Origin: Bacillota bacterium
GTDB lineage: Bacteria > Bacillota > Ch66 > Ch109
NCBI GenBank assembly: GCA_013178275.1
Contig: JABLWZ010000005.1
Location: 1 to 64,000 of the forward strand
Direction: 5' to 3'
Length of the DNA stretch: 64,000 bases
Part shown: in pieces, positions 1 to 64,000 of the stretch
Numbering within the stretch: position 1 is the stretch's first letter
Layout of the letters: every line of letters starts with the position of its first letter
Made by a program: the position numbers and the translations under genes
Notes under the pieces: generated by a model
Seen by the model: only the letters and a program-made list of their open reading frames with translations
The model's database searches: none
Told to the model about the DNA's origin: nothing

Positions 1-116
1 AATTGGCGGAATGGGAAACAGCACGGAACAGAAATCAAAAAGGTGTTGACTGGCAATTTACTACTGATGATGCAAGAATCAAGTTAAAGAGGCTTTATCC
101 ACAGTTTAAGAGTTAA
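1..116 (+). pseudogene. IS630-like transposase, C-terminal end (truncated by window start)
   Basis: Frame from nt 3 reads LAEWETARNRNQKGVDWQFTTDDARIKLKRLYPQFKS*, the typical C-terminus of IS630-family transposases; may be intact upstream of the window. Confidence 0.7.
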
Positions 117-178
117 CAGTGTACTAGTAATTTAAATATCTGATCAATCGTATGTTCTAAGGAAATGAGGTAAACATT

Positions 179-1567
179 ATGCCGAGTACTATTTTGGGGG
201 ATTATTTTACTAGAAAGAAAAGTGCTGAACAAGGGCTGATCAGTATTTTAGACTCAATTGATTCGGCTATATTAATTACCGACGAAAATACGGTTGTTTG
301 TTATGTAAATGATGCATTTACTCGCGTATTTGGAACAAAACCTGAAAGAATTATCGGTAAATCTCTTAATAATTTGAGATTAAAACAAACCGTTTTACTT
401 CCTGATGTTATTAAAAGCGGAAAGAGGATTAATGGTTTTTATAGGCCGGATGCCGAATGTTTTCTAGATGCAATTCCGATAATCGTGGATAATAAAATCA
501 TTGGAGGAATTGCAACTGGAAAAGATGTGAAAGAGATTTGCAGACTAAATGATGAATTACAAAGAAATGTAAAAAAATATAAGTCTTTAGTAAAGACTGC
601 TTCCCGAGCATATGAAGCAAAATATACATTTAAGGATATAATTGCCGAAAGTGAGATTATGCAGGAAGCCCTCAATTTGGCAATGAAAGGGGCAAAAGGG
701 GAGTCAAATATTCTAATTACCGGTGAGAGCGGAACCGGTAAAGAAATGGTGGCCCAAGCCATTCATAATTACGGTAAGCGATCAAACGGCAAATTTGTTG
801 CCGTAAATTGCGCCGCAATAGCGCCGTCACTGGTAGAAAGTGAATTATTTGGTTATGAGGAGGGAGCATTTACCGGGGCTAAAAAGGGCGGAAAGATTGG
901 TTTCTTTGAGATAACAGCCGGCGGAACGATCTTTCTTGATGAGATTGGGGAGCTCAGTTTAGATATACAGGCAAAACTTCTTAGGGCCATTCAAGAAAGA
1001 ACTATAAGGAAGGTTGGAGCAACAAATGAAATTCCGTTTGATGCAAGAGTGATTGCTGCAACAAATAAAGATCTCAAGGAAAGAATCAGGGAGGGGAATT
1101 TTCGAGAAGATCTTTATTATCGCATTAATGTTGTAAATATTCATTTGCCTCCTCTTCGACAACGAAAAGGAGATATTCAATTGCTGGCTCAAGCATATCT
1201 CCAAAGATACTCCCAAAATAATAATCGCCGGTATGAATTTGCTGATGAAATAAATCCCGTTTTTCTTCAATATACTTGGCCAGGGAATATTCGGGAATTG
1301 TGTAATGTCATTGAGCATGCCATTAATGTGTGTGATGGAGAAGATCGCATTTTGGTCAGCCATCTCCCTGATTCGCTACAATCGTTAAAAGTAAAACAAA
1401 ACACAGGCAAACTTTCAGATTTGATTCAAGAGTACGAAAAGCAGATACTCTTAACGTATTTAAATAAATATGGGCGGAGCGTAAATGCAAAAAAACAAAT
1501 TGCCAATGAGTTGGGAATTTCTCTTGCTACACTGTATAAAAAGCTCGATACAATAAAAAATGAGTAA
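179..1567 (+). CDS. Sigma-54-dependent transcriptional activator (PAS + AAA+ + Fis-type HTH)
   Basis: GESGTGKE Walker A, ESELFGYEEGAFTGA (GAFTGA loop), PAS-like N-terminus, C-terminal HTH. Confidence 0.95.
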   Translation: MPSTILGDYFTRKKSAEQGLISILDSIDSAILITDENTVVCYVNDAFTRVFGTKPERIIGKSLNNLRLKQTVLLPDVIKSGKRINGFYRPDAECFLDAIPIIVDNKIIGGIATGKDVKEICRLNDELQRNVKKYKSLVKTASRAYEAKYTFKDIIAESEIMQEALNLAMKGAKGESNILITGESGTGKEMVAQAIHNYGKRSNGKFVAVNCAAIAPSLVESELFGYEEGAFTGAKKGGKIGFFEITAGGTIFLDEIGELSLDIQAKLLRAIQERTIRKVGATNEIPFDARVIAATNKDLKERIREGNFREDLYYRINVVNIHLPPLRQRKGDIQLLAQAYLQRYSQNNNRRYEFADEINPVFLQYTWPGNIRELCNVIEHAINVCDGEDRILVSHLPDSLQSLKVKQNTGKLSDLIQEYEKQILLTYLNKYGRSVNAKKQIANELGISLATLYKKLDTIKNE

Positions 1568-1574
1568 CGTAATA

Positions 1575-1765
1575 TAATACATAGCCTTCATGATCGACGG
1601 CCAGGGCAACCAGGATAGACACGATCTCAAATTCTCCGCCCCAGCACCGCTTGAGGAATATGCCATCCAGGTAGACATAAGGATAACTGCTTTTTAAGGG
1701 ACGATTCCTCCAGGCTTCAATATGTTGATATACTTTCTTGTTGAGTTCACTTATAGCACCCGTTG
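1575..1765 (-). pseudogene. IS256-family transposase remnant
   Basis: Reverse-strand reading gives VYLDGIFLKRCWGGEFEIVSILVALAVDHEGY, typical of the IS256/mutator DDE region; no intact ORF. Confidence 0.6.
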
Positions 1766-1872
1766 AAATCAGGGGGGGGCCTTTAAAACCTCTCCCTGAT
1801 TTCTAACATTTTAGAAAGAATGATTAAAAGATCCCCGGTATATAAGCAGTTCTTTGGTAATTTCTGATATTT

Positions 1873-2346
1873 CTAAAACACTGGAATTTGTTCCAGTGTT
1901 TTAGAATTTCTCTGGTTGTTTTTTGAAGTAAGGAAAAAGGTTCCCCTGCTCTTTGCCAGAAGTTGGCCATCGCCGTTGTATATTCCCGCCTCGGCTACCA
2001 GCGTATTACTTGTCACATGTAATACAGAGGCTTCAGCAACCAGCTCAGTACCAAGTTGAACCGGGGCAAGGAAGTTTATATTCATTTCGATGGTTACTCC
2101 CTTTAAGCCCAGGGTAAAAGCGGAAAACCCCATCGATGTGTCCGCCAAGGTAGTAATGATTCCGCCATGCAGCCGCCCCTGAGAGTTTAAAAACTCGGGT
2201 TTAACGGTGATTTTTAAACCCGCTTCGCCCTCACCAAGGTACTTGATCGTTATACCCAAAGCCGAGTAAAAGGGTATCTCCCGCAGCATATCTACAGTAT
2301 CAGCCAAGGTTTTTTCAATACCCCGTTTTTCAATTGATTCATCCAT
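1873..2346 (-). CDS. PaaI/hotdog-fold thioesterase
   Basis: 157 aa with GGIITTLADTSMGFSAF hotdog motif. Confidence 0.85.
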   Translation of the reverse strand: MDESIEKRGIEKTLADTVDMLREIPFYSALGITIKYLGEGEAGLKITVKPEFLNSQGRLHGGIITTLADTSMGFSAFTLGLKGVTIEMNINFLAPVQLGTELVAEASVLHVTSNTLVAEAGIYNGDGQLLAKSRGTFFLTSKNNQRNSKTLEQIPVF

Positions 2347-2499
2347 AGTATTTAAGCCCTGCCTTAGTTTAATATTTCAATAATATTATTTTAAAGCAAG
2401 ATTCATGCCCATGAGTCCGCATAAAAAAAGAGACCCATGGTCCACTAAAATTTTTTATTATTTATTGTATATTTATACATTTTATTCCATATATTTTAT

Positions 2500-2862
2500 C
2501 TATTTATAAAGCGAGGCAAGAGAGATTCCCAGTTTCTTTGCTACCACGCGCTTGGTGTCAAGGCTGGACCCATTGTGTTCCAGCATAATAATTATCGCCT
2601 TACACTCCGCCCCCCGCATTATCTTATCCAAAGGTTCGTCTATCTTTTTCTCTATTACTTCTTTATTGGCCAAACACTTGGGCAGGTGACGATCGGTTAT
2701 CAAGTCATCTTCACACATGTTTACCGCAAATTCGACCACGTTGCGCAGTTCACGCACGTTACCCGGCCAAGGATACTGCAGTAGTATATCATGGACCTCA
2801 TTATTGAGGCGATAATTACGTCCCATTTTTATATTAATAGGTTTCCAGATACTTTTCAGCAA
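2500..2862 (-). pseudogene. C-terminal fragment of a sigma-54 activator (end of AAA+ plus Fis HTH)
   Basis: YPWPGNVRELRNVVEFAVNMCEDD plus HTH; lacks GAFTGA/Walker motifs; N-terminus replaced by IS3 OrfA-like sequence. Confidence 0.8.
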
Positions 2863-2944
2863 GCAGTTTAATAGTGGTTTCTCCGTTTAAGATTCGTTGG
2901 ACTGCAGGTACTTTAAACTCACGATCATACCTTGCCTTTGTCAT
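2835..2944 (-). pseudogene. IS3-family OrfA N-terminal remnant
   Basis: Reverse strand from ATG at 2944, preceded by ggaggt: MTKARYDREFKVPAVQRILNGETTIKLLAEKYLET. Confidence 0.6.
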
Positions 2945-3606
2945 CTTGAATACCTCCTTCTTTATTGTAGGGGTATTCTTAATGTCTATCAAACCTGGGA
3001 AAGGTCACTCCTTTTAGCGTTGTTTTGGCTATGCAACTTAAACATACACTTGGAGTTACATCCGTGTCATTTTAAATGTGCGATACTTATTTTTCCCTTA
3101 TCCGAATTAGCTTTGCTGAGTGATCAGCGGGCAACTAAGGCGGTAAAGGAAGGTATATATGAAAGGAGATATTGTGCCAGTAGAAATCAAGACCAAACTC
3201 TTAAAGCAACGCTATTTGAGGAAATTCTTATTGGATGTTTCTTAAATAGTAGAAGTGTGGATGGCCATAATAAAGACAAGCCGTTGTTTTTCGGTGCTGG
3301 TAGAGAAAATAAGAGCTGGCACAGATATTGCATCAAATATGAAAAAGAGTCGCCTACATAATGTATTCTTCAAAGTATTCTTCAAACAAACCAGTCTTAA
3401 AAGAGAGGTGATTCAGAGAATCGATTTATGTTTCGGTTGTTATTCCAGTTCGAGGCATAAAGCTTAGAACATATAGAACAGGAGGGATTTAAAAAATAGA
3501 CTATATGAATTTGGTGGACAATAATACCTGTAAATCCGCCATATACGTTTGCTAAGCTTCGCTTTCAAACAAGACCCAAAGCACAGGTAGAAACGGAGGG
3601 AGAACG

Positions 3607-3882
3607 TTGAGCGCCGTCGTTAACGAAATCTGTTCCCAAGACATTTACTCGGTCTGGCAAAAGGTTTCCAAGATTATCTGGCTGCAAAACAGCATCAGCA
3701 CCCAGATGCTGGAAATAAACTACCAGCTCAAAGAATTGGAAGGGCTGCTCCCAGAGTTCAAATCGACCCTGTCCAACCTGAACCCCCAAATAACCGAAAA
3801 GATCAAACAGATCTTGGCGAATAACGCCGGCATATCCGAAGAATTCGTCACCACCTGGATGCGGATCAGGGGTCTCATGTAA
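3607..3882 (+). CDS. Small hypothetical protein upstream of the CoA-transferase genes
   Basis: 91 aa ORF with ggagg upstream, same strand as the following genes. Confidence 0.6.
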   Translation: MSAVVNEICSQDIYSVWQKVSKIIWLQNSISTQMLEINYQLKELEGLLPEFKSTLSNLNPQITEKIKQILANNAGISEEFVTTWMRIRGLM

Positions 3883-3926
3883 GGTATCCAGTAAAGTGGA
3901 TCGACGCCTAAGGAGGACTATGAAGG

Positions 3927-5066
3927 ATGCAAGACCAGCAAAAAGTCATGACCGCGCGGGAGGCGGTGCAGCGGTTTATCAAACCCGGCACCCATATAGC
4001 CTTCGGCGGGGTGACCGTCGGCCGTAAACCCATGACCATCGCCCGGGAAATCGTCCGCCAGGGAGTCGGCGAGCTCTATGTAACCGCCAACTTCTCCAGT
4101 TGGGTGGAAGAAATGCTGGCTGGCGCCGGCCTGATTAAAAAATTTGAGACCACCTACTTCGGCCTGGAAGCCGGGATGCCAGTGGCTTACGCCATTCGCC
4201 GCGCGGTGGAAACCGGCGAGATCGAACTCCTGGAAGACTACAGTAACCTTAGCTTTGCCATGCGGGCGTTGGCCGCGCGCATGGGATGGCCCTTTGCTCC
4301 GTGCATGGGCGACCTGGGCAGCGACCTCCCAGAATTCGACGTGTTCGGGCGCGCCGGTTTACGCGGCAAAGACGCGAACGGCGACTGGATCCACCCCGGC
4401 ATTCCCCCGAAAAAACTCCAGGTCATTGACGACCCCTTCGAAGGGTGGGGCCTGCGGCCAAGAAAGTTCCGCACTGGGGAAGACACCTGCGCCAACCAGA
4501 CCAATGCCTACCGGCAGTTAGGCCCCAAGGCCACCGCCTACACGGGGAAACAAGGAGTCAAAGTCGCCCTGGTCCCCCCCCTGCTGCCCGAAGTAGTGGT
4601 CATCCGGGCGCAAAAAGCCTCCGTGGAAGGGACCGTACGGGTCGAGGGGGTTGTGGGTTCCGACATCGACCAGGCCGTATCCGGGAGGATTCTCATCGTC
4701 GAGTGCGAGAGAGTCTGCTCCGCAGAAGAACTGCGCTTTTTGCCCGAACACAACCAGATTCCTGGCTTCTTCGTGCACGCGGTCGTGGAGCAGCCCTTTG
4801 GAGCCCATCCCACTTCGGTCCCCAGCTACTACGACTACGACTACCACTGGCTGCGGAGATACGTCCAAACCTGCAACCACCAGTCCCTTGACTTTATAAA
4901 ACGCTTTTGGCGCGAGGAAGTCGGAGACACCGAAAACGACTGGGATTACTTCACCAGAAAAATCGGGTGGAGCCACCTGTTAAACTTAGTTGCCGACCCG
5001 GTATACCGCTACAACCCAGAGTATGATCGCTTTGGGGAAATGGAAGGAGGAGAAAAGCGTGACTGA
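3927..5066 (+). CDS. CoA-transferase family I, alpha subunit (glutaconate/IpdA-like)
   Basis: 379 aa, GTHIAFGGVTVGRKPMTIAREIVRQG N-terminus; overlaps the beta subunit. Confidence 0.85.
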   Translation: MQDQQKVMTAREAVQRFIKPGTHIAFGGVTVGRKPMTIAREIVRQGVGELYVTANFSSWVEEMLAGAGLIKKFETTYFGLEAGMPVAYAIRRAVETGEIELLEDYSNLSFAMRALAARMGWPFAPCMGDLGSDLPEFDVFGRAGLRGKDANGDWIHPGIPPKKLQVIDDPFEGWGLRPRKFRTGEDTCANQTNAYRQLGPKATAYTGKQGVKVALVPPLLPEVVVIRAQKASVEGTVRVEGVVGSDIDQAVSGRILIVECERVCSAEELRFLPEHNQIPGFFVHAVVEQPFGAHPTSVPSYYDYDYHWLRRYVQTCNHQSLDFIKRFWREEVGDTENDWDYFTRKIGWSHLLNLVADPVYRYNPEYDRFGEMEGGEKRD

Positions 5067-5946
5067 GACATCCGCGACCCTAAAAGCCGACTACCACAGC
5101 TACCTGGCTTCCCGCGGACTCGAAGCTGACAAATGGATCACCAACGAAATCATGGCGATCGCCACCGCGCGGCAGATTCCCGACCGCTCCTTCCTCTTCG
5201 TCGGCACCGGGCTGCCCATGGCCGCCAGCATGCTGGCCCAGCACACTACCGCGCCCCGACTGACCATGATCTCAGAAGTCGGGATTGTAGGCCCCCAGAC
5301 CGTCCACACCCCCATCTCGGTCATCGACCCGCGCCTAGCCCTGAAAGCCGAAATGCTCGGAAGCATCGCCGACGTCTTCGGACTCATCAGCCTGCGGGGT
5401 TTCTGCACCCACGGCATCCTGGGAGCCGGCCAGTGCGACAAATACGGAAACATCAACTCCACCATCATTGGAGACAGCTACTGGCCGGCCGGGGTTTCCC
5501 CCAGCGGGAGCGGTCCCAAAACCCGGCTGACCGGGAGCGGTGGAGCGAACAGCATCGCATCGGTAGCCGACGAAATCATCGTTATCATGGTTCACGAAAA
5601 GCGCCGCCTGCCCGAAAAAATAGACTACCTCACCACCGTTAGCGGGCAGCGGGGTCCTGGCCAAGAAAACCGCTTCCAGTACGGACTTTTCCGGGGAGGA
5701 AAAGTCACCGTCTGCACCGACCTCTGCATCATGAAATCCGACCCGGAAACCGGCATCCTGAAACTCGCCCAGGTCTACCCGGGGGTATCCATCGAGACCG
5801 TCAAGCAGAACACCGGGTGGGATTTAGACACCAGCCAAGCCACCACCTTAGATCCTCCCACCGAAGAAGAATTGATGACCTTGCGTATGGTGGTGGACCC
5901 GGGGCGGCTATACCTGGGGAGAAAATCCAAGCGTAAGGATGCCTGA
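5059..5946 (+). CDS. CoA-transferase family I, beta subunit (IpdB-like)
   Basis: GTG start at 5059 preceded by ggaggag; 8-nt overlap with the alpha gene; SEVGIVGP and GSGGANSIAS motifs. Confidence 0.85.
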   Translation: MTETSATLKADYHSYLASRGLEADKWITNEIMAIATARQIPDRSFLFVGTGLPMAASMLAQHTTAPRLTMISEVGIVGPQTVHTPISVIDPRLALKAEMLGSIADVFGLISLRGFCTHGILGAGQCDKYGNINSTIIGDSYWPAGVSPSGSGPKTRLTGSGGANSIASVADEIIVIMVHEKRRLPEKIDYLTTVSGQRGPGQENRFQYGLFRGGKVTVCTDLCIMKSDPETGILKLAQVYPGVSIETVKQNTGWDLDTSQATTLDPPTEEELMTLRMVVDPGRLYLGRKSKRKDA

Positions 5947-6109
5947 CGACGAAGCGCGAAACGTTACGGGAAGCAGGGGCAATCGTAGTCGATACTCCCT
6001 GGGACCTCCAGGAAGCTCTGAGTTCATTGGGAATTAAATAATACCAATACCTATTAAGGAAATAAAGTGAAATACCTGTGGAAAACAATTTTGAAGGGAG
6101 ATTGAACTA

Positions 6110-7321
6110 ATGGATTTTACATTAAGTTTTGAACAAAAGACAATCCAAAAATTGGCCAGGGATTTTGCCGCTAAAGAAGTTCTGCCGGTGGCTGCCAAGT
6201 ATGAGAAGGAGGGTATTTTCCCCCGCGATATTATTCGTAAGATGGGTGAACTGGGATTCATGGGCTGTGCTTTCCCAGAGGAGATTGGCGGATCCGAACT
6301 CGGATTTATGAATATGGTTTTGATAATTGAAGAGATCACCAAGGTTATGGCGTCTCTTGGATCAGCCTTTAATATGAATGCCATGACCTGCCCTTACGCT
6401 ATTGCAATGTTTGGGACAGACGAGCAAAAACAAAAGTATGTACGTCCTCTCATTACCGGCGAAAAAATCGGATATATGGGTCTAACCGAACCAGGTGGTG
6501 GATCCGACGTGCTTGGTGGTATGAAGACCAGGGCTGTCAAAGACGGTGATTATTACGTCCTTAACGGTTCCAAGACCTTTATTACTTTTGCTACTGAAGC
6601 AGACTGGGGCGTTTTATATTGCAAGACTGATCCCAGTAAAGGCCATGCCGGTATTTCGGGCTTCATTATTGAGACGAATACTCCCGGGTTTACTGCCACC
6701 CGTATAAATACTGTCGGTATGGGAAAAGCAGTTCCCACTTGTGAAATAGCTCTTGAAGATGTTCGGGTACATAAGGATAATTTGCTGGGTGAAGAAAATA
6801 AAGGTTTTGGCTATGCCATGACTGCTTTGGATCATGGGCGAATTACTGTTGCTACCCGTGCTGTGGGCCTGGCTCAGGCATCTTTAGATGCTGCACTAAA
6901 ATACGCCAACGAACGCGAAGCTTTTGGACAAAAAATCGGCAAGTATCAGATGGTGCAGAGGCTGATTGCAGAAACGATATGTGACGTTGAGGCAGCGCGA
7001 CTCTTGGTTTATCGTGCAGCCTACCTGATGGACTGTGGATATGTTCCCACCCGGGAAAGCTCCATAGCCAAGTACTTTGCCGCCGAGACATCATATAAAG
7101 CGTCTCAAGTTGCTGTAGAAATATTCGGGGGTTATGGCGTATGCGAGGAATATCCCATTTCCTTGTATAATGGCCAGGCTCAGCTTGTTCGGACCGGAGA
7201 AGGTTCACCTAATATTCAGAGACAACTCATCGCCCAGGATGCACTGGGGTATAAAAAAGCTAGCAGAGGCAACAGAAGGATAATTAAACTGCGCTCGGAT
7301 ATAGTGGAACCTGAAGAATAG
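6110..7321 (+). CDS. Acyl-CoA dehydrogenase
   Basis: MGLTEPGGGSD, YANEREAFGQKIGKYQMVQ, QVAVEIFGGYG, YNGQAQLVRTGEGSPNIQRQLIA. Confidence 0.93.
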   Translation: MDFTLSFEQKTIQKLARDFAAKEVLPVAAKYEKEGIFPRDIIRKMGELGFMGCAFPEEIGGSELGFMNMVLIIEEITKVMASLGSAFNMNAMTCPYAIAMFGTDEQKQKYVRPLITGEKIGYMGLTEPGGGSDVLGGMKTRAVKDGDYYVLNGSKTFITFATEADWGVLYCKTDPSKGHAGISGFIIETNTPGFTATRINTVGMGKAVPTCEIALEDVRVHKDNLLGEENKGFGYAMTALDHGRITVATRAVGLAQASLDAALKYANEREAFGQKIGKYQMVQRLIAETICDVEAARLLVYRAAYLMDCGYVPTRESSIAKYFAAETSYKASQVAVEIFGGYGVCEEYPISLYNGQAQLVRTGEGSPNIQRQLIAQDALGYKKASRGNRRIIKLRSDIVEPEE

Positions 7322-7479
7322 GAACAGTGAGTGATGGAGCGCCGAAGGCGGGCCGGTTGAAATCCTGCGCTTTTAGCCGACCAAAGGTCGGGGCCGAACC
7401 CTCCGGCTATAGTCAGTGGTTGTTTAGTTGTTAATGCTTGTATGGGTTACTGGATCATACTGCGGGTAATGCTATTATG

Positions 7480-7790
7480 GCATTACCTGCAGTTAGTCTA
7501 GGAGTAATCCCAAGCTGGTGGGGGCACTCAGAAATTACCTCGGTAAATTGGCAGACAGAAGGCTAAACAGTTTATCTTTACCGGCAGGCGGTTGAGCGCT
7601 ATGGAAGCCAAGGAATTTGGACTGGCAGTTAAAGTGGGGTGCCACAGGATCAGCTAATGGAGGCGGTTAAAGCGGGAGTAGCGGAAATAACCAAGAATGC
7701 ACCAGTAGCTGTTTACCAGGCAAAAAAAGCTATTAACTATTGTAGCGACCTGGATATAAACTCTGGTTTGGTGCTTGAAGCGGATATATA
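7480..7790 (+). pseudogene. Enoyl-CoA hydratase (crotonase) remnant, frameshifted
   Basis: AVSLGVIPSWWG, then QFIFTGRRLSAMEAKEFGLAVKV, then ITKNAPVAVYQAKKAINYCSDLDINSGLVLEAD in different frames. Confidence 0.75.
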
Positions 7791-7878
7791 GGAAGGTTTA
7801 GGGGTATGAGCAGAAACTTCCCCAGATAGGTTATTGCTAATTAAACAAGTAGAACAATTAATAAGGAGGTACTTATAT

Positions 7879-9900
7879 TTGAAATTCAATTTTTTGAATA
7901 AATTTAATATTGGCACACAGATAATTATTGTATTTTTCGGGTTGTCGTTAATTATCTGCTTTACTTTAAGTTTTATAGCTTATCGTTCGTCTTCAAAAGC
8001 GACGACAGAATTGGTTAACTACACTTTAGAAATGAAAGCGGGAGATGCAGCAAATGAAGTAATAGGAAGTATTAAAGCAATGCTTCAACCTATGGAAACT
8101 CTATCAAGGAATGATCATATTGCTAGTATGAACTGGCAGCAGCAACTGCCTATACTGCAAGAAGAGGCTCAAAAGTTGGGTTTTCAGGCTTTAGGGATAG
8201 TTTCCCCTGATGGTAACTTACGACAGTCCGATGGTCGTAACTCTGACATCTCACAGCGGCAGTATTTTAAGGACGCCATGGCTGGGAAATCATCCGTCTC
8301 TGACCCAACTGTTAGCAATTTGGACAAGTCAATTGTAATCATGGCGGCTGTTCCTATTAAAGACGGTCAGGGTAAAGTTGTCGGCGTTATGACTGGTAGA
8401 TCAGACTATACTGCATTAAGTAATATCGTCGCTGGAATAAAGATAGGGAATACTGGTTACGGATACATGATTAACAATGCTGGGTTAACGATAGCCCATC
8501 CGAACGAAGAGAAGGTCAAGTCGATGGAAAACACTCTTGAGGCCGTGAAGAAAGATCCCTCATTAGCTTCTTTAGCGGCTATTATAAAGAATATGGCTTC
8601 CGGTGAGAAGGGTTACAGCAGTTATGAAGACAGTGGGGTTAAAATGCTTGTTGGCTTCTCGCCAGTACAAGGTACTTCCTGGTCGGTAGGGGTGGCCCAA
8701 CCGGAGGATGAAGCCATGGCATCGTTAAAGTCACTGCGAAATAATGTTATTTTAATAACTGCGGTATTGATTCTCATTTGTATGGTTGCCGGATTGATTA
8801 TGGGCCGTTACCTGGGCAGACCCATTATGGCAGCAGCTAAACATTGCGACCTAATAGCAGGAGGTGATTTCAGTAAATTAATGGAAGAGACCTTTGTCAA
8901 TCGTGGAGATGAGATTGGTGCTTTAGCTAAAGGCTTCAATAAGATTGTCATTAATATTAACGAAATTCTAAAACAACTTCAGCATACTTCACAGCACTTA
9001 CTTAAATCAAGCCAAGCGATGAATGCCTTATTTCAGTCGGCATCAGCTACCATGCAGCAGGTTTCAGCTTCTACCCTTCAGATATCTAGCGGCTTGCAGA
9101 ATGTTTCTGCCTCTACTGAAGAAATCTCTGCTTCTGGTGAGCAGATGTCGGCCTCAGTCTCGATTGTGTCTGACGAAGCTAAAGGTGGGGCATCCCAGGC
9201 AACGGAAATTGACAAGCGTGCTGAAACCATGAGCAAACAGGTACAAACCAATAGGCAAAATACATATAACGTTTATGAAAATATTAGAGGAAAAGTTATA
9301 AAAGCTATTGAAGAAGCTAAGATTATTGAAGAAATTTCTAATCTAGCAAACTCTATATCAAATATTTCAGAACAAACAAACCTCCTAGCGTTAAATGCTG
9401 CTATTGAAGCGGCTAGGGCTGGAGAACAGGGATGGGGCTTTGCGGTAGTTGCTGATGAAGTGCGTAAACTTGCTGCTGAATCGTCAGAAACTGTGAAGAA
9501 CATTCATAGCCTAACAGGTAAAGTACAGGTGACTATCGGTGAACTAATATCTAATTCTCAAGATTTGCTGGACTTTATCAGTAAAGATGTTACCGATGGC
9601 TACGATTCCATGATTGAGGTCAGTAAGCAGTATCAGCAGGATGCGAATATATTCCTTAACTTGTCTAATAAGACTGCAAATGCTTCTACTGAAGTGCTGG
9701 CCGCTGTTGAAGAAATTAGTAAAGCGTTGGATTCCGTAGCGGCCACTATCACCGAAAGTGCTGCCAGCTCCCAGGAAATCGTCAGGAGTATCGAGTATAC
9801 AAACAAATCGATGGTAGAGGTCACCGATGCGGCGAACCAGTTAGCTGAAGAAGCGGCTAAGATGGACGAAGTTGTAAAGCAATTTAAAACATTGAATTAA
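7879..9900 (+). CDS. Methyl-accepting chemotaxis protein with N-terminal Cache sensor
   Basis: TTG start after aaggaggt; Cache region, HAMP, MCP hairpin [41 protein letters not shown]. Confidence 0.93.
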
Positions 9901-10190
9901 AATATATCGGATAAAGACTCCTTTCGATAGTCTCCATTTGATTCCTGGTAGATCTCGCTAATCAGTATTAGTAATTCTTCATTGGATTTGGTCCTGGCGC
10001 TCTTATCGGTCTTTTTGTTGCGGTAGTCATAGCGGGAGTAGCCCAGTTCATTCTCTAGTTCGGCTTCCAGCATCTTTTGGAGGGCTTGGCCGAACATCTC
10101 TTTGAGTGCTCCTGAACATCTGTAGCAGTCTTTAGGTTCTTTTCCTTGATAAACTGTTTGATCTGATCGTCGGTAAAAAGCCCCATAAAT
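9897..10190 (-). pseudogene. IS256-family transposase N-terminal remnant
   Basis: FTDDQIKQFIKEKNLKTATDVQEH then MFGQALQKMLEAELENELGYSRYDYRNKKTDKSARTK; frameshifted and truncated. Confidence 0.8.
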
Positions 10191-10403
10191 GTAAGCCCCT
10201 TAGAACTCATTTTAATCCAGGTCCCAAGGGTTCACACAAATTATTTTACAGTCTGATCGACACTATCACCAATATTAATTATATAAGGAAACTGCCTTTT
10301 CCGGATTGAAAATTTAGAATGTCACTTTAAATATAAAGTGCTAAGCGTAGTACCTATTTTAGGCGGAAGAGAGCGGATTGGATCACTTGTGTTAGCTAAA
10401 AAC

Positions 10404-10717
10404 ATAAGTGATCTCTACTTCTTGATTTATCTATAATTATTATTTGTTATTTGTTGAGCGAGCGTTATAGCATCCTAGAAATTACGTTTCTCATTTTACA
10501 GAAATCGTCGTTACGATATTCATAGTTTTAACCCCCTGAACTAAATTTTATTTGACTTCTATAAGTGATCTCTACTTGTTGATTTATCTATAATTATTAT
10601 TTGTTATTTGTTGAGCGAGCATTATAGCATCCTAGAAATTACGTTTCTCATTTTTCAGAAATGGTCGTTACGATATTCATAGTCTTAACCCCCCTGAACT
10701 AAATTTTATTTGCTTCT
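10404..10717. repeat. Tandem direct repeat, 2 x ~157 bp (10404-10560 and 10561-10717)
   Basis: Both units start ataagtgatctctactt and share >90% by eye, e.g. tgagcgagc..tatagcatcctagaaattacgtttctcattt..cagaaat.gtcgttacgatattcatag. Confidence 0.9.
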
Positions 10718-11223
10718 ACCGGTGAATTTACTGATGCTGATTTTATTTTTCTACATATCCTTTTATTTGTGACGCTCTGAATCCTTTTAAATTTATACCA
10801 GGCTGGTAAGTGAAACCGGTAAATAGTCTTATCCGTCGTGATTATGGTGAATGAAGCCCGGTCGAAAGAAGATTCGGCCCACAGCTCCACAATGTCTTTG
10901 GCCGGATAATAATTGGGTAATATTATCCCAAAAGTCCCTTTAATGTCTCCTCCTTTTATGATCGGCCATATACAGCTGTTGATGATTTCTCCATATTCTT
11001 TATATTCAAAGGATGACACAATAGGCTTCTTTTCCAGGATACACTTTTCTATAAAGCCTTTTATAAAAAATTTTTCTCCGATTTTGATTTTATTATGATT
11101 TACCCCATAGCTGTTAACATAAACAAACCTGTTTTTGTCTGTGGCAAAACAAATAATGTCTCTTTCATGCGCACGAATCAGGGATGATAAATATACCCGG
11201 ATAAATTCAGCGTTTTGTTCCAT
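10699..11223 (-). CDS. Hypothetical sensory-domain-like protein
   Basis: 174 aa ORF; layout FATDKNRFVYVNSYG...GEKFFIKGFIE...IKGTFGIILPNY resembles a stand-alone small-molecule sensor domain; weak. Confidence 0.5.
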   Translation of the reverse strand: MEQNAEFIRVYLSSLIRAHERDIICFATDKNRFVYVNSYGVNHNKIKIGEKFFIKGFIEKCILEKKPIVSSFEYKEYGEIINSCIWPIIKGGDIKGTFGIILPNYYPAKDIVELWAESSFDRASFTIITTDKTIYRFHLPAWYKFKRIQSVTNKRICRKIKSASVNSPVEANKI

Positions 11224-11282
11224 CTCAAGTCTCCTAAATCTGGCAAATATAAATTATCAAATTTAACCACTCTGTGAATCTA

Positions 11283-11348
11283 ACAGGTAGAAGCCTACTT
11301 TGAGGCAGGCTTCCACTCCGAAGAGAGATATATGGGAGGAGCTTTGAA
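11283..11348 (-). ncRNA. Putative sigma-54-driven small RNA or leader (unit A)
   Basis: Promoter TGGCACG-ATAA-TTGCT (11374-11360, minus); transcript contains GCUCCUCCC, then hairpin GAAGCCT..AGGCTTC (11290-11313). Tail is not a strong U-run, so it could instead be the leader of the 11223-10699 CDS. Confidence 0.45.
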
Positions 11349-11359
11349 AATTATTCTCA

Positions 11360-11374
11360 GCAATTATCGTGCCA
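11360..11374 (-). promoter_or_regulatory. Sigma-54 promoter motif A
   Basis: TGGCACGATAATTGC, GG-N10-GC spacing, matches consensus TGGCACG-N4-TTGC. Confidence 0.75.
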
Positions 11375-11615
11375 ATAATAAAGGTTTGTTTCAATCTGGC
11401 ATATTACTTCTTTTTCCACACATCACAAAGGGTTTTTCGGTTTTCGCACCTTGGCATTCTTCCTAACTGTGAGATCCCCGCTGATATGCTGCATATAATT
11501 CTACCCCCTCGATTTCTAAAATTTTTGCTGCCTGATTTCTTTTTTTACTTAATTTCTAACGGGAGTCCAGAAGGGTAGCTGCTGATTTAACAAACCACCT
11601 TATTAATAGCTCCAA

Positions 11616-11630
11616 GCAAAAAATATGCCG
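11616..11630 (-). promoter_or_regulatory. Sigma-54 promoter-like motif I
   Basis: CGGCATATTTTTTGC, GG-N10-GC; immediately downstream of the unit D terminator. Confidence 0.5.
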
Positions 11631-11719
11631 AAAAAAAGCTCGCCCCCAACTATCAGGCGAGCTTTATACAATGGGTTGGTTTTCTTGAACATAAAGCAAT
11701 TATGTCAAGAAAGACGCGC
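11631..11719 (-). ncRNA. Putative sigma-54-dependent small RNA (unit D)
   Basis: Promoter at 11745-11731; internal hairpin TTTCTTGACATAA..TTATGTTCAAGAAA; terminator GCTCGCC..GGGCGAGC followed by TTTTTTT. Confidence 0.6.
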
Positions 11720-11730
11720 ATTTTATATAA

Positions 11731-11745
11731 GCAAACATCATGCCA
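11731..11745 (-). promoter_or_regulatory. Sigma-54 promoter motif D
   Basis: TGGCATGATGTTTGC, correct GG-N10-GC spacing; divergent from motif E. Confidence 0.75.
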
Positions 11746-11769
11746 CATCTGGCAGATAGGGTTTTATGT

Positions 11770-11784
11770 TGGCGTTGTTTTTGC
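11770..11784 (+). promoter_or_regulatory. Sigma-54 promoter motif E
   Basis: TGGCGTTGTTTTTGC, correct spacing; divergent from motif D, 24 bp apart. Confidence 0.65.
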
Positions 11785-11795
11785 ATAAAACATCA

Positions 11796-11880
11796 ATCGG
11801 CGTAGGCTCATTTCTCTTCTTCCTCTCCCTCTCCCTCTCCCTCTCCCTAAGGTGCCTGATTATATAGGCACCTTTATTTA
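11796..11880 (+). ncRNA. Putative sigma-54-dependent small RNA with four CUCCCU repeats (unit E)
   Basis: Predicted +1 12 nt after the -12 GC; (CTCCCT)x4 at 11825-11848; perfect 9-bp hairpin AAGGTGCCT/AGGCACCTT (11849-11874), then TATTTAT. Confidence 0.6.
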
Positions 11881-11931
11881 TGGTTTCTTTATTCGCTCGC
11901 ATACTTTGTACCGTTCTTCTTTATAAATATT

Positions 11932-11946
11932 TGGCATGAATTTTGC
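11932..11946 (+). promoter_or_regulatory. Sigma-54 promoter motif F
   Basis: TGGCATGAATTTTGC, correct spacing. Confidence 0.75.
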
Positions 11947-12040
11947 ATCAAATTCTTATATGGGCTTCTGAGGCCACTAATTGTTGCTTCTCCTTTGCAT
12001 TTTTGGCTCCACAATTCTATCTCAGGAGGCGTGATTGATT

Positions 12041-12181
12041 ATGCATCTAGTACCTGACAGCTCATTCAAAAACTTGAATGAAAAAATTGAATATGTAAAA
12101 AAAAGAATAAATGATAGTAAAGAATGGCATGAAAAGCGATGGCTTCAAAGGCAGTTGAAAGAAATAACCAGAGTTCACTAA
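12041..12181 (+). CDS. 46-aa small protein downstream of sigma-54 motif F
   Basis: caggaggcgtgattgattATG; MHLVPDSSFKNLNEKIEYVKKRINDSKEWHEKRWLQRQLKEITRVH*; charged and helical-looking. Confidence 0.6.
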   Translation: MHLVPDSSFKNLNEKIEYVKKRINDSKEWHEKRWLQRQLKEITRVH

Positions 12182-12256
12182 AATGTTTTTGGTGTATTTC
12201 TGGTACTAATTTCGGAAAATTGCACAATGTTGATGCGTTTTTTGCGTAAATATTAC

Positions 12257-12314
12257 TTGGTCATTAAGGCTCCTCCATAATCTCTTTTTTAGCCCCTTAG
12301 GGGCTAATTTTTTT
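12257..12314 (+). ncRNA. Putative small RNA from a degenerate sigma-54 motif (unit M)
   Basis: Promoter-like TGATGCG-TTTT-TTGC at 12231-12245 (degenerate -24); transcript has GGCUCCUCC and terminator AGCCCCTTAGGGGCT plus TTTTTTT. Confidence 0.4.
12291..12314 (+). terminator. Intrinsic terminator
   Basis: AGCCCC-TTA-GGGGCT then aaTTTTTTT. Confidence 0.85.
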
Positions 12315-12327
12315 ATTTTTTATAAAT

Positions 12328-12480
12328 GAAGAGGAGCTGGTTGAACTGGAACAGGCGCTGATGAATAATGGGCTTATCCATGAAGCCAACATTCTTTCCC
12401 TGTGTTTCTCTACCGAGGAGCAAAAGGAGGGTATGACGGCCTTTGCCGAGAAAAGACCTCCTAGGTTCACGGGCAGGTAA
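12328..12480 (+). pseudogene. Enoyl-CoA hydratase C-terminal remnant
   Basis: Reads EEELVELEQALMNNGLIHEANILSLCFSTEEQKEGMTAFAEKRPPRFTGR*, the crotonase C-terminal signature; no N-terminal part. Confidence 0.8.
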
Positions 12481-12551
12481 TCCGATTCTGCAGCTTTTGT
12501 ACCACAGCGCTTTTGCCGTCTTTGTCCAACCCTAGCCCCCAGTTATATTCT

Positions 12552-12566
12552 TGGCATATTATTTGC
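12552..12566 (+). promoter_or_regulatory. Sigma-54 promoter motif G
   Basis: TGGCATATTATTTGC, correct spacing. Confidence 0.75.
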
Positions 12567-12577
12567 ATATATTTTAT

Positions 12578-12638
12578 GACGGAGCTCTATAAACCCACCC
12601 CTTGCTTGCTCGCCTGATCGACTGGGCGAGCTTTTTTT
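12578..12638 (+). ncRNA. Putative sigma-54-dependent small RNA (unit G)
   Basis: Contains CCCACCCC; terminator GCTCGCC..GGGCGAGC followed by TTTTTTT; terminator and downstream sequence are an inverted copy of unit D. Confidence 0.6.
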
Positions 12639-12653
12639 CGGCATATTTTTTGC
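12639..12653 (+). promoter_or_regulatory. Sigma-54 promoter-like motif H
   Basis: CGGCATATTTTTTGC, mirrored copy of motif I; downstream CU-rich ACTCCCTTCCTTCCTACC. Confidence 0.5.
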
Positions 12654-12946
12654 TGATAATAACCTTGTGGTTTCAGCACTCCCTTCCTTCCTACCGATGG
12701 CTTGATTTCGGTTCAACTGTCTTTATGATTAGTGAATTTCTTCAAGCTTAAAGTATAATTATTTGGAGGTAAATTTAAAACATACCGCGATTAGCCAGCA
12801 TCATTAAAGAAAAACCTATAATCCTTGAATCTGAGCAAACCTTGAGGGACCTGTTATCATTCCGAATGTTGCTGCACATGTGGCTAAAGAGCAATAATGG
12901 GGAAGGTCCTTGGCTGGAAGCGCTAGAGATGTATCAGATAACCATT

Positions 12947-13019
12947 AAAAAAAGTAGCCCATTAAGGGCCTAAATAGAAGGAGTTAGGTTAGTTTTTTAA
13001 ACTGCTTTGACCTACGCAA
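12947..13019 (-). ncRNA. Putative sigma-54-dependent small RNA (unit J)
   Basis: Promoter TGGCACA-GTTC-TTGCT at 13045-13031; transcript has CUAACUCCUUCU and hairpin GGCCCTTAATGGGCT followed by TTTTTTT. Confidence 0.6.
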
Positions 13020-13030
13020 CTATATACCAA

Positions 13031-13045
13031 GCAAGAACTGTGCCA
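13031..13045 (-). promoter_or_regulatory. Sigma-54 promoter motif J
   Basis: TGGCACAGTTCTTGC, correct spacing. Confidence 0.8.
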
Positions 13046-13092
13046 TTAAAGGATGCTACCTCCGATGAAACCTTACAAGAGAGTAGCTGTGT

Positions 13093-13162
13093 AAAATAAA
13101 AACAGGCACCTGAATTATCAGGTACCTGGGGAAGAGGGAAGAAGGATTATGGAGACACACGT
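13093..13162 (-). ncRNA. Putative sigma-54-dependent small RNA (unit K, homolog of unit E)
   Basis: Promoter TGGCACA-GTTT-TTGC at 13188-13174; CU-rich CCUUCUUCCCUCUUCCCC; hairpin CAGGTACCTG..CAGGTGCCTG followed by TTTTTATTTT. Confidence 0.65.
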
Positions 13163-13173
13163 AATTATTATAC

Positions 13174-13188
13174 GCAAAAACTGTGCCA
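13174..13188 (-). promoter_or_regulatory. Sigma-54 promoter motif K
   Basis: TGGCACAGTTTTTGC, correct spacing. Confidence 0.8.
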
Positions 13189-13473
13189 GGGAGTTGGTTT
13201 GATGAAGTTAATCCGAGCTAAATGGGGCTATTGCAGGCCCATCCGACGGTAGCACAATCCATTTGATTCCGGCGGCGGAAAACCCTATTGTAGTATTGGG
13301 TGAGCATGCGGAAGCAGAGTACAGAATGGTGGACCAGGAATCTGAGGGACTAGAAAGATCGTGGCATTATAGAGTGACTGTAGCATGGCCACTCGGTTGG
13401 CCGTGAAGGGATGTTAGGGAAGAGAGAAAGCCTTGAAATATTTGATTAATCAATTCTTCCTCAGCACCCAATC

Positions 13474-13971
13474 ATGAAACTTTGGGCATGTAGTACGGCA
13501 TTCTTCTTCAGAATAGAAGCAGCTAAGAAATTTAAACACGGACTGGTGATTCGCATGCTGTCCATTACCGGGGCGAGACTGGGTGAAATTGCGGGACTCC
13601 GGTGGAATGACGTAGATTTCCGAGCAGGCACTATTACAATTACAGTGGCAGCAGACACCAGGAAAAGAGCTTATCGCGAGAGAAGGAGCAATGACACTCT
13701 GGCTTCGTTTCAGAACCTGGTTTTCATCGCTGACGATGGGAGGCCTCTGAGACACAGGTCTATACAGCTGCCGCTCAGACGTACGCTAAAAGGAGCAGGA
13801 CTCCCAAGGATGCGTTTACACGATCTAAGGTATAGTGAATCAGAAATCATGGCCCTAGCTGGACACGCGGGGCTTGACAGCACCAAGCCCTACATTCATA
13901 ATAATCGTGTTGGGCACAATATACTCGACACGATTAATGACCGGCGTACTAAAAGGCGTACCATGAATTGA
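13474..13971 (+). pseudogene. Degenerate tyrosine recombinase/phage integrase
   Basis: ITGARLGEIAGLRWNDVDF...LHDLRYSESEIMALAGHAGLDSTKPYIH; catalytic HxLRH..GH..Y region internally deleted and N-terminus missing; next to tRNA genes. Confidence 0.8.
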
Positions 13972-14071
13972 TGATCGTTGGTACCTAGGGATTTTAGATT
14001 CGGGATGAATTGTTCAAATCCTGTCATCCCGACCATCTTTCCAGTACTGGAATGATGTGAAAACACACAGT

Positions 14072-14148
14072 GTCCCGGTAGCTCAGCCGGACAGAGCAAC
14101 GGCCTTCTAAGCCGTGGGTCGGGGGTTCGAATCCCTCCCGGGACGCCA
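14072..14148 (+). tRNA. tRNA-Arg (TCT)
   Basis: GTCCCGG/CCGGGAC acceptor, anticodon loop CTTCTAA, TTCGAAT, CCA. Confidence 0.95.
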
Positions 14149-14225
14149 TTTATTTAGAGAAAAACGAGTTGACAGCGAACTCCCGATTTGTTACCATAAC
14201 TCGGCAGGTATTAAAAAGGCAGCGC

Positions 14226-14303
14226 GGTGGGTGTAGCTCAGTTGGTTAGAGCACCAGATTGTGGCTCTGGGGGCCGTGGGTTCGAATCCCATCATCCACC
14301 CCA
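14226..14303 (+). tRNA. tRNA-His (GTG)
   Basis: G-1 plus GTGGGTG acceptor, anticodon loop TTGTGGC, CCA. Confidence 0.95.
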
Positions 14304-14419
14304 AAATAGTATTAGAAGCCGGTAACACCGGGCTTCTTATTTTTTTCGCTTAAAAAGATGAGAGCGGGTCCGCTAAACCCGCCAACTCTTATCTTCGCTG
14401 CTTTCTTCATCCCAGAAAA

Positions 14420-15103
14420 CTAAACCAGCCGATACCCCACCCCCGGCTCGGTGATGATATGCCTGGGACGTGACGGGTCCTTTTCGATTTTGTGCCGCAG
14501 CTGCCCGATATAGACCCGCAGGTAGTGGGCCTCCTGCTCGAAATTGGGGCCCCATACGGCGCGCAGCAGCTGGCGCTGGGTAAGGACCTTCCCCCGGTGG
14601 AGCGCCAGAGCCTTAAGCATCTCGTACTCGGTCGGGGTGAGCTTCACCTCTTCCCCGTCGACGCTTACTCGGCGGTAAGCCAGGTCGATCACCATGCCGT
14701 CGAAGTCGAGGACCGGCTCACTTTCCGCGCTGGTCGCGTGGCGAAGCGCCGTGCGGATGCGGGCCAGCAGCTCTCCCATGCCGAAAGGCTTGGTGACGTA
14801 GTCGTCGGCGCCGTTGTCCAGGGCAGCCACCTTTTCCGTTTCCTGGTCCCTGACCGACAGGATTATTATCGGCACCGGCGACCATTCCCGTATCCGCTTG
14901 ACGACCTCCAGGCCGTCCATATCGGGCAGCCCCATGTCGAGGAGCACGAGGTCGGGTTTAAAGATCGCCGCCATCTCCAGCCCTTCCCGGCCGCTCGCCG
15001 TTTCACCCACATCGAAATCGTGCGCCTCCAGCGCGACCTTCAGCAGCCTCCGCATCTGGGGCTCGTCGTCGATCACCAGTATCCGCATCCCCTTGTTGCC
15101 CAT
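14420..15103 (-). CDS. kdpE: Response regulator KdpE (OmpR family)
   Basis: Receiver plus winged helix, ATG at 15103 after ggagg; downstream of kdpD. Confidence 0.92.
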   Translation of the reverse strand: MGNKGMRILVIDDEPQMRRLLKVALEAHDFDVGETASGREGLEMAAIFKPDLVLLDMGLPDMDGLEVVKRIREWSPVPIIILSVRDQETEKVAALDNGADDYVTKPFGMGELLARIRTALRHATSAESEPVLDFDGMVIDLAYRRVSVDGEEVKLTPTEYEMLKALALHRGKVLTQRQLLRAVWGPNFEQEAHYLRVYIGQLRHKIEKDPSRPRHIITEPGVGYRLV

Positions 15104-15104
15104 A

Positions 15105-17801
15105 CTAAGCACCCTCCTCCAGGGGGGACAGCTCCCCCAGCAGGTTTTCATTCAGCGGGAGGGTAAAGGTTATTACCGCTCCGCCGCCGGGGTTGTTTTC
15201 CGCCCTGATCCTGCCTCCATGGGCCTCGACCATGGCCCGGCAGATGGTCAATCCCAGGCCGACCCCGCTTGTTTTCCGGGAGGTCTTCAGCCGGTAGAAC
15301 TTGTCGAAGACCTGTTCCAGCTGGTCCCCGGGGATCCCTGAGCCGCGGTCCGCTGTCCTGATCTCTACCATGCCCTCGACCCGCCGGGCGGAGACGGTTA
15401 TCTCGTCGACCCTTTCTGAATACTTGACGGCGTTGTCCAGGAGGTTGACGATCACCTGCTCGATCAGGACGAAGTCCACATACAGCAGCGGCAGGTTGGG
15501 CTCGATATCGATTCGGAGCGGCCACTGCCTGAGGGCTTCCAGGCGGCGGACCGCCACCCCGATGATATCCTGGATGTCGCACCAGTCTCGGTTCAGCTTC
15601 AGGAAACCGCTTTCCAGCCTGGCCATGTCGAGCAGGTTGTTGACCACGCGTTCCATCCGCACCGCCCCCTGCTTGATGCTCTTGAGCAGGTCCCTCCTTG
15701 CCTCCGGGGGATAAACCTCGCCCTCCTCCAGCAGCCCGGTGACCGCCCCGGTTATGGAGGTGAGGGGTGTCCGCAGCTCGTGCGAGATGGAGTTTAAGAG
15801 CGCGTTGCGCAGCCTCTCCGAATCCGCCAGCAGTTGGGACTCCTTGGCCTTTTCCCCGAGCTGGACCCGGTTTATGGCCATGGCGGTGAAGCTGCCGAGG
15901 GCGTCCAGGAGCAGGCGCTTCTCATTGGAAAGCGGCTGCCCGGTATCAAAGGGCCAGACACCCAAGACGCCTATGGCCCTGCTCTCGGCCACCAGGGGTA
16001 CGTATATCCCGTTCGACCCGGCCAGGGTCTCGGTCCCCCAGCCCGCCACCTGTCCCTGCTCAAAGACCCATTTCACCACCGCCTTTTCCTTCTCGTCCAG
16101 GAACACCTCATGCCTTGAGGCGGTACTGGCAGTGATATTCAAGGCGTCCTCTTTATCCGGGAGGAATATCACCACCTGGCCTTCCATGCTCTGGGCGATA
16201 CTCTTCGCGGCGGTGTTTAAAAGTCTTTTCAGGTCGACCTCGACCGTGATCTCCCGGCTCAGCTCCTGGATGGCGGCCATCCTGGACTCGCGCTGCTTGG
16301 AGAGCGATACCTGCTGCCTGAGCCTGGTCGAGATGGACCCGGTCAGCAGTGCGACCAGGAGGAATATGGAGAAGCTGATCAGGTGGCGCAGGTCAGCCAC
16401 CGTCAGCCTGAGGGTCGGCGGCACGAACAGGTAATCGAAGGCCAGGATTCCCAGCACGGACGCAAACACCCCAGGGCTCAGCCCCCAGCTTACCGCGCTC
16501 AAGAGCACCGGCAGGAGATACAGCATCGCGACGTTGACCAGTCCGAGGTCGGGCTCCAGCCACTTGGCCAGCACGGTCACTGCCGCGATCATTACGAAGG
16601 TGAATAAATAAGGATACAGCTGCCGGGTCTGCCGGGGAAAGACCGAGTAGCGGGGCAGCCCCTCCGGCTGCGACCTCCCCGAGATGACGTGGACACTGAT
16701 GCCCTCGCTTTTATGTATCAGGTTGTCGACCACCGAGCCGTGGATCCACTCCCAGAGCTTAGAGTGCAGGGGGCGGCCGATGATGAGTTGGGTTACGTTT
16801 CGCTTCCGGGCTATCTCCAGCAGTTCCTCCGCCACGTCCTGGCCGGTGGTGACTACGGTCTGGCCGCCCAACTGCTCGGCGAGACGGAGGTTTTTGGTCA
16901 GGCGGTCCCTTTCCGCGTCCCCGGCCGGCAGGCGGCGGGGGGTCTCGATATAGACCGCCAGCCACTCGGCCTGAAGGCTGGAGGCGATCCGGCTGCCCAG
17001 GCGGATAAGCTGGGCGGAAAAGGGGCTGGCGCTGACGCAGACCATGATCCTCTCTCCCACCGGCCAGGGGCCGGGGATGGCGTGGGCCCGCATGTAGGTT
17101 TCCAGCTGGCGGTCGACCCGCTGGGCGGTGAAGCGGAGCGCCAGTTCGCGCAGGGCGTTGATGTTGCCGGGGCGGAAGAACTTGTCGAGCGCCTCCCGCG
17201 CCTTGTCCGGGACATAAACCTTTCCCTCCTTAAACCTCTGGATCAGGTCGTCGGGAGGGATGTCGATGACGTGGATCTCGGCCCTTTCCAGTATCCGGTC
17301 AGGCAGCGTCTCCCGCACCACCATCCCGGTGATCCGGGCCACCACGTCGTTCAGGCTCTCCAGGTGCTGGATGTTGAGGGTGGTGTATACGTTTATCCCC
17401 GCGGCCAGCAATTCCTCGACGTCCTGGTACCGCTTGGCGTGCCGGCCGGTGACGTTGGTGTGGGCGAGTTCATCGACCAGGGCCAGCTTCGGCTTTCGCG
17501 CGAGCAGCTTGTCCAGGTCCATTTCGGAAAAGGGCTTGCCCCGGTACTCCACCTGGATGGGGGGGACGACCGGCAGCCCGGCCAGCAGGACCTCGGTCTC
17601 GGGACGGCCGTGGGTCTCGACCCAGCCCACCAGCAGGTCCACCCCTTCCGCCATCCGCTCCCGGGCCGCCTGCAGCATGGCGTAGGTCTTTCCCACCCCG
17701 GCGGCGGCCCCCAGGAAGATGGTCAGGGTGCCGCGGCTTTTATCTTTTAGACCGGCGAGCAGGGCGTCGGGGTCGGCCCGCTCGACCTGGTTTAGGGTCA
17801 T
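15105..17801 (-). CDS. kdpD: Sensor histidine kinase KdpD
   Basis: GAAAGVGKTYAMLQAA, KdpD and Usp domains, HELRTPLTSITG, GVGLGLTICRAMVEAHGG. Confidence 0.96.
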   Translation of the reverse strand: MTLNQVERADPDALLAGLKDKSRGTLTIFLGAAAGVGKTYAMLQAARERMAEGVDLLVGWVETHGRPETEVLLAGLPVVPPIQVEYRGKPFSEMDLDKLLARKPKLALVDELAHTNVTGRHAKRYQDVEELLAAGINVYTTLNIQHLESLNDVVARITGMVVRETLPDRILERAEIHVIDIPPDDLIQRFKEGKVYVPDKAREALDKFFRPGNINALRELALRFTAQRVDRQLETYMRAHAIPGPWPVGERIMVCVSASPFSAQLIRLGSRIASSLQAEWLAVYIETPRRLPAGDAERDRLTKNLRLAEQLGGQTVVTTGQDVAEELLEIARKRNVTQLIIGRPLHSKLWEWIHGSVVDNLIHKSEGISVHVISGRSQPEGLPRYSVFPRQTRQLYPYLFTFVMIAAVTVLAKWLEPDLGLVNVAMLYLLPVLLSAVSWGLSPGVFASVLGILAFDYLFVPPTLRLTVADLRHLISFSIFLLVALLTGSISTRLRQQVSLSKQRESRMAAIQELSREITVEVDLKRLLNTAAKSIAQSMEGQVVIFLPDKEDALNITASTASRHEVFLDEKEKAVVKWVFEQGQVAGWGTETLAGSNGIYVPLVAESRAIGVLGVWPFDTGQPLSNEKRLLLDALGSFTAMAINRVQLGEKAKESQLLADSERLRNALLNSISHELRTPLTSITGAVTGLLEEGEVYPPEARRDLLKSIKQGAVRMERVVNNLLDMARLESGFLKLNRDWCDIQDIIGVAVRRLEALRQWPLRIDIEPNLPLLYVDFVLIEQVIVNLLDNAVKYSERVDEITVSARRVEGMVEIRTADRGSGIPGDQLEQVFDKFYRLKTSRKTSGVGLGLTICRAMVEAHGGRIRAENNPGGGAVITFTLPLNENLLGELSPLEEGA

Positions 17802-17849
17802 GCCCGCATCCCCCTTACCGTTTATCCAGGCTGTCCAGTTCCAGGTTTA

Positions 17850-17875
17850 GTTTTACATATTTATTCCTGTAAAAC
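17850..17875. promoter_or_regulatory. Perfect inverted repeat in the kdpD/kimA intergenic region (candidate operator)
   Basis: GTTTTACA-N10-TGTAAAAC between divergent genes. Confidence 0.5.
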
Positions 17876-18159
17876 CTAATAAGACACCTGGTGGTAGAAC
17901 AGTTTCTTCATCGCAGCCTTTTCATCCTTCTTTTTATAGGGTAACCCAGATCCCTACATTCAGGTTTCTCTGCTTAGTTTAATTAACCCGACAGTCAAGG
18001 GGTTGTAAAGATTCGGGGGAAAGGTGTCAAGAAAGCGTAAAGATTGGCGTTTGTCGATTCCAAAAAGAAAACCCGCTGACTATAATTTAACCGGGTCACC
18101 GAGATCAAAGGCGTTTTCACGATAACAGACAAGAATTTAACAGACGGGAGAGGGAGACC

Positions 18160-20217
18160 TTGTTCGGACAGTTAATGCGGTGGCTTCTGGGACAAAGGCT
18201 TGAAACGAGCCGGCTGGCGGAAGAAAAGCTCAACGTCTTCTGGGGTATGCCGATACTAGCCAGCGACGCGATATCCTCGGTGGCTTACGCCGCGGAGGAG
18301 ATACTCTACGTTTTGATCCCGGCGGTGGGCCTGCTCTCTTACCTGTGGCTGCCGCGGGTGGCCGGCGTCATCATCCTGCTGCTGGTAATACTCACCCTGT
18401 CCTACCGCCAGACCGTGGAAGCGTACCCCGGCGGCGGCGGGGCTTATATAGTCGCCAAGGACAACCTGAAGCCGGTATACGGCCTGATCGCCGGGGCTTC
18501 CCTCTCGGTCGACTATGTGCTCACCGTCGCGGTCAGTATCTCGGCCGGCACCGCCGCCATCACATCTGCCTTACCAGCCCTGTATGAACAACGGGTGGTT
18601 ATCTCGGTGGTGATTATTGCCCTGCTGACGTTAGGCAACCTGCGGGGTATCAGGGAGTCATCCCGCATCTTCAGCCTCCCCACCTACACCTTCATCCTGG
18701 CGCTGGTAATCCTGATCGGGGTGGGAACAGCCAGGTACATGAGCGGAGACTATACGGTAATCGCGGCGGAGACCCCAATGGAAGCCCTCCCGGAGCTTAC
18801 CTTCGGCACCGGGGCGGTCACCCTCTTCCTGCTGCTGCGGGCCTTTTCCTCGGGGTGCGCGGCCGTGACCGGGGTGGAGGCGATCAGCAACGCGGTGCCC
18901 AACTTCAAGGAGCCGGCCTCCCATAACGCCAAGATCACCTATTTCCTGCTGGCCCTGGCCGTGATGATAACCTTCGGCGGCTCCGCATTTCTGGCTAAGA
19001 TCTACCAGGTGGTACCCAACCCTCAGCAGACGGTGATAGCCCAGATCGCCACCGCTGTCTTCGGGCACGGATTCATGTTCTATTTCATCCAGGCCACCAC
19101 CGCCGTCATCCTAGCCATGGCCGCCAATACCGCCTTCGCCGGGTTTCCCACCCTGTTTTCGGTCATAGCCCAGGACGGTTACGCGCCCCGCCAGCTGGCC
19201 CTGCGCGGACACCGCCTGAACTTCTCCAACGGTATCATCGTCCTGGCCATCCTGGCCAGCATCCTGGTGATAGTGTTCCAGGGTGACACCCACCTGCTGA
19301 TACCCCTGTACGCCGTCGGGGTCTTCACCTCGTTCACCCTCTCCCAGACCGGGATGCTGGTGCGCTGGTTCCGGCTGAAGGGGAAAGGTTGGCGGCACAA
19401 GGCGGTCATAAACGGTATAGGAGCGGTCATGTCCCTGGTCACGGTGGTGATCATCGGGGTCACCAAGTTCCAGCACGGGGCCTGGATCGTACTCGTCGTT
19501 ATCCCGATAATAGTCATGCTGATGTTCCGTATAAAGCGCCACTACGAATCTGTCGCGAAACAGCTCGACGTCCCGGAAGACGTATTGCCGAAGGTGAACC
19601 TCTGGTACCAGTTCGAGCACCACGTCATATTACCCATAGACAGCCTCAACGCCATGACCCTCAAGGCCCTGCGGTATGCGCAGGGCATCTGCCCCAACGT
19701 GGTGGCCTTCCATGTCGAGATAACCAGGGGGGGGGCCGACAAGCTGAAGAGGAAGTGGGCGCAGCTCGACACCGACATCCCCCTGGTGGTCAAGTTCTCG
19801 CCCGACCGGGAGATAGTAAAGACCTTGACCAGTTACATCCAGTCGGAGGAACACGCCTCCCGGCCCGAGGACATGATAACCGTACTCCTGCCGCAGTTTT
19901 TCGTCTCCCACTGGTGGGAAGCGGCGCTCCACAACAACACCAGCCTGTTCATCGCCAACTCGATGTTCCATAAACGCAACGTCGTCGTTTCAGTGGTGCC
20001 CTTCTACCTCGAGGACCTGCCCACCCGCCGGGAGATTCAAAACAAAACCGTGAAGGAACTGAGGCTGAAACTAGGCCTGACAGCGGCGGAACTGGCTTTT
20101 GCGATAAATGGGAACCGGGAAAAGATTATGGAGATAGACCACCTGAAACTGAAGGACGTGCCTGAACCCATCAAATCAAAGCTCCTGCCCTTACTCGAAG
20201 ATGTAAAAGCCAGCTAA
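18160..20217 (+). CDS. APC-family permease, KimA-like potassium transporter
   Basis: SDAISSVAYAAEEIL, PGGGGAYIVAKDNL, SVDYVLTVAVSISAGTAAITSA, FSSGCAAVTGVEAISNAVP match my recollection of B. subtilis KimA (YdaO). Confidence 0.85.
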   Translation: MFGQLMRWLLGQRLETSRLAEEKLNVFWGMPILASDAISSVAYAAEEILYVLIPAVGLLSYLWLPRVAGVIILLLVILTLSYRQTVEAYPGGGGAYIVAKDNLKPVYGLIAGASLSVDYVLTVAVSISAGTAAITSALPALYEQRVVISVVIIALLTLGNLRGIRESSRIFSLPTYTFILALVILIGVGTARYMSGDYTVIAAETPMEALPELTFGTGAVTLFLLLRAFSSGCAAVTGVEAISNAVPNFKEPASHNAKITYFLLALAVMITFGGSAFLAKIYQVVPNPQQTVIAQIATAVFGHGFMFYFIQATTAVILAMAANTAFAGFPTLFSVIAQDGYAPRQLALRGHRLNFSNGIIVLAILASILVIVFQGDTHLLIPLYAVGVFTSFTLSQTGMLVRWFRLKGKGWRHKAVINGIGAVMSLVTVVIIGVTKFQHGAWIVLVVIPIIVMLMFRIKRHYESVAKQLDVPEDVLPKVNLWYQFEHHVILPIDSLNAMTLKALRYAQGICPNVVAFHVEITRGGADKLKRKWAQLDTDIPLVVKFSPDREIVKTLTSYIQSEEHASRPEDMITVLLPQFFVSHWWEAALHNNTSLFIANSMFHKRNVVVSVVPFYLEDLPTRREIQNKTVKELRLKLGLTAAELAFAINGNREKIMEIDHLKLKDVPEPIKSKLLPLLEDVKAS

Positions 20218-20349
20218 GGAGAAGCCCTGGTAAACAATTTAGGGTTGAAGCCAGATCGGTATCGTATTAGAATTAGAATGACCAGTGGCGGACCGTTTAA
20301 GCCGGCACCAATCAGCGTAAGACTTAACTCTGAAAAATTATATTTTCGC

Positions 20350-20426
20350 GCGCCCGTAGCTCAGTCGGATAGAGTGACGGACTTCGAATCCGCAGGCCGC
20401 AGGTTCGAGCCCTGCCGGGCGCGCCA
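20350..20426 (+). tRNA. tRNA-Arg (TCG)
   Basis: GCGCCCG/CGGGCGC acceptor, anticodon loop CTTCGAA, CCA. Confidence 0.93.
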
Positions 20427-20466
20427 TAAATTCCCTGGAACAGCAAGGCTTCTGGGGATTTCTATT
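20405..20466. repeat. Direct repeat copy 1: tRNA-Arg 3' end plus ~40 bp flank
   Basis: tcgagccctgccgggcgcgccataaattccctggaacagcaaggcttctggggatt; matches 21892-21953. Confidence 0.85.
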
Positions 20467-20530
20467 TTTTCGGAGTCAAACTATGGTGTTTACCTCGGAT
20501 GGGACGCGAGGTGAAGATGGGACGCTGATA

Positions 20531-21784
20531 TTATCCTTCCCCGGCAGCTGGCTTTTGACGGGTGGTGGTTAGTTCCTGCCAGATGGCGTCGAGTTCTTTC
20601 GGGTGGGAGAAGAGGACGGAGATTATCTCCGGGTCAAGGCTCCCGTTGCTCCCCAATCTGTTTAGGGTGCCCTCGATCTGTTCCCAGGACAAGCCGGAGC
20701 GGTAGGGCCTTTCCTCGCGCATAGCGGTATAGATGTCGGCTATGGCGATGATCCGGGATTCAGTGCACAGATCCTCCGCCTGCTTGTGAAAGGGGTATCC
20801 CTGGCCGTTCAACCACTCGTGATGGTAAGCGCCCCATTCCGCCAGGGGTATTTTGGGGAGCGCTGATTTGAGCCACCAGTAGGTATAGTAGGGGTGCTGC
20901 TTGATGGTGTTGAATTCGACCCTGGTCAGCGGCCCCGGTTTTTCCAGGATGCTTTCTGGCACAGTCAGCTTTCCCAGGTCGTGCAGCAGTCCGGCGATTT
21001 CGATCAGGGTAAGGGTTTTGGGCGGCAGGCCTATTTTCTTAGCCAGGAACCGGGCGGTTGAGGCCACCCCGGTGGAATGCCGGTAGGTAAAAGCGCTCTT
21101 GGCGTCAACCACCTGGCTGAACAGGCGGGCGATGGAGACCAGCTCTTTTATTCCAATGACCGCTTTGTGGTAAGGCCGCAGCAGGTTGATGAGGTGGAAG
21201 GAAATATTGGGCGATACGATATTGAACCAGAACGACTCGATTTTGGATAGTTCAAGAAATATGGCAACCAGGTCCGGATCGAAGACGACTCCGGACAGTT
21301 CTTTTATCTTAGCAGCGATTTTATCCCGCTGGTCGAGGATCGGGCGTTGGTCTTTGATCAGGACGATTATCCGGTCAGCCAGGTTGATGATGCGGCTGGG
21401 AAGCGGGATATCGTCTTTGCTCAACCCGCAAGGGTTGTTACCTTCCCAGTAGTCGTGGTGATGGAGGATAATCTTGTCTACCGAACCGATGAAGCTGGCT
21501 CCATTGAGAAAACTGTAGCCGGCCTGGCAGTGGGGCCATGGGTCTTTGATGTCGAATTTCTCAAGCCCTAACTTTTCATCCCAGTTGACCGCGCCGATGT
21601 CGTGAATGATGGAGGCGGACAAAAGTTCTGTGAGCTTTCCGTTGTCGAAGCCCAGGGCCTTTCCAATGTGCAGGGACAATAGCGCGACCCGTTGGTGATG
21701 AAGTATCAGTCCGCTGTGTGAGAAATCCAGGCTTTGCGAGAGATTGATCAGGAGCTGCACCAAATTTACCCTCAAAGGGATCAT
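20531..21784 (-). CDS. HD-domain (HD-GYP-like) phosphohydrolase
   Basis: HSTGVASTARFLAKKIG...LLHDLGKLTVPESILEKPGPL...HHEWLNGQGYP...IADIYTAMREERPYR. Confidence 0.85.
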   Translation of the reverse strand: MIPLRVNLVQLLINLSQSLDFSHSGLILHHQRVALLSLHIGKALGFDNGKLTELLSASIIHDIGAVNWDEKLGLEKFDIKDPWPHCQAGYSFLNGASFIGSVDKIILHHHDYWEGNNPCGLSKDDIPLPSRIINLADRIIVLIKDQRPILDQRDKIAAKIKELSGVVFDPDLVAIFLELSKIESFWFNIVSPNISFHLINLLRPYHKAVIGIKELVSIARLFSQVVDAKSAFTYRHSTGVASTARFLAKKIGLPPKTLTLIEIAGLLHDLGKLTVPESILEKPGPLTRVEFNTIKQHPYYTYWWLKSALPKIPLAEWGAYHHEWLNGQGYPFHKQAEDLCTESRIIAIADIYTAMREERPYRSGLSWEQIEGTLNRLGSNGSLDPEIISVLFSHPKELDAIWQELTTTRQKPAAGEG

Positions 21785-21891
21785 CCTTGCTGAATAGTAT
21801 AGTCGACTGTGTAACTAAATTTTATATTAAATCGGCAGAAGATGTAAATGAAAAAGACCGCATAGTTTCTGGCTAGGAGATTAAACGGGTA

Positions 21892-21953
21892 TCGAGCCCT
21901 GCCGGGCGCGGCATAAACTTCCCTGGAACATCATGGCTTCTGGGGATTTTATT
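21892..21953. repeat. Direct repeat copy 2: partial duplicate of tRNA-Arg 3' end and flank
   Basis: tcgagccctgccgggcgcggcataaacttccctggaacatcatggcttctggggat. Confidence 0.85.
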
Positions 21954-22029
21954 ATTTATTCCCACAAAAAATCAGCCGGTTTCGTGTATAATATTGTCTT
22001 GAACACAGACTGCAAAAGGTGGGAGACAC

Positions 22030-22806
22030 ATGAAAAAAAAGTACCTGAGCTTAATAGCCGTGCTGATTATCGGTTTGATACTGTCGACAGCCGCGGCGGC
22101 TTCCGCGGATCTCCCGATCAGGTTGATGGTTAACGGGAAAGAAGTGGCCGCCGATGTCCCGCCGCAGAATATTAACGGCCGGGTCCTGGTCCCGGTCAGG
22201 TTCGTGGCGGAAGCCCTGGGCGCGACTGTAGAATGGAACGGCGCCAGCAGCTCGGTCTTTATTAAGACCCCGGACGCTCAAAACGCTCCGGTTGTCGACA
22301 GCGGCGCCTCGCCGGCGGTCAGGCTGTTCGTGAACGGCAGACAGATAGCCGCCGATGTCCCTCCCCAGAACATCGGGGGGAGGATACTGGTCCCGATCAG
22401 GTTCGTCGCTGAGGCCCTGGGAGCCGAAGTCAACTGGGACGGGCCAAACAACCTGGTGACCATCACCAGCAGGAAACCTAAGACTTACACCTTTGACAAG
22501 GTCCGGGTTGTTATAAAGGATGAAGGACTCAGGCCGCAGACCGTGCACCTGGATAACGACACCTCCAACTCCAAGGTCTCTGGAGAAATAAAGAATGACT
22601 CCAGGGATAAGACGTACCGGTTTATCAACACCACCATCACGTTTTATGACCAGGACGGCCGGGCGGTATCCACCAAGAGTTACTATACCGACTCCGTGGT
22701 GCTGGCTCCTGGGCAGTCCACAACCTTCAGCGCTAATTTCAGCAGCCTGGACCTCAAGGGAGCGAGCATGGGCTATTTTGAGGTCGTCGTGACTACCGGA
22801 TTATAA
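22030..22806 (+). CDS. Protein with two tandem copper-amine-oxidase-N-like (stalk) domains
   Basis: Signal peptide plus repeated VNGK..AADVPPQNI.GR.LVP.RFVAEALGA.V.W. Confidence 0.88.
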   Translation: MKKKYLSLIAVLIIGLILSTAAAASADLPIRLMVNGKEVAADVPPQNINGRVLVPVRFVAEALGATVEWNGASSSVFIKTPDAQNAPVVDSGASPAVRLFVNGRQIAADVPPQNIGGRILVPIRFVAEALGAEVNWDGPNNLVTITSRKPKTYTFDKVRVVIKDEGLRPQTVHLDNDTSNSKVSGEIKNDSRDKTYRFINTTITFYDQDGRAVSTKSYYTDSVVLAPGQSTTFSANFSSLDLKGASMGYFEVVVTTGL

Positions 22807-22952
22807 GGATAAATCGGGCGGACCAGAAGAATCCCCGGAGCTGGTGTCTTCCGGGGATTATTATTCTCCCGGGCATGCCTGGCGCTGTATCCATACCAGC
22901 AGGAAAAACCACCGGGTTGTAGAAATAAGAAAAAAAGAAGGGAGTTGGGAAT

Positions 22953-24119
22953 TTGAGATCTGGGGTATTGAAAAAGGCATCAGTGATCAGCATCCTTTTA
23001 ATACTCGTTTTAGCCGGTTCCGTTTCAGCAGCGCCGAGGGTAGTGCTCAATGGAAGTGAACTGCCTTTTGACGTCCCGCCAACGATAGAGGAGGGCCGCA
23101 CCCTGGTGCCGCTGCGGGCGATCTTCGAGGCCCTCGGGGCGGAGGTCTTGTGGAACCGGGACAACCAGACGGTCACCGCCCGAAAGGAAACCACCGAGAT
23201 AACACTGGTCATCGGCGGCAGGGCCACCAAAAACGGGAAGGTCGTAAACCTGGATGTGCCCGCCAAGATAGTCGACGGCCGGACCATGGTGCCGCTCCGT
23301 TTCGTTTCCGAGGCATTGGGCTGCAAGGTGGGGTGGGACGGAGAGTCCCAGACGATAAGCATATCGACGGCCACGGAAGACATCCGGGTACACTGTATAG
23401 ACGTCGGCCAGGCCCAGAGCATATACATACAGATGCCGGGACAGAATGACATCCTTATCGACGCGGGAACCAGGGGTGACAGCTCGACGGTCCTCAACTA
23501 CTTAAGGGACCAGGGAGTGGACGACATAGAGCTGCTGGTGGTCACCAGCACCAGGGAAGAACATTTCGGGGGCGTCCCGAGTGTATTAGAATACTACAAG
23601 GTCGAACGGGTGATCGACAACGGTTTTCAGGACGATACTTTGTTTTACCAGGATTACCGGCAGAAGATCAGCAGTAAAGGGATAAAATGGGAAGCCGATA
23701 ACCATCAGACCATGAACTTCGGTGGTGTCAGGTTCGAGGTCCTGACCGGCACCGGAAAGCCGACCTCGGTCGACCATTCGGTGGTCTGCCGGCTCGACAC
23801 CGTCGGCAGCATGGATTTCCTTTTTATGGCCGATGCGGCGGAGGCTGATGAGGCGGCCCTCAGCAGCGACCTGAGAGCCAAATTCCTGTTGGTCGGAAAC
23901 CACGGCGCGAGCGGTTCGTCCTCCAGAGGCTTTCTCGACCGGGTCAAACCCGAGGTCGCCCTCGTCAGTGTGGGGGCGGGCAACAAGAACGGCTGGCCGG
24001 CGGTGGAGGTTATAGCCAGGCTGCTGCAGACCGGGGCCCAGGTTTATCGGACCGATCAAAACGGAACCATCGTGATATCCACGGACGGGAGTTCATACAC
24101 CTTGAACAAAAGCCGGTAG
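22953..24119 (+). CDS. Stalk-domain protein fused to ComEC-like metallo-beta-lactamase domain
   Basis: Two stalk motifs, then IRVHCIDVGQAQSIYIQMPGQNDILIDAGTRG and LLVGNHGASGSSSRGFLDRVKPEVALVSVGAGNKNGWP. Confidence 0.85.
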   Translation: MRSGVLKKASVISILLILVLAGSVSAAPRVVLNGSELPFDVPPTIEEGRTLVPLRAIFEALGAEVLWNRDNQTVTARKETTEITLVIGGRATKNGKVVNLDVPAKIVDGRTMVPLRFVSEALGCKVGWDGESQTISISTATEDIRVHCIDVGQAQSIYIQMPGQNDILIDAGTRGDSSTVLNYLRDQGVDDIELLVVTSTREEHFGGVPSVLEYYKVERVIDNGFQDDTLFYQDYRQKISSKGIKWEADNHQTMNFGGVRFEVLTGTGKPTSVDHSVVCRLDTVGSMDFLFMADAAEADEAALSSDLRAKFLLVGNHGASGSSSRGFLDRVKPEVALVSVGAGNKNGWPAVEVIARLLQTGAQVYRTDQNGTIVISTDGSSYTLNKSR

Positions 24120-24163
24120 GATTCATCGCGTCCACAGTAATAACATTTAACCCGGTTCAACAT

Positions 24164-24286
24164 ATGATGGAGCAGCAGCGAACTTTGAAAGAGGGGATCA
24201 GAGTGAATGCCGTTATCACCGCCGCCCGGGTGTTCGCCTTCCTGCTTTATCTCATAGCGGTGTTTGTGGTAGCCGGGGCGTTTTAG
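24164..24286 (+). CDS. Short single-TM peptide (40 aa)
   Basis: MMEQQRTLKEGIRVNAVITAARVFAFLLYLIAVFVVAGAF*; alternative GTG at 24203 behind gagggg; strong terminator follows. Confidence 0.4.
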   Translation: MMEQQRTLKEGIRVNAVITAARVFAFLLYLIAVFVVAGAF

Positions 24287-24318
24287 CCGACAAAAGAGGG
24301 CCGGACCAAAGATTCCAG

Positions 24319-24354
24319 CGGCCGCGCGCGATTATCCGCGCGGCCGTCTTTTTT
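24319..24354 (+). terminator. Intrinsic terminator
   Basis: CGGCCGCGCG..CGCGCGGCCG then TCTTTTTT. Confidence 0.85.
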
Positions 24355-24360
24355 CCATAA

Positions 24361-24457
24361 TCAGAAAGTATATACTGATACTTTCTAATTCTCGTAAGTG
24401 CAACTAGGCTTTCGCCTTCGTCAAAGACTTGGCGACAGCCAAGTTTTTCTTTACGGC
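24361..24457 (+). repeat. Dispersed repeat, copy 1
   Basis: gaaagta...ctttct...caagtgcaactaggct...acttggcgacagccaagt; related to 29565-29670. Confidence 0.6.
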
Positions 24458-24644
24458 CGCCGGTCCCTGCTGCGGAGCCCCGCGCCCTGGTATGGAGCAG
24501 GTTAGGTACTGGACCAGCGAATCCAAGAAAAAGGTTTGACAAAGGGGGGCAAGATATCATAAAATCTTTATTGCGGGCTGAGGGAGTAATCCCTCCAGGA
24601 CGCGGTCAAAGGCGCGCCGGAATACTCGATGGGGCGTAAATCAT

Positions 24645-24720
24645 TGGGGCGTAGCCAAGTCGGTAAGGCACGGGACTTTGACTCCCGCATGCGTTGGTTC
24701 GAGTCCAGCCGCCCCAGCCA
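24645..24720 (+). tRNA. tRNA-Gln (TTG)
   Basis: TGGGGCG/CGCCCCA acceptor, anticodon loop CTTTGAC, CCA. Confidence 0.94.
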
Positions 24721-24742
24721 ATTTGACAGCCAGAGTTGTTGT

Positions 24743-24818
24743 GGGCCAATAGCTCAGTCGGTAGAGCACCTGACTTTTAATCAGGGTGTCGATGGTTCGA
24801 GTCCATCTTGGCTCACCA
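24743..24818 (+). tRNA. tRNA-Lys (TTT)
   Basis: GGGCCAA/TTGGCTC acceptor, anticodon loop CTTTTAA, CCA. Confidence 0.94.
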
Positions 24819-25038
24819 AGTTCTTGTAAGGCTTCCAGGGTATTGTAATAACATCCTGGAAGCCTTTCTTATCTGGAAATCCACGGAAAGAGTTCAGCTG
24901 TTCATACTCAAAGGCTTGGTAAAGGATATGGTTTTGCTTCTTTTCCGGAAGGATCTATGATGGGCTGAAAGCCATGCCGATGAAAGCGTAAAGCGCCAAA
25001 ATGGCGCAGTGATATAGCTTTTATATTTTTAGATGGGT

Positions 25039-25308
25039 TTAGTGAAAACTGATTTCGATCTCTTTCCCCAAGGCTCTGGCAACTTTAGATAGGAATTCGA
25101 TGCTCGGGTTATAGTCGCCGCTTTCCAGGCGGGAAATGGCGGACTGCTTGGTTTTTACCCGCTCTGCCAGGTCTTTTTGGCTGAGCCCCTGTTCTAACCG
25201 CAGACGTATGATTTCGCGCTTTATGTCATACAGAGCCTTGAGATCGTTATATTCTTTTCTGACTTCTGGCGATTCCAGAAGCCGGGCTTTGACCTCTTCA
25301 TGGTTCAT
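25039..25308 (-). CDS. Xre-family HTH antitoxin (HigA-like)
   Basis: LRLEQGLSQKDLAERVKTKQSAISRLESGDYNPSIEFLSKVARALG. Confidence 0.88.
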   Translation of the reverse strand: MNHEEVKARLLESPEVRKEYNDLKALYDIKREIIRLRLEQGLSQKDLAERVKTKQSAISRLESGDYNPSIEFLSKVARALGKEIEISFH

Positions 25309-25312
25309 TTCC

Positions 25313-25669
25313 TTACATCCTTCTTAGATAGTTTTTCATCCGGTTAAGCGAGGTTTCCAGTTGCCTTTTAGGCGTTTTTTCCGAGGTTTTTCTGATGGCA
25401 TGCAGTAAAACAAACTTACCACCAGAAACCGCGAAATAGAATATCCGAAAATCGTTAGTACTCTGCTTTACTCTCAACTCCCATAGGCTGTTATAGTCCC
25501 CCTGCATCTTTTTAATGTGCGGAAGTCCAAGTGCCAGACCAAACTCCTTTAATAGGTCGATCTCCCTTAGAATCTTGGCCTGTTCCTTGGGTGTCAGTCC
25601 CTGAATAAATTCGAAAACCGGGAATCTACCATTTTCTTCATAGTATTCGATTTCGAACAAAGATAACAC
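25313..25669 (-). CDS. RelE/HigB-like toxin
   Basis: LWELRVKQSTNDFRIFYFAVSGGKFVLLHAIRKTSEKTPKRQLETSLNRM; directly upstream of the HTH gene. Confidence 0.88.
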   Translation of the reverse strand: MLSLFEIEYYEENGRFPVFEFIQGLTPKEQAKILREIDLLKEFGLALGLPHIKKMQGDYNSLWELRVKQSTNDFRIFYFAVSGGKFVLLHAIRKTSEKTPKRQLETSLNRMKNYLRRM

Positions 25670-26164
25670 CTCTCTAGGTAAGACAATAATATCACATATA
25701 AGTTATATTGGCAACAAAGCTGGGGATAACTAACTTGGCAGAAACTTGGCAGGAATAGGGGGTACTTTTATCGTATAATGGTATTGATGCCAGTAAAAGG
25801 CTGCCCATTCTTTGGGCGGCAATTTTTTTTTGGGGGGGGCAACTGATCTTACAATCCCCGGAAATATTACGGCGAAGCAGGGGCCCGCGGGACCGGCTTA
25901 TGCAGTTCGCCTTCAGTCCGCGAATAGTCCGATTTTTATGCTAAAAAGCGCCTTATTTTAGCTCCAATCTTACCTTTCGAAGATGCAGCAAGGTGAAAGA
26001 AGCTGCTCTGTACTAAGGGTGAAGCTCTTTTAGAAGTCCGGTTTTTTATAAAGATGCGTTTTGTGTCTAAAGGTTTAGACAATTATACAATATAGACATT
26101 AAGCAGATATAGCGGAAACAAAAAAAGCAGGTATCCCCGGAGAAGCCCCTGAAAAAACTTGGCC

Positions 26165-26560
26165 TCAGTGCCCGTAGACCACGTTGGACTTGTCGACCTC
26201 CTTCAGGGCGTTCAGTATCGCGGCTGACTTGTCGTACAGCTTCTTGGCCCGGCTGTAGAGATAATCGGCCTTGTCGATTATCTCCACCTCCAGGTCCTCG
26301 TCGTTCAGCTCCTCGATCATCTTCTCCTTGGTGGCCGACTTCTCTATCGCATCCAGGGTCATCATCACCCGGACGTTTTTATTCAGGTAGCCCTGGATCA
26401 CCTCCGGCTCCCAACCTTTCTGCAGCAGGTCGACGGCCAGCAGCAGTAGCAGGGTTTCCGTCTCCTCATCGTCCAGTTCCCGGAGGTCGGGCGGGGTGAG
26501 GCAGGGGATGCGGACGATCCGGTCTCCCTGCTCCCGGTAGTAGTGCAGGGGGTTGGTCAT
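26165..26560 (-). CDS. Hypothetical protein
   Basis: 131 aa ORF, coding-like composition; no family recognised. Confidence 0.65.
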   Translation of the reverse strand: MTNPLHYYREQGDRIVRIPCLTPPDLRELDDEETETLLLLLAVDLLQKGWEPEVIQGYLNKNVRVMMTLDAIEKSATKEKMIEELNDEDLEVEIIDKADYLYSRAKKLYDKSAAILNALKEVDKSNVVYGH

Positions 26561-26713
26561 GGCAAAAAACCTCCTCCCAGGTTTAGGGCTCGTTTTAGAT
26601 TCTGTTTTTGCGGCCGGGTTTATGCCCGGAAAAAGGCCGGGGCAGGTATTTTTGTCTCCCGGGTGGTATCATATAAAGAGATACGGGCAAAAATCAGCCA
26701 GGTGGTGATTGTT

Positions 26714-27178
26714 ATGAAAAAATCGAGCCGTGAACCCATCGAACGGTTTTTCAGCCACCCCGCTTTTGTGGTGGTGGGCGCCTCGCGCGGCGGCAAAGGG
26801 TTCGGCTGGACGGCGTACCGGGAGCTGAAAAAACTGGGGCACAAGGTCTTCGCCGTCCACCGGGAACCCGGGGTTTATCAGGGGGAGACCTTCTACGGCT
26901 CGGTCTCCGAGGTCCCGGGCCAGCCCCGGGCGGCCCTGGTGGTCATCCCGAGGGAAGGCGCCCCGGACATGGTCCGAGAGCTGATCGACCAGGGGGTGGA
27001 GGCCGTCTGGCTGCAGCCGGGAGCCGAGTCCGAGGCCGCGGCCCGCGCCTGCCAGGAAAAAGGGGTCGCGGTGGTAAATGGTTGGTGCATCATGATGTTC
27101 GCGGAGCCGGTGAAGTCGGTTCACCGCTTCCACCGGGCGTGCCTGAAGCTTACCCGCCGCCTGCCTCAAAAGGCTTAA
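26714..27178 (+). CDS. CoA-binding (Rossmann) domain protein
   Basis: FVVVGASRGGKGFGWTAYRELKKLGHKVFAVHREP, AVWLQPGAES; ATG 26714. Confidence 0.85.
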   Translation: MKKSSREPIERFFSHPAFVVVGASRGGKGFGWTAYRELKKLGHKVFAVHREPGVYQGETFYGSVSEVPGQPRAALVVIPREGAPDMVRELIDQGVEAVWLQPGAESEAAARACQEKGVAVVNGWCIMMFAEPVKSVHRFHRACLKLTRRLPQKA

Positions 27179-27291
27179 CCCGGGCTGATTAATTTTTTTC
27201 AGGACACCGCGAAGATATCGGGGGAGATATCCGTTTAATAGATGAAATACCCAGACTGGCCGGCCAGTAAAAGACTCGGGGGGTAAGCTAC

Positions 27292-27936
27292 GTGACGGAG
27301 AATGACGCCGGGCTGATAGCCCGGGCCCGGGACGGGGATACAGCGGCGATCGCCGCCCTCGCCACCACCTACAGCACACAGGTGTTTCGCCTGGCCCGCT
27401 ATCTCCTGCAGAACGAGGAGGATGCGCGGGACGCCGCGGCGGATGTCTTCGTCCGACTCTACTCGGCCCGGGAGAAGATCCCACTGGAGGGCTTCAAACC
27501 CTGGCTGATGCGGGTCACCTACAACCACTGCCAGGATATCCTGCGTCGGAAAAACACCCTGAAGAGGCTGCTGCCGAAGATACTTCAGGTGCAGAAATCC
27601 TCGGTCGTCAGGGGGCCGGAGCAGTTGGTGGTGGAGGCGGACGAGAGGGCTGAGATCCGACAGGCGGTGAACGCGCTCCCGGAGATAGACCGGATGGTGG
27701 TGGTGCTCAGGTATTACCACCAGTTGAGCTACACCGAGATCAGCCAGACACTCGACATCCCGGAGGCCACGGTAGGGACGCGCCTGCACCGGGCCAGGGA
27801 GAAGCTAAAGAGCAGGCTGGCCGGGCAGAAAGGAGGTGGAGTGGGATGCGATGTCCAGAAAGCGGTACCTGGTGGAAATACCTTGATGAAGAGCTTCCGT
27901 CGACCGAACGAGAGCGGCTTCAGGACCACCTGCTGA
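27292..27936 (+). CDS. ECF RNA polymerase sigma factor
   Basis: Sigma region 2 and region 4 (LSYTEISQTLDIPEATVGTRLHRAREKL). Confidence 0.92.
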   Translation: MTENDAGLIARARDGDTAAIAALATTYSTQVFRLARYLLQNEEDARDAAADVFVRLYSAREKIPLEGFKPWLMRVTYNHCQDILRRKNTLKRLLPKILQVQKSSVVRGPEQLVVEADERAEIRQAVNALPEIDRMVVVLRYYHQLSYTEISQTLDIPEATVGTRLHRAREKLKSRLAGQKGGGVGCDVQKAVPGGNTLMKSFRRPNESGFRTTC

Positions 27937-28361
27937 CCTGTACGGCCTGTGAGCGGGAGGTGCGGATGATGCGCCAGGAGACTGACCTGATCGCGGCTTC
28001 ACTGGCGGCAGAGCCGGTTCCCGAAGACCTCATGGCGGTGATTGCGCGCCGGTTGGACCGGAGGGCCGATGCCGAGAGGTCAGGGATCAAGATCATCCTG
28101 CCGGCACTGGTGTTTATCTCCACTCTGCTGGCTGTCGGGCTGGGCTGGCTGCCCCGGCTGGAACACCTGAGCAGCATCTGGGGGCAGTTCTTTCACCAGG
28201 GGGTTTTATTAGACTGCTTCCTGTTCCTGGTCAGGGCGGGGAGGTACCTGGGCGGAGCGGCGCTGGACGGGGGTCCGCTGCTTCCTACCACCGCCCTTCT
28301 GCTGGTCTGTATAGTCTGGCTTAAGGTATCCATCAGAAAAGGGGGGTACGCTCGTGTTTAA
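27846..28361 (+). CDS. Zinc-finger anti-sigma factor
   Basis: CPESGTWWKYLDEELPSTERERLQDHLLTCTACEREV (zf-HC2-like) plus TM segments; overlaps the sigma gene by 91 nt. Confidence 0.8.
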   Translation: MRCPESGTWWKYLDEELPSTERERLQDHLLTCTACEREVRMMRQETDLIAASLAAEPVPEDLMAVIARRLDRRADAERSGIKIILPALVFISTLLAVGLGWLPRLEHLSSIWGQFFHQGVLLDCFLFLVRAGRYLGGAALDGGPLLPTTALLLVCIVWLKVSIRKGGYARV

Positions 28362-29511
28362 ACTAAGAAAGATTTTAATAATGCTGGCCGCGGTCTTGAT
28401 GCTGGCGGGGATGGTTTCCCCGGCCATCGCCTCGGAGACCATGAGCGGACAGATCGTGACCGTCCCGGCCGGCGCTCTGAAAGGGCCGCTGTTCGTGGCC
28501 GGCAACAACGTGGTCATCAACGCCGATGTGGACGGCGACGTATTCGCCGCGGGCGAGAACATCACTGTAAACGGCAAGATCAACGGAGACCTGCTGGCGG
28601 CCGCCCGGACCCTGAGTATAAACAGCACGGTGACGGGGGACATCCGCTGCGCGGCTGAGAACATCGATTTTAAGGGTGAAACGGCCCAGAGCCTCACCGC
28701 GTTCTGCTCCATCTTCCGGGGTATGGGCTCCTCCCTGGTGAACCGTGACGCCGTGATTTTCGCCGGCAACGTCGACCTTTCGGGGAAGATAGGCCGGGAC
28801 CTGCTGGGAAGCGCGGGTCAGGTCGGGATTAACGGTTCGATAGAGGGAGACGTCAGGCTGTGGGAGGTTCAGAGGCTAAGTCTCAATTCCACCGCCGTGG
28901 TCGGAGGCAGCATCACCTACCGTTCCCCCGAGGAAGCGGCCGTAGCCCCTGGGGCGAAGGTCGCGGGGACCAAGAATTGGGAACCGATTGCTGAAACCAC
29001 CCCGGCCGAGAGGCCCAAGGAAGGCATCAACTGGTTCGGCCAGGTGGCGGGATTCGCAGCCGGGGTGCTGCTCTGGGGACTCCTCACCCTGATGTTCCCC
29101 AAGATGTGGGTCCGCCTGAGCCAGGCCGTCGAGAAAGACCCCTGGCCGGTCCTGGGATGGGGGCTGCTGGCGCTGCTTTTGACCCCGCTGGCGATAATCC
29201 TGCTCCTGGTCACCGTCATCGGCATCCCGATCTCCCTGCTGCTGCTGATGGCCTATGTGACGCTGCTGCTCGCCTCCAAGGTTATCGTGGGCGATGCCCT
29301 GGGGAGGTTCCTGGCCGAGCGGTTCGGCTGGGTCGGGCGGGTGCCGGCGATACTCCCGTTCATGATCGGGTTCCTGGCGTTAAAGCTGCTGGTCAACATC
29401 CCAGTGGCGGGATTCCTGCTGAGCCTGGTGGTCATGTGCACAGCCCTGGGAGTGGTGATCATATGCATCCACCAGTGGCGGAAAGCCCCGGCTCCCGAAC
29501 CGCCAGTATAA
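28354..29511 (+). CDS. Polymer-forming (bactofilin-like) membrane protein
   Basis: Beta-helix repeats GNNVVINADVDGDVFAAGENITVNGKINGDLLAAARTLSINSTVTGD, then C-terminal TM helices. Confidence 0.82.
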   Translation: MFKLRKILIMLAAVLMLAGMVSPAIASETMSGQIVTVPAGALKGPLFVAGNNVVINADVDGDVFAAGENITVNGKINGDLLAAARTLSINSTVTGDIRCAAENIDFKGETAQSLTAFCSIFRGMGSSLVNRDAVIFAGNVDLSGKIGRDLLGSAGQVGINGSIEGDVRLWEVQRLSLNSTAVVGGSITYRSPEEAAVAPGAKVAGTKNWEPIAETTPAERPKEGINWFGQVAGFAAGVLLWGLLTLMFPKMWVRLSQAVEKDPWPVLGWGLLALLLTPLAIILLLVTVIGIPISLLLLMAYVTLLLASKVIVGDALGRFLAERFGWVGRVPAILPFMIGFLALKLLVNIPVAGFLLSLVVMCTALGVVIICIHQWRKAPAPEPPV

Positions 29512-29530
29512 ACCAAAGCCAAAGCACCTT

Positions 29531-29559
29531 AAAGGCGGCGGAGACCATCCGCCGCCTTT
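29531..29559 (+). terminator. Intrinsic terminator
   Basis: 12-bp stem AAAGGCGGCGGA/TCCGCCGCCTTT. Confidence 0.8.
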
Positions 29560-29564
29560 AATTC

Positions 29565-29670
29565 GCTATCGGAAAGTATTTATAGGGGGACTTTCCGATG
29601 CAAGCAAGTGCTACTAGGGCTATCGCTTACGCTAGGGCTTGGCGATAGCCAAGTCTTCTTCGCCTCCAAC
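29565..29670 (+). repeat. Dispersed repeat, copy 2
   Basis: gctatcggaaagtatttataggggactttccgatgcaagcaagtgctactagggctatcgc...ttggcgatagccaagt. Confidence 0.7.
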
Positions 29671-29754
29671 TGATACCGATATAAAAGCCCTGCGCTTACG
29701 AACAAATAAAGCACAGATCGACCACTGCGGAAGACCCATGCCGGCAGCGGCATC

Positions 29755-30735
29755 CTATTTATGGTTGTTCAACCTGGCCTCGGCCCGCTTGTTCTCCTTC
29801 TTCTTCGCGAACAGCTCCTGGTCGGCCTGGTGCAGCAGTTCCATAAACTCGGAGCGTTTCTTCACGAACGCGGTCGCGGTGCCGGTGCTGATGCGGCAGC
29901 GGGCCTTTTCCCACACCCGGTCCTTGATGCGCTTGATCGCCTTTTCCGCCTCTTCTCGGTTGGCCCCCCAGAGGATGACCAGGAACTCGTCCCCGCCGTA
30001 GCGCAGCACCAGGTCGTCGCCGCGCATGTTCTCCTGCAGCACGTCCGCCACCTTCTTCAGCAGCCGGTCTCCCTCCAGGTGTCCGAAAAGGTCGTTGAAC
30101 CGCTTGAAGTTGTCCAGGTCCAGCATCGACATGGTGCAGACCTCCCGGCCGAATCCGTTCTCGATCCCGGCGCAGATCTCCTCCAGGGCGTGACGGTTGG
30201 CCAGGTTGGTCAGCGGGTCCTGGTTGGCCTTGTTGATAAGCTCCTTGTTGTTTCTTTCCATTTTATATATGGCATCGGTTTCAGCCACCAGCAGGAGCCC
30301 TATCATCGCCGAGAAGAACAACCACCTCCACTCGCTGGCCCGGGCGGCGGTTATGATCGCGTAAGTCAGGATGGGCGAGTAGATCAGCGAGGAGTACCAG
30401 GCCCAGCGGGGACCGTTGGTGAGCGCGTGGATATAAGGGGAGAGCAGGAAGAGGAAAAGGAAGGGACTGGAATAAGTACCGGTAAGCACCGCGAGTCCCT
30501 GGATGAGAGCCGCCTCCCCGGTCAGGCAGAGGAGCCGCACCGTGAGGTCCTTTTTCCTTATCGTGACAATCAGGGAGACGACGTAGAGCAGGAAGCCGGC
30601 AGCGAGGAACAGGTTGCGGTACAGGTTGGGTGACGTAAAAAGGAAATAGGCGAACAAAAGCCCGGCAGCCAAAAGCAAACGGAATCGGATCAGTTTGGTT
30701 TGAAACTGGTTCAGGTACTGCTCCCGAGGTTTCAT
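29755..30735 (-). CDS. Membrane diguanylate cyclase (GGDEF)
   Basis: DPLTNLANRHALEE...RYGGDEFLVIL. Confidence 0.93.
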   Translation of the reverse strand: MKPREQYLNQFQTKLIRFRLLLAAGLLFAYFLFTSPNLYRNLFLAAGFLLYVVSLIVTIRKKDLTVRLLCLTGEAALIQGLAVLTGTYSSPFLFLFLLSPYIHALTNGPRWAWYSSLIYSPILTYAIITAARASEWRWLFFSAMIGLLLVAETDAIYKMERNNKELINKANQDPLTNLANRHALEEICAGIENGFGREVCTMSMLDLDNFKRFNDLFGHLEGDRLLKKVADVLQENMRGDDLVLRYGGDEFLVILWGANREEAEKAIKRIKDRVWEKARCRISTGTATAFVKKRSEFMELLHQADQELFAKKKENKRAEARLNNHK

Positions 30736-31241
30736 AAACCATTTAACCCCGTGCTGATAGATTTACCTAAATAATACCATACAAAGTATCGTGGTGGCCG
30801 AAAAATCTCTTTAATTGCCATGAATGACCAAAACCGGCGGATCGGGGTACCGGACCCCAGTAACCCGCGACGGGGATTGACACTATAATATCTTACCCCC
30901 ATTTCCGAGGTGGGGGAGCAGACAACTTGACCGGGAGGGGATTCACGATGGATACGGCGGACGAGGACCAGAAAAAAACCGATCGTGACCAGGGCCCTGG
31001 CGGGACCGCAGTGATGGAGCCGCGTGATTTGCCCCAGTGCAGCCACTCACGCCCACGGCCTATCTGGGGGCTGAAGATCGCGGCCTGTGAATCCTGCGGC
31101 CGGGTCGTGTTCATCGACAATCGAGACACCAGCCGGCCTAAGGCGAATACTTGAAGCCGAACCGGCCTTGACATCTAAACGACCGTTTGCTATTATACAA
31201 AGGCAGGTTCGCTAAACCCATGTGGCAGATAAAGGTTGCGG

Positions 31242-31324
31242 GCGGGAGTGGCGGAACTGGCAGACGCGCTGGACTTAGGATCCAGTGGGCGACCGTGGGG
31301 GTTCAAATCCCTTCTCCCGCACCA
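31242..31324 (+). tRNA. tRNA-Leu (TAG)
   Basis: GCGGGAG/CTCCCGC acceptor, anticodon loop CTTAGGA, class II variable arm, CCA. Confidence 0.95.
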
Positions 31325-31342
31325 TTTTAACGCAGTTGACAA

Positions 31343-31417
31343 GCGGAAATAGCTCAGTGGTAGAGCATCGCCTTGCCAAGGCGAGGGCCGCGGGTTCGAA
31401 TCCCGTTTTCCGCTCCA
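31343..31417 (+). tRNA. tRNA-Gly (GCC)
   Basis: GCGGAAA/TTTCCGC acceptor, anticodon loop TTGCCAA, CCA. Confidence 0.95.
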
Positions 31418-31612
31418 TTTTTTATTTTGCCCCATTAACAAACCTCGGCTAAACCTTTGCCGGGGTGCTGTTTTTAGTAGGTATTTTCTGAATTGTAAGG
31501 TTAGTCCTTGATTACAAGGTAAAAATAATGGTATAGTACCTCTGGTAAGCTGGACCATTATATGATAAAGTAGATTCGCCGTTAGTACCGGCAAGAACAA
31601 GGAGGGGCATAA

Positions 31613-32923
31613 ATGAAGGTCGATGTGGAAAGGCTACATAAGACCCAGCAGGCTCTCACCATCGAGGTGGAGCTGGAAAAGGTCAACCAGGCGCTTGACA
31701 AAGCTTACCGTACTGTGGTAAAGAAAATAAACGTACCCGGATTCCGCAAGGGCAAGGTACCCCGGCCGATCCTGGAGGCGCAGTACGGTCGTCAGGTCCT
31801 CTACGAGGACGCGATAGAGACGATGATCTCCGAGTCTTACCCGGAGGCGCTGAAGGAAGCCGACATCGAGCCGATCGACGAGCCGAAGTTCGACATCGTG
31901 GAGATGGAAAAGGACAAACCTTTCATCTATAAAGCCGTCGTGGTGGTGAAACCGGAAATCGAACTCGCGGAGTACAAGGGTATCGAGGTCGAGAATCCCG
32001 AGGTCCCAGAGGTCACCGATGAGGATGTGGAAAAGATCCTGCTCCAGCATCAGCAGCGGATGGCCCGCCTGGCCGAGGCATCCGGACCAGCGCAGAACGG
32101 TGACCTCCTGCAGATAGACTTCACCGGCTACATCGACGGAGTGCCGTTCCCCGGCGGAGAGGCCAGCGACTACTCGCTGGAACTGGGCTCGAACACCTTC
32201 ATCCCCGGCTTCGAGGAGCAGCTGATCGGCGCCGAGGTGGGGGAAGAAAAGGAAGTAAACACCAAGTTCCCCGATGACTATCACGCCGAGGACCTGGCGG
32301 GCAAAGACGTCCAGTTCAAGGTCAATGTGAAGAGTATCCGCCGCAAAGAGGTCGATCAGATCGACGACGAGTTCGCCAAGGACGTCAGCGAGTTTGAGAC
32401 CCTGGCCGAGCTGAAGGCTGATATCGCCGGTCGGATGAAGGAACAGCGGGAAATGGAAAGCAAGCGCAACCTCAAGGATAAGCTCTCGGAAAAACTGGCC
32501 GAGATGCACGAGGTGGAAGCGCCGGAACCGATGGTCCGGACCCGGCTGCAGGAGATGGTGCAGCAGCTGAGCCAGAGCCTGAGCATCCAGGGACTGTCTA
32601 TCGAGAGGTACCTCGAGGCCACCGGCAAAAAGCCCGAAGACCTGGTAGCAGACCTCAAGCCCTCTGCCGAGAAGTGGGTGAACCAGGTGCTGGTCCTCGA
32701 AGCCATCGCCAAGCAAGAAGGGATCGAGGTCTCTGCGGAGGAGATGCAGGCTGAGGTCGAGAAGTTTAAAGACCTGTACAACTTCACCCAGGAGAACGTC
32801 GAGAAGTCGCTGGAAGAACTGGGGAAAGACCGCCTGAAGCGGGATATCCTGCTGGAGAAGACCCTGGAGTTTCTGCTGGGAGAGGCCAAACTGGTGCCCC
32901 CCGCCGAAGCCCCGGTGGAATAG
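31613..32923 (+). CDS. tig: Trigger factor
   Basis: VPGFRKGKVPRPILEAQYG, GDLLQIDFTGYIDGVPFPGG; upstream of clpP-clpX. Confidence 0.97.
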   Translation: MKVDVERLHKTQQALTIEVELEKVNQALDKAYRTVVKKINVPGFRKGKVPRPILEAQYGRQVLYEDAIETMISESYPEALKEADIEPIDEPKFDIVEMEKDKPFIYKAVVVVKPEIELAEYKGIEVENPEVPEVTDEDVEKILLQHQQRMARLAEASGPAQNGDLLQIDFTGYIDGVPFPGGEASDYSLELGSNTFIPGFEEQLIGAEVGEEKEVNTKFPDDYHAEDLAGKDVQFKVNVKSIRRKEVDQIDDEFAKDVSEFETLAELKADIAGRMKEQREMESKRNLKDKLSEKLAEMHEVEAPEPMVRTRLQEMVQQLSQSLSIQGLSIERYLEATGKKPEDLVADLKPSAEKWVNQVLVLEAIAKQEGIEVSAEEMQAEVEKFKDLYNFTQENVEKSLEELGKDRLKRDILLEKTLEFLLGEAKLVPPAEAPVE

Positions 32924-32981
32924 TTGAAGCCTGGGGTGAATAGTGTTAAAAAGTATTCTACTGAGAAAAGGTGGTGTCTAA

Positions 32982-33587
32982 ATGTCTTACCTGGTGCCAA
33001 TGGTCGTGGAACAGACCAACCGAGGAGAAAGGGCCTATGATATCTATTCCCGCCTGCTGAAAGACCGAATCATCTTTTTAGGCAGCGCGATCGACGACAC
33101 AGTCGCCAACCTGGTGATAGCCCAGCTCCTGTTCCTGGAAGCGGAAGACCCTGACAAGGATATCCAGATGTACATCAACTCGCCTGGAGGGTCGATCAGC
33201 GCGGGGATGGCAATATTTGACACCATGCAGCATATCCGTCCCGACGTGGTCACCATCTGTGTCGGTCTGGCGGCCAGCATGGGGGCGTTTCTCCTGGCGG
33301 CGGGGGCCAAGGGCAAGCGGTTCGCGCTTCCCAACAGCGAGATACTGATCCACCAGCCCTCGGGCGGGACCCAGGGGCAGGCCACCGACATCGAGATCCA
33401 CGCCAAGCGCATCCTACGCATGCGGCACGAACTGAACCGTATCCTGGCCGAGAGGACCGGGCAGCCCCTCAGCCGGATAGAAAAAGATACCGAGCGTGAT
33501 TACTTTATGACCGCTGAAGAAGCGAAAAAGTATGGTATAATAGATGAAATAATGGAGAAAAGGACCGGATCCCAAAGGAGAGTATAG
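32982..33587 (+). CDS. clpP: ATP-dependent Clp protease proteolytic subunit
   Basis: [42 protein letters not shown]. Confidence 0.98.
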
Positions 33588-33605
33588 GGCAAGAGGTGAT
33601 GACGG

Positions 33606-34865
33606 ATGTACAAATTCGGCGATGACAAAGGCCAACTTAAATGTTCCTTTTGCGGAAAACTCCAGGATCAGGTTAAGAAATTAGTGGCTGGGCCAGGTGT
33701 TTACATCTGCGACGAGTGCATCGAACTCTGCAACGAGATCATCGAAGAGGAACTCAACGAAGAAGTAAGCCTGGAACTAGGGGACATACCCAAACCCAAG
33801 GAAATCAAAGAGATCCTTGACCAGTATGTGATAGGGCAGGAAAAAGCCAAGAAAGCACTGGCGGTAGCGGTATACAACCACTATAAACGGATTAACCTGG
33901 GAATGAAGATAGACGATGTCGAGCTCCAAAAGAGCAACATCGTGATGCTGGGACCCACCGGCAGCGGTAAGACCCTGCTGGCGCAGACCCTGGCCAAGAT
34001 ACTGAACGTCCCGTTCGCCATCGCGGACGCCACCTCGCTGACCGAGGCGGGCTACGTCGGCGAGGACGTGGAAAACATCCTGTTGAAGCTCATCCAGGCG
34101 GCTGACTACGACGTGGAGAAGGCGGAAAAGGGCATCGTCTACATCGACGAGATCGACAAGATCGCCCGCAAGTCCGAGAACCCGTCGATAACCAGGGACG
34201 TCTCGGGTGAAGGAGTCCAGCAGGCTCTGCTAAAGATCCTGGAGGGCACGGTGGCGAGCGTTCCGCCGCAGGGCGGGAGGAAGCACCCCCACCAGGAGTT
34301 CATCCAGCTGGACACCACCAACATCCTGTTTATCTGCGGTGGAGCCTTCGACGGGGTGGAGAAGATCATCCAGAACCGCATCGGGCAGAAGTCGATGGGG
34401 TTCGGGGCTGACATCCAGACCAAGAGCGAGAAGAAGATCGGGGAGATACTCGAGCGGATCATGCCGGTAGACCTCCTGAAGTACGGCCTCATCCCCGAGT
34501 TCGTGGGGAGGCTGCCGATCATCGTCACCCTCGACGCGCTGGACGAAAACGCCCTGATCCGTATCCTGACCGAGCCGAGGAACGCCCTGGTCAAGCAGTA
34601 CCAGAAGTTCTTCGAGCTTGACGGCGTCACCCTGGAGTTCAAGGAAGAGGCGCTGTTGAGCATCGCCAACGAGGCGATCAAGCGCAACACCGGGGCTAGA
34701 GGCCTTCGGGCGATCCTCGAGGACATCATGATGGACGTGATGTACGACATCCCCTCGCGCGGCGACGTGATCAAGTGCATGATTACCAAGGAGGTCGTAA
34801 ACCGCAAGGAAGAACCTCTGCTGGTCACCGTCGAACGGAAGAAGAAGAAAGAGGAGACCGCATAG
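33606..34865 (+). CDS. clpX: ATP-dependent Clp protease ATP-binding subunit ClpX
   Basis: Zinc finger [29 protein letters not shown]. Confidence 0.98.
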
Positions 34866-34896
34866 CCCCCAACCTCGTAAATAAATCCAGATTAAA

Positions 34897-34924
34897 AAAT
34901 CTCCAGTCAAACTGGAGATTTTTG
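34897..34924 (+). terminator. Intrinsic terminator downstream of clpX
   Basis: ATCTCCAGT-CAA-ACTGGAGAT then TTTTG. Confidence 0.85.
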
Positions 34925-35235
34925 TTTCGGTAATTATCTGCAGTTGAAATTCAGCTTGTCCGTAACGGTTACTATGGCTCAGCATGTGCTGGAGTTATAG
35001 ATTCCCTTTTAATAATAAACACTACCTAATATTAGCAATGTACCAAATTTTAATAATGTGCTGGAGTTAATTCAACTTAATTTTATCCTCCAACACATTT
35101 AAAGCCATAGCAGAAAGTTATGAGCATGCTGAAATTCTACCGGCATACTCCCCAAACCCAATATGAATTCCCCGCAAGGTGGTTGGGCCTCCCGGCGGTT
35201 GGCAATAATAGGACTAGAAACGGGAGGTGTAATAT

Positions 35236-36936
35236 ATGGGAGATTTCTTAAGCGGTTTCAGCGGGGTATTCCTGCTGATCCAGGTGTTTTTCGGCATCAT
35301 CATCGGGCTTTACTTCTGGGGCCTGTTAAAGAACCAGCAGGGGAACCGGACCGCGGTCTATAGAGACTCGCAGCGGGAGATGGACAAGCTGCAGCAGATG
35401 CGCAAGATTTCCCTGACCGAGCCGCTCTCCGAGCTGACCCGGCCGAAGACCATCAAAGAGGTCATCGGGCAGGACGAGGCCCTGAAGGCGTTGCGGGCGG
35501 CCCTGGTAGGACCCAACCCGCAGCACACCATCGTCTACGGCCCGCCCGGGGTGGGGAAGACCGCCGCCGCCAGGCTGATCCTGGAGGAGGCCAAGCAGAA
35601 CCCCTTCTCTCCCTTCCGGGAGAGTTCCCAGTTTATCGAGATAGACGCCACCACCGCCAGGTTCGACGAGCGGGGGATCGCCGACCCTCTGATCGGCTCG
35701 GTCCACGACCCCATCTACCAGGGAGCGGGACCGATGGGGCTGGCCGGCATACCCCAGCCCAAGCCGGGCGCGGTCACCAAAGCCCACGGCGGGGTGCTGT
35801 TCATCGACGAGATCGGCGAACTGCACCCGTCACAGATGAACAAGCTGTTAAAGGTGCTGGAGGACCGCAAGGTATTCCTGGAGAGCGCCTACTACAACCG
35901 GGAGGACCCGAACATCCCGGCCCACATCCACGACATCTTTCAGAACGGGCTGCCGGCGGACTTCCGGCTGATCGGGGCCACCACCCGGATGCCGCACGAA
36001 CTGCCGCCGGCGCTGCGCTCCCGCTGCCTGGAGGTGTTCTTCAAGCCCCTGGAGCCGGAAGAGATAGCGGCCATCGCCCAGAACGCGGCGCGGAGGATAA
36101 ACTTCAACCTGGGCGAGGGTTCGTTGGGGGTCATCAAGAGATACGCCGCCAACGGTCGGGAAGCGGTGAACATGATCCAGATCGCGGCCGGTCTGGCCCT
36201 ATCCCGGGGCAGCAACCTGATTCCGGTCGACGAGGTGGAGTGGGTGGTCAACAGCGGCCAGTACTCCCCCCGGCCCGAATCGAAGATACCCGACCAGCCG
36301 CAGGTGGGTCTGGTGAACGGCCTGGCCGTGACGGGAGTGGGGGGCGGAGCGCTGCTGGAGGTCGAGGTTTCGGCTCTTCCGGTCCCCAAGGGCAAGGGAA
36401 AGCTGACCGTCACCGGGGTGGTGGACGAGGAGGAGATCAACAGCTGGGGCCATACCCTGCGCCGCAAGAGCATGGCACGGGGGTCGGTCGAGAACGTCCT
36501 CACCGTGCTCAGGAGCGTTGGCGGGCCTGACCCCCGAGACTTCGACATCCACCTGAACTTTCCAGGCGGCGCACCGATCGACGGCCCGTCGGCGGGGATA
36601 ACTATCGCCACCGCTATCTGCTCCGCCATCATGAACCGGCCCGTGGACAACCGGCTGGCGATGACCGGAGAGGTCTCGGTCCGGGGCGAGGTCAAGCCGG
36701 TGGGGGGCATAGTGGCCAAGGTCGAGGCCGCCCGGAAGGCGGGGGTGAAAAGGGTTTTGATCCCGGCTGAGAACTGGCAGCAGGGCTTCAGCGAGCTGAA
36801 AGGTATTGAGGTCAAGACCGTGGAAAGGCTGTCGGAGGTGCTGGAGATCGCGCTCCTGAAGCCGCGCCGCCGGCTGAAGCCGAAGGCGGCCGTGGGAATG
36901 GAGATCGCGATCCCGGGCGCCTGCCTGCCGGGGTAG
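35236..36936 (+). CDS. lonB: ATP-dependent protease LonB
   Basis: N-terminal [19 protein letters not shown]-terminal Lon protease domain [13 protein letters not shown]; gene order clpX-lonB-lon. Confidence 0.93.
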   Translation: MGDFLSGFSGVFLLIQVFFGIIIGLYFWGLLKNQQGNRTAVYRDSQREMDKLQQMRKISLTEPLSELTRPKTIKEVIGQDEALKALRAALVGPNPQHTIVYGPPGVGKTAAARLILEEAKQNPFSPFRESSQFIEIDATTARFDERGIADPLIGSVHDPIYQGAGPMGLAGIPQPKPGAVTKAHGGVLFIDEIGELHPSQMNKLLKVLEDRKVFLESAYYNREDPNIPAHIHDIFQNGLPADFRLIGATTRMPHELPPALRSRCLEVFFKPLEPEEIAAIAQNAARRINFNLGEGSLGVIKRYAANGREAVNMIQIAAGLALSRGSNLIPVDEVEWVVNSGQYSPRPESKIPDQPQVGLVNGLAVTGVGGGALLEVEVSALPVPKGKGKLTVTGVVDEEEINSWGHTLRRKSMARGSVENVLTVLRSVGGPDPRDFDIHLNFPGGAPIDGPSAGITIATAICSAIMNRPVDNRLAMTGEVSVRGEVKPVGGIVAKVEAARKAGVKRVLIPAENWQQGFSELKGIEVKTVERLSEVLEIALLKPRRRLKPKAAVGMEIAIPGACLPG

Positions 36937-36947
36937 GGTGCAGCCAG

Positions 36948-37008
36948 CTATCCGCCATAGTTACACTTGCTTGCATCGGAAGGTCCTCTAATATGCTTTC
37001 CGATAGCG
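36948..37008 (-). repeat. Dispersed repeat, copy 3 (inverted)
   Basis: Reverse complement cgctatcggaaagcatattagaggaccttccgatgcaagcaagtgtaacta matches 29565-29620. Confidence 0.7.
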
Positions 37009-37157
37009 TGATAAACAGGCTCCCCTTTAACCCGGGAGCTTTTTTAATGGCAATTTATAGCCAGTTACCGCTGGTTGCAGCAATCAATGTTTAAGGGTAC
37101 AATAATGATAAGTCGTTAAACGAGTACTAAGGGTTTGATTAGGGGAGGTGTAGAGAA

Positions 37158-39608
37158 GTGACCGGAAAAAGAAGTATTAATACCAAGATTCGAGAACTGC
37201 CTCTTCTACCTCTGCGAGGTATCCTGGTCTTTCCGTATATGGTTATACATCTTGATGTAGGTCGTGAAAAATCCATCAACGCCATCGAGGAGGCGATGGT
37301 GGACAACCGAGAGATCTTCCTGGCCACCCAAAAGGAGGCCCAGACCGATGAGCCGCAAGATGATGACATCTACCAGGTGGGTACGGTAGCGGAAATAAAG
37401 CAGCTCTTAAAACTGCCGGGGGGCACGATCAGGGTCCTGGTGGAGGGTCTGGCCCGGGCCAGGATCTCCGGCTTCGTCCAGCGCGAGCCCTACCTTAAGG
37501 TAGAGGTCGAGCAGTACGAAGAACCGACGGAGAAGAACCCTGAGATCGAAGCCCTGATGCGGACCCTGGTCTACCAGTTCGAACAGTACGTCAAGATCAG
37601 CAAGAAGATACCCCCGGAGACGGTGGTCTCGGTGGTGACGGTCGAAGACGCGGGACGGCTGGCGGACATAGTGGCTTCGCACCTGACGCTGAAGATAGCG
37701 GATAAGCAGGCGATTCTGGAGTCCATCTCGGTCAAGGACCGGCTGGAGACCCTCTGCGACATCCTGTCGCGCGAAATGGAGATCCTCGAACTGGAGCGCA
37801 AGATCAACATCCGGGTCCGCAAGCAGATGGAGAAGACCCAGAAGGAGTACTACCTCCGGGAGCAGATGAAGGCGATCCAGAAAGAGCTGGGGGACAAGGA
37901 CGAGAGGATGGCCGAAGGCGAGGAGTTCCGCGACCGCATCACCAAGGCCGAGCTGCCCACCGAGGTGGAGGAGAAGGCCTTAAAAGAGGTCGAGCGGCTT
38001 GAGAAGATGCCCCCCATGGTGGCCGAGGCGGTGGTGGTCCGAAACTATCTGGACTGGCTGCTTTCGCTGCCCTGGAACAAGGAGACCGCCGACCGGATAG
38101 ACCTGGACATCGCCGAGCAGATACTGGATGAAGACCATTACGGCCTGAAGAAACCCAAGGAGAGGATACTGGAGTACCTGGCCATCCGCCAGCTGGCGAA
38201 CAAGATGAAGGGTCCCATCCTCTGCTTCGTAGGGCCTCCCGGGGTCGGCAAGACCTCGCTGGGCAAGTCGATCGCCCGCGCCCTGGAGAGGAACTTCGTG
38301 CGGGTCTCCCTGGGCGGGGTGCGCGACGAGGCCGAGATTCGGGGCCACCGGCGCACCTACGTGGGGGCGATGCCCGGCCGTATTATTCAGGGCATGAGGC
38401 AGGCAGGGTCGAAGAACCCGGTCTTCCTGCTGGATGAGATCGACAAGATGAGCATGGACTTCCGTGGAGACCCATCGGCGGCCCTCCTGGAGGTGCTGGA
38501 CCCGGAGCAGAACTCCGCCTTCAGCGACCACTACATCGAGGTACCCTTCGATATGTCGCGGGTCCTGTTCATCACCACCGCGAACACCACCCACACCATA
38601 CCGAGAGCGCTGCTCGACCGTATGGAGGTGATATTCCTCGGCGGATACACCGAGGAGGAAAAACTGCAGATAGCCACCCACTACCTGATGCCCAAGCAGC
38701 TGAAGGAGCATGGGATAGAAACGGCCCAGCTTCAGGTGTCGGAAAACACCATCCGCAAGATTATCCGCGAGTACACCCGCGAGGCGGGGGTGCGCAACCT
38801 GGAGCGGGAGCTGGCCACCATCTGCCGCAAGGCCGCGAGGGAGATCGTAAAGGACCGGGAGAAAAAGATCAAGGTCAACACCCACACGCTGGAGACCTCG
38901 CTGGGCATCCCGCGCTTCCGCTACGGGGTGGCGGAGACCGATCACCAGATCGGGGTCGCCACCGGCCTGGCCTGGACCGAGACGGGTGGAGACGTGCTGG
39001 CGGTAGAGGTTGCCCTGTTAAAAGGCAAGGGACAGCTGACCCTTACCGGCAAGCTGGGTGAGGTGATGCGGGAGTCCGCCCAGGCGGGATTCAGCTACAT
39101 CCGCTCCCGGACGCAGTCGTTAGGGATAGAAGAAGACTTCCACGAGAAGTACGACGTGCACGTGCACGTTCCCGAAGGGGCCATCCCCAAGGACGGACCC
39201 TCGGCGGGAATAACCATGGCCACCGCCCTGGCCTCCGCACTGAGCTTCCGGCCGGTGCGGCGCGATGTCGCGATGACCGGGGAGATAACCCTCCGCGGCC
39301 GGGTCCTGCCGGTCGGGGGGATCAAGGAAAAGGTCCTGGCCGCTCACCGTGCGGGAGTTACCACCGTACTGCTCCCGGCGGACAACAAGAAGGACCTGGA
39401 GGACATCCCGCCAGCGGTAAAGCGCAAGCTGGAGTTCGTACTCGTGGATCACATGGACGCGGTGCTGATGAGGGCGCTGATGGACCGCTCGGAAGCCGCC
39501 CTCGAGAACGGAGAAGAAAACGAGTTCGGTCTGTACGAGAAGGGATTAGAGAAGGCCCCGCTGGGGGAGCCGGTCAGCGGTACTATCGTACCGACGCTGC
39601 CCGCCTAG
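37158..39608 (+). CDS. lon: ATP-dependent protease La
   Basis: [56 protein letters not shown]. Confidence 0.98.
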
Positions 39609-39624
39609 GGGTCGGCATTAACCG

Positions 39625-40215
39625 ATGAAGATAGTCTCAGCGGAATTTGTAATCAGCGCGGCCAGCCCGAGTCAGTTTCCGGAGGAGGGATTCCCCGAAC
39701 TGGCCCTGGTTGGCCGTTCGAACGTCGGCAAGTCCTCACTGATCAACCGACTGGTGGGACGCCGCTCCCTGGCCAAGACCAGCAGCACCCCGGGCAAGAC
39801 CCGGCTCCTGAACTTCTATAGGATCAACAACGCCTGGCACTGGGTCGACCTGCCGGGCTACGGCTATGCCCAGGTGTCGAAGAGCATGCGCCGGGACTGG
39901 CAGGGGCTGATCGAAAAATACCTCAGGAACCGCCCCCAGCTGAGGGGCGTCATCCAGCTGGTGGACATCCGCCACCCGCCTACCGAAAACGACCGGCAGA
40001 TGTTCGAGTGGCTCACCCACTGGGGCTTCCCGGTGGTCGTGGTCGCCACCAAGGCGGACAAGATAGCCCGCGGCAGATGGCCCCAGCACCTGAAGACCGT
40101 CCGCGAGGGCCTGAACCTTTCACCGTCCTTCCCCCTGGTCCTATTCTCATCCGAGAAGGGCATCGGGGTAGAGGAGCTGGGTAAGCTGATAGAGGAGCTG
40201 CTGACATCAAAATGA
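39625..40215 (+). CDS. engB: Ribosome biogenesis GTP-binding protein YsxC/EngB
   Basis: ALVGRSNVGKSSLINRL, TSSTPGKTRLLNFY, DLPGYGYA. Confidence 0.97.
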   Translation: MKIVSAEFVISAASPSQFPEEGFPELALVGRSNVGKSSLINRLVGRRSLAKTSSTPGKTRLLNFYRINNAWHWVDLPGYGYAQVSKSMRRDWQGLIEKYLRNRPQLRGVIQLVDIRHPPTENDRQMFEWLTHWGFPVVVVATKADKIARGRWPQHLKTVREGLNLSPSFPLVLFSSEKGIGVEELGKLIEELLTSK

Positions 40216-41219
40216 GATACAAACGAGTAATCATTACCGGCTTTGGTGGACCGGAGGTACTCCAGGTTGTCGAAGAGACCGCTTTGCCAGAACCTGAGCC
40301 AGGCGAGGTGCGTATCAAGGTTCTTGCTGCCGGGGCGGCTTTCACAGATGTAATGATACGCAAAGGCATGTACCCGGATGTGAAGGAAAAGCCTCCCTTC
40401 TCGCCGGGCTACGACCTGGTCGGTGTAGTGGACAAATTGGGCGAAGGGATGACCCGGTTCAAGGTTGGCCAGAGGGTAGCAGACCTCACGGTTATAGGCG
40501 CGTACAGCGAGTACCTCTGCCTACCGGCCGACCGTTTGGTACCAGTACCTGACGGTCTTGATGCTTCGGAAGCTGTAAGCGTCATTTTGGCTTACGTGAC
40601 TGCCTATCAGATGCTCCACCGAATCGCCAAGGTCAAAGCCCGGCAGCGCATCCTGATACACGGTGCGGGTGGAGCGGTTGGTACGGCCATGCTGCAGTTA
40701 GGCAGACTGCTCGACCTGGAGATGTATGGGACAGCCTCCGAGTCTAAGCATGGATTGATCGCGCAGACGGGCGCGACGCCGATCGATTACCGGAGTGAGG
40801 ACTGGGTAACCCGCTTGTACGATTTGACCGGAGACGGCGTTGATTTCGTTTTTGATCCGATAGGCGGCGTCAGTTTCAAGCAGTCTTTAAAAGCCATCCG
40901 GCCAGGCGGCAAACTGGTGGCCTATGGCTTCTACAATGCGGTGATGGGCAGGGGCGGCAGCATACCGCTTGATTTCATTCGGGTTAAACTGTGGAATCTT
41001 CTGCCCAATGGTCGGTCAACGGCCTTCTATTCGATCGGCGCTTTACGCAAAAAAAACCCGGACTGGTTCGCTGAAGACCTGTCCAAGCTGTTCGCTCTGC
41101 TGGGGCAGGGTGACATTAAACCGGTCATAGCCGCTCGCATACCACTGGTTGAGGCCAGACGCGCCCACGAACTTATCGAAGCGGCAGGGGCGCAGGGAAA
41201 GATTGTATTGATCATATAA
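40212..41219 (+). CDS. Zinc-type/quinone oxidoreductase (medium-chain dehydrogenase family)
   Basis: ILIHGAGGAVGTAMLQLG, PGYDLVGVVDKLG. Confidence 0.9.
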   Translation: MRYKRVIITGFGGPEVLQVVEETALPEPEPGEVRIKVLAAGAAFTDVMIRKGMYPDVKEKPPFSPGYDLVGVVDKLGEGMTRFKVGQRVADLTVIGAYSEYLCLPADRLVPVPDGLDASEAVSVILAYVTAYQMLHRIAKVKARQRILIHGAGGAVGTAMLQLGRLLDLEMYGTASESKHGLIAQTGATPIDYRSEDWVTRLYDLTGDGVDFVFDPIGGVSFKQSLKAIRPGGKLVAYGFYNAVMGRGGSIPLDFIRVKLWNLLPNGRSTAFYSIGALRKKNPDWFAEDLSKLFALLGQGDIKPVIAARIPLVEARRAHELIEAAGAQGKIVLII

Positions 41220-41459
41220 CCCACCCGCCCCAGCGCCTCACGGCCCATTTCAAACAGCCATTCCTTCCCAATAAATCCCAGCCAATCCCCGGCCCCGTAA
41301 CTTATTGCGGGAGATAACCGTATATACTATAAAGGCGCTGTAATTCGAGTTTTAAGCTGAGATTAAGCTGACCATCAGCCTCTTTTAAGGCCGGTCTATT
41401 AAGCTGTACATAGATAAGACCAGTAACCCGGACTAAAGAACCAGGAGGAATAAACCGAT

Positions 41460-41540
41460 ATGCTTTATATAGCCAGTATCTCGATCTTTATATACCTGAC
41501 CATCAGCTACTGCTACCGGCGACTGTATGATCGGCAGTAA
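41460..41540 (+). CDS. 26-aa membrane micropeptide, module copy 1
   Basis: ggaggaataaaccgatATG; MLYIASISIFIYLTISYCYRRLYDRQ*; paralogous to 42016-42096. Confidence 0.65.
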   Translation: MLYIASISIFIYLTISYCYRRLYDRQ

Positions 41541-41559
41541 CGGCAGGGGGGACTCACCC

Positions 41560-41739
41560 GTGGGCGAAAACGCTCTGAAAAGGGAGCTGACAAAGACCCG
41601 GCATAGACTGATCTCACTGGAGGAGCAGCTAAAGCACAGCCGGAGCATCGTGGACCGGAGACGGATCGGCAGCCTGATCAAGAAGCAGTATTACCTGACG
41701 GTATTTTTAGAGACCTACTTAAACCGGAAGAACGTCTGA
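41560..41739 (+). CDS. ~59-aa basic small protein, module copy 1
   Basis: GTG after ggggggac; GENALKRELTKTRHRLISLEEQLKHSRSIVDRRRIGSLIKKQYYLTVFLETYLNRKNV; paralogous to 42116-42298. Confidence 0.75.
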   Translation: MGENALKRELTKTRHRLISLEEQLKHSRSIVDRRRIGSLIKKQYYLTVFLETYLNRKNV

Positions 41740-42015
41740 TTACAGCGGTCTGCTTCCAGGCGGTTAAGCGCACCCCTCTTGCCCGGGAGAGGTACGTTCA
41801 CCCGCTTCTTTACTCGTCCGGTCCCCTCAACCCCTAGCCCCGGCGTCTTAAACTGCACCGCAGCCAGCCTTCCCACCCCCTCGATTCCAAAAAAATTTTT
41901 AAAAATTGTGTCGACCGTCATTTTTTTTTACAAGACCGGTTTATTAAACTATGGGTAGCCCCAGAAAGTAAGACAGCCAGAAAGCGGTTTACAGAACCAG
42001 GAGGGAAAAACTGAT

Positions 42016-42096
42016 ATGCTGGGTGCAGTATTTATCTCGATTTTTATCTGCCTAACCATCTCCTATTGTCACCGGCGGCTGTATGATCAGCAATAA
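42016..42096 (+). CDS. 26-aa membrane micropeptide, module copy 2
   Basis: ggagggaaaaactgatATG; MLGAVFISIFICLTISYCHRRLYDQQ*. Confidence 0.65.
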   Translation: MLGAVFISIFICLTISYCHRRLYDQQ

Positions 42097-42115
42097 CAGC
42101 GGGGGGGACCCAAAC

Positions 42116-42298
42116 ATGGGTGAAATCGCTCTGCAGAAAGAACTGTCGAAGACCAAACAGGAACTCGTCTTACTGGAGGATCAGCTCAAGCACAGCAGCA
42201 GTTCTGCAGATAGAAGGCGCATCAGCGGCTTGATTAAAAAGCAGTACTACCTTACGGTACTGTTAGAGGCCTGCCTAAATAAAAGCACATCTCCATAA
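42116..42298 (+). CDS. ~60-aa basic small protein, module copy 2
   Basis: ATG after gggggggac; MGEIALQKELSKTKQELVLLEDQLKHSSSSADRRRISGLIKKQYYLTVLLEACLNKSTSP. Confidence 0.75.
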   Translation: MGEIALQKELSKTKQELVLLEDQLKHSSSSADRRRISGLIKKQYYLTVLLEACLNKSTSP

Positions 42299-42507
42299 TT
42301 CACTTTTCACAACGTTTGCATCAAATAAGATGCCGCTTATTCAAATGCAGCAGCTTTAAACATGCTTTAAAGCTGTTGGGTTATATTTTAGCCATTCCAT
42401 AACTCACTTTTCACGACCGCAAGCACAGCTTTTCTGGTTCTACCCCGGCTTTATTAACATATCCTGGTAATAAAGGAAATCTTTCTTACCGAGAGAGGGG
42501 GAGAGCA

Positions 42508-43230
42508 TTGAAAAGAAAAGGCCATTATCGGATAACCTGGTCCCCGATCAAGTCTTCTATCTTTCACACCCAGACCCTGGACTGGAACAAGGAATTCGGG
42601 GGAGACGAGGAGGGAAAGCCGGCCGCGAGGACCAAGCGCCGATTGAAACCGGTGGCCTGGCCGGCCAAGGCCGGGCTCAACTGGAGGAAGAAGGTGGTCT
42701 CCCGCCTGGTGAACCCCGACCTGCCAACCATAGAACCCGTCATGCGGCCCGCCAAAAGACCCGCCCGGAGGAGCTTGATACCTACGGTATCGGGAGAGGA
42801 GCGCCAGGGATTCAGGCTTTTGGCGGTTGACTGGCTGTCGGTGGTGTGGGGGTGGGTAGGAGCCCTGGTGGTTACCCTGGCGGCCCTGGCGGTCGCGGCG
42901 TTTTACGTGGCGTTCACCCCCGGCTCGGTTTACTACCTGAGCACCTACCTGTTCCTGAACAAGGTGGTCAGCCCCCTGCTGGGTGGCATACTCGCCGGGG
43001 TCAAGACCAGGCAGTCGGGGGTGATGGTCGGTTTTTGGGTAGGACTCGGTTACGGGCTGATCGTACTCGTCTTCCGCCTTTACGCGGGACTCTTCTCCTC
43101 GTTCTGGACCGAGGCCGTCACCGGGATGCTGGCCAGCATCTTCGCCGGCATAGTCGGCACCGTGCTGGGCGCCACCCTGAGCGGGGGCCGAAAGGCCTCG
43201 GAGGACCGGCGCGGCCTGGCGGTAGAATAA
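42508..43230 (+). CDS. Hypothetical membrane protein, charged N-terminus plus ~4 TM segments
   Basis: 240 aa ORF; WVGALVVTLAALAVAAFYVAFTPGSVYYLSTYLF. Confidence 0.75.
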   Translation: MKRKGHYRITWSPIKSSIFHTQTLDWNKEFGGDEEGKPAARTKRRLKPVAWPAKAGLNWRKKVVSRLVNPDLPTIEPVMRPAKRPARRSLIPTVSGEERQGFRLLAVDWLSVVWGWVGALVVTLAALAVAAFYVAFTPGSVYYLSTYLFLNKVVSPLLGGILAGVKTRQSGVMVGFWVGLGYGLIVLVFRLYAGLFSSFWTEAVTGMLASIFAGIVGTVLGATLSGGRKASEDRRGLAVE

Positions 43231-43300
43231 AGAAATGCGCCTATTAATTGACAAATGTTTAGGCTATTATTAAAATTCAAGTTAATAAGGCGGAAGCTTG

Positions 43301-43335
43301 GCTCCTTTCGTCCTTGAGGATGAAGGAGCTTTTTT
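43301..43335 (+). terminator. Hairpin plus T-run in the valS leader (terminator or attenuator)
   Basis: GCTCCTT..AAGGAGC then TTTTTT, upstream of the valS start. Confidence 0.75.
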
Positions 43336-43402
43336 GCACCAGCGGATTTTCTGTACCTTTAAGAAAACAAGGCCAGAGATAGGCGGGAAGGAGCATGTAT
43401 TC

Positions 43403-46102
43403 TTGAGCAGCAACTCAGAGGGGAGTACAGTCACCCTGGACACTGTTTACCAGCCGCAGCAGGTGGAGGGTAAATGGTATCAGTACTGGATGGACAAAGG
43501 TTATTTTCGGGCGGAGGCAGACCCGGCCAAGCGGCCCTACTGCATAGTCATACCTCCTCCCAACGTGACCGGGTCTCTCCATCTTGGCCACGCTCTAAAC
43601 AACACCCTGCAGGATATCCTGATCCGCTGGAAGCGGATGCAGGGATTCGCCGCCCTGTGGCTTCCCGGCACCGATCACGCGGGCATCGCCACCCAGGCCC
43701 GGGTGGAAGAACAGCTCGCCTCGGAAGGACTGAGCAAGTACGACCTGGGACGGGAGAAGTTCCTGGAGCGGGTCTGGGACTGGAAACACAAGTACGGTGC
43801 CACCATCATCAACCAGTTGAAGATGCTGGGTTCCTCCTGTGACTGGTCGCGCGAACGCTTTACCATGGACGAGGGGTGTTCGGCGGCGGTGCGGGAGGTG
43901 TTTATCCGCCTTTACGAGCATGGGTTGATCTACCGGGGAGACTACATAATCAACTGGTGCCCCAAGTGTCAGACCACCATCTCCGATATCGAGGTGGAGC
44001 ACAACGAACGGGAAAGCAGCCTCTGGTACATACGCTACCCCGTCAAGGACAGCCGGGAGACCATCACCGTGGCCACCACCAGGCCCGAGACCATGCTGGG
44101 GGACACCGCCGTCGCGGTCAGCCCCGACGACCCCCGCTACAAGCACCTGATCGGCAGGACGGCCGTCCTGCCGCTGATGTGGAGGGAGATACCGATCATC
44201 GCCGACGAAGGCGTGGAGAAGGAGTTTGGGACCGGGGCGGTCAAGGTGACCCCCGCCCACGACCCGCTGGACTTCGAGATCGGCCTGCGCCACGAGCTGC
44301 CCCAGGTGGTGGTCATTGGTCCCGACGCCAAGATGACCGACCAGGCGGGCCGCTACGCCGGGCTGGACCGCTACGAAGCCCGCAAGCGGGTGGTCGAGGA
44401 CTTGAAGGAGAAGGACCTCCTGGTGAAGATAGAGGAGCATACCCACGCGGTAGGCCAGTGCTACCGCTGTGACTCGGTTATAGAACCCCTGGTCTCCAAG
44501 CAGTGGTTCGTCAGGATGAAACCGCTGGCGGTCCCGGCCCTCGAGGTGGTAAACGACGGGAGGATCAGGTTCGTCCCCGAGCGTTTCACCCGCATCTACT
44601 CGAACTGGCTGGAGAACATCCGCGACTGGTGCATCTCCCGGCAGCTCTGGTGGGGTCACCGCATCCCGGTCTGGTACTGCGAGGAATGCCAGGAGGTCAT
44701 CTGTCAAAAGGAAGAGCCGGCCCAGTGTACAAACTGCCAGGGGTCAAAGCTGGTCCAGGACCCGGACGTCCTGGACACCTGGTTCAGTTCAGCCCTGTGG
44801 CCTTTCTCAACCCTGGGCTGGCCCGAAAACACCGAGGACCTGAAGTTCTTCTACCCGACCTCGGTGCTGGTCACCGGCCGCGACATCATCTTCTTCTGGG
44901 TGGCGCGGATGATATTCAGCGGGATGGCCCACATGGAGGAGGTGCCTTTCCGGGAGGTCCTGATTCACGGACTGATCCTGGATGCGCTGGGGCGGAAGAT
45001 GAGTAAGTCGCTGGGCAACGGGGTCGACCCGATCGAGGTCATCGATCAGTATGGGGCGGATACCCTGCGCTTCATGCTGATAACCGGCAGCACCCCCGGC
45101 AACGACGTCCGCTTCCACATGGAGAAGCTGGACCAGACCAGGAACTTCGCCAACAAGATCTGGAACGCCTCCCGTTTCGCCATAATGAACCTGGCCGACT
45201 TCGACGCCAACGGCAGCCGGCTGTTCAACCGGCGGCCGGGGGAGGGGCTCGACCCGACGGGTTACTCGCTGGCCGACCGCTGGATACTGAGCCGGCTGAA
45301 CTCCATGATCAAGGTCGTCACCCGAAGGCTGGAGGAGTACGATATCGGAGAAGCCGCCCGGGAGCTGTACGAGTTCATCTGGAGCGAGTTCTGCGACTGG
45401 TACATCGAGCTGGCGAAGCCGAGTCTCTACCGCCGCGAGAGCGAAGCGTCCCGGGAACGCAGCCAGGAGGTTCTGCACTACGTGCTTTTAAACACCCTGA
45501 AGCTGCTGCACCCGTTCACGCCCTTCATCACCGAGGAGATTTACCAGCACCTGCCACATGATAGAGACAGCATAATGGTCTCTCCCTGGCCGGAAGCGAG
45601 CCCTCAGCTTGCCGCTCCCGAGCTGGAGGCTGAGATGGCGCTGGTGATGGACCTGATCCGTTCGATCCGCAACCTCCGGGCCGAGCTGAAGCTTCCTCCC
45701 GGGCGGGCGGCAGCGGTGGTCCTGTTTACCGATGACCAGAAGGCCCGCCAGGGCCTGGAGGAGAACCTGACCTATATCACCACCCTGGCGGCGGCGTCCG
45801 AGGTCACCTTCAAGACCGGGGCCGAAGAGCGTCCCAAGCAGGCACTGACCGCGGTGGTCGGTCCAGTGGAGGTTTACCTGCCCCTGGCCGGGCTGGTCGA
45901 CCTCAACCGGGAGATAGAGCGGCTGGAGAAGGAGGTATCCCAGATAGACCAGGAGATGGCCCGTCTGGAGGGCAAGCTCTCCAACCCCGCCTTTTTGAAC
46001 AAGGCTCCCGAGCCGGTGGTCGCTCAGGAAAGAAAAAAACAGGAAGAGTTCCTGGCCAAGAAGCGGACCCTGGAAGGAAGACTTTCGGTTTTAAGGAGTT
46101 AA
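43403..46102 (+). CDS. valS: Valine--tRNA ligase
   Basis: [40 protein letters not shown] 43403 behind ggaaggag is the likely start. Confidence 0.97.
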
Positions 46103-46114
46103 GGTCGAGTTCTT

Positions 46115-47464
46115 ATGCACTACCAGGAAGCGATGAAACACATCGGGCAGCTAAGTAAATTTGGAATCAACCTGGGCCTTTCCCGCATGGAAAGGCTCCT
46201 CGGCTTTCTCGGCAATCCGGAGCGGGGGCTGAGGTGCATCCACGTGGCGGGGACCAACGGCAAGGGTTCCACCTCCGCGATGATCGCCAGCATCCTGCGG
46301 GAGTCGGGGTATCGGGCGGGTCTCTTCACCTCGCCCCACCTGGAGCGGTATACCGAGCGGATTCAGGTGGATTCGCGGGAGATACCCGAGGCCGATGTCT
46401 CCCTGGGGATGAGCCGGCTCCACCCCCTGATCGAAAAGGCGGCCTCGGAGGTGGGGCAGCCGACCGAGTTCGAGGCGACCACCGCGCTGGCGCTCTGGTA
46501 CTTCGCCCGGGAAAAGGTCGACTGGGCGGTCCTCGAGGTGGGCCTGGGAGGGGAACTCGACTCCACCAACCTCATCACCCCCGCCGTAACAGTGATCACC
46601 AACGTGAGCCTGGACCATACCGATATACTAGGCCCCGATATAAAGTCTATCGCTGCCGCCAAGGCCGGGACCATCAAGCCCGGCGTACCGGTGGTGACCG
46701 CGGCTGAGGGGAGCGCCTTCGAGGTTATAGAACAAAAGGCCCTCGAGCTGGGATCGCCGCTTATCAGGGTCGTCCCCGCGGGAGAGGTCGCGCCGTCGGG
46801 GAGCGTGAGCTGGAACTGGACCGGAAACCGGGGCCAGGAACCGCCCTCATTAACGGTAAGCGGCCGGCGGGGAAGCTACCCCGGCCTGACCCTGTCGCTG
46901 CTGGGGAGGCACCAGGCGGCGAACGCGGCCGCCGCCATAGCGGCGGTGGAGGTACTGGTAGAACGGGGAGCCGACGCCAGCCTGGCAACGATAGCCCGGG
47001 GCCTGGCCGGGACCTTCTGGCCGGGCCGGCTCGAACTGATTCGACCCGATCCCCCCATCATCGTGGACGGGGCCCACAACCTGGCGGGGGCCGTCAGCCT
47101 CCGGGAGGCCCTGGACGATTACTATCCCGGCCGCCGCCGGCACCTGGTGCTGGGTATTCTTAAAGACAAGGACTGGCGGGGGATAGCCCGGGTACTGGCG
47201 CCGACGGCCGAGAGCGTCATCGTCACCCCGCCCCCGAACCCGCGGGCGGGCGAGATGGAGGAACTGGTCGAGGAGTGCGCCCGCCTCTGCGGCGAGACCA
47301 GCTACGAACCAGACAACCGGGCCGCCATCGCCCGGGGCCTGGAGCGGGTCGGGATAAACCGGGGCCGGGGACCGGGCCCTGACCGGAGTAACCTGCTCTG
47401 CGTCACCGGGTCGCTGTTCCTGGTCGGCCCGGCCCGGCGCTGTTTATTTGAACTTCTTCGCTAA
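46115..47464 (+). CDS. folC: Folylpolyglutamate synthase/dihydrofolate synthase
   Basis: HVAGTNGKGSTSAMIASILRESGYRAGLFTSPHL. Confidence 0.95.
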   Translation: MHYQEAMKHIGQLSKFGINLGLSRMERLLGFLGNPERGLRCIHVAGTNGKGSTSAMIASILRESGYRAGLFTSPHLERYTERIQVDSREIPEADVSLGMSRLHPLIEKAASEVGQPTEFEATTALALWYFAREKVDWAVLEVGLGGELDSTNLITPAVTVITNVSLDHTDILGPDIKSIAAAKAGTIKPGVPVVTAAEGSAFEVIEQKALELGSPLIRVVPAGEVAPSGSVSWNWTGNRGQEPPSLTVSGRRGSYPGLTLSLLGRHQAANAAAAIAAVEVLVERGADASLATIARGLAGTFWPGRLELIRPDPPIIVDGAHNLAGAVSLREALDDYYPGRRRHLVLGILKDKDWRGIARVLAPTAESVIVTPPPNPRAGEMEELVEECARLCGETSYEPDNRAAIARGLERVGINRGRGPGPDRSNLLCVTGSLFLVGPARRCLFELLR

Positions 47465-47573
47465 GAATAGTGGATTAAGAAATACTATAAAAAGATAAAG
47501 TGTGCTATAATTACGAGTGGTAACCTGGAAATAGACTGCAAACGCAGAGAAAATAACCAAGGGAGGGATTCCT

Positions 47574-48203
47574 TTGGTCCTCAACCTGAGGTCAAAAGAT
47601 GACAAGTTCTATCAGCTGTTCCGAGAAGGATCGGAGACCGTGGTTTCAGGAGTCCGGGTACTGGAAGCCGCCCTGGACAGCTACGAGAAAGTGGTGGAAA
47701 AACTGGAGGAACTCACGGTCATAGAACGGATGGGAGACGACATCCAGCAGGCCATCATCGAGAGGCTGAACCATACCTTTATCACCCCCTTCGACCGCGA
47801 GGACATCTATACCCTGGCCCGTGAACTCGACCGCATCCTGGACCACGTCCATGGCACCCTGGAGAAGATGGTCCTGTACAAGACCGGGCAGCCCAAGGAG
47901 GCGGCCAAGGTGCTGGTCCAGATACTCCTCCGCGCCACCCAGGAGATCCAGAAGGCGATCGAACACCTGACCGATTTAAAGAACAACTACCACCAGGTGC
48001 TGAATCTCTGTGAAGACATCAAGTTCCAGGAGAACGAGGGTGACCATCAGTACCGCAAGGCCGTGGCGGCGCTTTTCGAATCGGGGGAGAACCCGATCGA
48101 GGTAATCAAGTGGAAAGAGGTCTTCGAGCACCTGGAAACCGCGCTTGACCACTGTGAAGACGTGGCAAATCTCCTTAAAGGGGTTGCGCTGAAGTATGCC
48201 TAG
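47574..48203 (+). CDS. DUF47/PhoU-like phosphate transport regulator
   Basis: DDKFYQLFREGSETVV; overlaps the pit gene. Confidence 0.9.
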   Translation: MVLNLRSKDDKFYQLFREGSETVVSGVRVLEAALDSYEKVVEKLEELTVIERMGDDIQQAIIERLNHTFITPFDREDIYTLARELDRILDHVHGTLEKMVLYKTGQPKEAAKVLVQILLRATQEIQKAIEHLTDLKNNYHQVLNLCEDIKFQENEGDHQYRKAVAALFESGENPIEVIKWKEVFEHLETALDHCEDVANLLKGVALKYA

Positions 48204-49191
48204 CAGCGGGTTTATCCTATTAGGGCTGGTAGTAATAGTTGCGCTATTGTTTGACTATATCAACGGGTTTCACGATACAGCCAACGCGATCGCCACCTCG
48301 GTTTCGACGAAGGCACTCAGACCGCACACCGCGGTTATCCTTTCAGCAGTATTGAACTTCGCCGGAGCCTTGAGCGGCACGGCGGTAGCGGCCACGATCG
48401 GTAAGGGGATAGTCTCCCCTTCGATCATTACCCAGGAAGTGGTGGTGCTGGCCCTGCTTGGCGCCATCGCCTGGAATATCATCACCTGGCTCTCGGGGAT
48501 TCCGAGCAGTTCCTCCCACGCCCTGATCGGAGGGGTGATCGGGGCAACGGTAGCGGGTCACGGATTCGATGTACTTAACTGGCCGGGCCTTTACATGATC
48601 ATACTCAGCCTCATTATTTCACCTTTGATCGGTTTCGGCTCGGGTTACCTGATCATGACCCTGGTCTATTTCCTGGTTAAGGGTACTTCACCGGGAAGGG
48701 CGAACGAGGTTTTCAGGCGTCTCCAGGTGCTCACCGCCAGCCTGATGTCGTTTTCCCACGGCTCCAACGACGCCCAGAAGACCATGGGGATAATAACCAT
48801 GGCCCTGGTAAGCGCGGGGATGCTCAGTGACTTTGCGGTGCCCATCTGGGTAATCATCGCCTGCGCCTCCGCCATGGCTTTGGGGACCATGGCCGGGGGA
48901 TGGCGCATAATCAAGACCATGGGCGGGAAAATATTTAAGATAGAGCCCATCAACGGCTTTGCCTCCGATTTGAACTCCTCGCTGGTCATCCTCACGGCCA
49001 GTTCGATGGGTATGCCGGTCAGCACCACGCACGTGGTCTCCTCCTCGATCATGGGGGTGGGCACGTCGAAGCGGATAAAAGCCGTTCGCTGGGGGACCGC
49101 CCGCACCATCGTGACTGCCTGGGTTTTGACGATTCCGCTGAGCGGACTGGTCTCCGCCCTGCTTTATCAGCTTATCCACCTGTTCCAATAA
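48196..49191 (+). CDS. pit: Inorganic phosphate transporter, Pit family
   Basis: DYINGFHDTANAIATSVSTKALRP, SSSHALIGGVIGA, FSHGSNDAQKTMGII. Confidence 0.95.
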   Translation: MPSSGFILLGLVVIVALLFDYINGFHDTANAIATSVSTKALRPHTAVILSAVLNFAGALSGTAVAATIGKGIVSPSIITQEVVVLALLGAIAWNIITWLSGIPSSSSHALIGGVIGATVAGHGFDVLNWPGLYMIILSLIISPLIGFGSGYLIMTLVYFLVKGTSPGRANEVFRRLQVLTASLMSFSHGSNDAQKTMGIITMALVSAGMLSDFAVPIWVIIACASAMALGTMAGGWRIIKTMGGKIFKIEPINGFASDLNSSLVILTASSMGMPVSTTHVVSSSIMGVGTSKRIKAVRWGTARTIVTAWVLTIPLSGLVSALLYQLIHLFQ

Positions 49192-49283
49192 ATACCAGCT
49201 TTTTCTTGTGAAAGAAGGTATTTTAGAAATTAGGTCGTATTATATACTTTTAGGGGTAATTTAAGAAGAATGAATGAGGAGGG

Positions 49284-49922
49284 GTGGGTTTGAAGGCCCT
49301 GAAGATACCAGAAGCGACGATCATAAGGCTCTCGGTATACTCCCGTTTTTTGGCCCAGGTCAAGCGCCGCGGGGTTATCACGATTTCCTCGGGCGAGATA
49401 GCCAACGGGGTGGGGGTCAGCTCTGCCCAGGTACGCAAAGACCTGGCCTATTTCGGTGAGTTTGGCACCAGAGGGGTAGGATACAACGTAGGAGAGCTAT
49501 ACGGGCACCTGATGAAGATTTTAGGGCTGACCTCTCAGTGGCAGGTTATAATCGTAGGGGCTGGGAAGTTGGGCTCCGCCTTGACCATGTACGCTGGGTT
49601 CGCCGAGCGCGGTTTCAAGGTGGTGGCGGTCCTGGACAGCGATCCGCGCAAAATCGGTCAGAAGCTCGACAGCATAGAGATACTCCCGGTTTCCCGGCTG
49701 GCCGAGGTGGCCGCCGCGAACCAGAGCGCGATCGGGATCATCGCGGTTCCCGCCGAAGAGTCGCAGGAGGTGGCTAATACCATGGTCCAGGCGGGGATCA
49801 AGGCCATCCTGAACTTCTCCCCCCGGGTCCTGATGGTGCCGGAGGATATAGTGATCCGTAACGTCGACCTCTCGGTGAATCTTGAGATCCTGAGCTTTTA
49901 CCTGGGAGCACAGAAACGGTGA
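49284..49922 (+). CDS. rex: Redox-sensing transcriptional repressor Rex
   Basis: VSSAQVRKDLAYFGEFGTRGVGYNV, VGAGKLGSAL. Confidence 0.97.
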   Translation: MGLKALKIPEATIIRLSVYSRFLAQVKRRGVITISSGEIANGVGVSSAQVRKDLAYFGEFGTRGVGYNVGELYGHLMKILGLTSQWQVIIVGAGKLGSALTMYAGFAERGFKVVAVLDSDPRKIGQKLDSIEILPVSRLAEVAAANQSAIGIIAVPAEESQEVANTMVQAGIKAILNFSPRVLMVPEDIVIRNVDLSVNLEILSFYLGAQKR

Positions 49923-50060
49923 ATCTGGTGGTATAACTGCGCAGGTTGTAACGTCTTCCACCGGGAAGACGTTAATTCTTTTATAGTACTTTATTTGAGG
50001 CTGGGTTTTTTGGCATAATAAACTGGACAGCCCGGCAAGAGAAACGACAGGGGGTAAACC

Positions 50061-50321
50061 ATGAGAAGCGGCAGCCGTGGTGTCGGGATCCTCATAGTCC
50101 TGCTGCTGGCCGGCAGCATCATCGGAGGTTGGCTGGGGGCCTATCTGGGCCGGGCCTTCCCCGCGGTGCACCTGCTGCAGCAGACCGAGGCCCTGGGACT
50201 AACCCCGCCTACTACCCTGGACCTCGGGGTCTTGACCTTTACCATCGGGTTCGGCCTGCGTCTGAACATAATGTCCCTGGTGGGTATGGCGGCGGGCTAC
50301 CTGGTATATAAGCGGTACTAA
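50061..50321 (+). CDS. DUF4321-like small membrane protein
   Basis: 86 aa; GGWLGAYLGRAFPAVHLL..LGVLTFTIGFGLRLNIMSLVGMAAGYLVYKRY. Confidence 0.75.
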   Translation: MRSGSRGVGILIVLLLAGSIIGGWLGAYLGRAFPAVHLLQQTEALGLTPPTTLDLGVLTFTIGFGLRLNIMSLVGMAAGYLVYKRY

Positions 50322-50355
50322 ATATACTAAGGCTTTCGACAGGAGGTTAAGAAGG

Positions 50356-50937
50356 TTGCCGTTCATACTAGCCTCGGCCTCACCCCGTCGGGCCGAGCTG
50401 CTTCGCCAGTTGGGTCTGGAGTTTATAACCCGCTCGGCGGAAGTGGAAGAGAAGCTGGACAACAGCCGGCCGCTGCCGGAACAGCTGCGGGAGCTGGCGC
50501 TCCACAAGGCCCGGGCAGTGGCAGAATACTCCGGTGACGGGCTGGTGATCGGGGCCGACACCGTGGTGGTGCTGGGGGACAAGGTGATGGGAAAACCCGG
50601 TTCGGAGGCCGAGGCCAGGGAGATGCTCGGCCGGCTGAACGGTCGAATGCACCTGGTGATGACCGCCGTCGCCCTGGTGGACCCCGCTGACGGCAGGGTT
50701 ATGACCGGCCTGGAGGAGACCCGGGTAAGGTTCAGTACCCTGGACCCGGAACAGATAGAAGCGTATATTAAAACGGGAGAGCCGATGGACAAGGCCGGAG
50801 CCTATGGGATACAGGGCCGGGGGGCTGTACTGGTGGAAAGTATCGAGGGCTGTTACTTCAACGTGGTGGGACTGCCGATAAATCTTCTGTCCCGGATGCT
50901 TAAGGAGATGGGTCATCCAGTATATGCCTCCTGGTGA
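50356..50937 (+). CDS. maf: Maf-family nucleotide pyrophosphatase
   Basis: LASASPRRAELLRQLG, GADTVVVLGDKVMGKP. Confidence 0.97.
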   Translation: MPFILASASPRRAELLRQLGLEFITRSAEVEEKLDNSRPLPEQLRELALHKARAVAEYSGDGLVIGADTVVVLGDKVMGKPGSEAEAREMLGRLNGRMHLVMTAVALVDPADGRVMTGLEETRVRFSTLDPEQIEAYIKTGEPMDKAGAYGIQGRGAVLVESIEGCYFNVVGLPINLLSRMLKEMGHPVYASW

Positions 50938-51646
50938 GAGGAGCGCGCTGGTGAAAGAATTCGGTTTGCGATATACTATCAAGGACCTGCCGGTGGACAA
51001 CCGTCCCCGGGAGAGGCTGGCCGCCCATGGGCCAGCCTCACTCTCGAATGCTGAACTCCTGGCGATAATACTCCGCACCGGCAACCGTGAACAGACCGCC
51101 CTGGAGCTGGCCTCGCGGATCCTGGCGGAACCCGGCGGGCTCAGCTACCTGACCGAAGCCACCATCGAGGAGCTGGCCCGGTTCAAGGGGGTTGGCCTGG
51201 CGAAAGCCTCCCAGCTGATAGCCGCGCTCGAATTGGGCCGGCGCGTGTCATCCACCACTCCCGAGACCCGCCCGGTGATCCAGGGACCCGAACAGGCGGC
51301 CCAGCTGGTGATGGAGAACCTCAAGAACCTTGACCGGGAGACCTTTCACATCATCTGTCTCAATACCAAAAACCAGGTGGTCAAGACGGAGATGATATCC
51401 AAGGGCAGCCTCGATTCCTCCCTGGTTCACCCCCGGGAGGTATTCAAGACCGCCATCAGCCGCAGCGCTGCGGCGGTGATACTGGTGCACAACCATCCCA
51501 GCGGCGATCCCAGCCCCAGCCCGGAAGACCTGAAGATCACCCGACGCCTGGTCGAGGTGGGGGAACTGGTCGGCATAGAGGTGCTGGACCACCTGATCAT
51601 CGGACAGAATTCCTACGTCAGTTTAAAGGAAAGAGGGCGCATGTAA
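50924..51646 (+). CDS. radC: RadC/JAB-domain protein
   Basis: LSNAELLAIILRTG, VHNHPSGDPSPSPEDL. Confidence 0.97.
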   Translation: MPPGERSALVKEFGLRYTIKDLPVDNRPRERLAAHGPASLSNAELLAIILRTGNREQTALELASRILAEPGGLSYLTEATIEELARFKGVGLAKASQLIAALELGRRVSSTTPETRPVIQGPEQAAQLVMENLKNLDRETFHIICLNTKNQVVKTEMISKGSLDSSLVHPREVFKTAISRSAAAVILVHNHPSGDPSPSPEDLKITRRLVEVGELVGIEVLDHLIIGQNSYVSLKERGRM

Positions 51647-51734
51647 CCCGAAAGGAAGATTATAACAGTCGTTTGAGCATTGCCGACCGTTATGGTTTGA
51701 CTTATAATTATCGCTTAGGAAGGAGTTGTCCAGA

Positions 51735-52757
51735 TTGCTTTTTGCAAAAGACTTAGGGATAGATTTAGGGACCGCGAACACCCTGGTGCACCTCAGGGGG
51801 AAGGGCATCGTCCTGCGCGAGCCCTCGGTGGTGGCCATCCAGAAGGACACCGGGCAGGTCCTGGCGGTCGGTGAAGAGGCCAAGGACATGATCGGGAGGA
51901 CCCCGGGGAACATCATCGCCATCAGGCCGATGAAAGACGGGGTTATCGCCGACTTCGACGTCACCCAGACCATGCTGCGCCACTTTATCACCAAGGCACT
52001 GAAGGGCAGGAGCTTCCTGATGCGGCCGCGGGTGATTGTCAGCGTCCCTTCCGGGGTCACCGCGGTGGAGGAACGGGCGGTGCGGGAAGCCACCCTGCAG
52101 GCCAGCGCCAAGGAAGCGTACCTGATCGAGGAACCGATGGCGGCCGCTATCGGGGCGGGTCTTCCGGTGCATGAACCCACCGGCAACATGATCGTGGACA
52201 TCGGGGGAGGGACCACCGAGGTGGCGGTCATTTCCCTGGGCGGGATCGTAAACAGCCAGTCGATCCGCGTGGCGGGCGACGAAATGGACGAGGCCATCAT
52301 CCAGCACCTGAAGCGCTACTATAATTTATTAATCGGGGAGCGTACGGCGGAGGGCATCAAGATCCGCATAGGTTCCGCCATCTGGGAGGGGCCGGCCGAA
52401 AACTACGAGGTAAAGGGGCGGGACCTGGTGACCGGGCTTCCGAAAACGGTCATGATCACCTCGGAGGAGGTCCAAAAGGCCTTGAGCGACCCGATCGAGC
52501 GCATCATCGAAGGGATCAAGATCTGCCTGGAGAAGACCCCTCCAGAGCTGGCGGCGGACATCATGGACCGGGGCATAGTGATGGCGGGAGGCGGGTCTCT
52601 GCTTCGGGGACTGGACCGACTGGTCAGCGATGAGACCGGCATGCCGGTGCACCTGGCGGAAGAGCCGCTGTCCGCGGTGGCTTTCGGGACCGGCAAGGTG
52701 CTGGAGAACATCGAGGTACTGAAACGGGTCCTGATCTCTCCCAAGAAATTCTCCTAG
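51735..52757 (+). CDS. mreB: Rod shape-determining protein MreB
   Basis: [33 protein letters not shown] start 51735. Confidence 0.97.
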
Positions 52758-52790
52758 GGCAGTGTTTGGTTTTTCAGGGAGGAGTAGCCG

Positions 52791-53645
52791 TTGTCTCGCA
52801 TTTTCAACCGCAAAGTTTTGATAATAGTCCTGGTTGTCATTCTGGCCGGCGTCTCCATCAGGTTTCTCCTGGTTGAAAAAGTCGAGATGGGTCCGATCGG
52901 GGGAGTTGTCCGAGGCGGCCTGGCCCCGGTGGAGAGCGGCCTTTCCTCGGTGGTGCATTCGGTCCGGGGGGTATTCGGCAGCCTGGCGGGGATCGGTCGG
53001 GCGCAGGCGGAGAAAGAGGCCTTAAACCAACAGATAGCCGACCTCCAGATGGAAAACAACCAGCTCCGTGAAAACAAACAGGAAGTCGAGAGACTCCGAA
53101 GGGCTCTGGGTTTCAAAGAGGCCAACCCCCAGTACAGCCTGCTGGTGGCCCAGGTGATTGCCCGCAACCCCACCAACTGGTTCCACACCATTACCGTGAA
53201 CCGGGGCAGCGATGACGGGGTCAGGAAGTTCATGCCGGTTATCAACTCCCAGGGCCTGGTCGGCAAGGTGATACAGGTCGATTCACATTCATCCGAGATA
53301 CTCCTGATTACAGACCCCGAGGGGCCCGCGGGCGCGGTGGTGCTGGTTCAGGACACCCGCGTGCCGGGGGTGGTGGAAGGGATGGGAGACATAAGCGGAA
53401 AAGGCACCGGAATGCTCAGGATGCGCCTGATCCCTTACAACGTCACGGTCGAGGAAGGGGACGAGGTGGTCACCTCGGGGCTGGGAACGGTGTTCCCGGC
53501 GGGGATCAGGATCGGCCGGGTGCAGAACATCAACCGGGAGGCGGAGCCCAGCACCCTGCAGCAGTATTCCCTGATAACACCGGAAGTAGATTTTTACCGT
53601 CTCGAGGAGGTCATGATTATCACCCAGGTATCTGGAGGGAGATAG
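52791..53645 (+). CDS. mreC: Rod shape-determining protein MreC
   Basis: Coiled coil plus VIARNPTNWFHTITVNRGSDDGV; position after mreB. Confidence 0.96.
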   Translation: MSRIFNRKVLIIVLVVILAGVSIRFLLVEKVEMGPIGGVVRGGLAPVESGLSSVVHSVRGVFGSLAGIGRAQAEKEALNQQIADLQMENNQLRENKQEVERLRRALGFKEANPQYSLLVAQVIARNPTNWFHTITVNRGSDDGVRKFMPVINSQGLVGKVIQVDSHSSEILLITDPEGPAGAVVLVQDTRVPGVVEGMGDISGKGTGMLRMRLIPYNVTVEEGDEVVTSGLGTVFPAGIRIGRVQNINREAEPSTLQQYSLITPEVDFYRLEEVMIITQVSGGR

Positions 53646-53647
53646 AT

Positions 53648-54157
53648 TTGGTGGCCAGGGCAGGGGTATTAGGGGCTATAGTCATCGTAGCTTTATTGCT
53701 GCAGGCGACGTTATTAGAGTTGATAAGATTTTCTGTCAAACCAGATCTGGTTTTGATCCTGGTGATTTTTTTTGCATTGATCAACGGTTCCCGGCCGGGG
53801 ATGATTCTGGCCGCCGCCGCCGGCCTGCTCATAGACCTTCTGTGGGGACGTTTTCTCGGGATAAACATCCTGACCCTTACCATAACCGCCTTCCTGGTGG
53901 GTTACCTGGAAAACAAGGTCTTCAAGGATAACCTGTTGGTTCCCATCCTGGTGGTATTTTGCGGGTCGGTCCTTCACGCGGGACTGATGTTGATGTTTCA
54001 GGAGCTGGCGGGGGTCCACCTGCCGCTTTCGGCGGGAGTTCGGACCGGCCTCCTGGAGGCCGCTTACAACGCATTATTAGCGCCATTATTCTATAAACTT
54101 TTCTACCGTTCGAGCACAAGTGGAGTCTTACAAGGTTTTAAACGGGGTGGGCTGTAA
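53648..54157 (+). CDS. mreD: Rod shape-determining protein MreD
   Basis: Multi-TM; position after mreC. Confidence 0.92.
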   Translation: MVARAGVLGAIVIVALLLQATLLELIRFSVKPDLVLILVIFFALINGSRPGMILAAAAGLLIDLLWGRFLGINILTLTITAFLVGYLENKVFKDNLLVPILVVFCGSVLHAGLMLMFQELAGVHLPLSAGVRTGLLEAAYNALLAPLFYKLFYRSSTSGVLQGFKRGGL

Positions 54158-54158
54158 G

Positions 54159-56465
54159 GTGGTCAGCAAGAAGACTGAAGACCGTCTGAGGTTTTTCTGG
54201 TTAATCGTGGTGGGGATCTTCTGTATCCTGGTGGTGCGCCTGGGGGCGTTGCAGCTGGTCCAGGCGAGTGATTACCGCACCCTTTCGGAGGAAAACCGGG
54301 TGCGGATTATCCCGGTCCGGGCGCCCCGGGGAGAGATCGTCGACCGCAACGGGGTGGTGCTGGCGAGGAGCAAGCAGGTCTTTTCCATCCAGCTCAACCG
54401 GGACCCGAACCAGAGCGACTATCATGCCGTGGCGCAGCAGCTTTCAGCCCTGCTCATCCCATACTACCCCGAAATGACCACCGAGAGCATACTGAGCTTG
54501 ATCGACCAGAGCCAGGAACGCAGATACGAGCCGATCACCATAAAACGGAACGTCGACATCCAGGTGGTCACCATGATCGAGGAGATGCGCCAGGAGCTGC
54601 CGGGGGTATCGGTGGACGTGGAACCGCTCCGGGAGTACCCGGGGTATGGCGAGGCGGGACCGGGGATGGCCGGCCACATCATGGGATTCGTGCGGGAGAT
54701 CAGCCAGGAAGAACTCAACCAGAAGAACCAGAACAGTGATGAAGAAAGCTACTACCAGCTTGGCGACCTGATCGGCAAGGACGGCCTGGAGAAGCAGTAC
54801 GAGGACGTGCTGCGGGGGCGTGACGGCGCGAAGCAGGTGGAGGTAAACGTGTACAACCGGCCGGTCCGCTCGCTGGATCACCTCAAGACCATCCCGGCGG
54901 TCCCTGGCAACACCCTGGTCTTGACCCTGGACGCCAAGCTGCAGGAGACACTGGAAAAGAGCATGGACGAAAACCTGGCCCGGCTGCAGAAGAGCGGTTA
55001 CCCCAAGGCCAAGGCCGGGTCCGCGGTGGTCATGGACGTAAACACCGGGGCGATCCTGGCCATGGTCAGCCGGCCGGCCCTGAACCCCAACGACTTCATC
55101 GGAAGCATGTCCCAGGAGATGGTCGACTTCTACTACCGTTCCAACCCAGCGGCGGCGATCAACCGGGCCATCGCCGGGGTCTATCCCCCTGGCTCCACCT
55201 TCAAACCGATCACCGCCATGGCGGCGCTGGAAGCCAACGCGGTCAAACCCGACGGCGTACTGGTCAACTGCACCGGGGCTTACTGGCTCTCCCCGTATAT
55301 CAGGTGTTGGCAGGTACACGGCCCGACCAACTTCTGGAAGGGCATGGCGGTTTCCTGCAACACTTACTTCCAGGAGGCTGGACGGTTGGCCGGGATCGAA
55401 AACCTGGTGCGGGTGGGTGAGCAGTTCGGCCTGGGCCGGAAGACCGGGATCGACCTGCCCGGCGAGGCCAAGGGCCTGCTCCCCAATCCCCAGTGGAAGC
55501 GGGACCTGAACTCCAAGCTGATCAACGCCCAGTACAACAAGAACCTCCAGGAGATAGAAACCCGCTACCAGGCTCAGCTGGAAGCCGCTCCCGACGACAA
55601 GACCCGCCAGGACCTGAACAAGAAGAAGGACAACGAGATCAAGCTGCTGAGATCCCGCTACCAGATAAACTACAACTTCAATACCACCTGGCAGGGGTTC
55701 GACACCCTGAACATGTCGATCGGACAGGGCAACAACAACTACACCCCGATCCAGCTCGTAACCTATATTTCCGCGGTGGCTAACGGGGGCAAGGTATTCC
55801 AGCCCTACCTGGTCGACCGGGTGATGGCTCACGACGGGCACGTCGTGCAGCAGAACTCCCCGCGAATCGTCAACCAGGCCTCGGTATCACCCGAGAACAT
55901 CGCCCTGGTCAGGAAGGCGATGGCCGGGGTCATGCAGCCGGGAGGGACCGCTTACTTCATGTTTACTAACTTCCCACCCAATATCCAGGTGGGGGGTAAA
56001 ACGGGGACCGCCGAGACCGGCAGAGCCGGGGATAACAAGGAGCGGGACTATCACGGGGTATTCGTGGCTTTCGCCCCGGCCGACAACCCCCAGATCGCCT
56101 TCGCGGGGCTGATCGAGTACGGGTACCACGGCAGCGAGTCTTCGGGGTACCTGGCCAAAGCGGTATTCGAACAGTACTTCGGGATCGCCTCCAACACACC
56201 GCCGCCGGCAACGACGACAGCGCCGGAGACCACGGAGGTAAAGTCAAACGAGACGCCGGCCGGGAACGCGCCGGTGGGGACCACCGAGCCGACCGGGACC
56301 ACTGAGCCGGCGGCCACCACCCCGACGGGTAATACTGTACCGACGACCACGAACCCATCGGGGACCAGCACCCCGGCCGGCACCACCACTCGTGAAGGGA
56401 ACACCGGCCAGCCTTCGTCCGGGGGCAGCCCTCCGGCGCCAGGCGTCACCCAACCGCCGGGATAG
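54159..56465 (+). CDS. mrdA: Penicillin-binding protein 2 with Thr/Pro-rich C-terminal tail
   Basis: YPPGSTFKPITAMAALE (SxxK), GGKTGTAETG (KTG), TTEPTGTTEPAATTPTG tail. Confidence 0.94.
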   Translation: MVSKKTEDRLRFFWLIVVGIFCILVVRLGALQLVQASDYRTLSEENRVRIIPVRAPRGEIVDRNGVVLARSKQVFSIQLNRDPNQSDYHAVAQQLSALLIPYYPEMTTESILSLIDQSQERRYEPITIKRNVDIQVVTMIEEMRQELPGVSVDVEPLREYPGYGEAGPGMAGHIMGFVREISQEELNQKNQNSDEESYYQLGDLIGKDGLEKQYEDVLRGRDGAKQVEVNVYNRPVRSLDHLKTIPAVPGNTLVLTLDAKLQETLEKSMDENLARLQKSGYPKAKAGSAVVMDVNTGAILAMVSRPALNPNDFIGSMSQEMVDFYYRSNPAAAINRAIAGVYPPGSTFKPITAMAALEANAVKPDGVLVNCTGAYWLSPYIRCWQVHGPTNFWKGMAVSCNTYFQEAGRLAGIENLVRVGEQFGLGRKTGIDLPGEAKGLLPNPQWKRDLNSKLINAQYNKNLQEIETRYQAQLEAAPDDKTRQDLNKKKDNEIKLLRSRYQINYNFNTTWQGFDTLNMSIGQGNNNYTPIQLVTYISAVANGGKVFQPYLVDRVMAHDGHVVQQNSPRIVNQASVSPENIALVRKAMAGVMQPGGTAYFMFTNFPPNIQVGGKTGTAETGRAGDNKERDYHGVFVAFAPADNPQIAFAGLIEYGYHGSESSGYLAKAVFEQYFGIASNTPPPATTTAPETTEVKSNETPAGNAPVGTTEPTGTTEPAATTPTGNTVPTTTNPSGTSTPAGTTTREGNTGQPSSGGSPPAPGVTQPPG

Positions 56466-56586
56466 AGTCGTGAAGAAAAACAAAGATGAAACCAGAAAAA
56501 GTGAGGAAAAAAGCCCTCGCTTTTTCTTACTCAAAGGAAGGAATTACCTACCCTATGTAGAATTTGTAGAGTCGTAGCAAAAAGAT

Positions 56587-57399
56587 TTGGTGGAGGTATG
56601 GATGAAAAGAGAGGATATCGTCATCAGAGGGATGCGTAACGGGATCCTGATTTCGTTTGACGACTCTCTGGGTATAGATGAGTTTTATTCCCAATTGTCC
56701 GATAAGCTGGAAGACGCCGAGGTACGGTCGATGTTCGGTGCCGGACAGGTGATCCTGGACCTGGGATCGCGGGATGTGTCAGGCATCCAGATGACTGAAG
56801 CGGCGGATTTTTTAAACCGATATGGCCTTTCACTGCAGCGGATTATAGCGCGGCCCGAGGCCGGTCCCCCTTTGATCGTGGACCGCGATCAGGTCCGGCA
56901 GAAGAAGAAGGTGAGCCGGCCTAAAGCGGTGCCGGATGATTCCTGGCCGATGGAGGCCGAGGAACCGGTTAACATCCGGAGCAAATCCGTCTCCGCGGGT
57001 GCGGCTGCCGAAAGCCGGATCGAGGCGAAAAAGGAGGAAGCGGCCGGTTTTGGAAACATAACCAATGGAGATGGCAATACCCTTTTGATTAAAAGGAATC
57101 TACGGTCCGGACAGACCATCGAGCATCCCGGCAATGTTGTCATCATGGGTGATGTCAACCCGGGCGCGGAAGTGATAGCGGGCGGTAACATCGTCGTCTG
57201 GGGCTCCTTCCGCGGAATAGCGCACGCCGGGGCAACGGGAGACGAGAACTCGACCATCACCGCCTTCAGGCTTCGTCCCACCCAGCTTCGGATCGCCGGG
57301 CACATAACCCGGGCCCCGGACGACGATGAGGCTGGACCGGAAATTCCCGAAATAGCTCGAATTCGCGGGGGGGTAGTAGTAATTGAACGATACCAATGA
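56587..57399 (+). CDS. minC: Septum site-determining protein MinC
   Basis: C-terminal NVVIMGDVNPGAEVIAGGNIVVWGSFRGIAHAGATGDENSTI. Confidence 0.95.
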   Translation: MVEVWMKREDIVIRGMRNGILISFDDSLGIDEFYSQLSDKLEDAEVRSMFGAGQVILDLGSRDVSGIQMTEAADFLNRYGLSLQRIIARPEAGPPLIVDRDQVRQKKKVSRPKAVPDDSWPMEAEEPVNIRSKSVSAGAAAESRIEAKKEEAAGFGNITNGDGNTLLIKRNLRSGQTIEHPGNVVIMGDVNPGAEVIAGGNIVVWGSFRGIAHAGATGDENSTITAFRLRPTQLRIAGHITRAPDDDEAGPEIPEIARIRGGVVVIERYQ

Positions 57400-58360
57400 C
57401 ATCAACGAAACCAATGACATCGAGGATAACAATGGTACCGGCGAGAATGCCAATATCGACCACCAGAATGATGTCAGCGACACCTCTGAAGTGAATGAAA
57501 CCGACGTTGCCAGCGAACCTACGGAAAAGGCTATTCCCGAAGCTGTCGAAGGAGGAGAAGGAATGGGAGAGGTAATAGTGGTAACCTCCGGCAAGGGAGG
57601 AGTTGGAAAGACTACCGCTACTGCCAACATCGGGACCGCCCTGGCTGCCCTGGGGAACCGGGTGGTGCTGGTTGATACTGATATAGGTCTGCGCAAACTC
57701 GACCTCGTCCTGGGCCTTGAGAACCGGATCGTGTTCCACCTGGTGGACGTCACCAGCGGCAACTGCCGGCTCAAGCAGGCCCTGATAAGGGATAAGCGGA
57801 TTGAGGGTCTGTACTTCCTCCCGGCGGCTCAGACCAGGGACAAGACCGCGGTTACCCCGCAGCAGATGTACGACCTCTGCATGGAGCTGAAGAAGGAATT
57901 CGATTATGTGCTCATCGACTGCCCGGCGGGCATCGAGCAGGGCTTTAAAAACGCCATCGCCGGCGCCGACCGGGCCCTGGTGGTGACCAACCCGGAGATA
58001 TCGTCGGTCCGGGACGCCGACCGGATAATAGGTCTGCTGGAATCGGCCGAGATCCCCGATCCCCTGCTGATCGTCAACCGCATCCGCCCCCAGATGGTGA
58101 GGAAGGGCGACATGCTGGACGTCAGCGACATCCTCGACAACCTCCGGATCGACCTTATAGGTGTGGTCCCCGAGGATGAGAAGGTCCTGGTATCGACCAA
58201 CCGGGGCGAGCCCGCGGTCCTCAACGAAAACTCCAAGGCGGGAACGGCATTCCGCAACATAGCCCTCCGCATAACCGGCGAGGAGGTGCCGCTGATGGAG
58301 CTGGAGGAAAAGGAAGGGTGGAGACCCTGGCTCAGAAAGATCTTTGGCTTTGGATCATGA
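57383..58360 (+). CDS. minD: Septum site-determining ATPase MinD (start may be 57563)
   Basis: VVTSGKGGVGKTTATANIGTALA; ATG 57563 behind ggaggagaagga gives canonical length. Confidence 0.95.
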   Translation: MNDTNDINETNDIEDNNGTGENANIDHQNDVSDTSEVNETDVASEPTEKAIPEAVEGGEGMGEVIVVTSGKGGVGKTTATANIGTALAALGNRVVLVDTDIGLRKLDLVLGLENRIVFHLVDVTSGNCRLKQALIRDKRIEGLYFLPAAQTRDKTAVTPQQMYDLCMELKKEFDYVLIDCPAGIEQGFKNAIAGADRALVVTNPEISSVRDADRIIGLLESAEIPDPLLIVNRIRPQMVRKGDMLDVSDILDNLRIDLIGVVPEDEKVLVSTNRGEPAVLNENSKAGTAFRNIALRITGEEVPLMELEEKEGWRPWLRKIFGFGS

Positions 58361-58397
58361 GATAGGTGGCTACCGTCAAAATGAAAGGAGGAAGAAC

Positions 58398-58676
58398 TTG
58401 GTGCTGGAGTTTCTGGCAAAATTCTTTAGTCGAGACAATTCTATGAGCAGCAAGAACATAGCCAGGGAAAGGCTTCGGCTGGTGCTGGTGCATGACCGAG
58501 TTAATATCTCTCCCCAGCTTTTGCAGGCTTTGAAAGAGGACCTGATAAAGGTAATCTCGGACTACATGGAGATCGACGAAAGCGCTCTGGAGGTCAGCCT
58601 GAACAGCGACGAGAACGCCGTCGCGCTGATGGCAAACATCCCGATCCTGCGCATGAAGCGCTTTGTGAAGGAATAG
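58398..58676 (+). CDS. minE: Cell division topological specificity factor MinE
   Basis: ARERLRLVLVHDRVNISPQLLQALKEDLIKVISDYMEID. Confidence 0.95.
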   Translation: MVLEFLAKFFSRDNSMSSKNIARERLRLVLVHDRVNISPQLLQALKEDLIKVISDYMEIDESALEVSLNSDENAVALMANIPILRMKRFVKE

Positions 58677-58767
58677 ATGGTAATTGGTCTATCACGGCCT
58701 TACCCCCCTGGACTATCCCATGGCCTTGCAATATAATTGGGATAGTGTTTAGGGCGGGGTAATTGTA

Positions 58768-59895
58768 TTGAATCGTAAGATCTTAAAAAACCTTGACTAT
58801 ACCTTTGTCATAACCGTGATCCTGCTGCTAATCATGGGTCTGTTGGTGGTTGCCAGTGCTACCCACGCCAACAGCAACCCTTATTTTTACGTCAAGCGTC
58901 AGGCGCTCAGGATCGGGTTGGGGGTAATTATCGCTCTGGTGGTGCTTCGTTTCGATTACTCGATAATGCTGAAGTACACCAGATTTCTTTATGTCTTCAA
59001 CATGCTGTTCCTGTTCTCGGTGCTGGTGACCGGCTGGGCGGCCAAGGGTTCCCAGGCCTGGTTGAAGTTCGGCGAGATGGTTATCCAGCCCTCCGAGCTG
59101 GCCAAGATCATCATCATCATCACCCTGGCGGCTTTTCTGGCGAAGCGGGAACGATTGGACACCCTAAAAGACCTGATGCCGGTCTTTATGCACGTCGGCG
59201 CTCCCCTGGTGCTGATCATGCTGCAGCCCGACCTGGGGACCGGCCTGGTGTACCTAGCGATAACCCTGGGAATGGTTTATGTGGCGGGGGCCAGGGCCTC
59301 CCTGCTGCTGAAGATCATCGGGGTCTGCTCCGCGGTGGTGGGTCTGGCGCTGTTCGCCCACTTCAAGTGGGGGATGCCCCTGCCGCTGGAGGACTACCAG
59401 TTAAACCGGCTGATAGTGTTCGTCAACCCCTACCTGGATGGAAGGGGCGGCCGGGGAGCGGGCTGGCATATCATCCAGTCACTGGTGGCGATAGGCTCGG
59501 GGGGCTTCTGGGGCAAGGGCCTGTTCGAAGGGACCCAGGTCCAGGGCAGCTTCCTTCCCGAACAGCACACCGACTTCATCTTCGCGGTGGTCGGCGAGGA
59601 GATGGGGTTCATCGGGGGTGTCGTGATCCTGCTGCTGTACTTCATCCTGCTGTTCAGGACCCTGTATATAGCCCAGCAGGCCCGTGAGAACTTCGGCACC
59701 CTGATAGCCGCGGGCATCTGCTCCATGTGGGGCTTCCACATCCTGGAGAACATCGGTATGGCCATCGGGATAATGCCCATCACCGGGATCCCCCTGCCTT
59801 TCCTGAGCTACGGCGGTAGCAACATGCTGGCCAACCTGATGGCAGTGGGGCTGCTGCTGAGCATCAACATCCGGCGGCAGAAGATCCTGTTCTGA
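58768..59895 (+). CDS. rodA: RodA/FtsW/SpoVE-family glycosyltransferase
   Basis: FVKRQ-type motif, QPDLGTGLVYLAI, GIPLPFLSYGGSNMLANL. Confidence 0.95.
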   Translation: MNRKILKNLDYTFVITVILLLIMGLLVVASATHANSNPYFYVKRQALRIGLGVIIALVVLRFDYSIMLKYTRFLYVFNMLFLFSVLVTGWAAKGSQAWLKFGEMVIQPSELAKIIIIITLAAFLAKRERLDTLKDLMPVFMHVGAPLVLIMLQPDLGTGLVYLAITLGMVYVAGARASLLLKIIGVCSAVVGLALFAHFKWGMPLPLEDYQLNRLIVFVNPYLDGRGGRGAGWHIIQSLVAIGSGGFWGKGLFEGTQVQGSFLPEQHTDFIFAVVGEEMGFIGGVVILLLYFILLFRTLYIAQQARENFGTLIAAGICSMWGFHILENIGMAIGIMPITGIPLPFLSYGGSNMLANLMAVGLLLSINIRRQKILF

Positions 59896-60012
59896 CCACC
59901 CTCTGAGGTTTTAACGTTAAACAGATTCTAGGCTCGGCAGTACCAGCGTATGATGTACTACCGAGTTATTTTTTTCCGCTCCTGGAAGGTATTGACGGAG
60001 GATGATCAGAAC

Positions 60013-60717
60013 ATGGCCAACAAAAGCTGGAACTGGGAAGAGGACTCACCCGAGCGGCTCTACCTCCCGGAACCAGGTCGGAAATGGAAAAACGGCCTGA
60101 TCGAGAAGCCGCACGCGGGGACCTGGTACAAGACCGCGATCTGCCTCCTGCTGTTCCTGCTGATCTGGTCGTCGTACCGGGGCGATTTCCCGGGAGCCGC
60201 CGGGGTGAGGCAGTTTACGGCTTATATCTACAGCATCGATAAGGACCTGAGCCCCTATCTCAAAACCGTCGGGGAGAAGCTTATAAACAGTGAAAAACTA
60301 CGTTCAGCGCTGAGCCAGCGGATAGAAGAGCCTGCCGCCATAAAGCCGGTCACCACCATGCGGGTGATCTACCCGGTGGCGGAGGGACGGGTTATCGGCT
60401 ACTCGCAGGCCTCGAACCAGTACGCCCTTTCCATCCAGTGCCAGCCGGGACAGGTGGTGCGGGCGCCCCAGGCGGGCCGGGTCTCGATGGTAAGCGGTGA
60501 AAAGGTAAACGGCTACACGGTCCAGATCGACCACGGCAACGGTTTCGTATCCATCCTGGCGAGTTTCTCCGAGTCCTGGGTCAAGCCCGATGACCAGGTC
60601 CAGTCGGGTCAGACGGTAGGAAAGCTTTCGCCCGGGGGCAACAACGTCCTCCTGACCTACAGAATGACCTACCAGGGACTGCCGGTCGACCCCCTCAACT
60701 ACCTGAACGGCAAATAG
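60013..60717 (+). CDS. M23-family peptidase-like protein
   Basis: TM helix plus degenerate LytM-like GQVVRAPQAGRVSMVSGEKVNGYTVQIDHGNGFVSILASF..VQSGQTVGKLSPGG. Confidence 0.85.
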   Translation: MANKSWNWEEDSPERLYLPEPGRKWKNGLIEKPHAGTWYKTAICLLLFLLIWSSYRGDFPGAAGVRQFTAYIYSIDKDLSPYLKTVGEKLINSEKLRSALSQRIEEPAAIKPVTTMRVIYPVAEGRVIGYSQASNQYALSIQCQPGQVVRAPQAGRVSMVSGEKVNGYTVQIDHGNGFVSILASFSESWVKPDDQVQSGQTVGKLSPGGNNVLLTYRMTYQGLPVDPLNYLNGK

Positions 60718-60810
60718 CGGCAATCCTTTAAGTCAAGCAGGCCGTATACAACGGCCTGCTGTTTTTGCCTTCAGCCAAATTGTGTGATAAACTGGAGAAA
60801 GCTTACTGTG

Positions 60811-60997
60811 CGGGAAACCGATACCACTTAAGAGATAATCGAACCAGTTGAGATTAAAAGCGACAAAAAGCTTGATCGGTAGGTAAAGGGAACCGCATTT
60901 CGAGTGCGAACGATGGTAATAAACCGGCACGGGAAACCGATACCACTTAAGAGATAATCGAACCAGTTGAGATTAAAAGCGACAAAAAGCTTGATCG
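60811..60997. repeat. Two 68-bp direct repeats (60811-60878, 60930-60997) with 51-bp spacer
   Basis: cgggaaaccgataccacttaagagataatcgaaccagttgagattaaaagcgacaaaaagcttgatcg present twice, identical by eye; degenerate third copy near 61190-61245. Confidence 0.92.
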
Positions 60998-61285
60998 TTA
61001 AATCGTGATGACCGCAGTATGAATGTGATGGCCCCAAATCTGTCAGAGGCTTAACCGGCAGTTGTTAAAAAGCTATATAAAGCTCGACTGAGCTGGACTC
61101 AACCACTGGGGAATAATAGGACCAAGACTACTAGAAGCGAAGGAGAGCTGATAAGCAGCGAGACTGCCAACCTCAGTGGCAATAATCAGCTAACCTGGAT
61201 TGGAGCGACAGAAAACTTGATCTCTAAATCAGGAGAATAACGTCTCAAATTTGAAAAAGGGTAAATTTGTAAGGAGGAATCGCCC

Positions 61286-63175
61286 ATCCGATCGGAATCA
61301 CTGTCCCGGCTGCTGGCCAGGGTCAGCAAACCGGCTCGATATATCGGCAATGAGTGGAACTCGGTCCAGAAACCCTGGGATGAGGCCAGGGTCAGGATGG
61401 TCTTCGCCTTTCCCGATGTCTACGAGGTAGGCATGTCCCACCTGGGAATGCAGATACTCTACGGGCTGGTCAACCGCGAGCCCGATTACCTGCTGGAGAG
61501 GGTCTTCGCTCCCTGGGGGGACATGGAGCGGGAGCTGCGGGAGGCTGGACTGCCGCTGTTTTCACTGGAGTCCAAACGCGGCCTCAGTGAGTTCGACGTC
61601 GTCGGGTTCACCCTGCAGTACGAGATGAGCTATACTAACCTACTGAACATGCTGGACCTCTCCGGTATCCCTCTGCTGTCAAACGAAAGGGGCGGGCGCC
61701 AGCCGCTAGTGATCGCGGGCGGCCCCTGCAGCATGAATCCGGAGCCCCTCTGCGACTTCATCGACGCCTTCGTCCTGGGGGAAGGGGAGGAGGTGCTGCT
61801 CGAGGTCCTGGGTGTGGTCGCGCGGCACAAGGCGGAGCACCCCGGCGGCTTCGAGCGGGATGAACTGCTGCGCCGGCTGGCGGAGATCGAGGGAGTCTAT
61901 GTACCGTCGTTTTACCAGGTGGATTACCGGGAAGACGGCCGGATAAAGAGCGTCAGCCCGAAACACCCGGGGGTGAGCGATAGGGTCCGGCGGCGGCTGG
62001 TCAAGGACCTCGATGCCGGTTACTTTCCCCGGCGCCCGATCGTGCCGTTCCTGGAGGTCGTGCACGATAGGATAATGCTGGAGGTCTTTCGCGGGTGCCA
62101 GCGGGGGTGCCGGTTCTGCCAGGCGGGGATGATCTACCGCCCCACCCGGGAGCGGCGTTTAGCCACCCTGTGCGATCAGGCGAGAGGACTGGTGGCCAGC
62201 ACCGGGTACGACGAGGTCTCCCTGACCTCGCTCAGCACCGGTGACTACAGCCGGATAAAGCCCCTGATCCAGGAACTGACCAGGGAGCACCGTGAAAAAG
62301 GGGTTGGACTTTCCCTGCCGTCGCTGAGAATTGACACCTTTTCCGTGGGCCTGGCCGAGGAGGTCCAGAAGGGGAGGAAGACCGGGCTCACCTTCGCTCC
62401 CGAGGCGGGGACCCAGCGGATGCGCGATGTCATCAACAAGGGCGTCAGCGAGGAAGACCTGATAAAGTCCGCGGAGGCGGCTTTCCAGGCGGGATGGTCC
62501 GCTATAAAACTTTACTTTATGGTGGGGCTGCCGACCGAGACCGACGAGGACCTGGACGGCATAGCCTCGATGGCTCGGGCGGTGGCTGAGATCGGAAGCC
62601 GGGCCCAAAAAAGCGGCCGTTTTAAAAAGCGGCTGGAGGTCAACGTCAGCGCCTCGAACTTCGTCCCCAAGGCCCATACCCCGTTTCAGTGGGAGGGACA
62701 GATCGAGAAGTCCGAACTCTGCCGCCGGCAGGAGTACCTCCGCCAGAAGCTGCGCGACAAGCGGATAAAATACAACTGGCACGATGTTGAGGTCAGCTTC
62801 TGGGAGGCGGTGCTGGCCCGGGGGGACCGGAGGCTGGGCCGGATGCTGATGCTGGCCTTTGAAAAAGGCTCCCGTTTCGACGGATGGTCGGAGTTTTTCA
62901 AACCCGGCCGGTGGCTGGAGGCGGCCCGGGAGGCGGGTATAGACCCCAAGGACTACGCCTACCGTTCTTACCGCTACGACGAGGTCCTGCCCTGGGACCA
63001 CTTGGAATCGGGGGTCGACCGAGACTATCTGGTGCGGGAGCATCAACAGGCCAAAGCGGGGATGCTTACCGGGGACTGCCGCTTCGAGGGCTGTTCCGCT
63101 TGTGGGGTATGCCCGTCCCTGGATGTGGAGCCGGTCGGTTGTTGGGAAAAGGAGACCACGAATGCCTCGTTTTAG
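61286..63175 (+). CDS. TIGR03960-type B12-binding radical SAM protein (likely ATC start)
   Basis: KPARYIGNEWNSVQKPWDEARVRMVFAFPDVYEVGMSHLGMQ in frame upstream of ATG 61397; FRGCQRGCRFCQAG cluster motif; aaggagg at 61271-61277. Confidence 0.85.
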   Translation: MRSESLSRLLARVSKPARYIGNEWNSVQKPWDEARVRMVFAFPDVYEVGMSHLGMQILYGLVNREPDYLLERVFAPWGDMERELREAGLPLFSLESKRGLSEFDVVGFTLQYEMSYTNLLNMLDLSGIPLLSNERGGRQPLVIAGGPCSMNPEPLCDFIDAFVLGEGEEVLLEVLGVVARHKAEHPGGFERDELLRRLAEIEGVYVPSFYQVDYREDGRIKSVSPKHPGVSDRVRRRLVKDLDAGYFPRRPIVPFLEVVHDRIMLEVFRGCQRGCRFCQAGMIYRPTRERRLATLCDQARGLVASTGYDEVSLTSLSTGDYSRIKPLIQELTREHREKGVGLSLPSLRIDTFSVGLAEEVQKGRKTGLTFAPEAGTQRMRDVINKGVSEEDLIKSAEAAFQAGWSAIKLYFMVGLPTETDEDLDGIASMARAVAEIGSRAQKSGRFKKRLEVNVSASNFVPKAHTPFQWEGQIEKSELCRRQEYLRQKLRDKRIKYNWHDVEVSFWEAVLARGDRRLGRMLMLAFEKGSRFDGWSEFFKPGRWLEAAREAGIDPKDYAYRSYRYDEVLPWDHLESGVDRDYLVREHQQAKAGMLTGDCRFEGCSACGVCPSLDVEPVGCWEKETTNASF

Positions 63176-63857
63176 GATAGAATATAGTAAAGAGGGTCCA
63201 ATCGCCTTTATCTCGCACCTGGACCTGTCCAAGGCCTGGGAGCGGGCGGCGCGGCGGGCGGGCCTGCCGGTGGTCCTGTCCCAGGGATTCCATCCCCACT
63301 ACCGCATCTCTTTTGGTTCGGTTCTGCCGGTGGGGGTGGAAGGGGCCAGGGAGTACCTTGACCTGGAGCTGAAGGAGGATTTTGCGCCCGGGGCGTTGAA
63401 AAAGGTTTTGGATGAGGAGCTGCCTTCGGGGCTCGTGGTCCGGCAGGTGGTGCCGGTAAACGACCAGGCGGCTTCCCTGATGGCCGGCATCAACACCGCC
63501 GAGTACTCGTTTGAAGTGGGGCTCGAACGGGATCTCACGGGAGAGGACCTGGCAGAGCGGTGGCGGAAGATGCAGGGGATAGAGAAGTGGATGGTCACCC
63601 GCAGGAACAAGAAAGGCGAGCGGGAGATCGACGTGCGGCCGGACCTCATTAAGGCCGAGCTGAATCTCGGTGAGGGGAAGCTCTACGGGATACTCTGGCT
63701 GAAACTGGGGCACGGGGGGAGCGCCAGGCCGCCCGAGGTGTTCAAGGCGCTCGAAAAGTACGCAGGGATCCCGATCGATAGGGAACGGATAAGCTACCGA
63801 CGGACCTCCCTCTACGTCGAACGGGGGGGCCAGTGGTTATCCCCGCTGTATATTTAA
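63162..63857 (+). CDS. TIGR03936-type radical SAM-linked protein
   Basis: MPRFRIEYSKEGPIAFISHLDLSKAWERAARRAGLPVVLSQGFHPHYRISFGSVLPVG; overlaps the preceding gene. Confidence 0.92.
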   Translation: MPRFRIEYSKEGPIAFISHLDLSKAWERAARRAGLPVVLSQGFHPHYRISFGSVLPVGVEGAREYLDLELKEDFAPGALKKVLDEELPSGLVVRQVVPVNDQAASLMAGINTAEYSFEVGLERDLTGEDLAERWRKMQGIEKWMVTRRNKKGEREIDVRPDLIKAELNLGEGKLYGILWLKLGHGGSARPPEVFKALEKYAGIPIDRERISYRRTSLYVERGGQWLSPLYI

Positions 63858-63910
63858 ACCGATCCAACAACGTAATTTATAATTCCTTCCTGCTCGGGGG
63901 GTAACGATTT

Positions 63911-64000
63911 ATGAAACATATTTTGATGCAGATCAGCGAGGGCGAGACCCAGGTAGCTGTTCTGGAAGACGACCAACTGGTAGAGATCTACGTTGAAAGA
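63911..64000 (+). CDS. rng: Ribonuclease G/E N-terminus (truncated by window end)
   Basis: MKHILMQISEGETQVAVLEDDQLVEIYVER. Confidence 0.85.
   Translation, partial: MKHILMQISEGETQVAVLEDDQLVEIYVER

Follow-up and report, generated by a model that had tools for sequence, protein, structure and literature searches.

A tandemly duplicated pair of very small genes, encoding a hydrophobic peptide and a basic protein, in a Bacillota genome

Spo0E-like proteins, the phosphatases of the sporulation phosphorelay, have a two-helix layout and carry the signature SxxxLD. In membrane proteins, the positive-inside rule places the basic end inside the cell. Very small membrane proteins can act on larger ones: MgrB (47 amino acids) inhibits the kinase PhoQ, a precedent for this kind of action (PMC8404706). 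Small hydrophobic toxins are encoded by type I loci, which may be duplicated, as in the case of zorO/zorP (PMC3919570).

The locus described here was found in a window of 64,000 nucleotides, the whole stretch of DNA that was analysed, on a 197 kb contig of a Bacillota bacterium whose genome comprises 4.77 Mb in 55 contigs. Two tandem copies of a bicistron are present, at 41460-41739 and 42016-42298. Each includes a gene for a 26-amino-acid hydrophobic peptide that is followed, after 19 bp and in a different frame, by a gene for a basic protein of 59 or 60 amino acids. The elements of the locus are as follows.

41387..41405, + strand: upstream block of copy 1 (AAGGCCGGTCTATTAAGCT), common to both copies, a promoter/operator candidate from the alignment of the copies
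41437..41448, + strand: leader of copy 1 with Shine-Dalgarno-like AGAACCAGGAGG, identical in copy 2
41460..41540, + strand: 26-aa peptide of copy 1, with a hydrophobic stretch and the cationic C-terminus YRRLYDRQ; dN/dS about 0.3-0.5 against copy 2
41560..41739, + strand: 59-aa basic protein of copy 1, GTG start, pI 10.5; dN/dS about 0.12-0.15 against copy 2
41932..41950, + strand: upstream block of copy 2 (AAGACCGGTTTATTAAACT), common to both copies, from the alignment of the copies and a genome pattern search
41993..42004, + strand: leader of copy 2 with Shine-Dalgarno-like AGAACCAGGAGG, identical in copy 1
42016..42096, + strand: 26-aa peptide of copy 2, 73% identical to the copy 1 peptide
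42116..42298, + strand: 60-aa basic protein of copy 2, ATG start, with a hairpin predicted by AlphaFold2
42276..42387, + strand: dispersed repeat of about 110 bp, beginning within the final codons of copy 2

The two copies align without gaps over 295 nt with 74% identity, far above chance, at a distance of 556 bp, and searches of the genome located the pair at these two sites only. The order of the two genes and the 19-bp spacing are identical in both copies. The tandem two-gene module of the preliminary description is thus present with the sequences, order and arrangement given there, its exact open reading frames now being placed. No array of short tandem repeat units was found at the locus. 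Readthrough or fusion of the two reading frames was ruled out, as the frames differ. Upstream, the similarity between the copies continues across both the leader AGAACCAGGAGG and the block AAGRCCGGTYTATTAARCT; the block's only mismatch-free matches in the genome are at these two sites. The leader is identical in the copies and the block is likewise shared, and each reading frame is preceded by a Shine-Dalgarno-like stretch (CAGGAGG, GGGGGG), so that the common leader and the separate ribosome-binding sites described earlier are both found. In-frame ATG codons for the basic protein also exist within the peptide reading frame, at 41527 and 42083; the GTG or ATG that follows GGGGGG is the more likely start.

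Comparison of the copies demonstrated that the differences accumulate at third codon positions. Differences at positions 1/2/3 number 5/7/9 in the peptide and 17/12/28 in the basic protein. Three methods gave dN and dS, respectively, of 0.23/0.81, 0.25/0.57 and 0.30/0.61 for the peptide and of 0.24/2.09, 0.26/1.70 and 0.27/1.94 for the basic protein. The resulting ratios, about 0.3-0.5 and 0.12-0.15 respectively, are rough, since dS of the basic protein is near saturation, and for the same reason the duplication is old. The same set of changes was also re-placed at random in a simulation, and amino-acid identity and stop codons were scored. The peptides are identical at 19 of 26 positions where 13.3 were expected (P about 0.0008), and the basic proteins at 36 of 59 where 26-28 were expected (P about 0.001 or less). 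Stop codons were gained in about 50% of the simulations for the peptide and in 75-84% of those for the basic protein, while the real frames are open in both copies. Given this codon-position bias, the dN/dS below 1 and the outcome of the simulation, both are very likely real, anciently duplicated protein genes, and the purifying selection proposed earlier is borne out for both frames. The accompanying claim that the proteins are better conserved than the intergenic DNA does not hold so simply: nucleotide identity is 73% in the peptide frame and 68% in that of the basic protein, and the 19-bp spacer within the pair, which contains the ribosome-binding site of the basic protein gene, is as similar as the frames (14 of 19 positions identical).

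The peptide has a single hydrophobic stretch of 17 residues, with a mean hydropathy of 1.78 in copy 1 and 2.25 in copy 2, and a cationic C-terminus. Conservation between the copies covers both its helix and its C-terminus. The basic proteins have a pI of 10.5 (copy 1) and 9.3 (copy 2). Using the two copies as a two-sequence alignment, AlphaFold2 predicted copy 2 to be a two-helix hairpin (helices 2-26 and 30-58, mean pLDDT 94.1). A Foldseek search of the PDB with the basic protein gave no match at E < 0.001, the best being EncB ferritin-like hairpins at E 0.39. Such a hairpin fits many unrelated helical folds, and function is therefore not deducible from it. Neither protein had a match above cut-off among the Pfam, NCBIfam and PADLOC profiles or any match in a PDB sequence search. 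The only PHROGs match was a weak one of copy 2, spanning 26 residues (E 0.00074), to phrog_38364, a family without an assigned function that copy 1 does not match. These results agree with the preliminary description, in which no known family was recognised.

Searching for relatives elsewhere, we found no homologue of either product in the organism's own family and class (three other class genomes, protein and profile searches) and no credible one by profile search of 399 genomes from its phylum. The phylum search gave four weak matches (E 0.001-0.008) besides those in the genome itself; two of these lie in reading frames broken by stops, and the other two are short segments of frames longer than 1,000 residues. 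With the threshold relaxed to E 1, the 26-aa profile matched weakly in half of these genomes. None of the 19 best has a recognisable relative of the 60-aa protein nearby, many are fragments of other frames, and we take these matches to be chance. Two scans of contigs from 85k species, seeded with exact short peptide words, and exact-word scans of viral contigs, revealed no relative, the reach of such scans being mainly to close relatives; protein and DNA searches of phages and plasmids revealed none either. From these searches, the pair is apparently lineage-restricted. The preliminary description had proposed a search for the pair in other genomes, with a lack of homologues counting against it. 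In part this speaks against it, as none of either product was found outside this genome in the sets searched, but the internal paralogue supplies the evidence of conservation: in both internal copies the 26-aa frame remains next to the gene for the 60-aa protein.

The surrounding genes also differ from those of relatives. Upstream of the pairs is a gene resembling quinone oxidoreductases (40212-41219), and downstream are a gene for a TIGR04086/DUF3792 membrane protein (42508-43230) and valS. The segment 40212-42507, with the oxidoreductase gene and both pairs, sits between engB and TIGR04086-valS. Gene order could be read in two relatives: in one, TIGR04086 and valS come immediately after engB, and in the other, a transporter gene, unrelated and on the opposite strand, comes next, then a TIGR04086-like gene and valS. 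The oxidoreductase gene is absent from all three relatives, and since they lack the pairs as well, the segment is specific to the host lineage. Its G+C content is 0.43-0.59, compared to mostly 0.60-0.65 in neighbouring genes, which would fit either acquired DNA or genes that arose newly in an intergenic region of lower G+C. The host is probably a spore-former, as the genome encodes Spo0A. Two Spo0A-type C-terminal domains are present, on contigs 52 and 3, either as a paralogue or through a mixed assembly; the contamination listed for this assembly is 6.4%.

The dispersed repeat that overlaps the end of copy 2 is 79% identical over 113 bp to a sequence in contig 54 (163867-163979). Two weaker matches were found elsewhere in the genome, one in contig 27 (40520-40605) and a partial one in contig 31. 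These other places lie outside evident genes, as far as they were read, and no further copy was found within the window. Similarity between the two gene pairs stops at about 42279 and their basic proteins end differently, RKNV compared to KSTSP. Judging from the alignment, the arrival of the repeat at copy 2 probably explains its different C-terminus. A terminator scan identified a terminator-like hairpin of the AGCTTTAAACATTGCTTTAAAGCT type inside the repeat, at 42348-42378. This hairpin is flanked by a 22-bp direct repeat (TCCATAATTCACTTTTCACAAC, 91%, 42292-42313 and 42396-42417), one unit of which is within the dispersed repeat and the other just after it.

Our tentative preference, held at somewhat less than even confidence, is that each copy is an operon for a membrane peptide and a cytosolic hairpin that together modulate a membrane target. 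Selection on both frames, the constant 19-bp spacing and the common upstream block and leader argue for an operon; linkage of the pair, seen in two tandem copies alone, says little. The first gene would give a 26-aa peptide that crosses the cytoplasmic membrane once, its arginine-containing C-terminus probably cytosolic, because this end is basic and the positive-inside rule applies. The second would give a basic cytosolic two-helix hairpin, tethered to the membrane by the peptide, either directly or through one common membrane target. We infer this orientation, this interaction and such a target: peptide and hairpin would jointly modulate a membrane protein, a mode of action known from some other membrane proteins of very small size. 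Duplication of the operon would date far back in the host lineage, with both copies retained since.

A system of the toxin-antitoxin kind, with a 26-aa peptide that is toxic when overproduced and is neutralised by the 60-aa basic protein or by an antisense RNA, is unlikely, although the peptide has the features of type I membrane toxins (less than 60 aa, a putative transmembrane helix, cationic C-terminal residues; PMC8309996) and zorO/zorP offer a precedent for a duplicated type I locus (PMC3919570). PADLOC, PHROGs and Rfam gave no match suggesting such a system, folding of the mRNAs is not unusual (z 1.27 and -0.61), and no antisense promoter candidates were found inside 41395-42298, their number nearby being about that of chance. 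Furthermore, in the type I systems described, the partner of the toxin gene is an RNA rather than another protein gene under selection, and we know of no precedent for a basic hairpin as antitoxin against a membrane toxin. The same Rfam and folding results rule out an RNA element as the main explanation.

A short frame directly 5' of the 60-aa gene, at constant 19-bp spacing, would also suit a leader peptide with no other role of its own, the translation of which regulates the 60-aa gene at the level of translation or transcription. This we regard as improbable: the peptide sequence is conserved in both the helix and the C-terminus, no attenuator-like structure is predicted, and the 60-aa gene has its own ribosome-binding site. 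We find it hard to credit that the 60-aa protein is a divergent member of the Spo0E-like hairpin phosphatases, which act in the sporulation phosphorelay, and that the peptide anchors it in the membrane. It belongs to the same size class, with the same two-helix layout, and the genome encodes Spo0A as well as a single Spo0E-like protein that exceeds the cut-off of the family. However, neither copy matches PF09388 at E up to 1 or is among the matches of this family in its own genome, and SxxxLD, read directly, is absent from helix 2 (RRISGLIKKQYYLTV). The 50 structural matches listed include no Spo0E structure, and in the alignment to the genome's own Spo0E-like protein most of helix 2 is gapped out. 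Returning to the membrane peptide and its cytosolic partner, there is a slim chance that they form a new two-protein unit, duplicated in one spore-former lineage, in which the peptide controls or anchors the basic hairpin, possibly as toxin and protein antitoxin.

In this locus, with no homologue found outside the genome, an internal tandem duplication clearly marks a 26-codon frame as a very likely protein gene. Lineage-restricted microproteins of this kind are easily overlooked by annotation, and two diverged copies provide a ready test system for the importance of single residues.

Among known systems, the EncB/EncC ferritin-like hairpins (7s5c, 7s8t) are also two-helix proteins of about 60 residues, with a TM-score of about 0.9 for EncB, but the Foldseek E-value of 0.39 is not significant and identity is 12-14%. 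Spo0E-like phosphatases (PF09388) are alike in size, in the helical hairpin and in the Spo0A-encoding genome, whereas both copies lack the profile match and SxxxLD. The type I toxins Fst, LdrD, ShoB, ZorO and DinQ (PMC8309996, PMC3567139) resemble the peptide in length, hydrophobicity, cationic C-terminal residues and the duplicated locus; here, in contrast, a second selected protein gene lies downstream, and no antisense RNA or structured mRNA was found. MgrB, MgtR and similar proteins (PMC8404706, PMC6813294) are also very short, with one predicted membrane helix and a small charged tail. No sequence similarity to them is claimed, and the present locus differs from theirs in that the peptide gene precedes a gene for a soluble basic hairpin.
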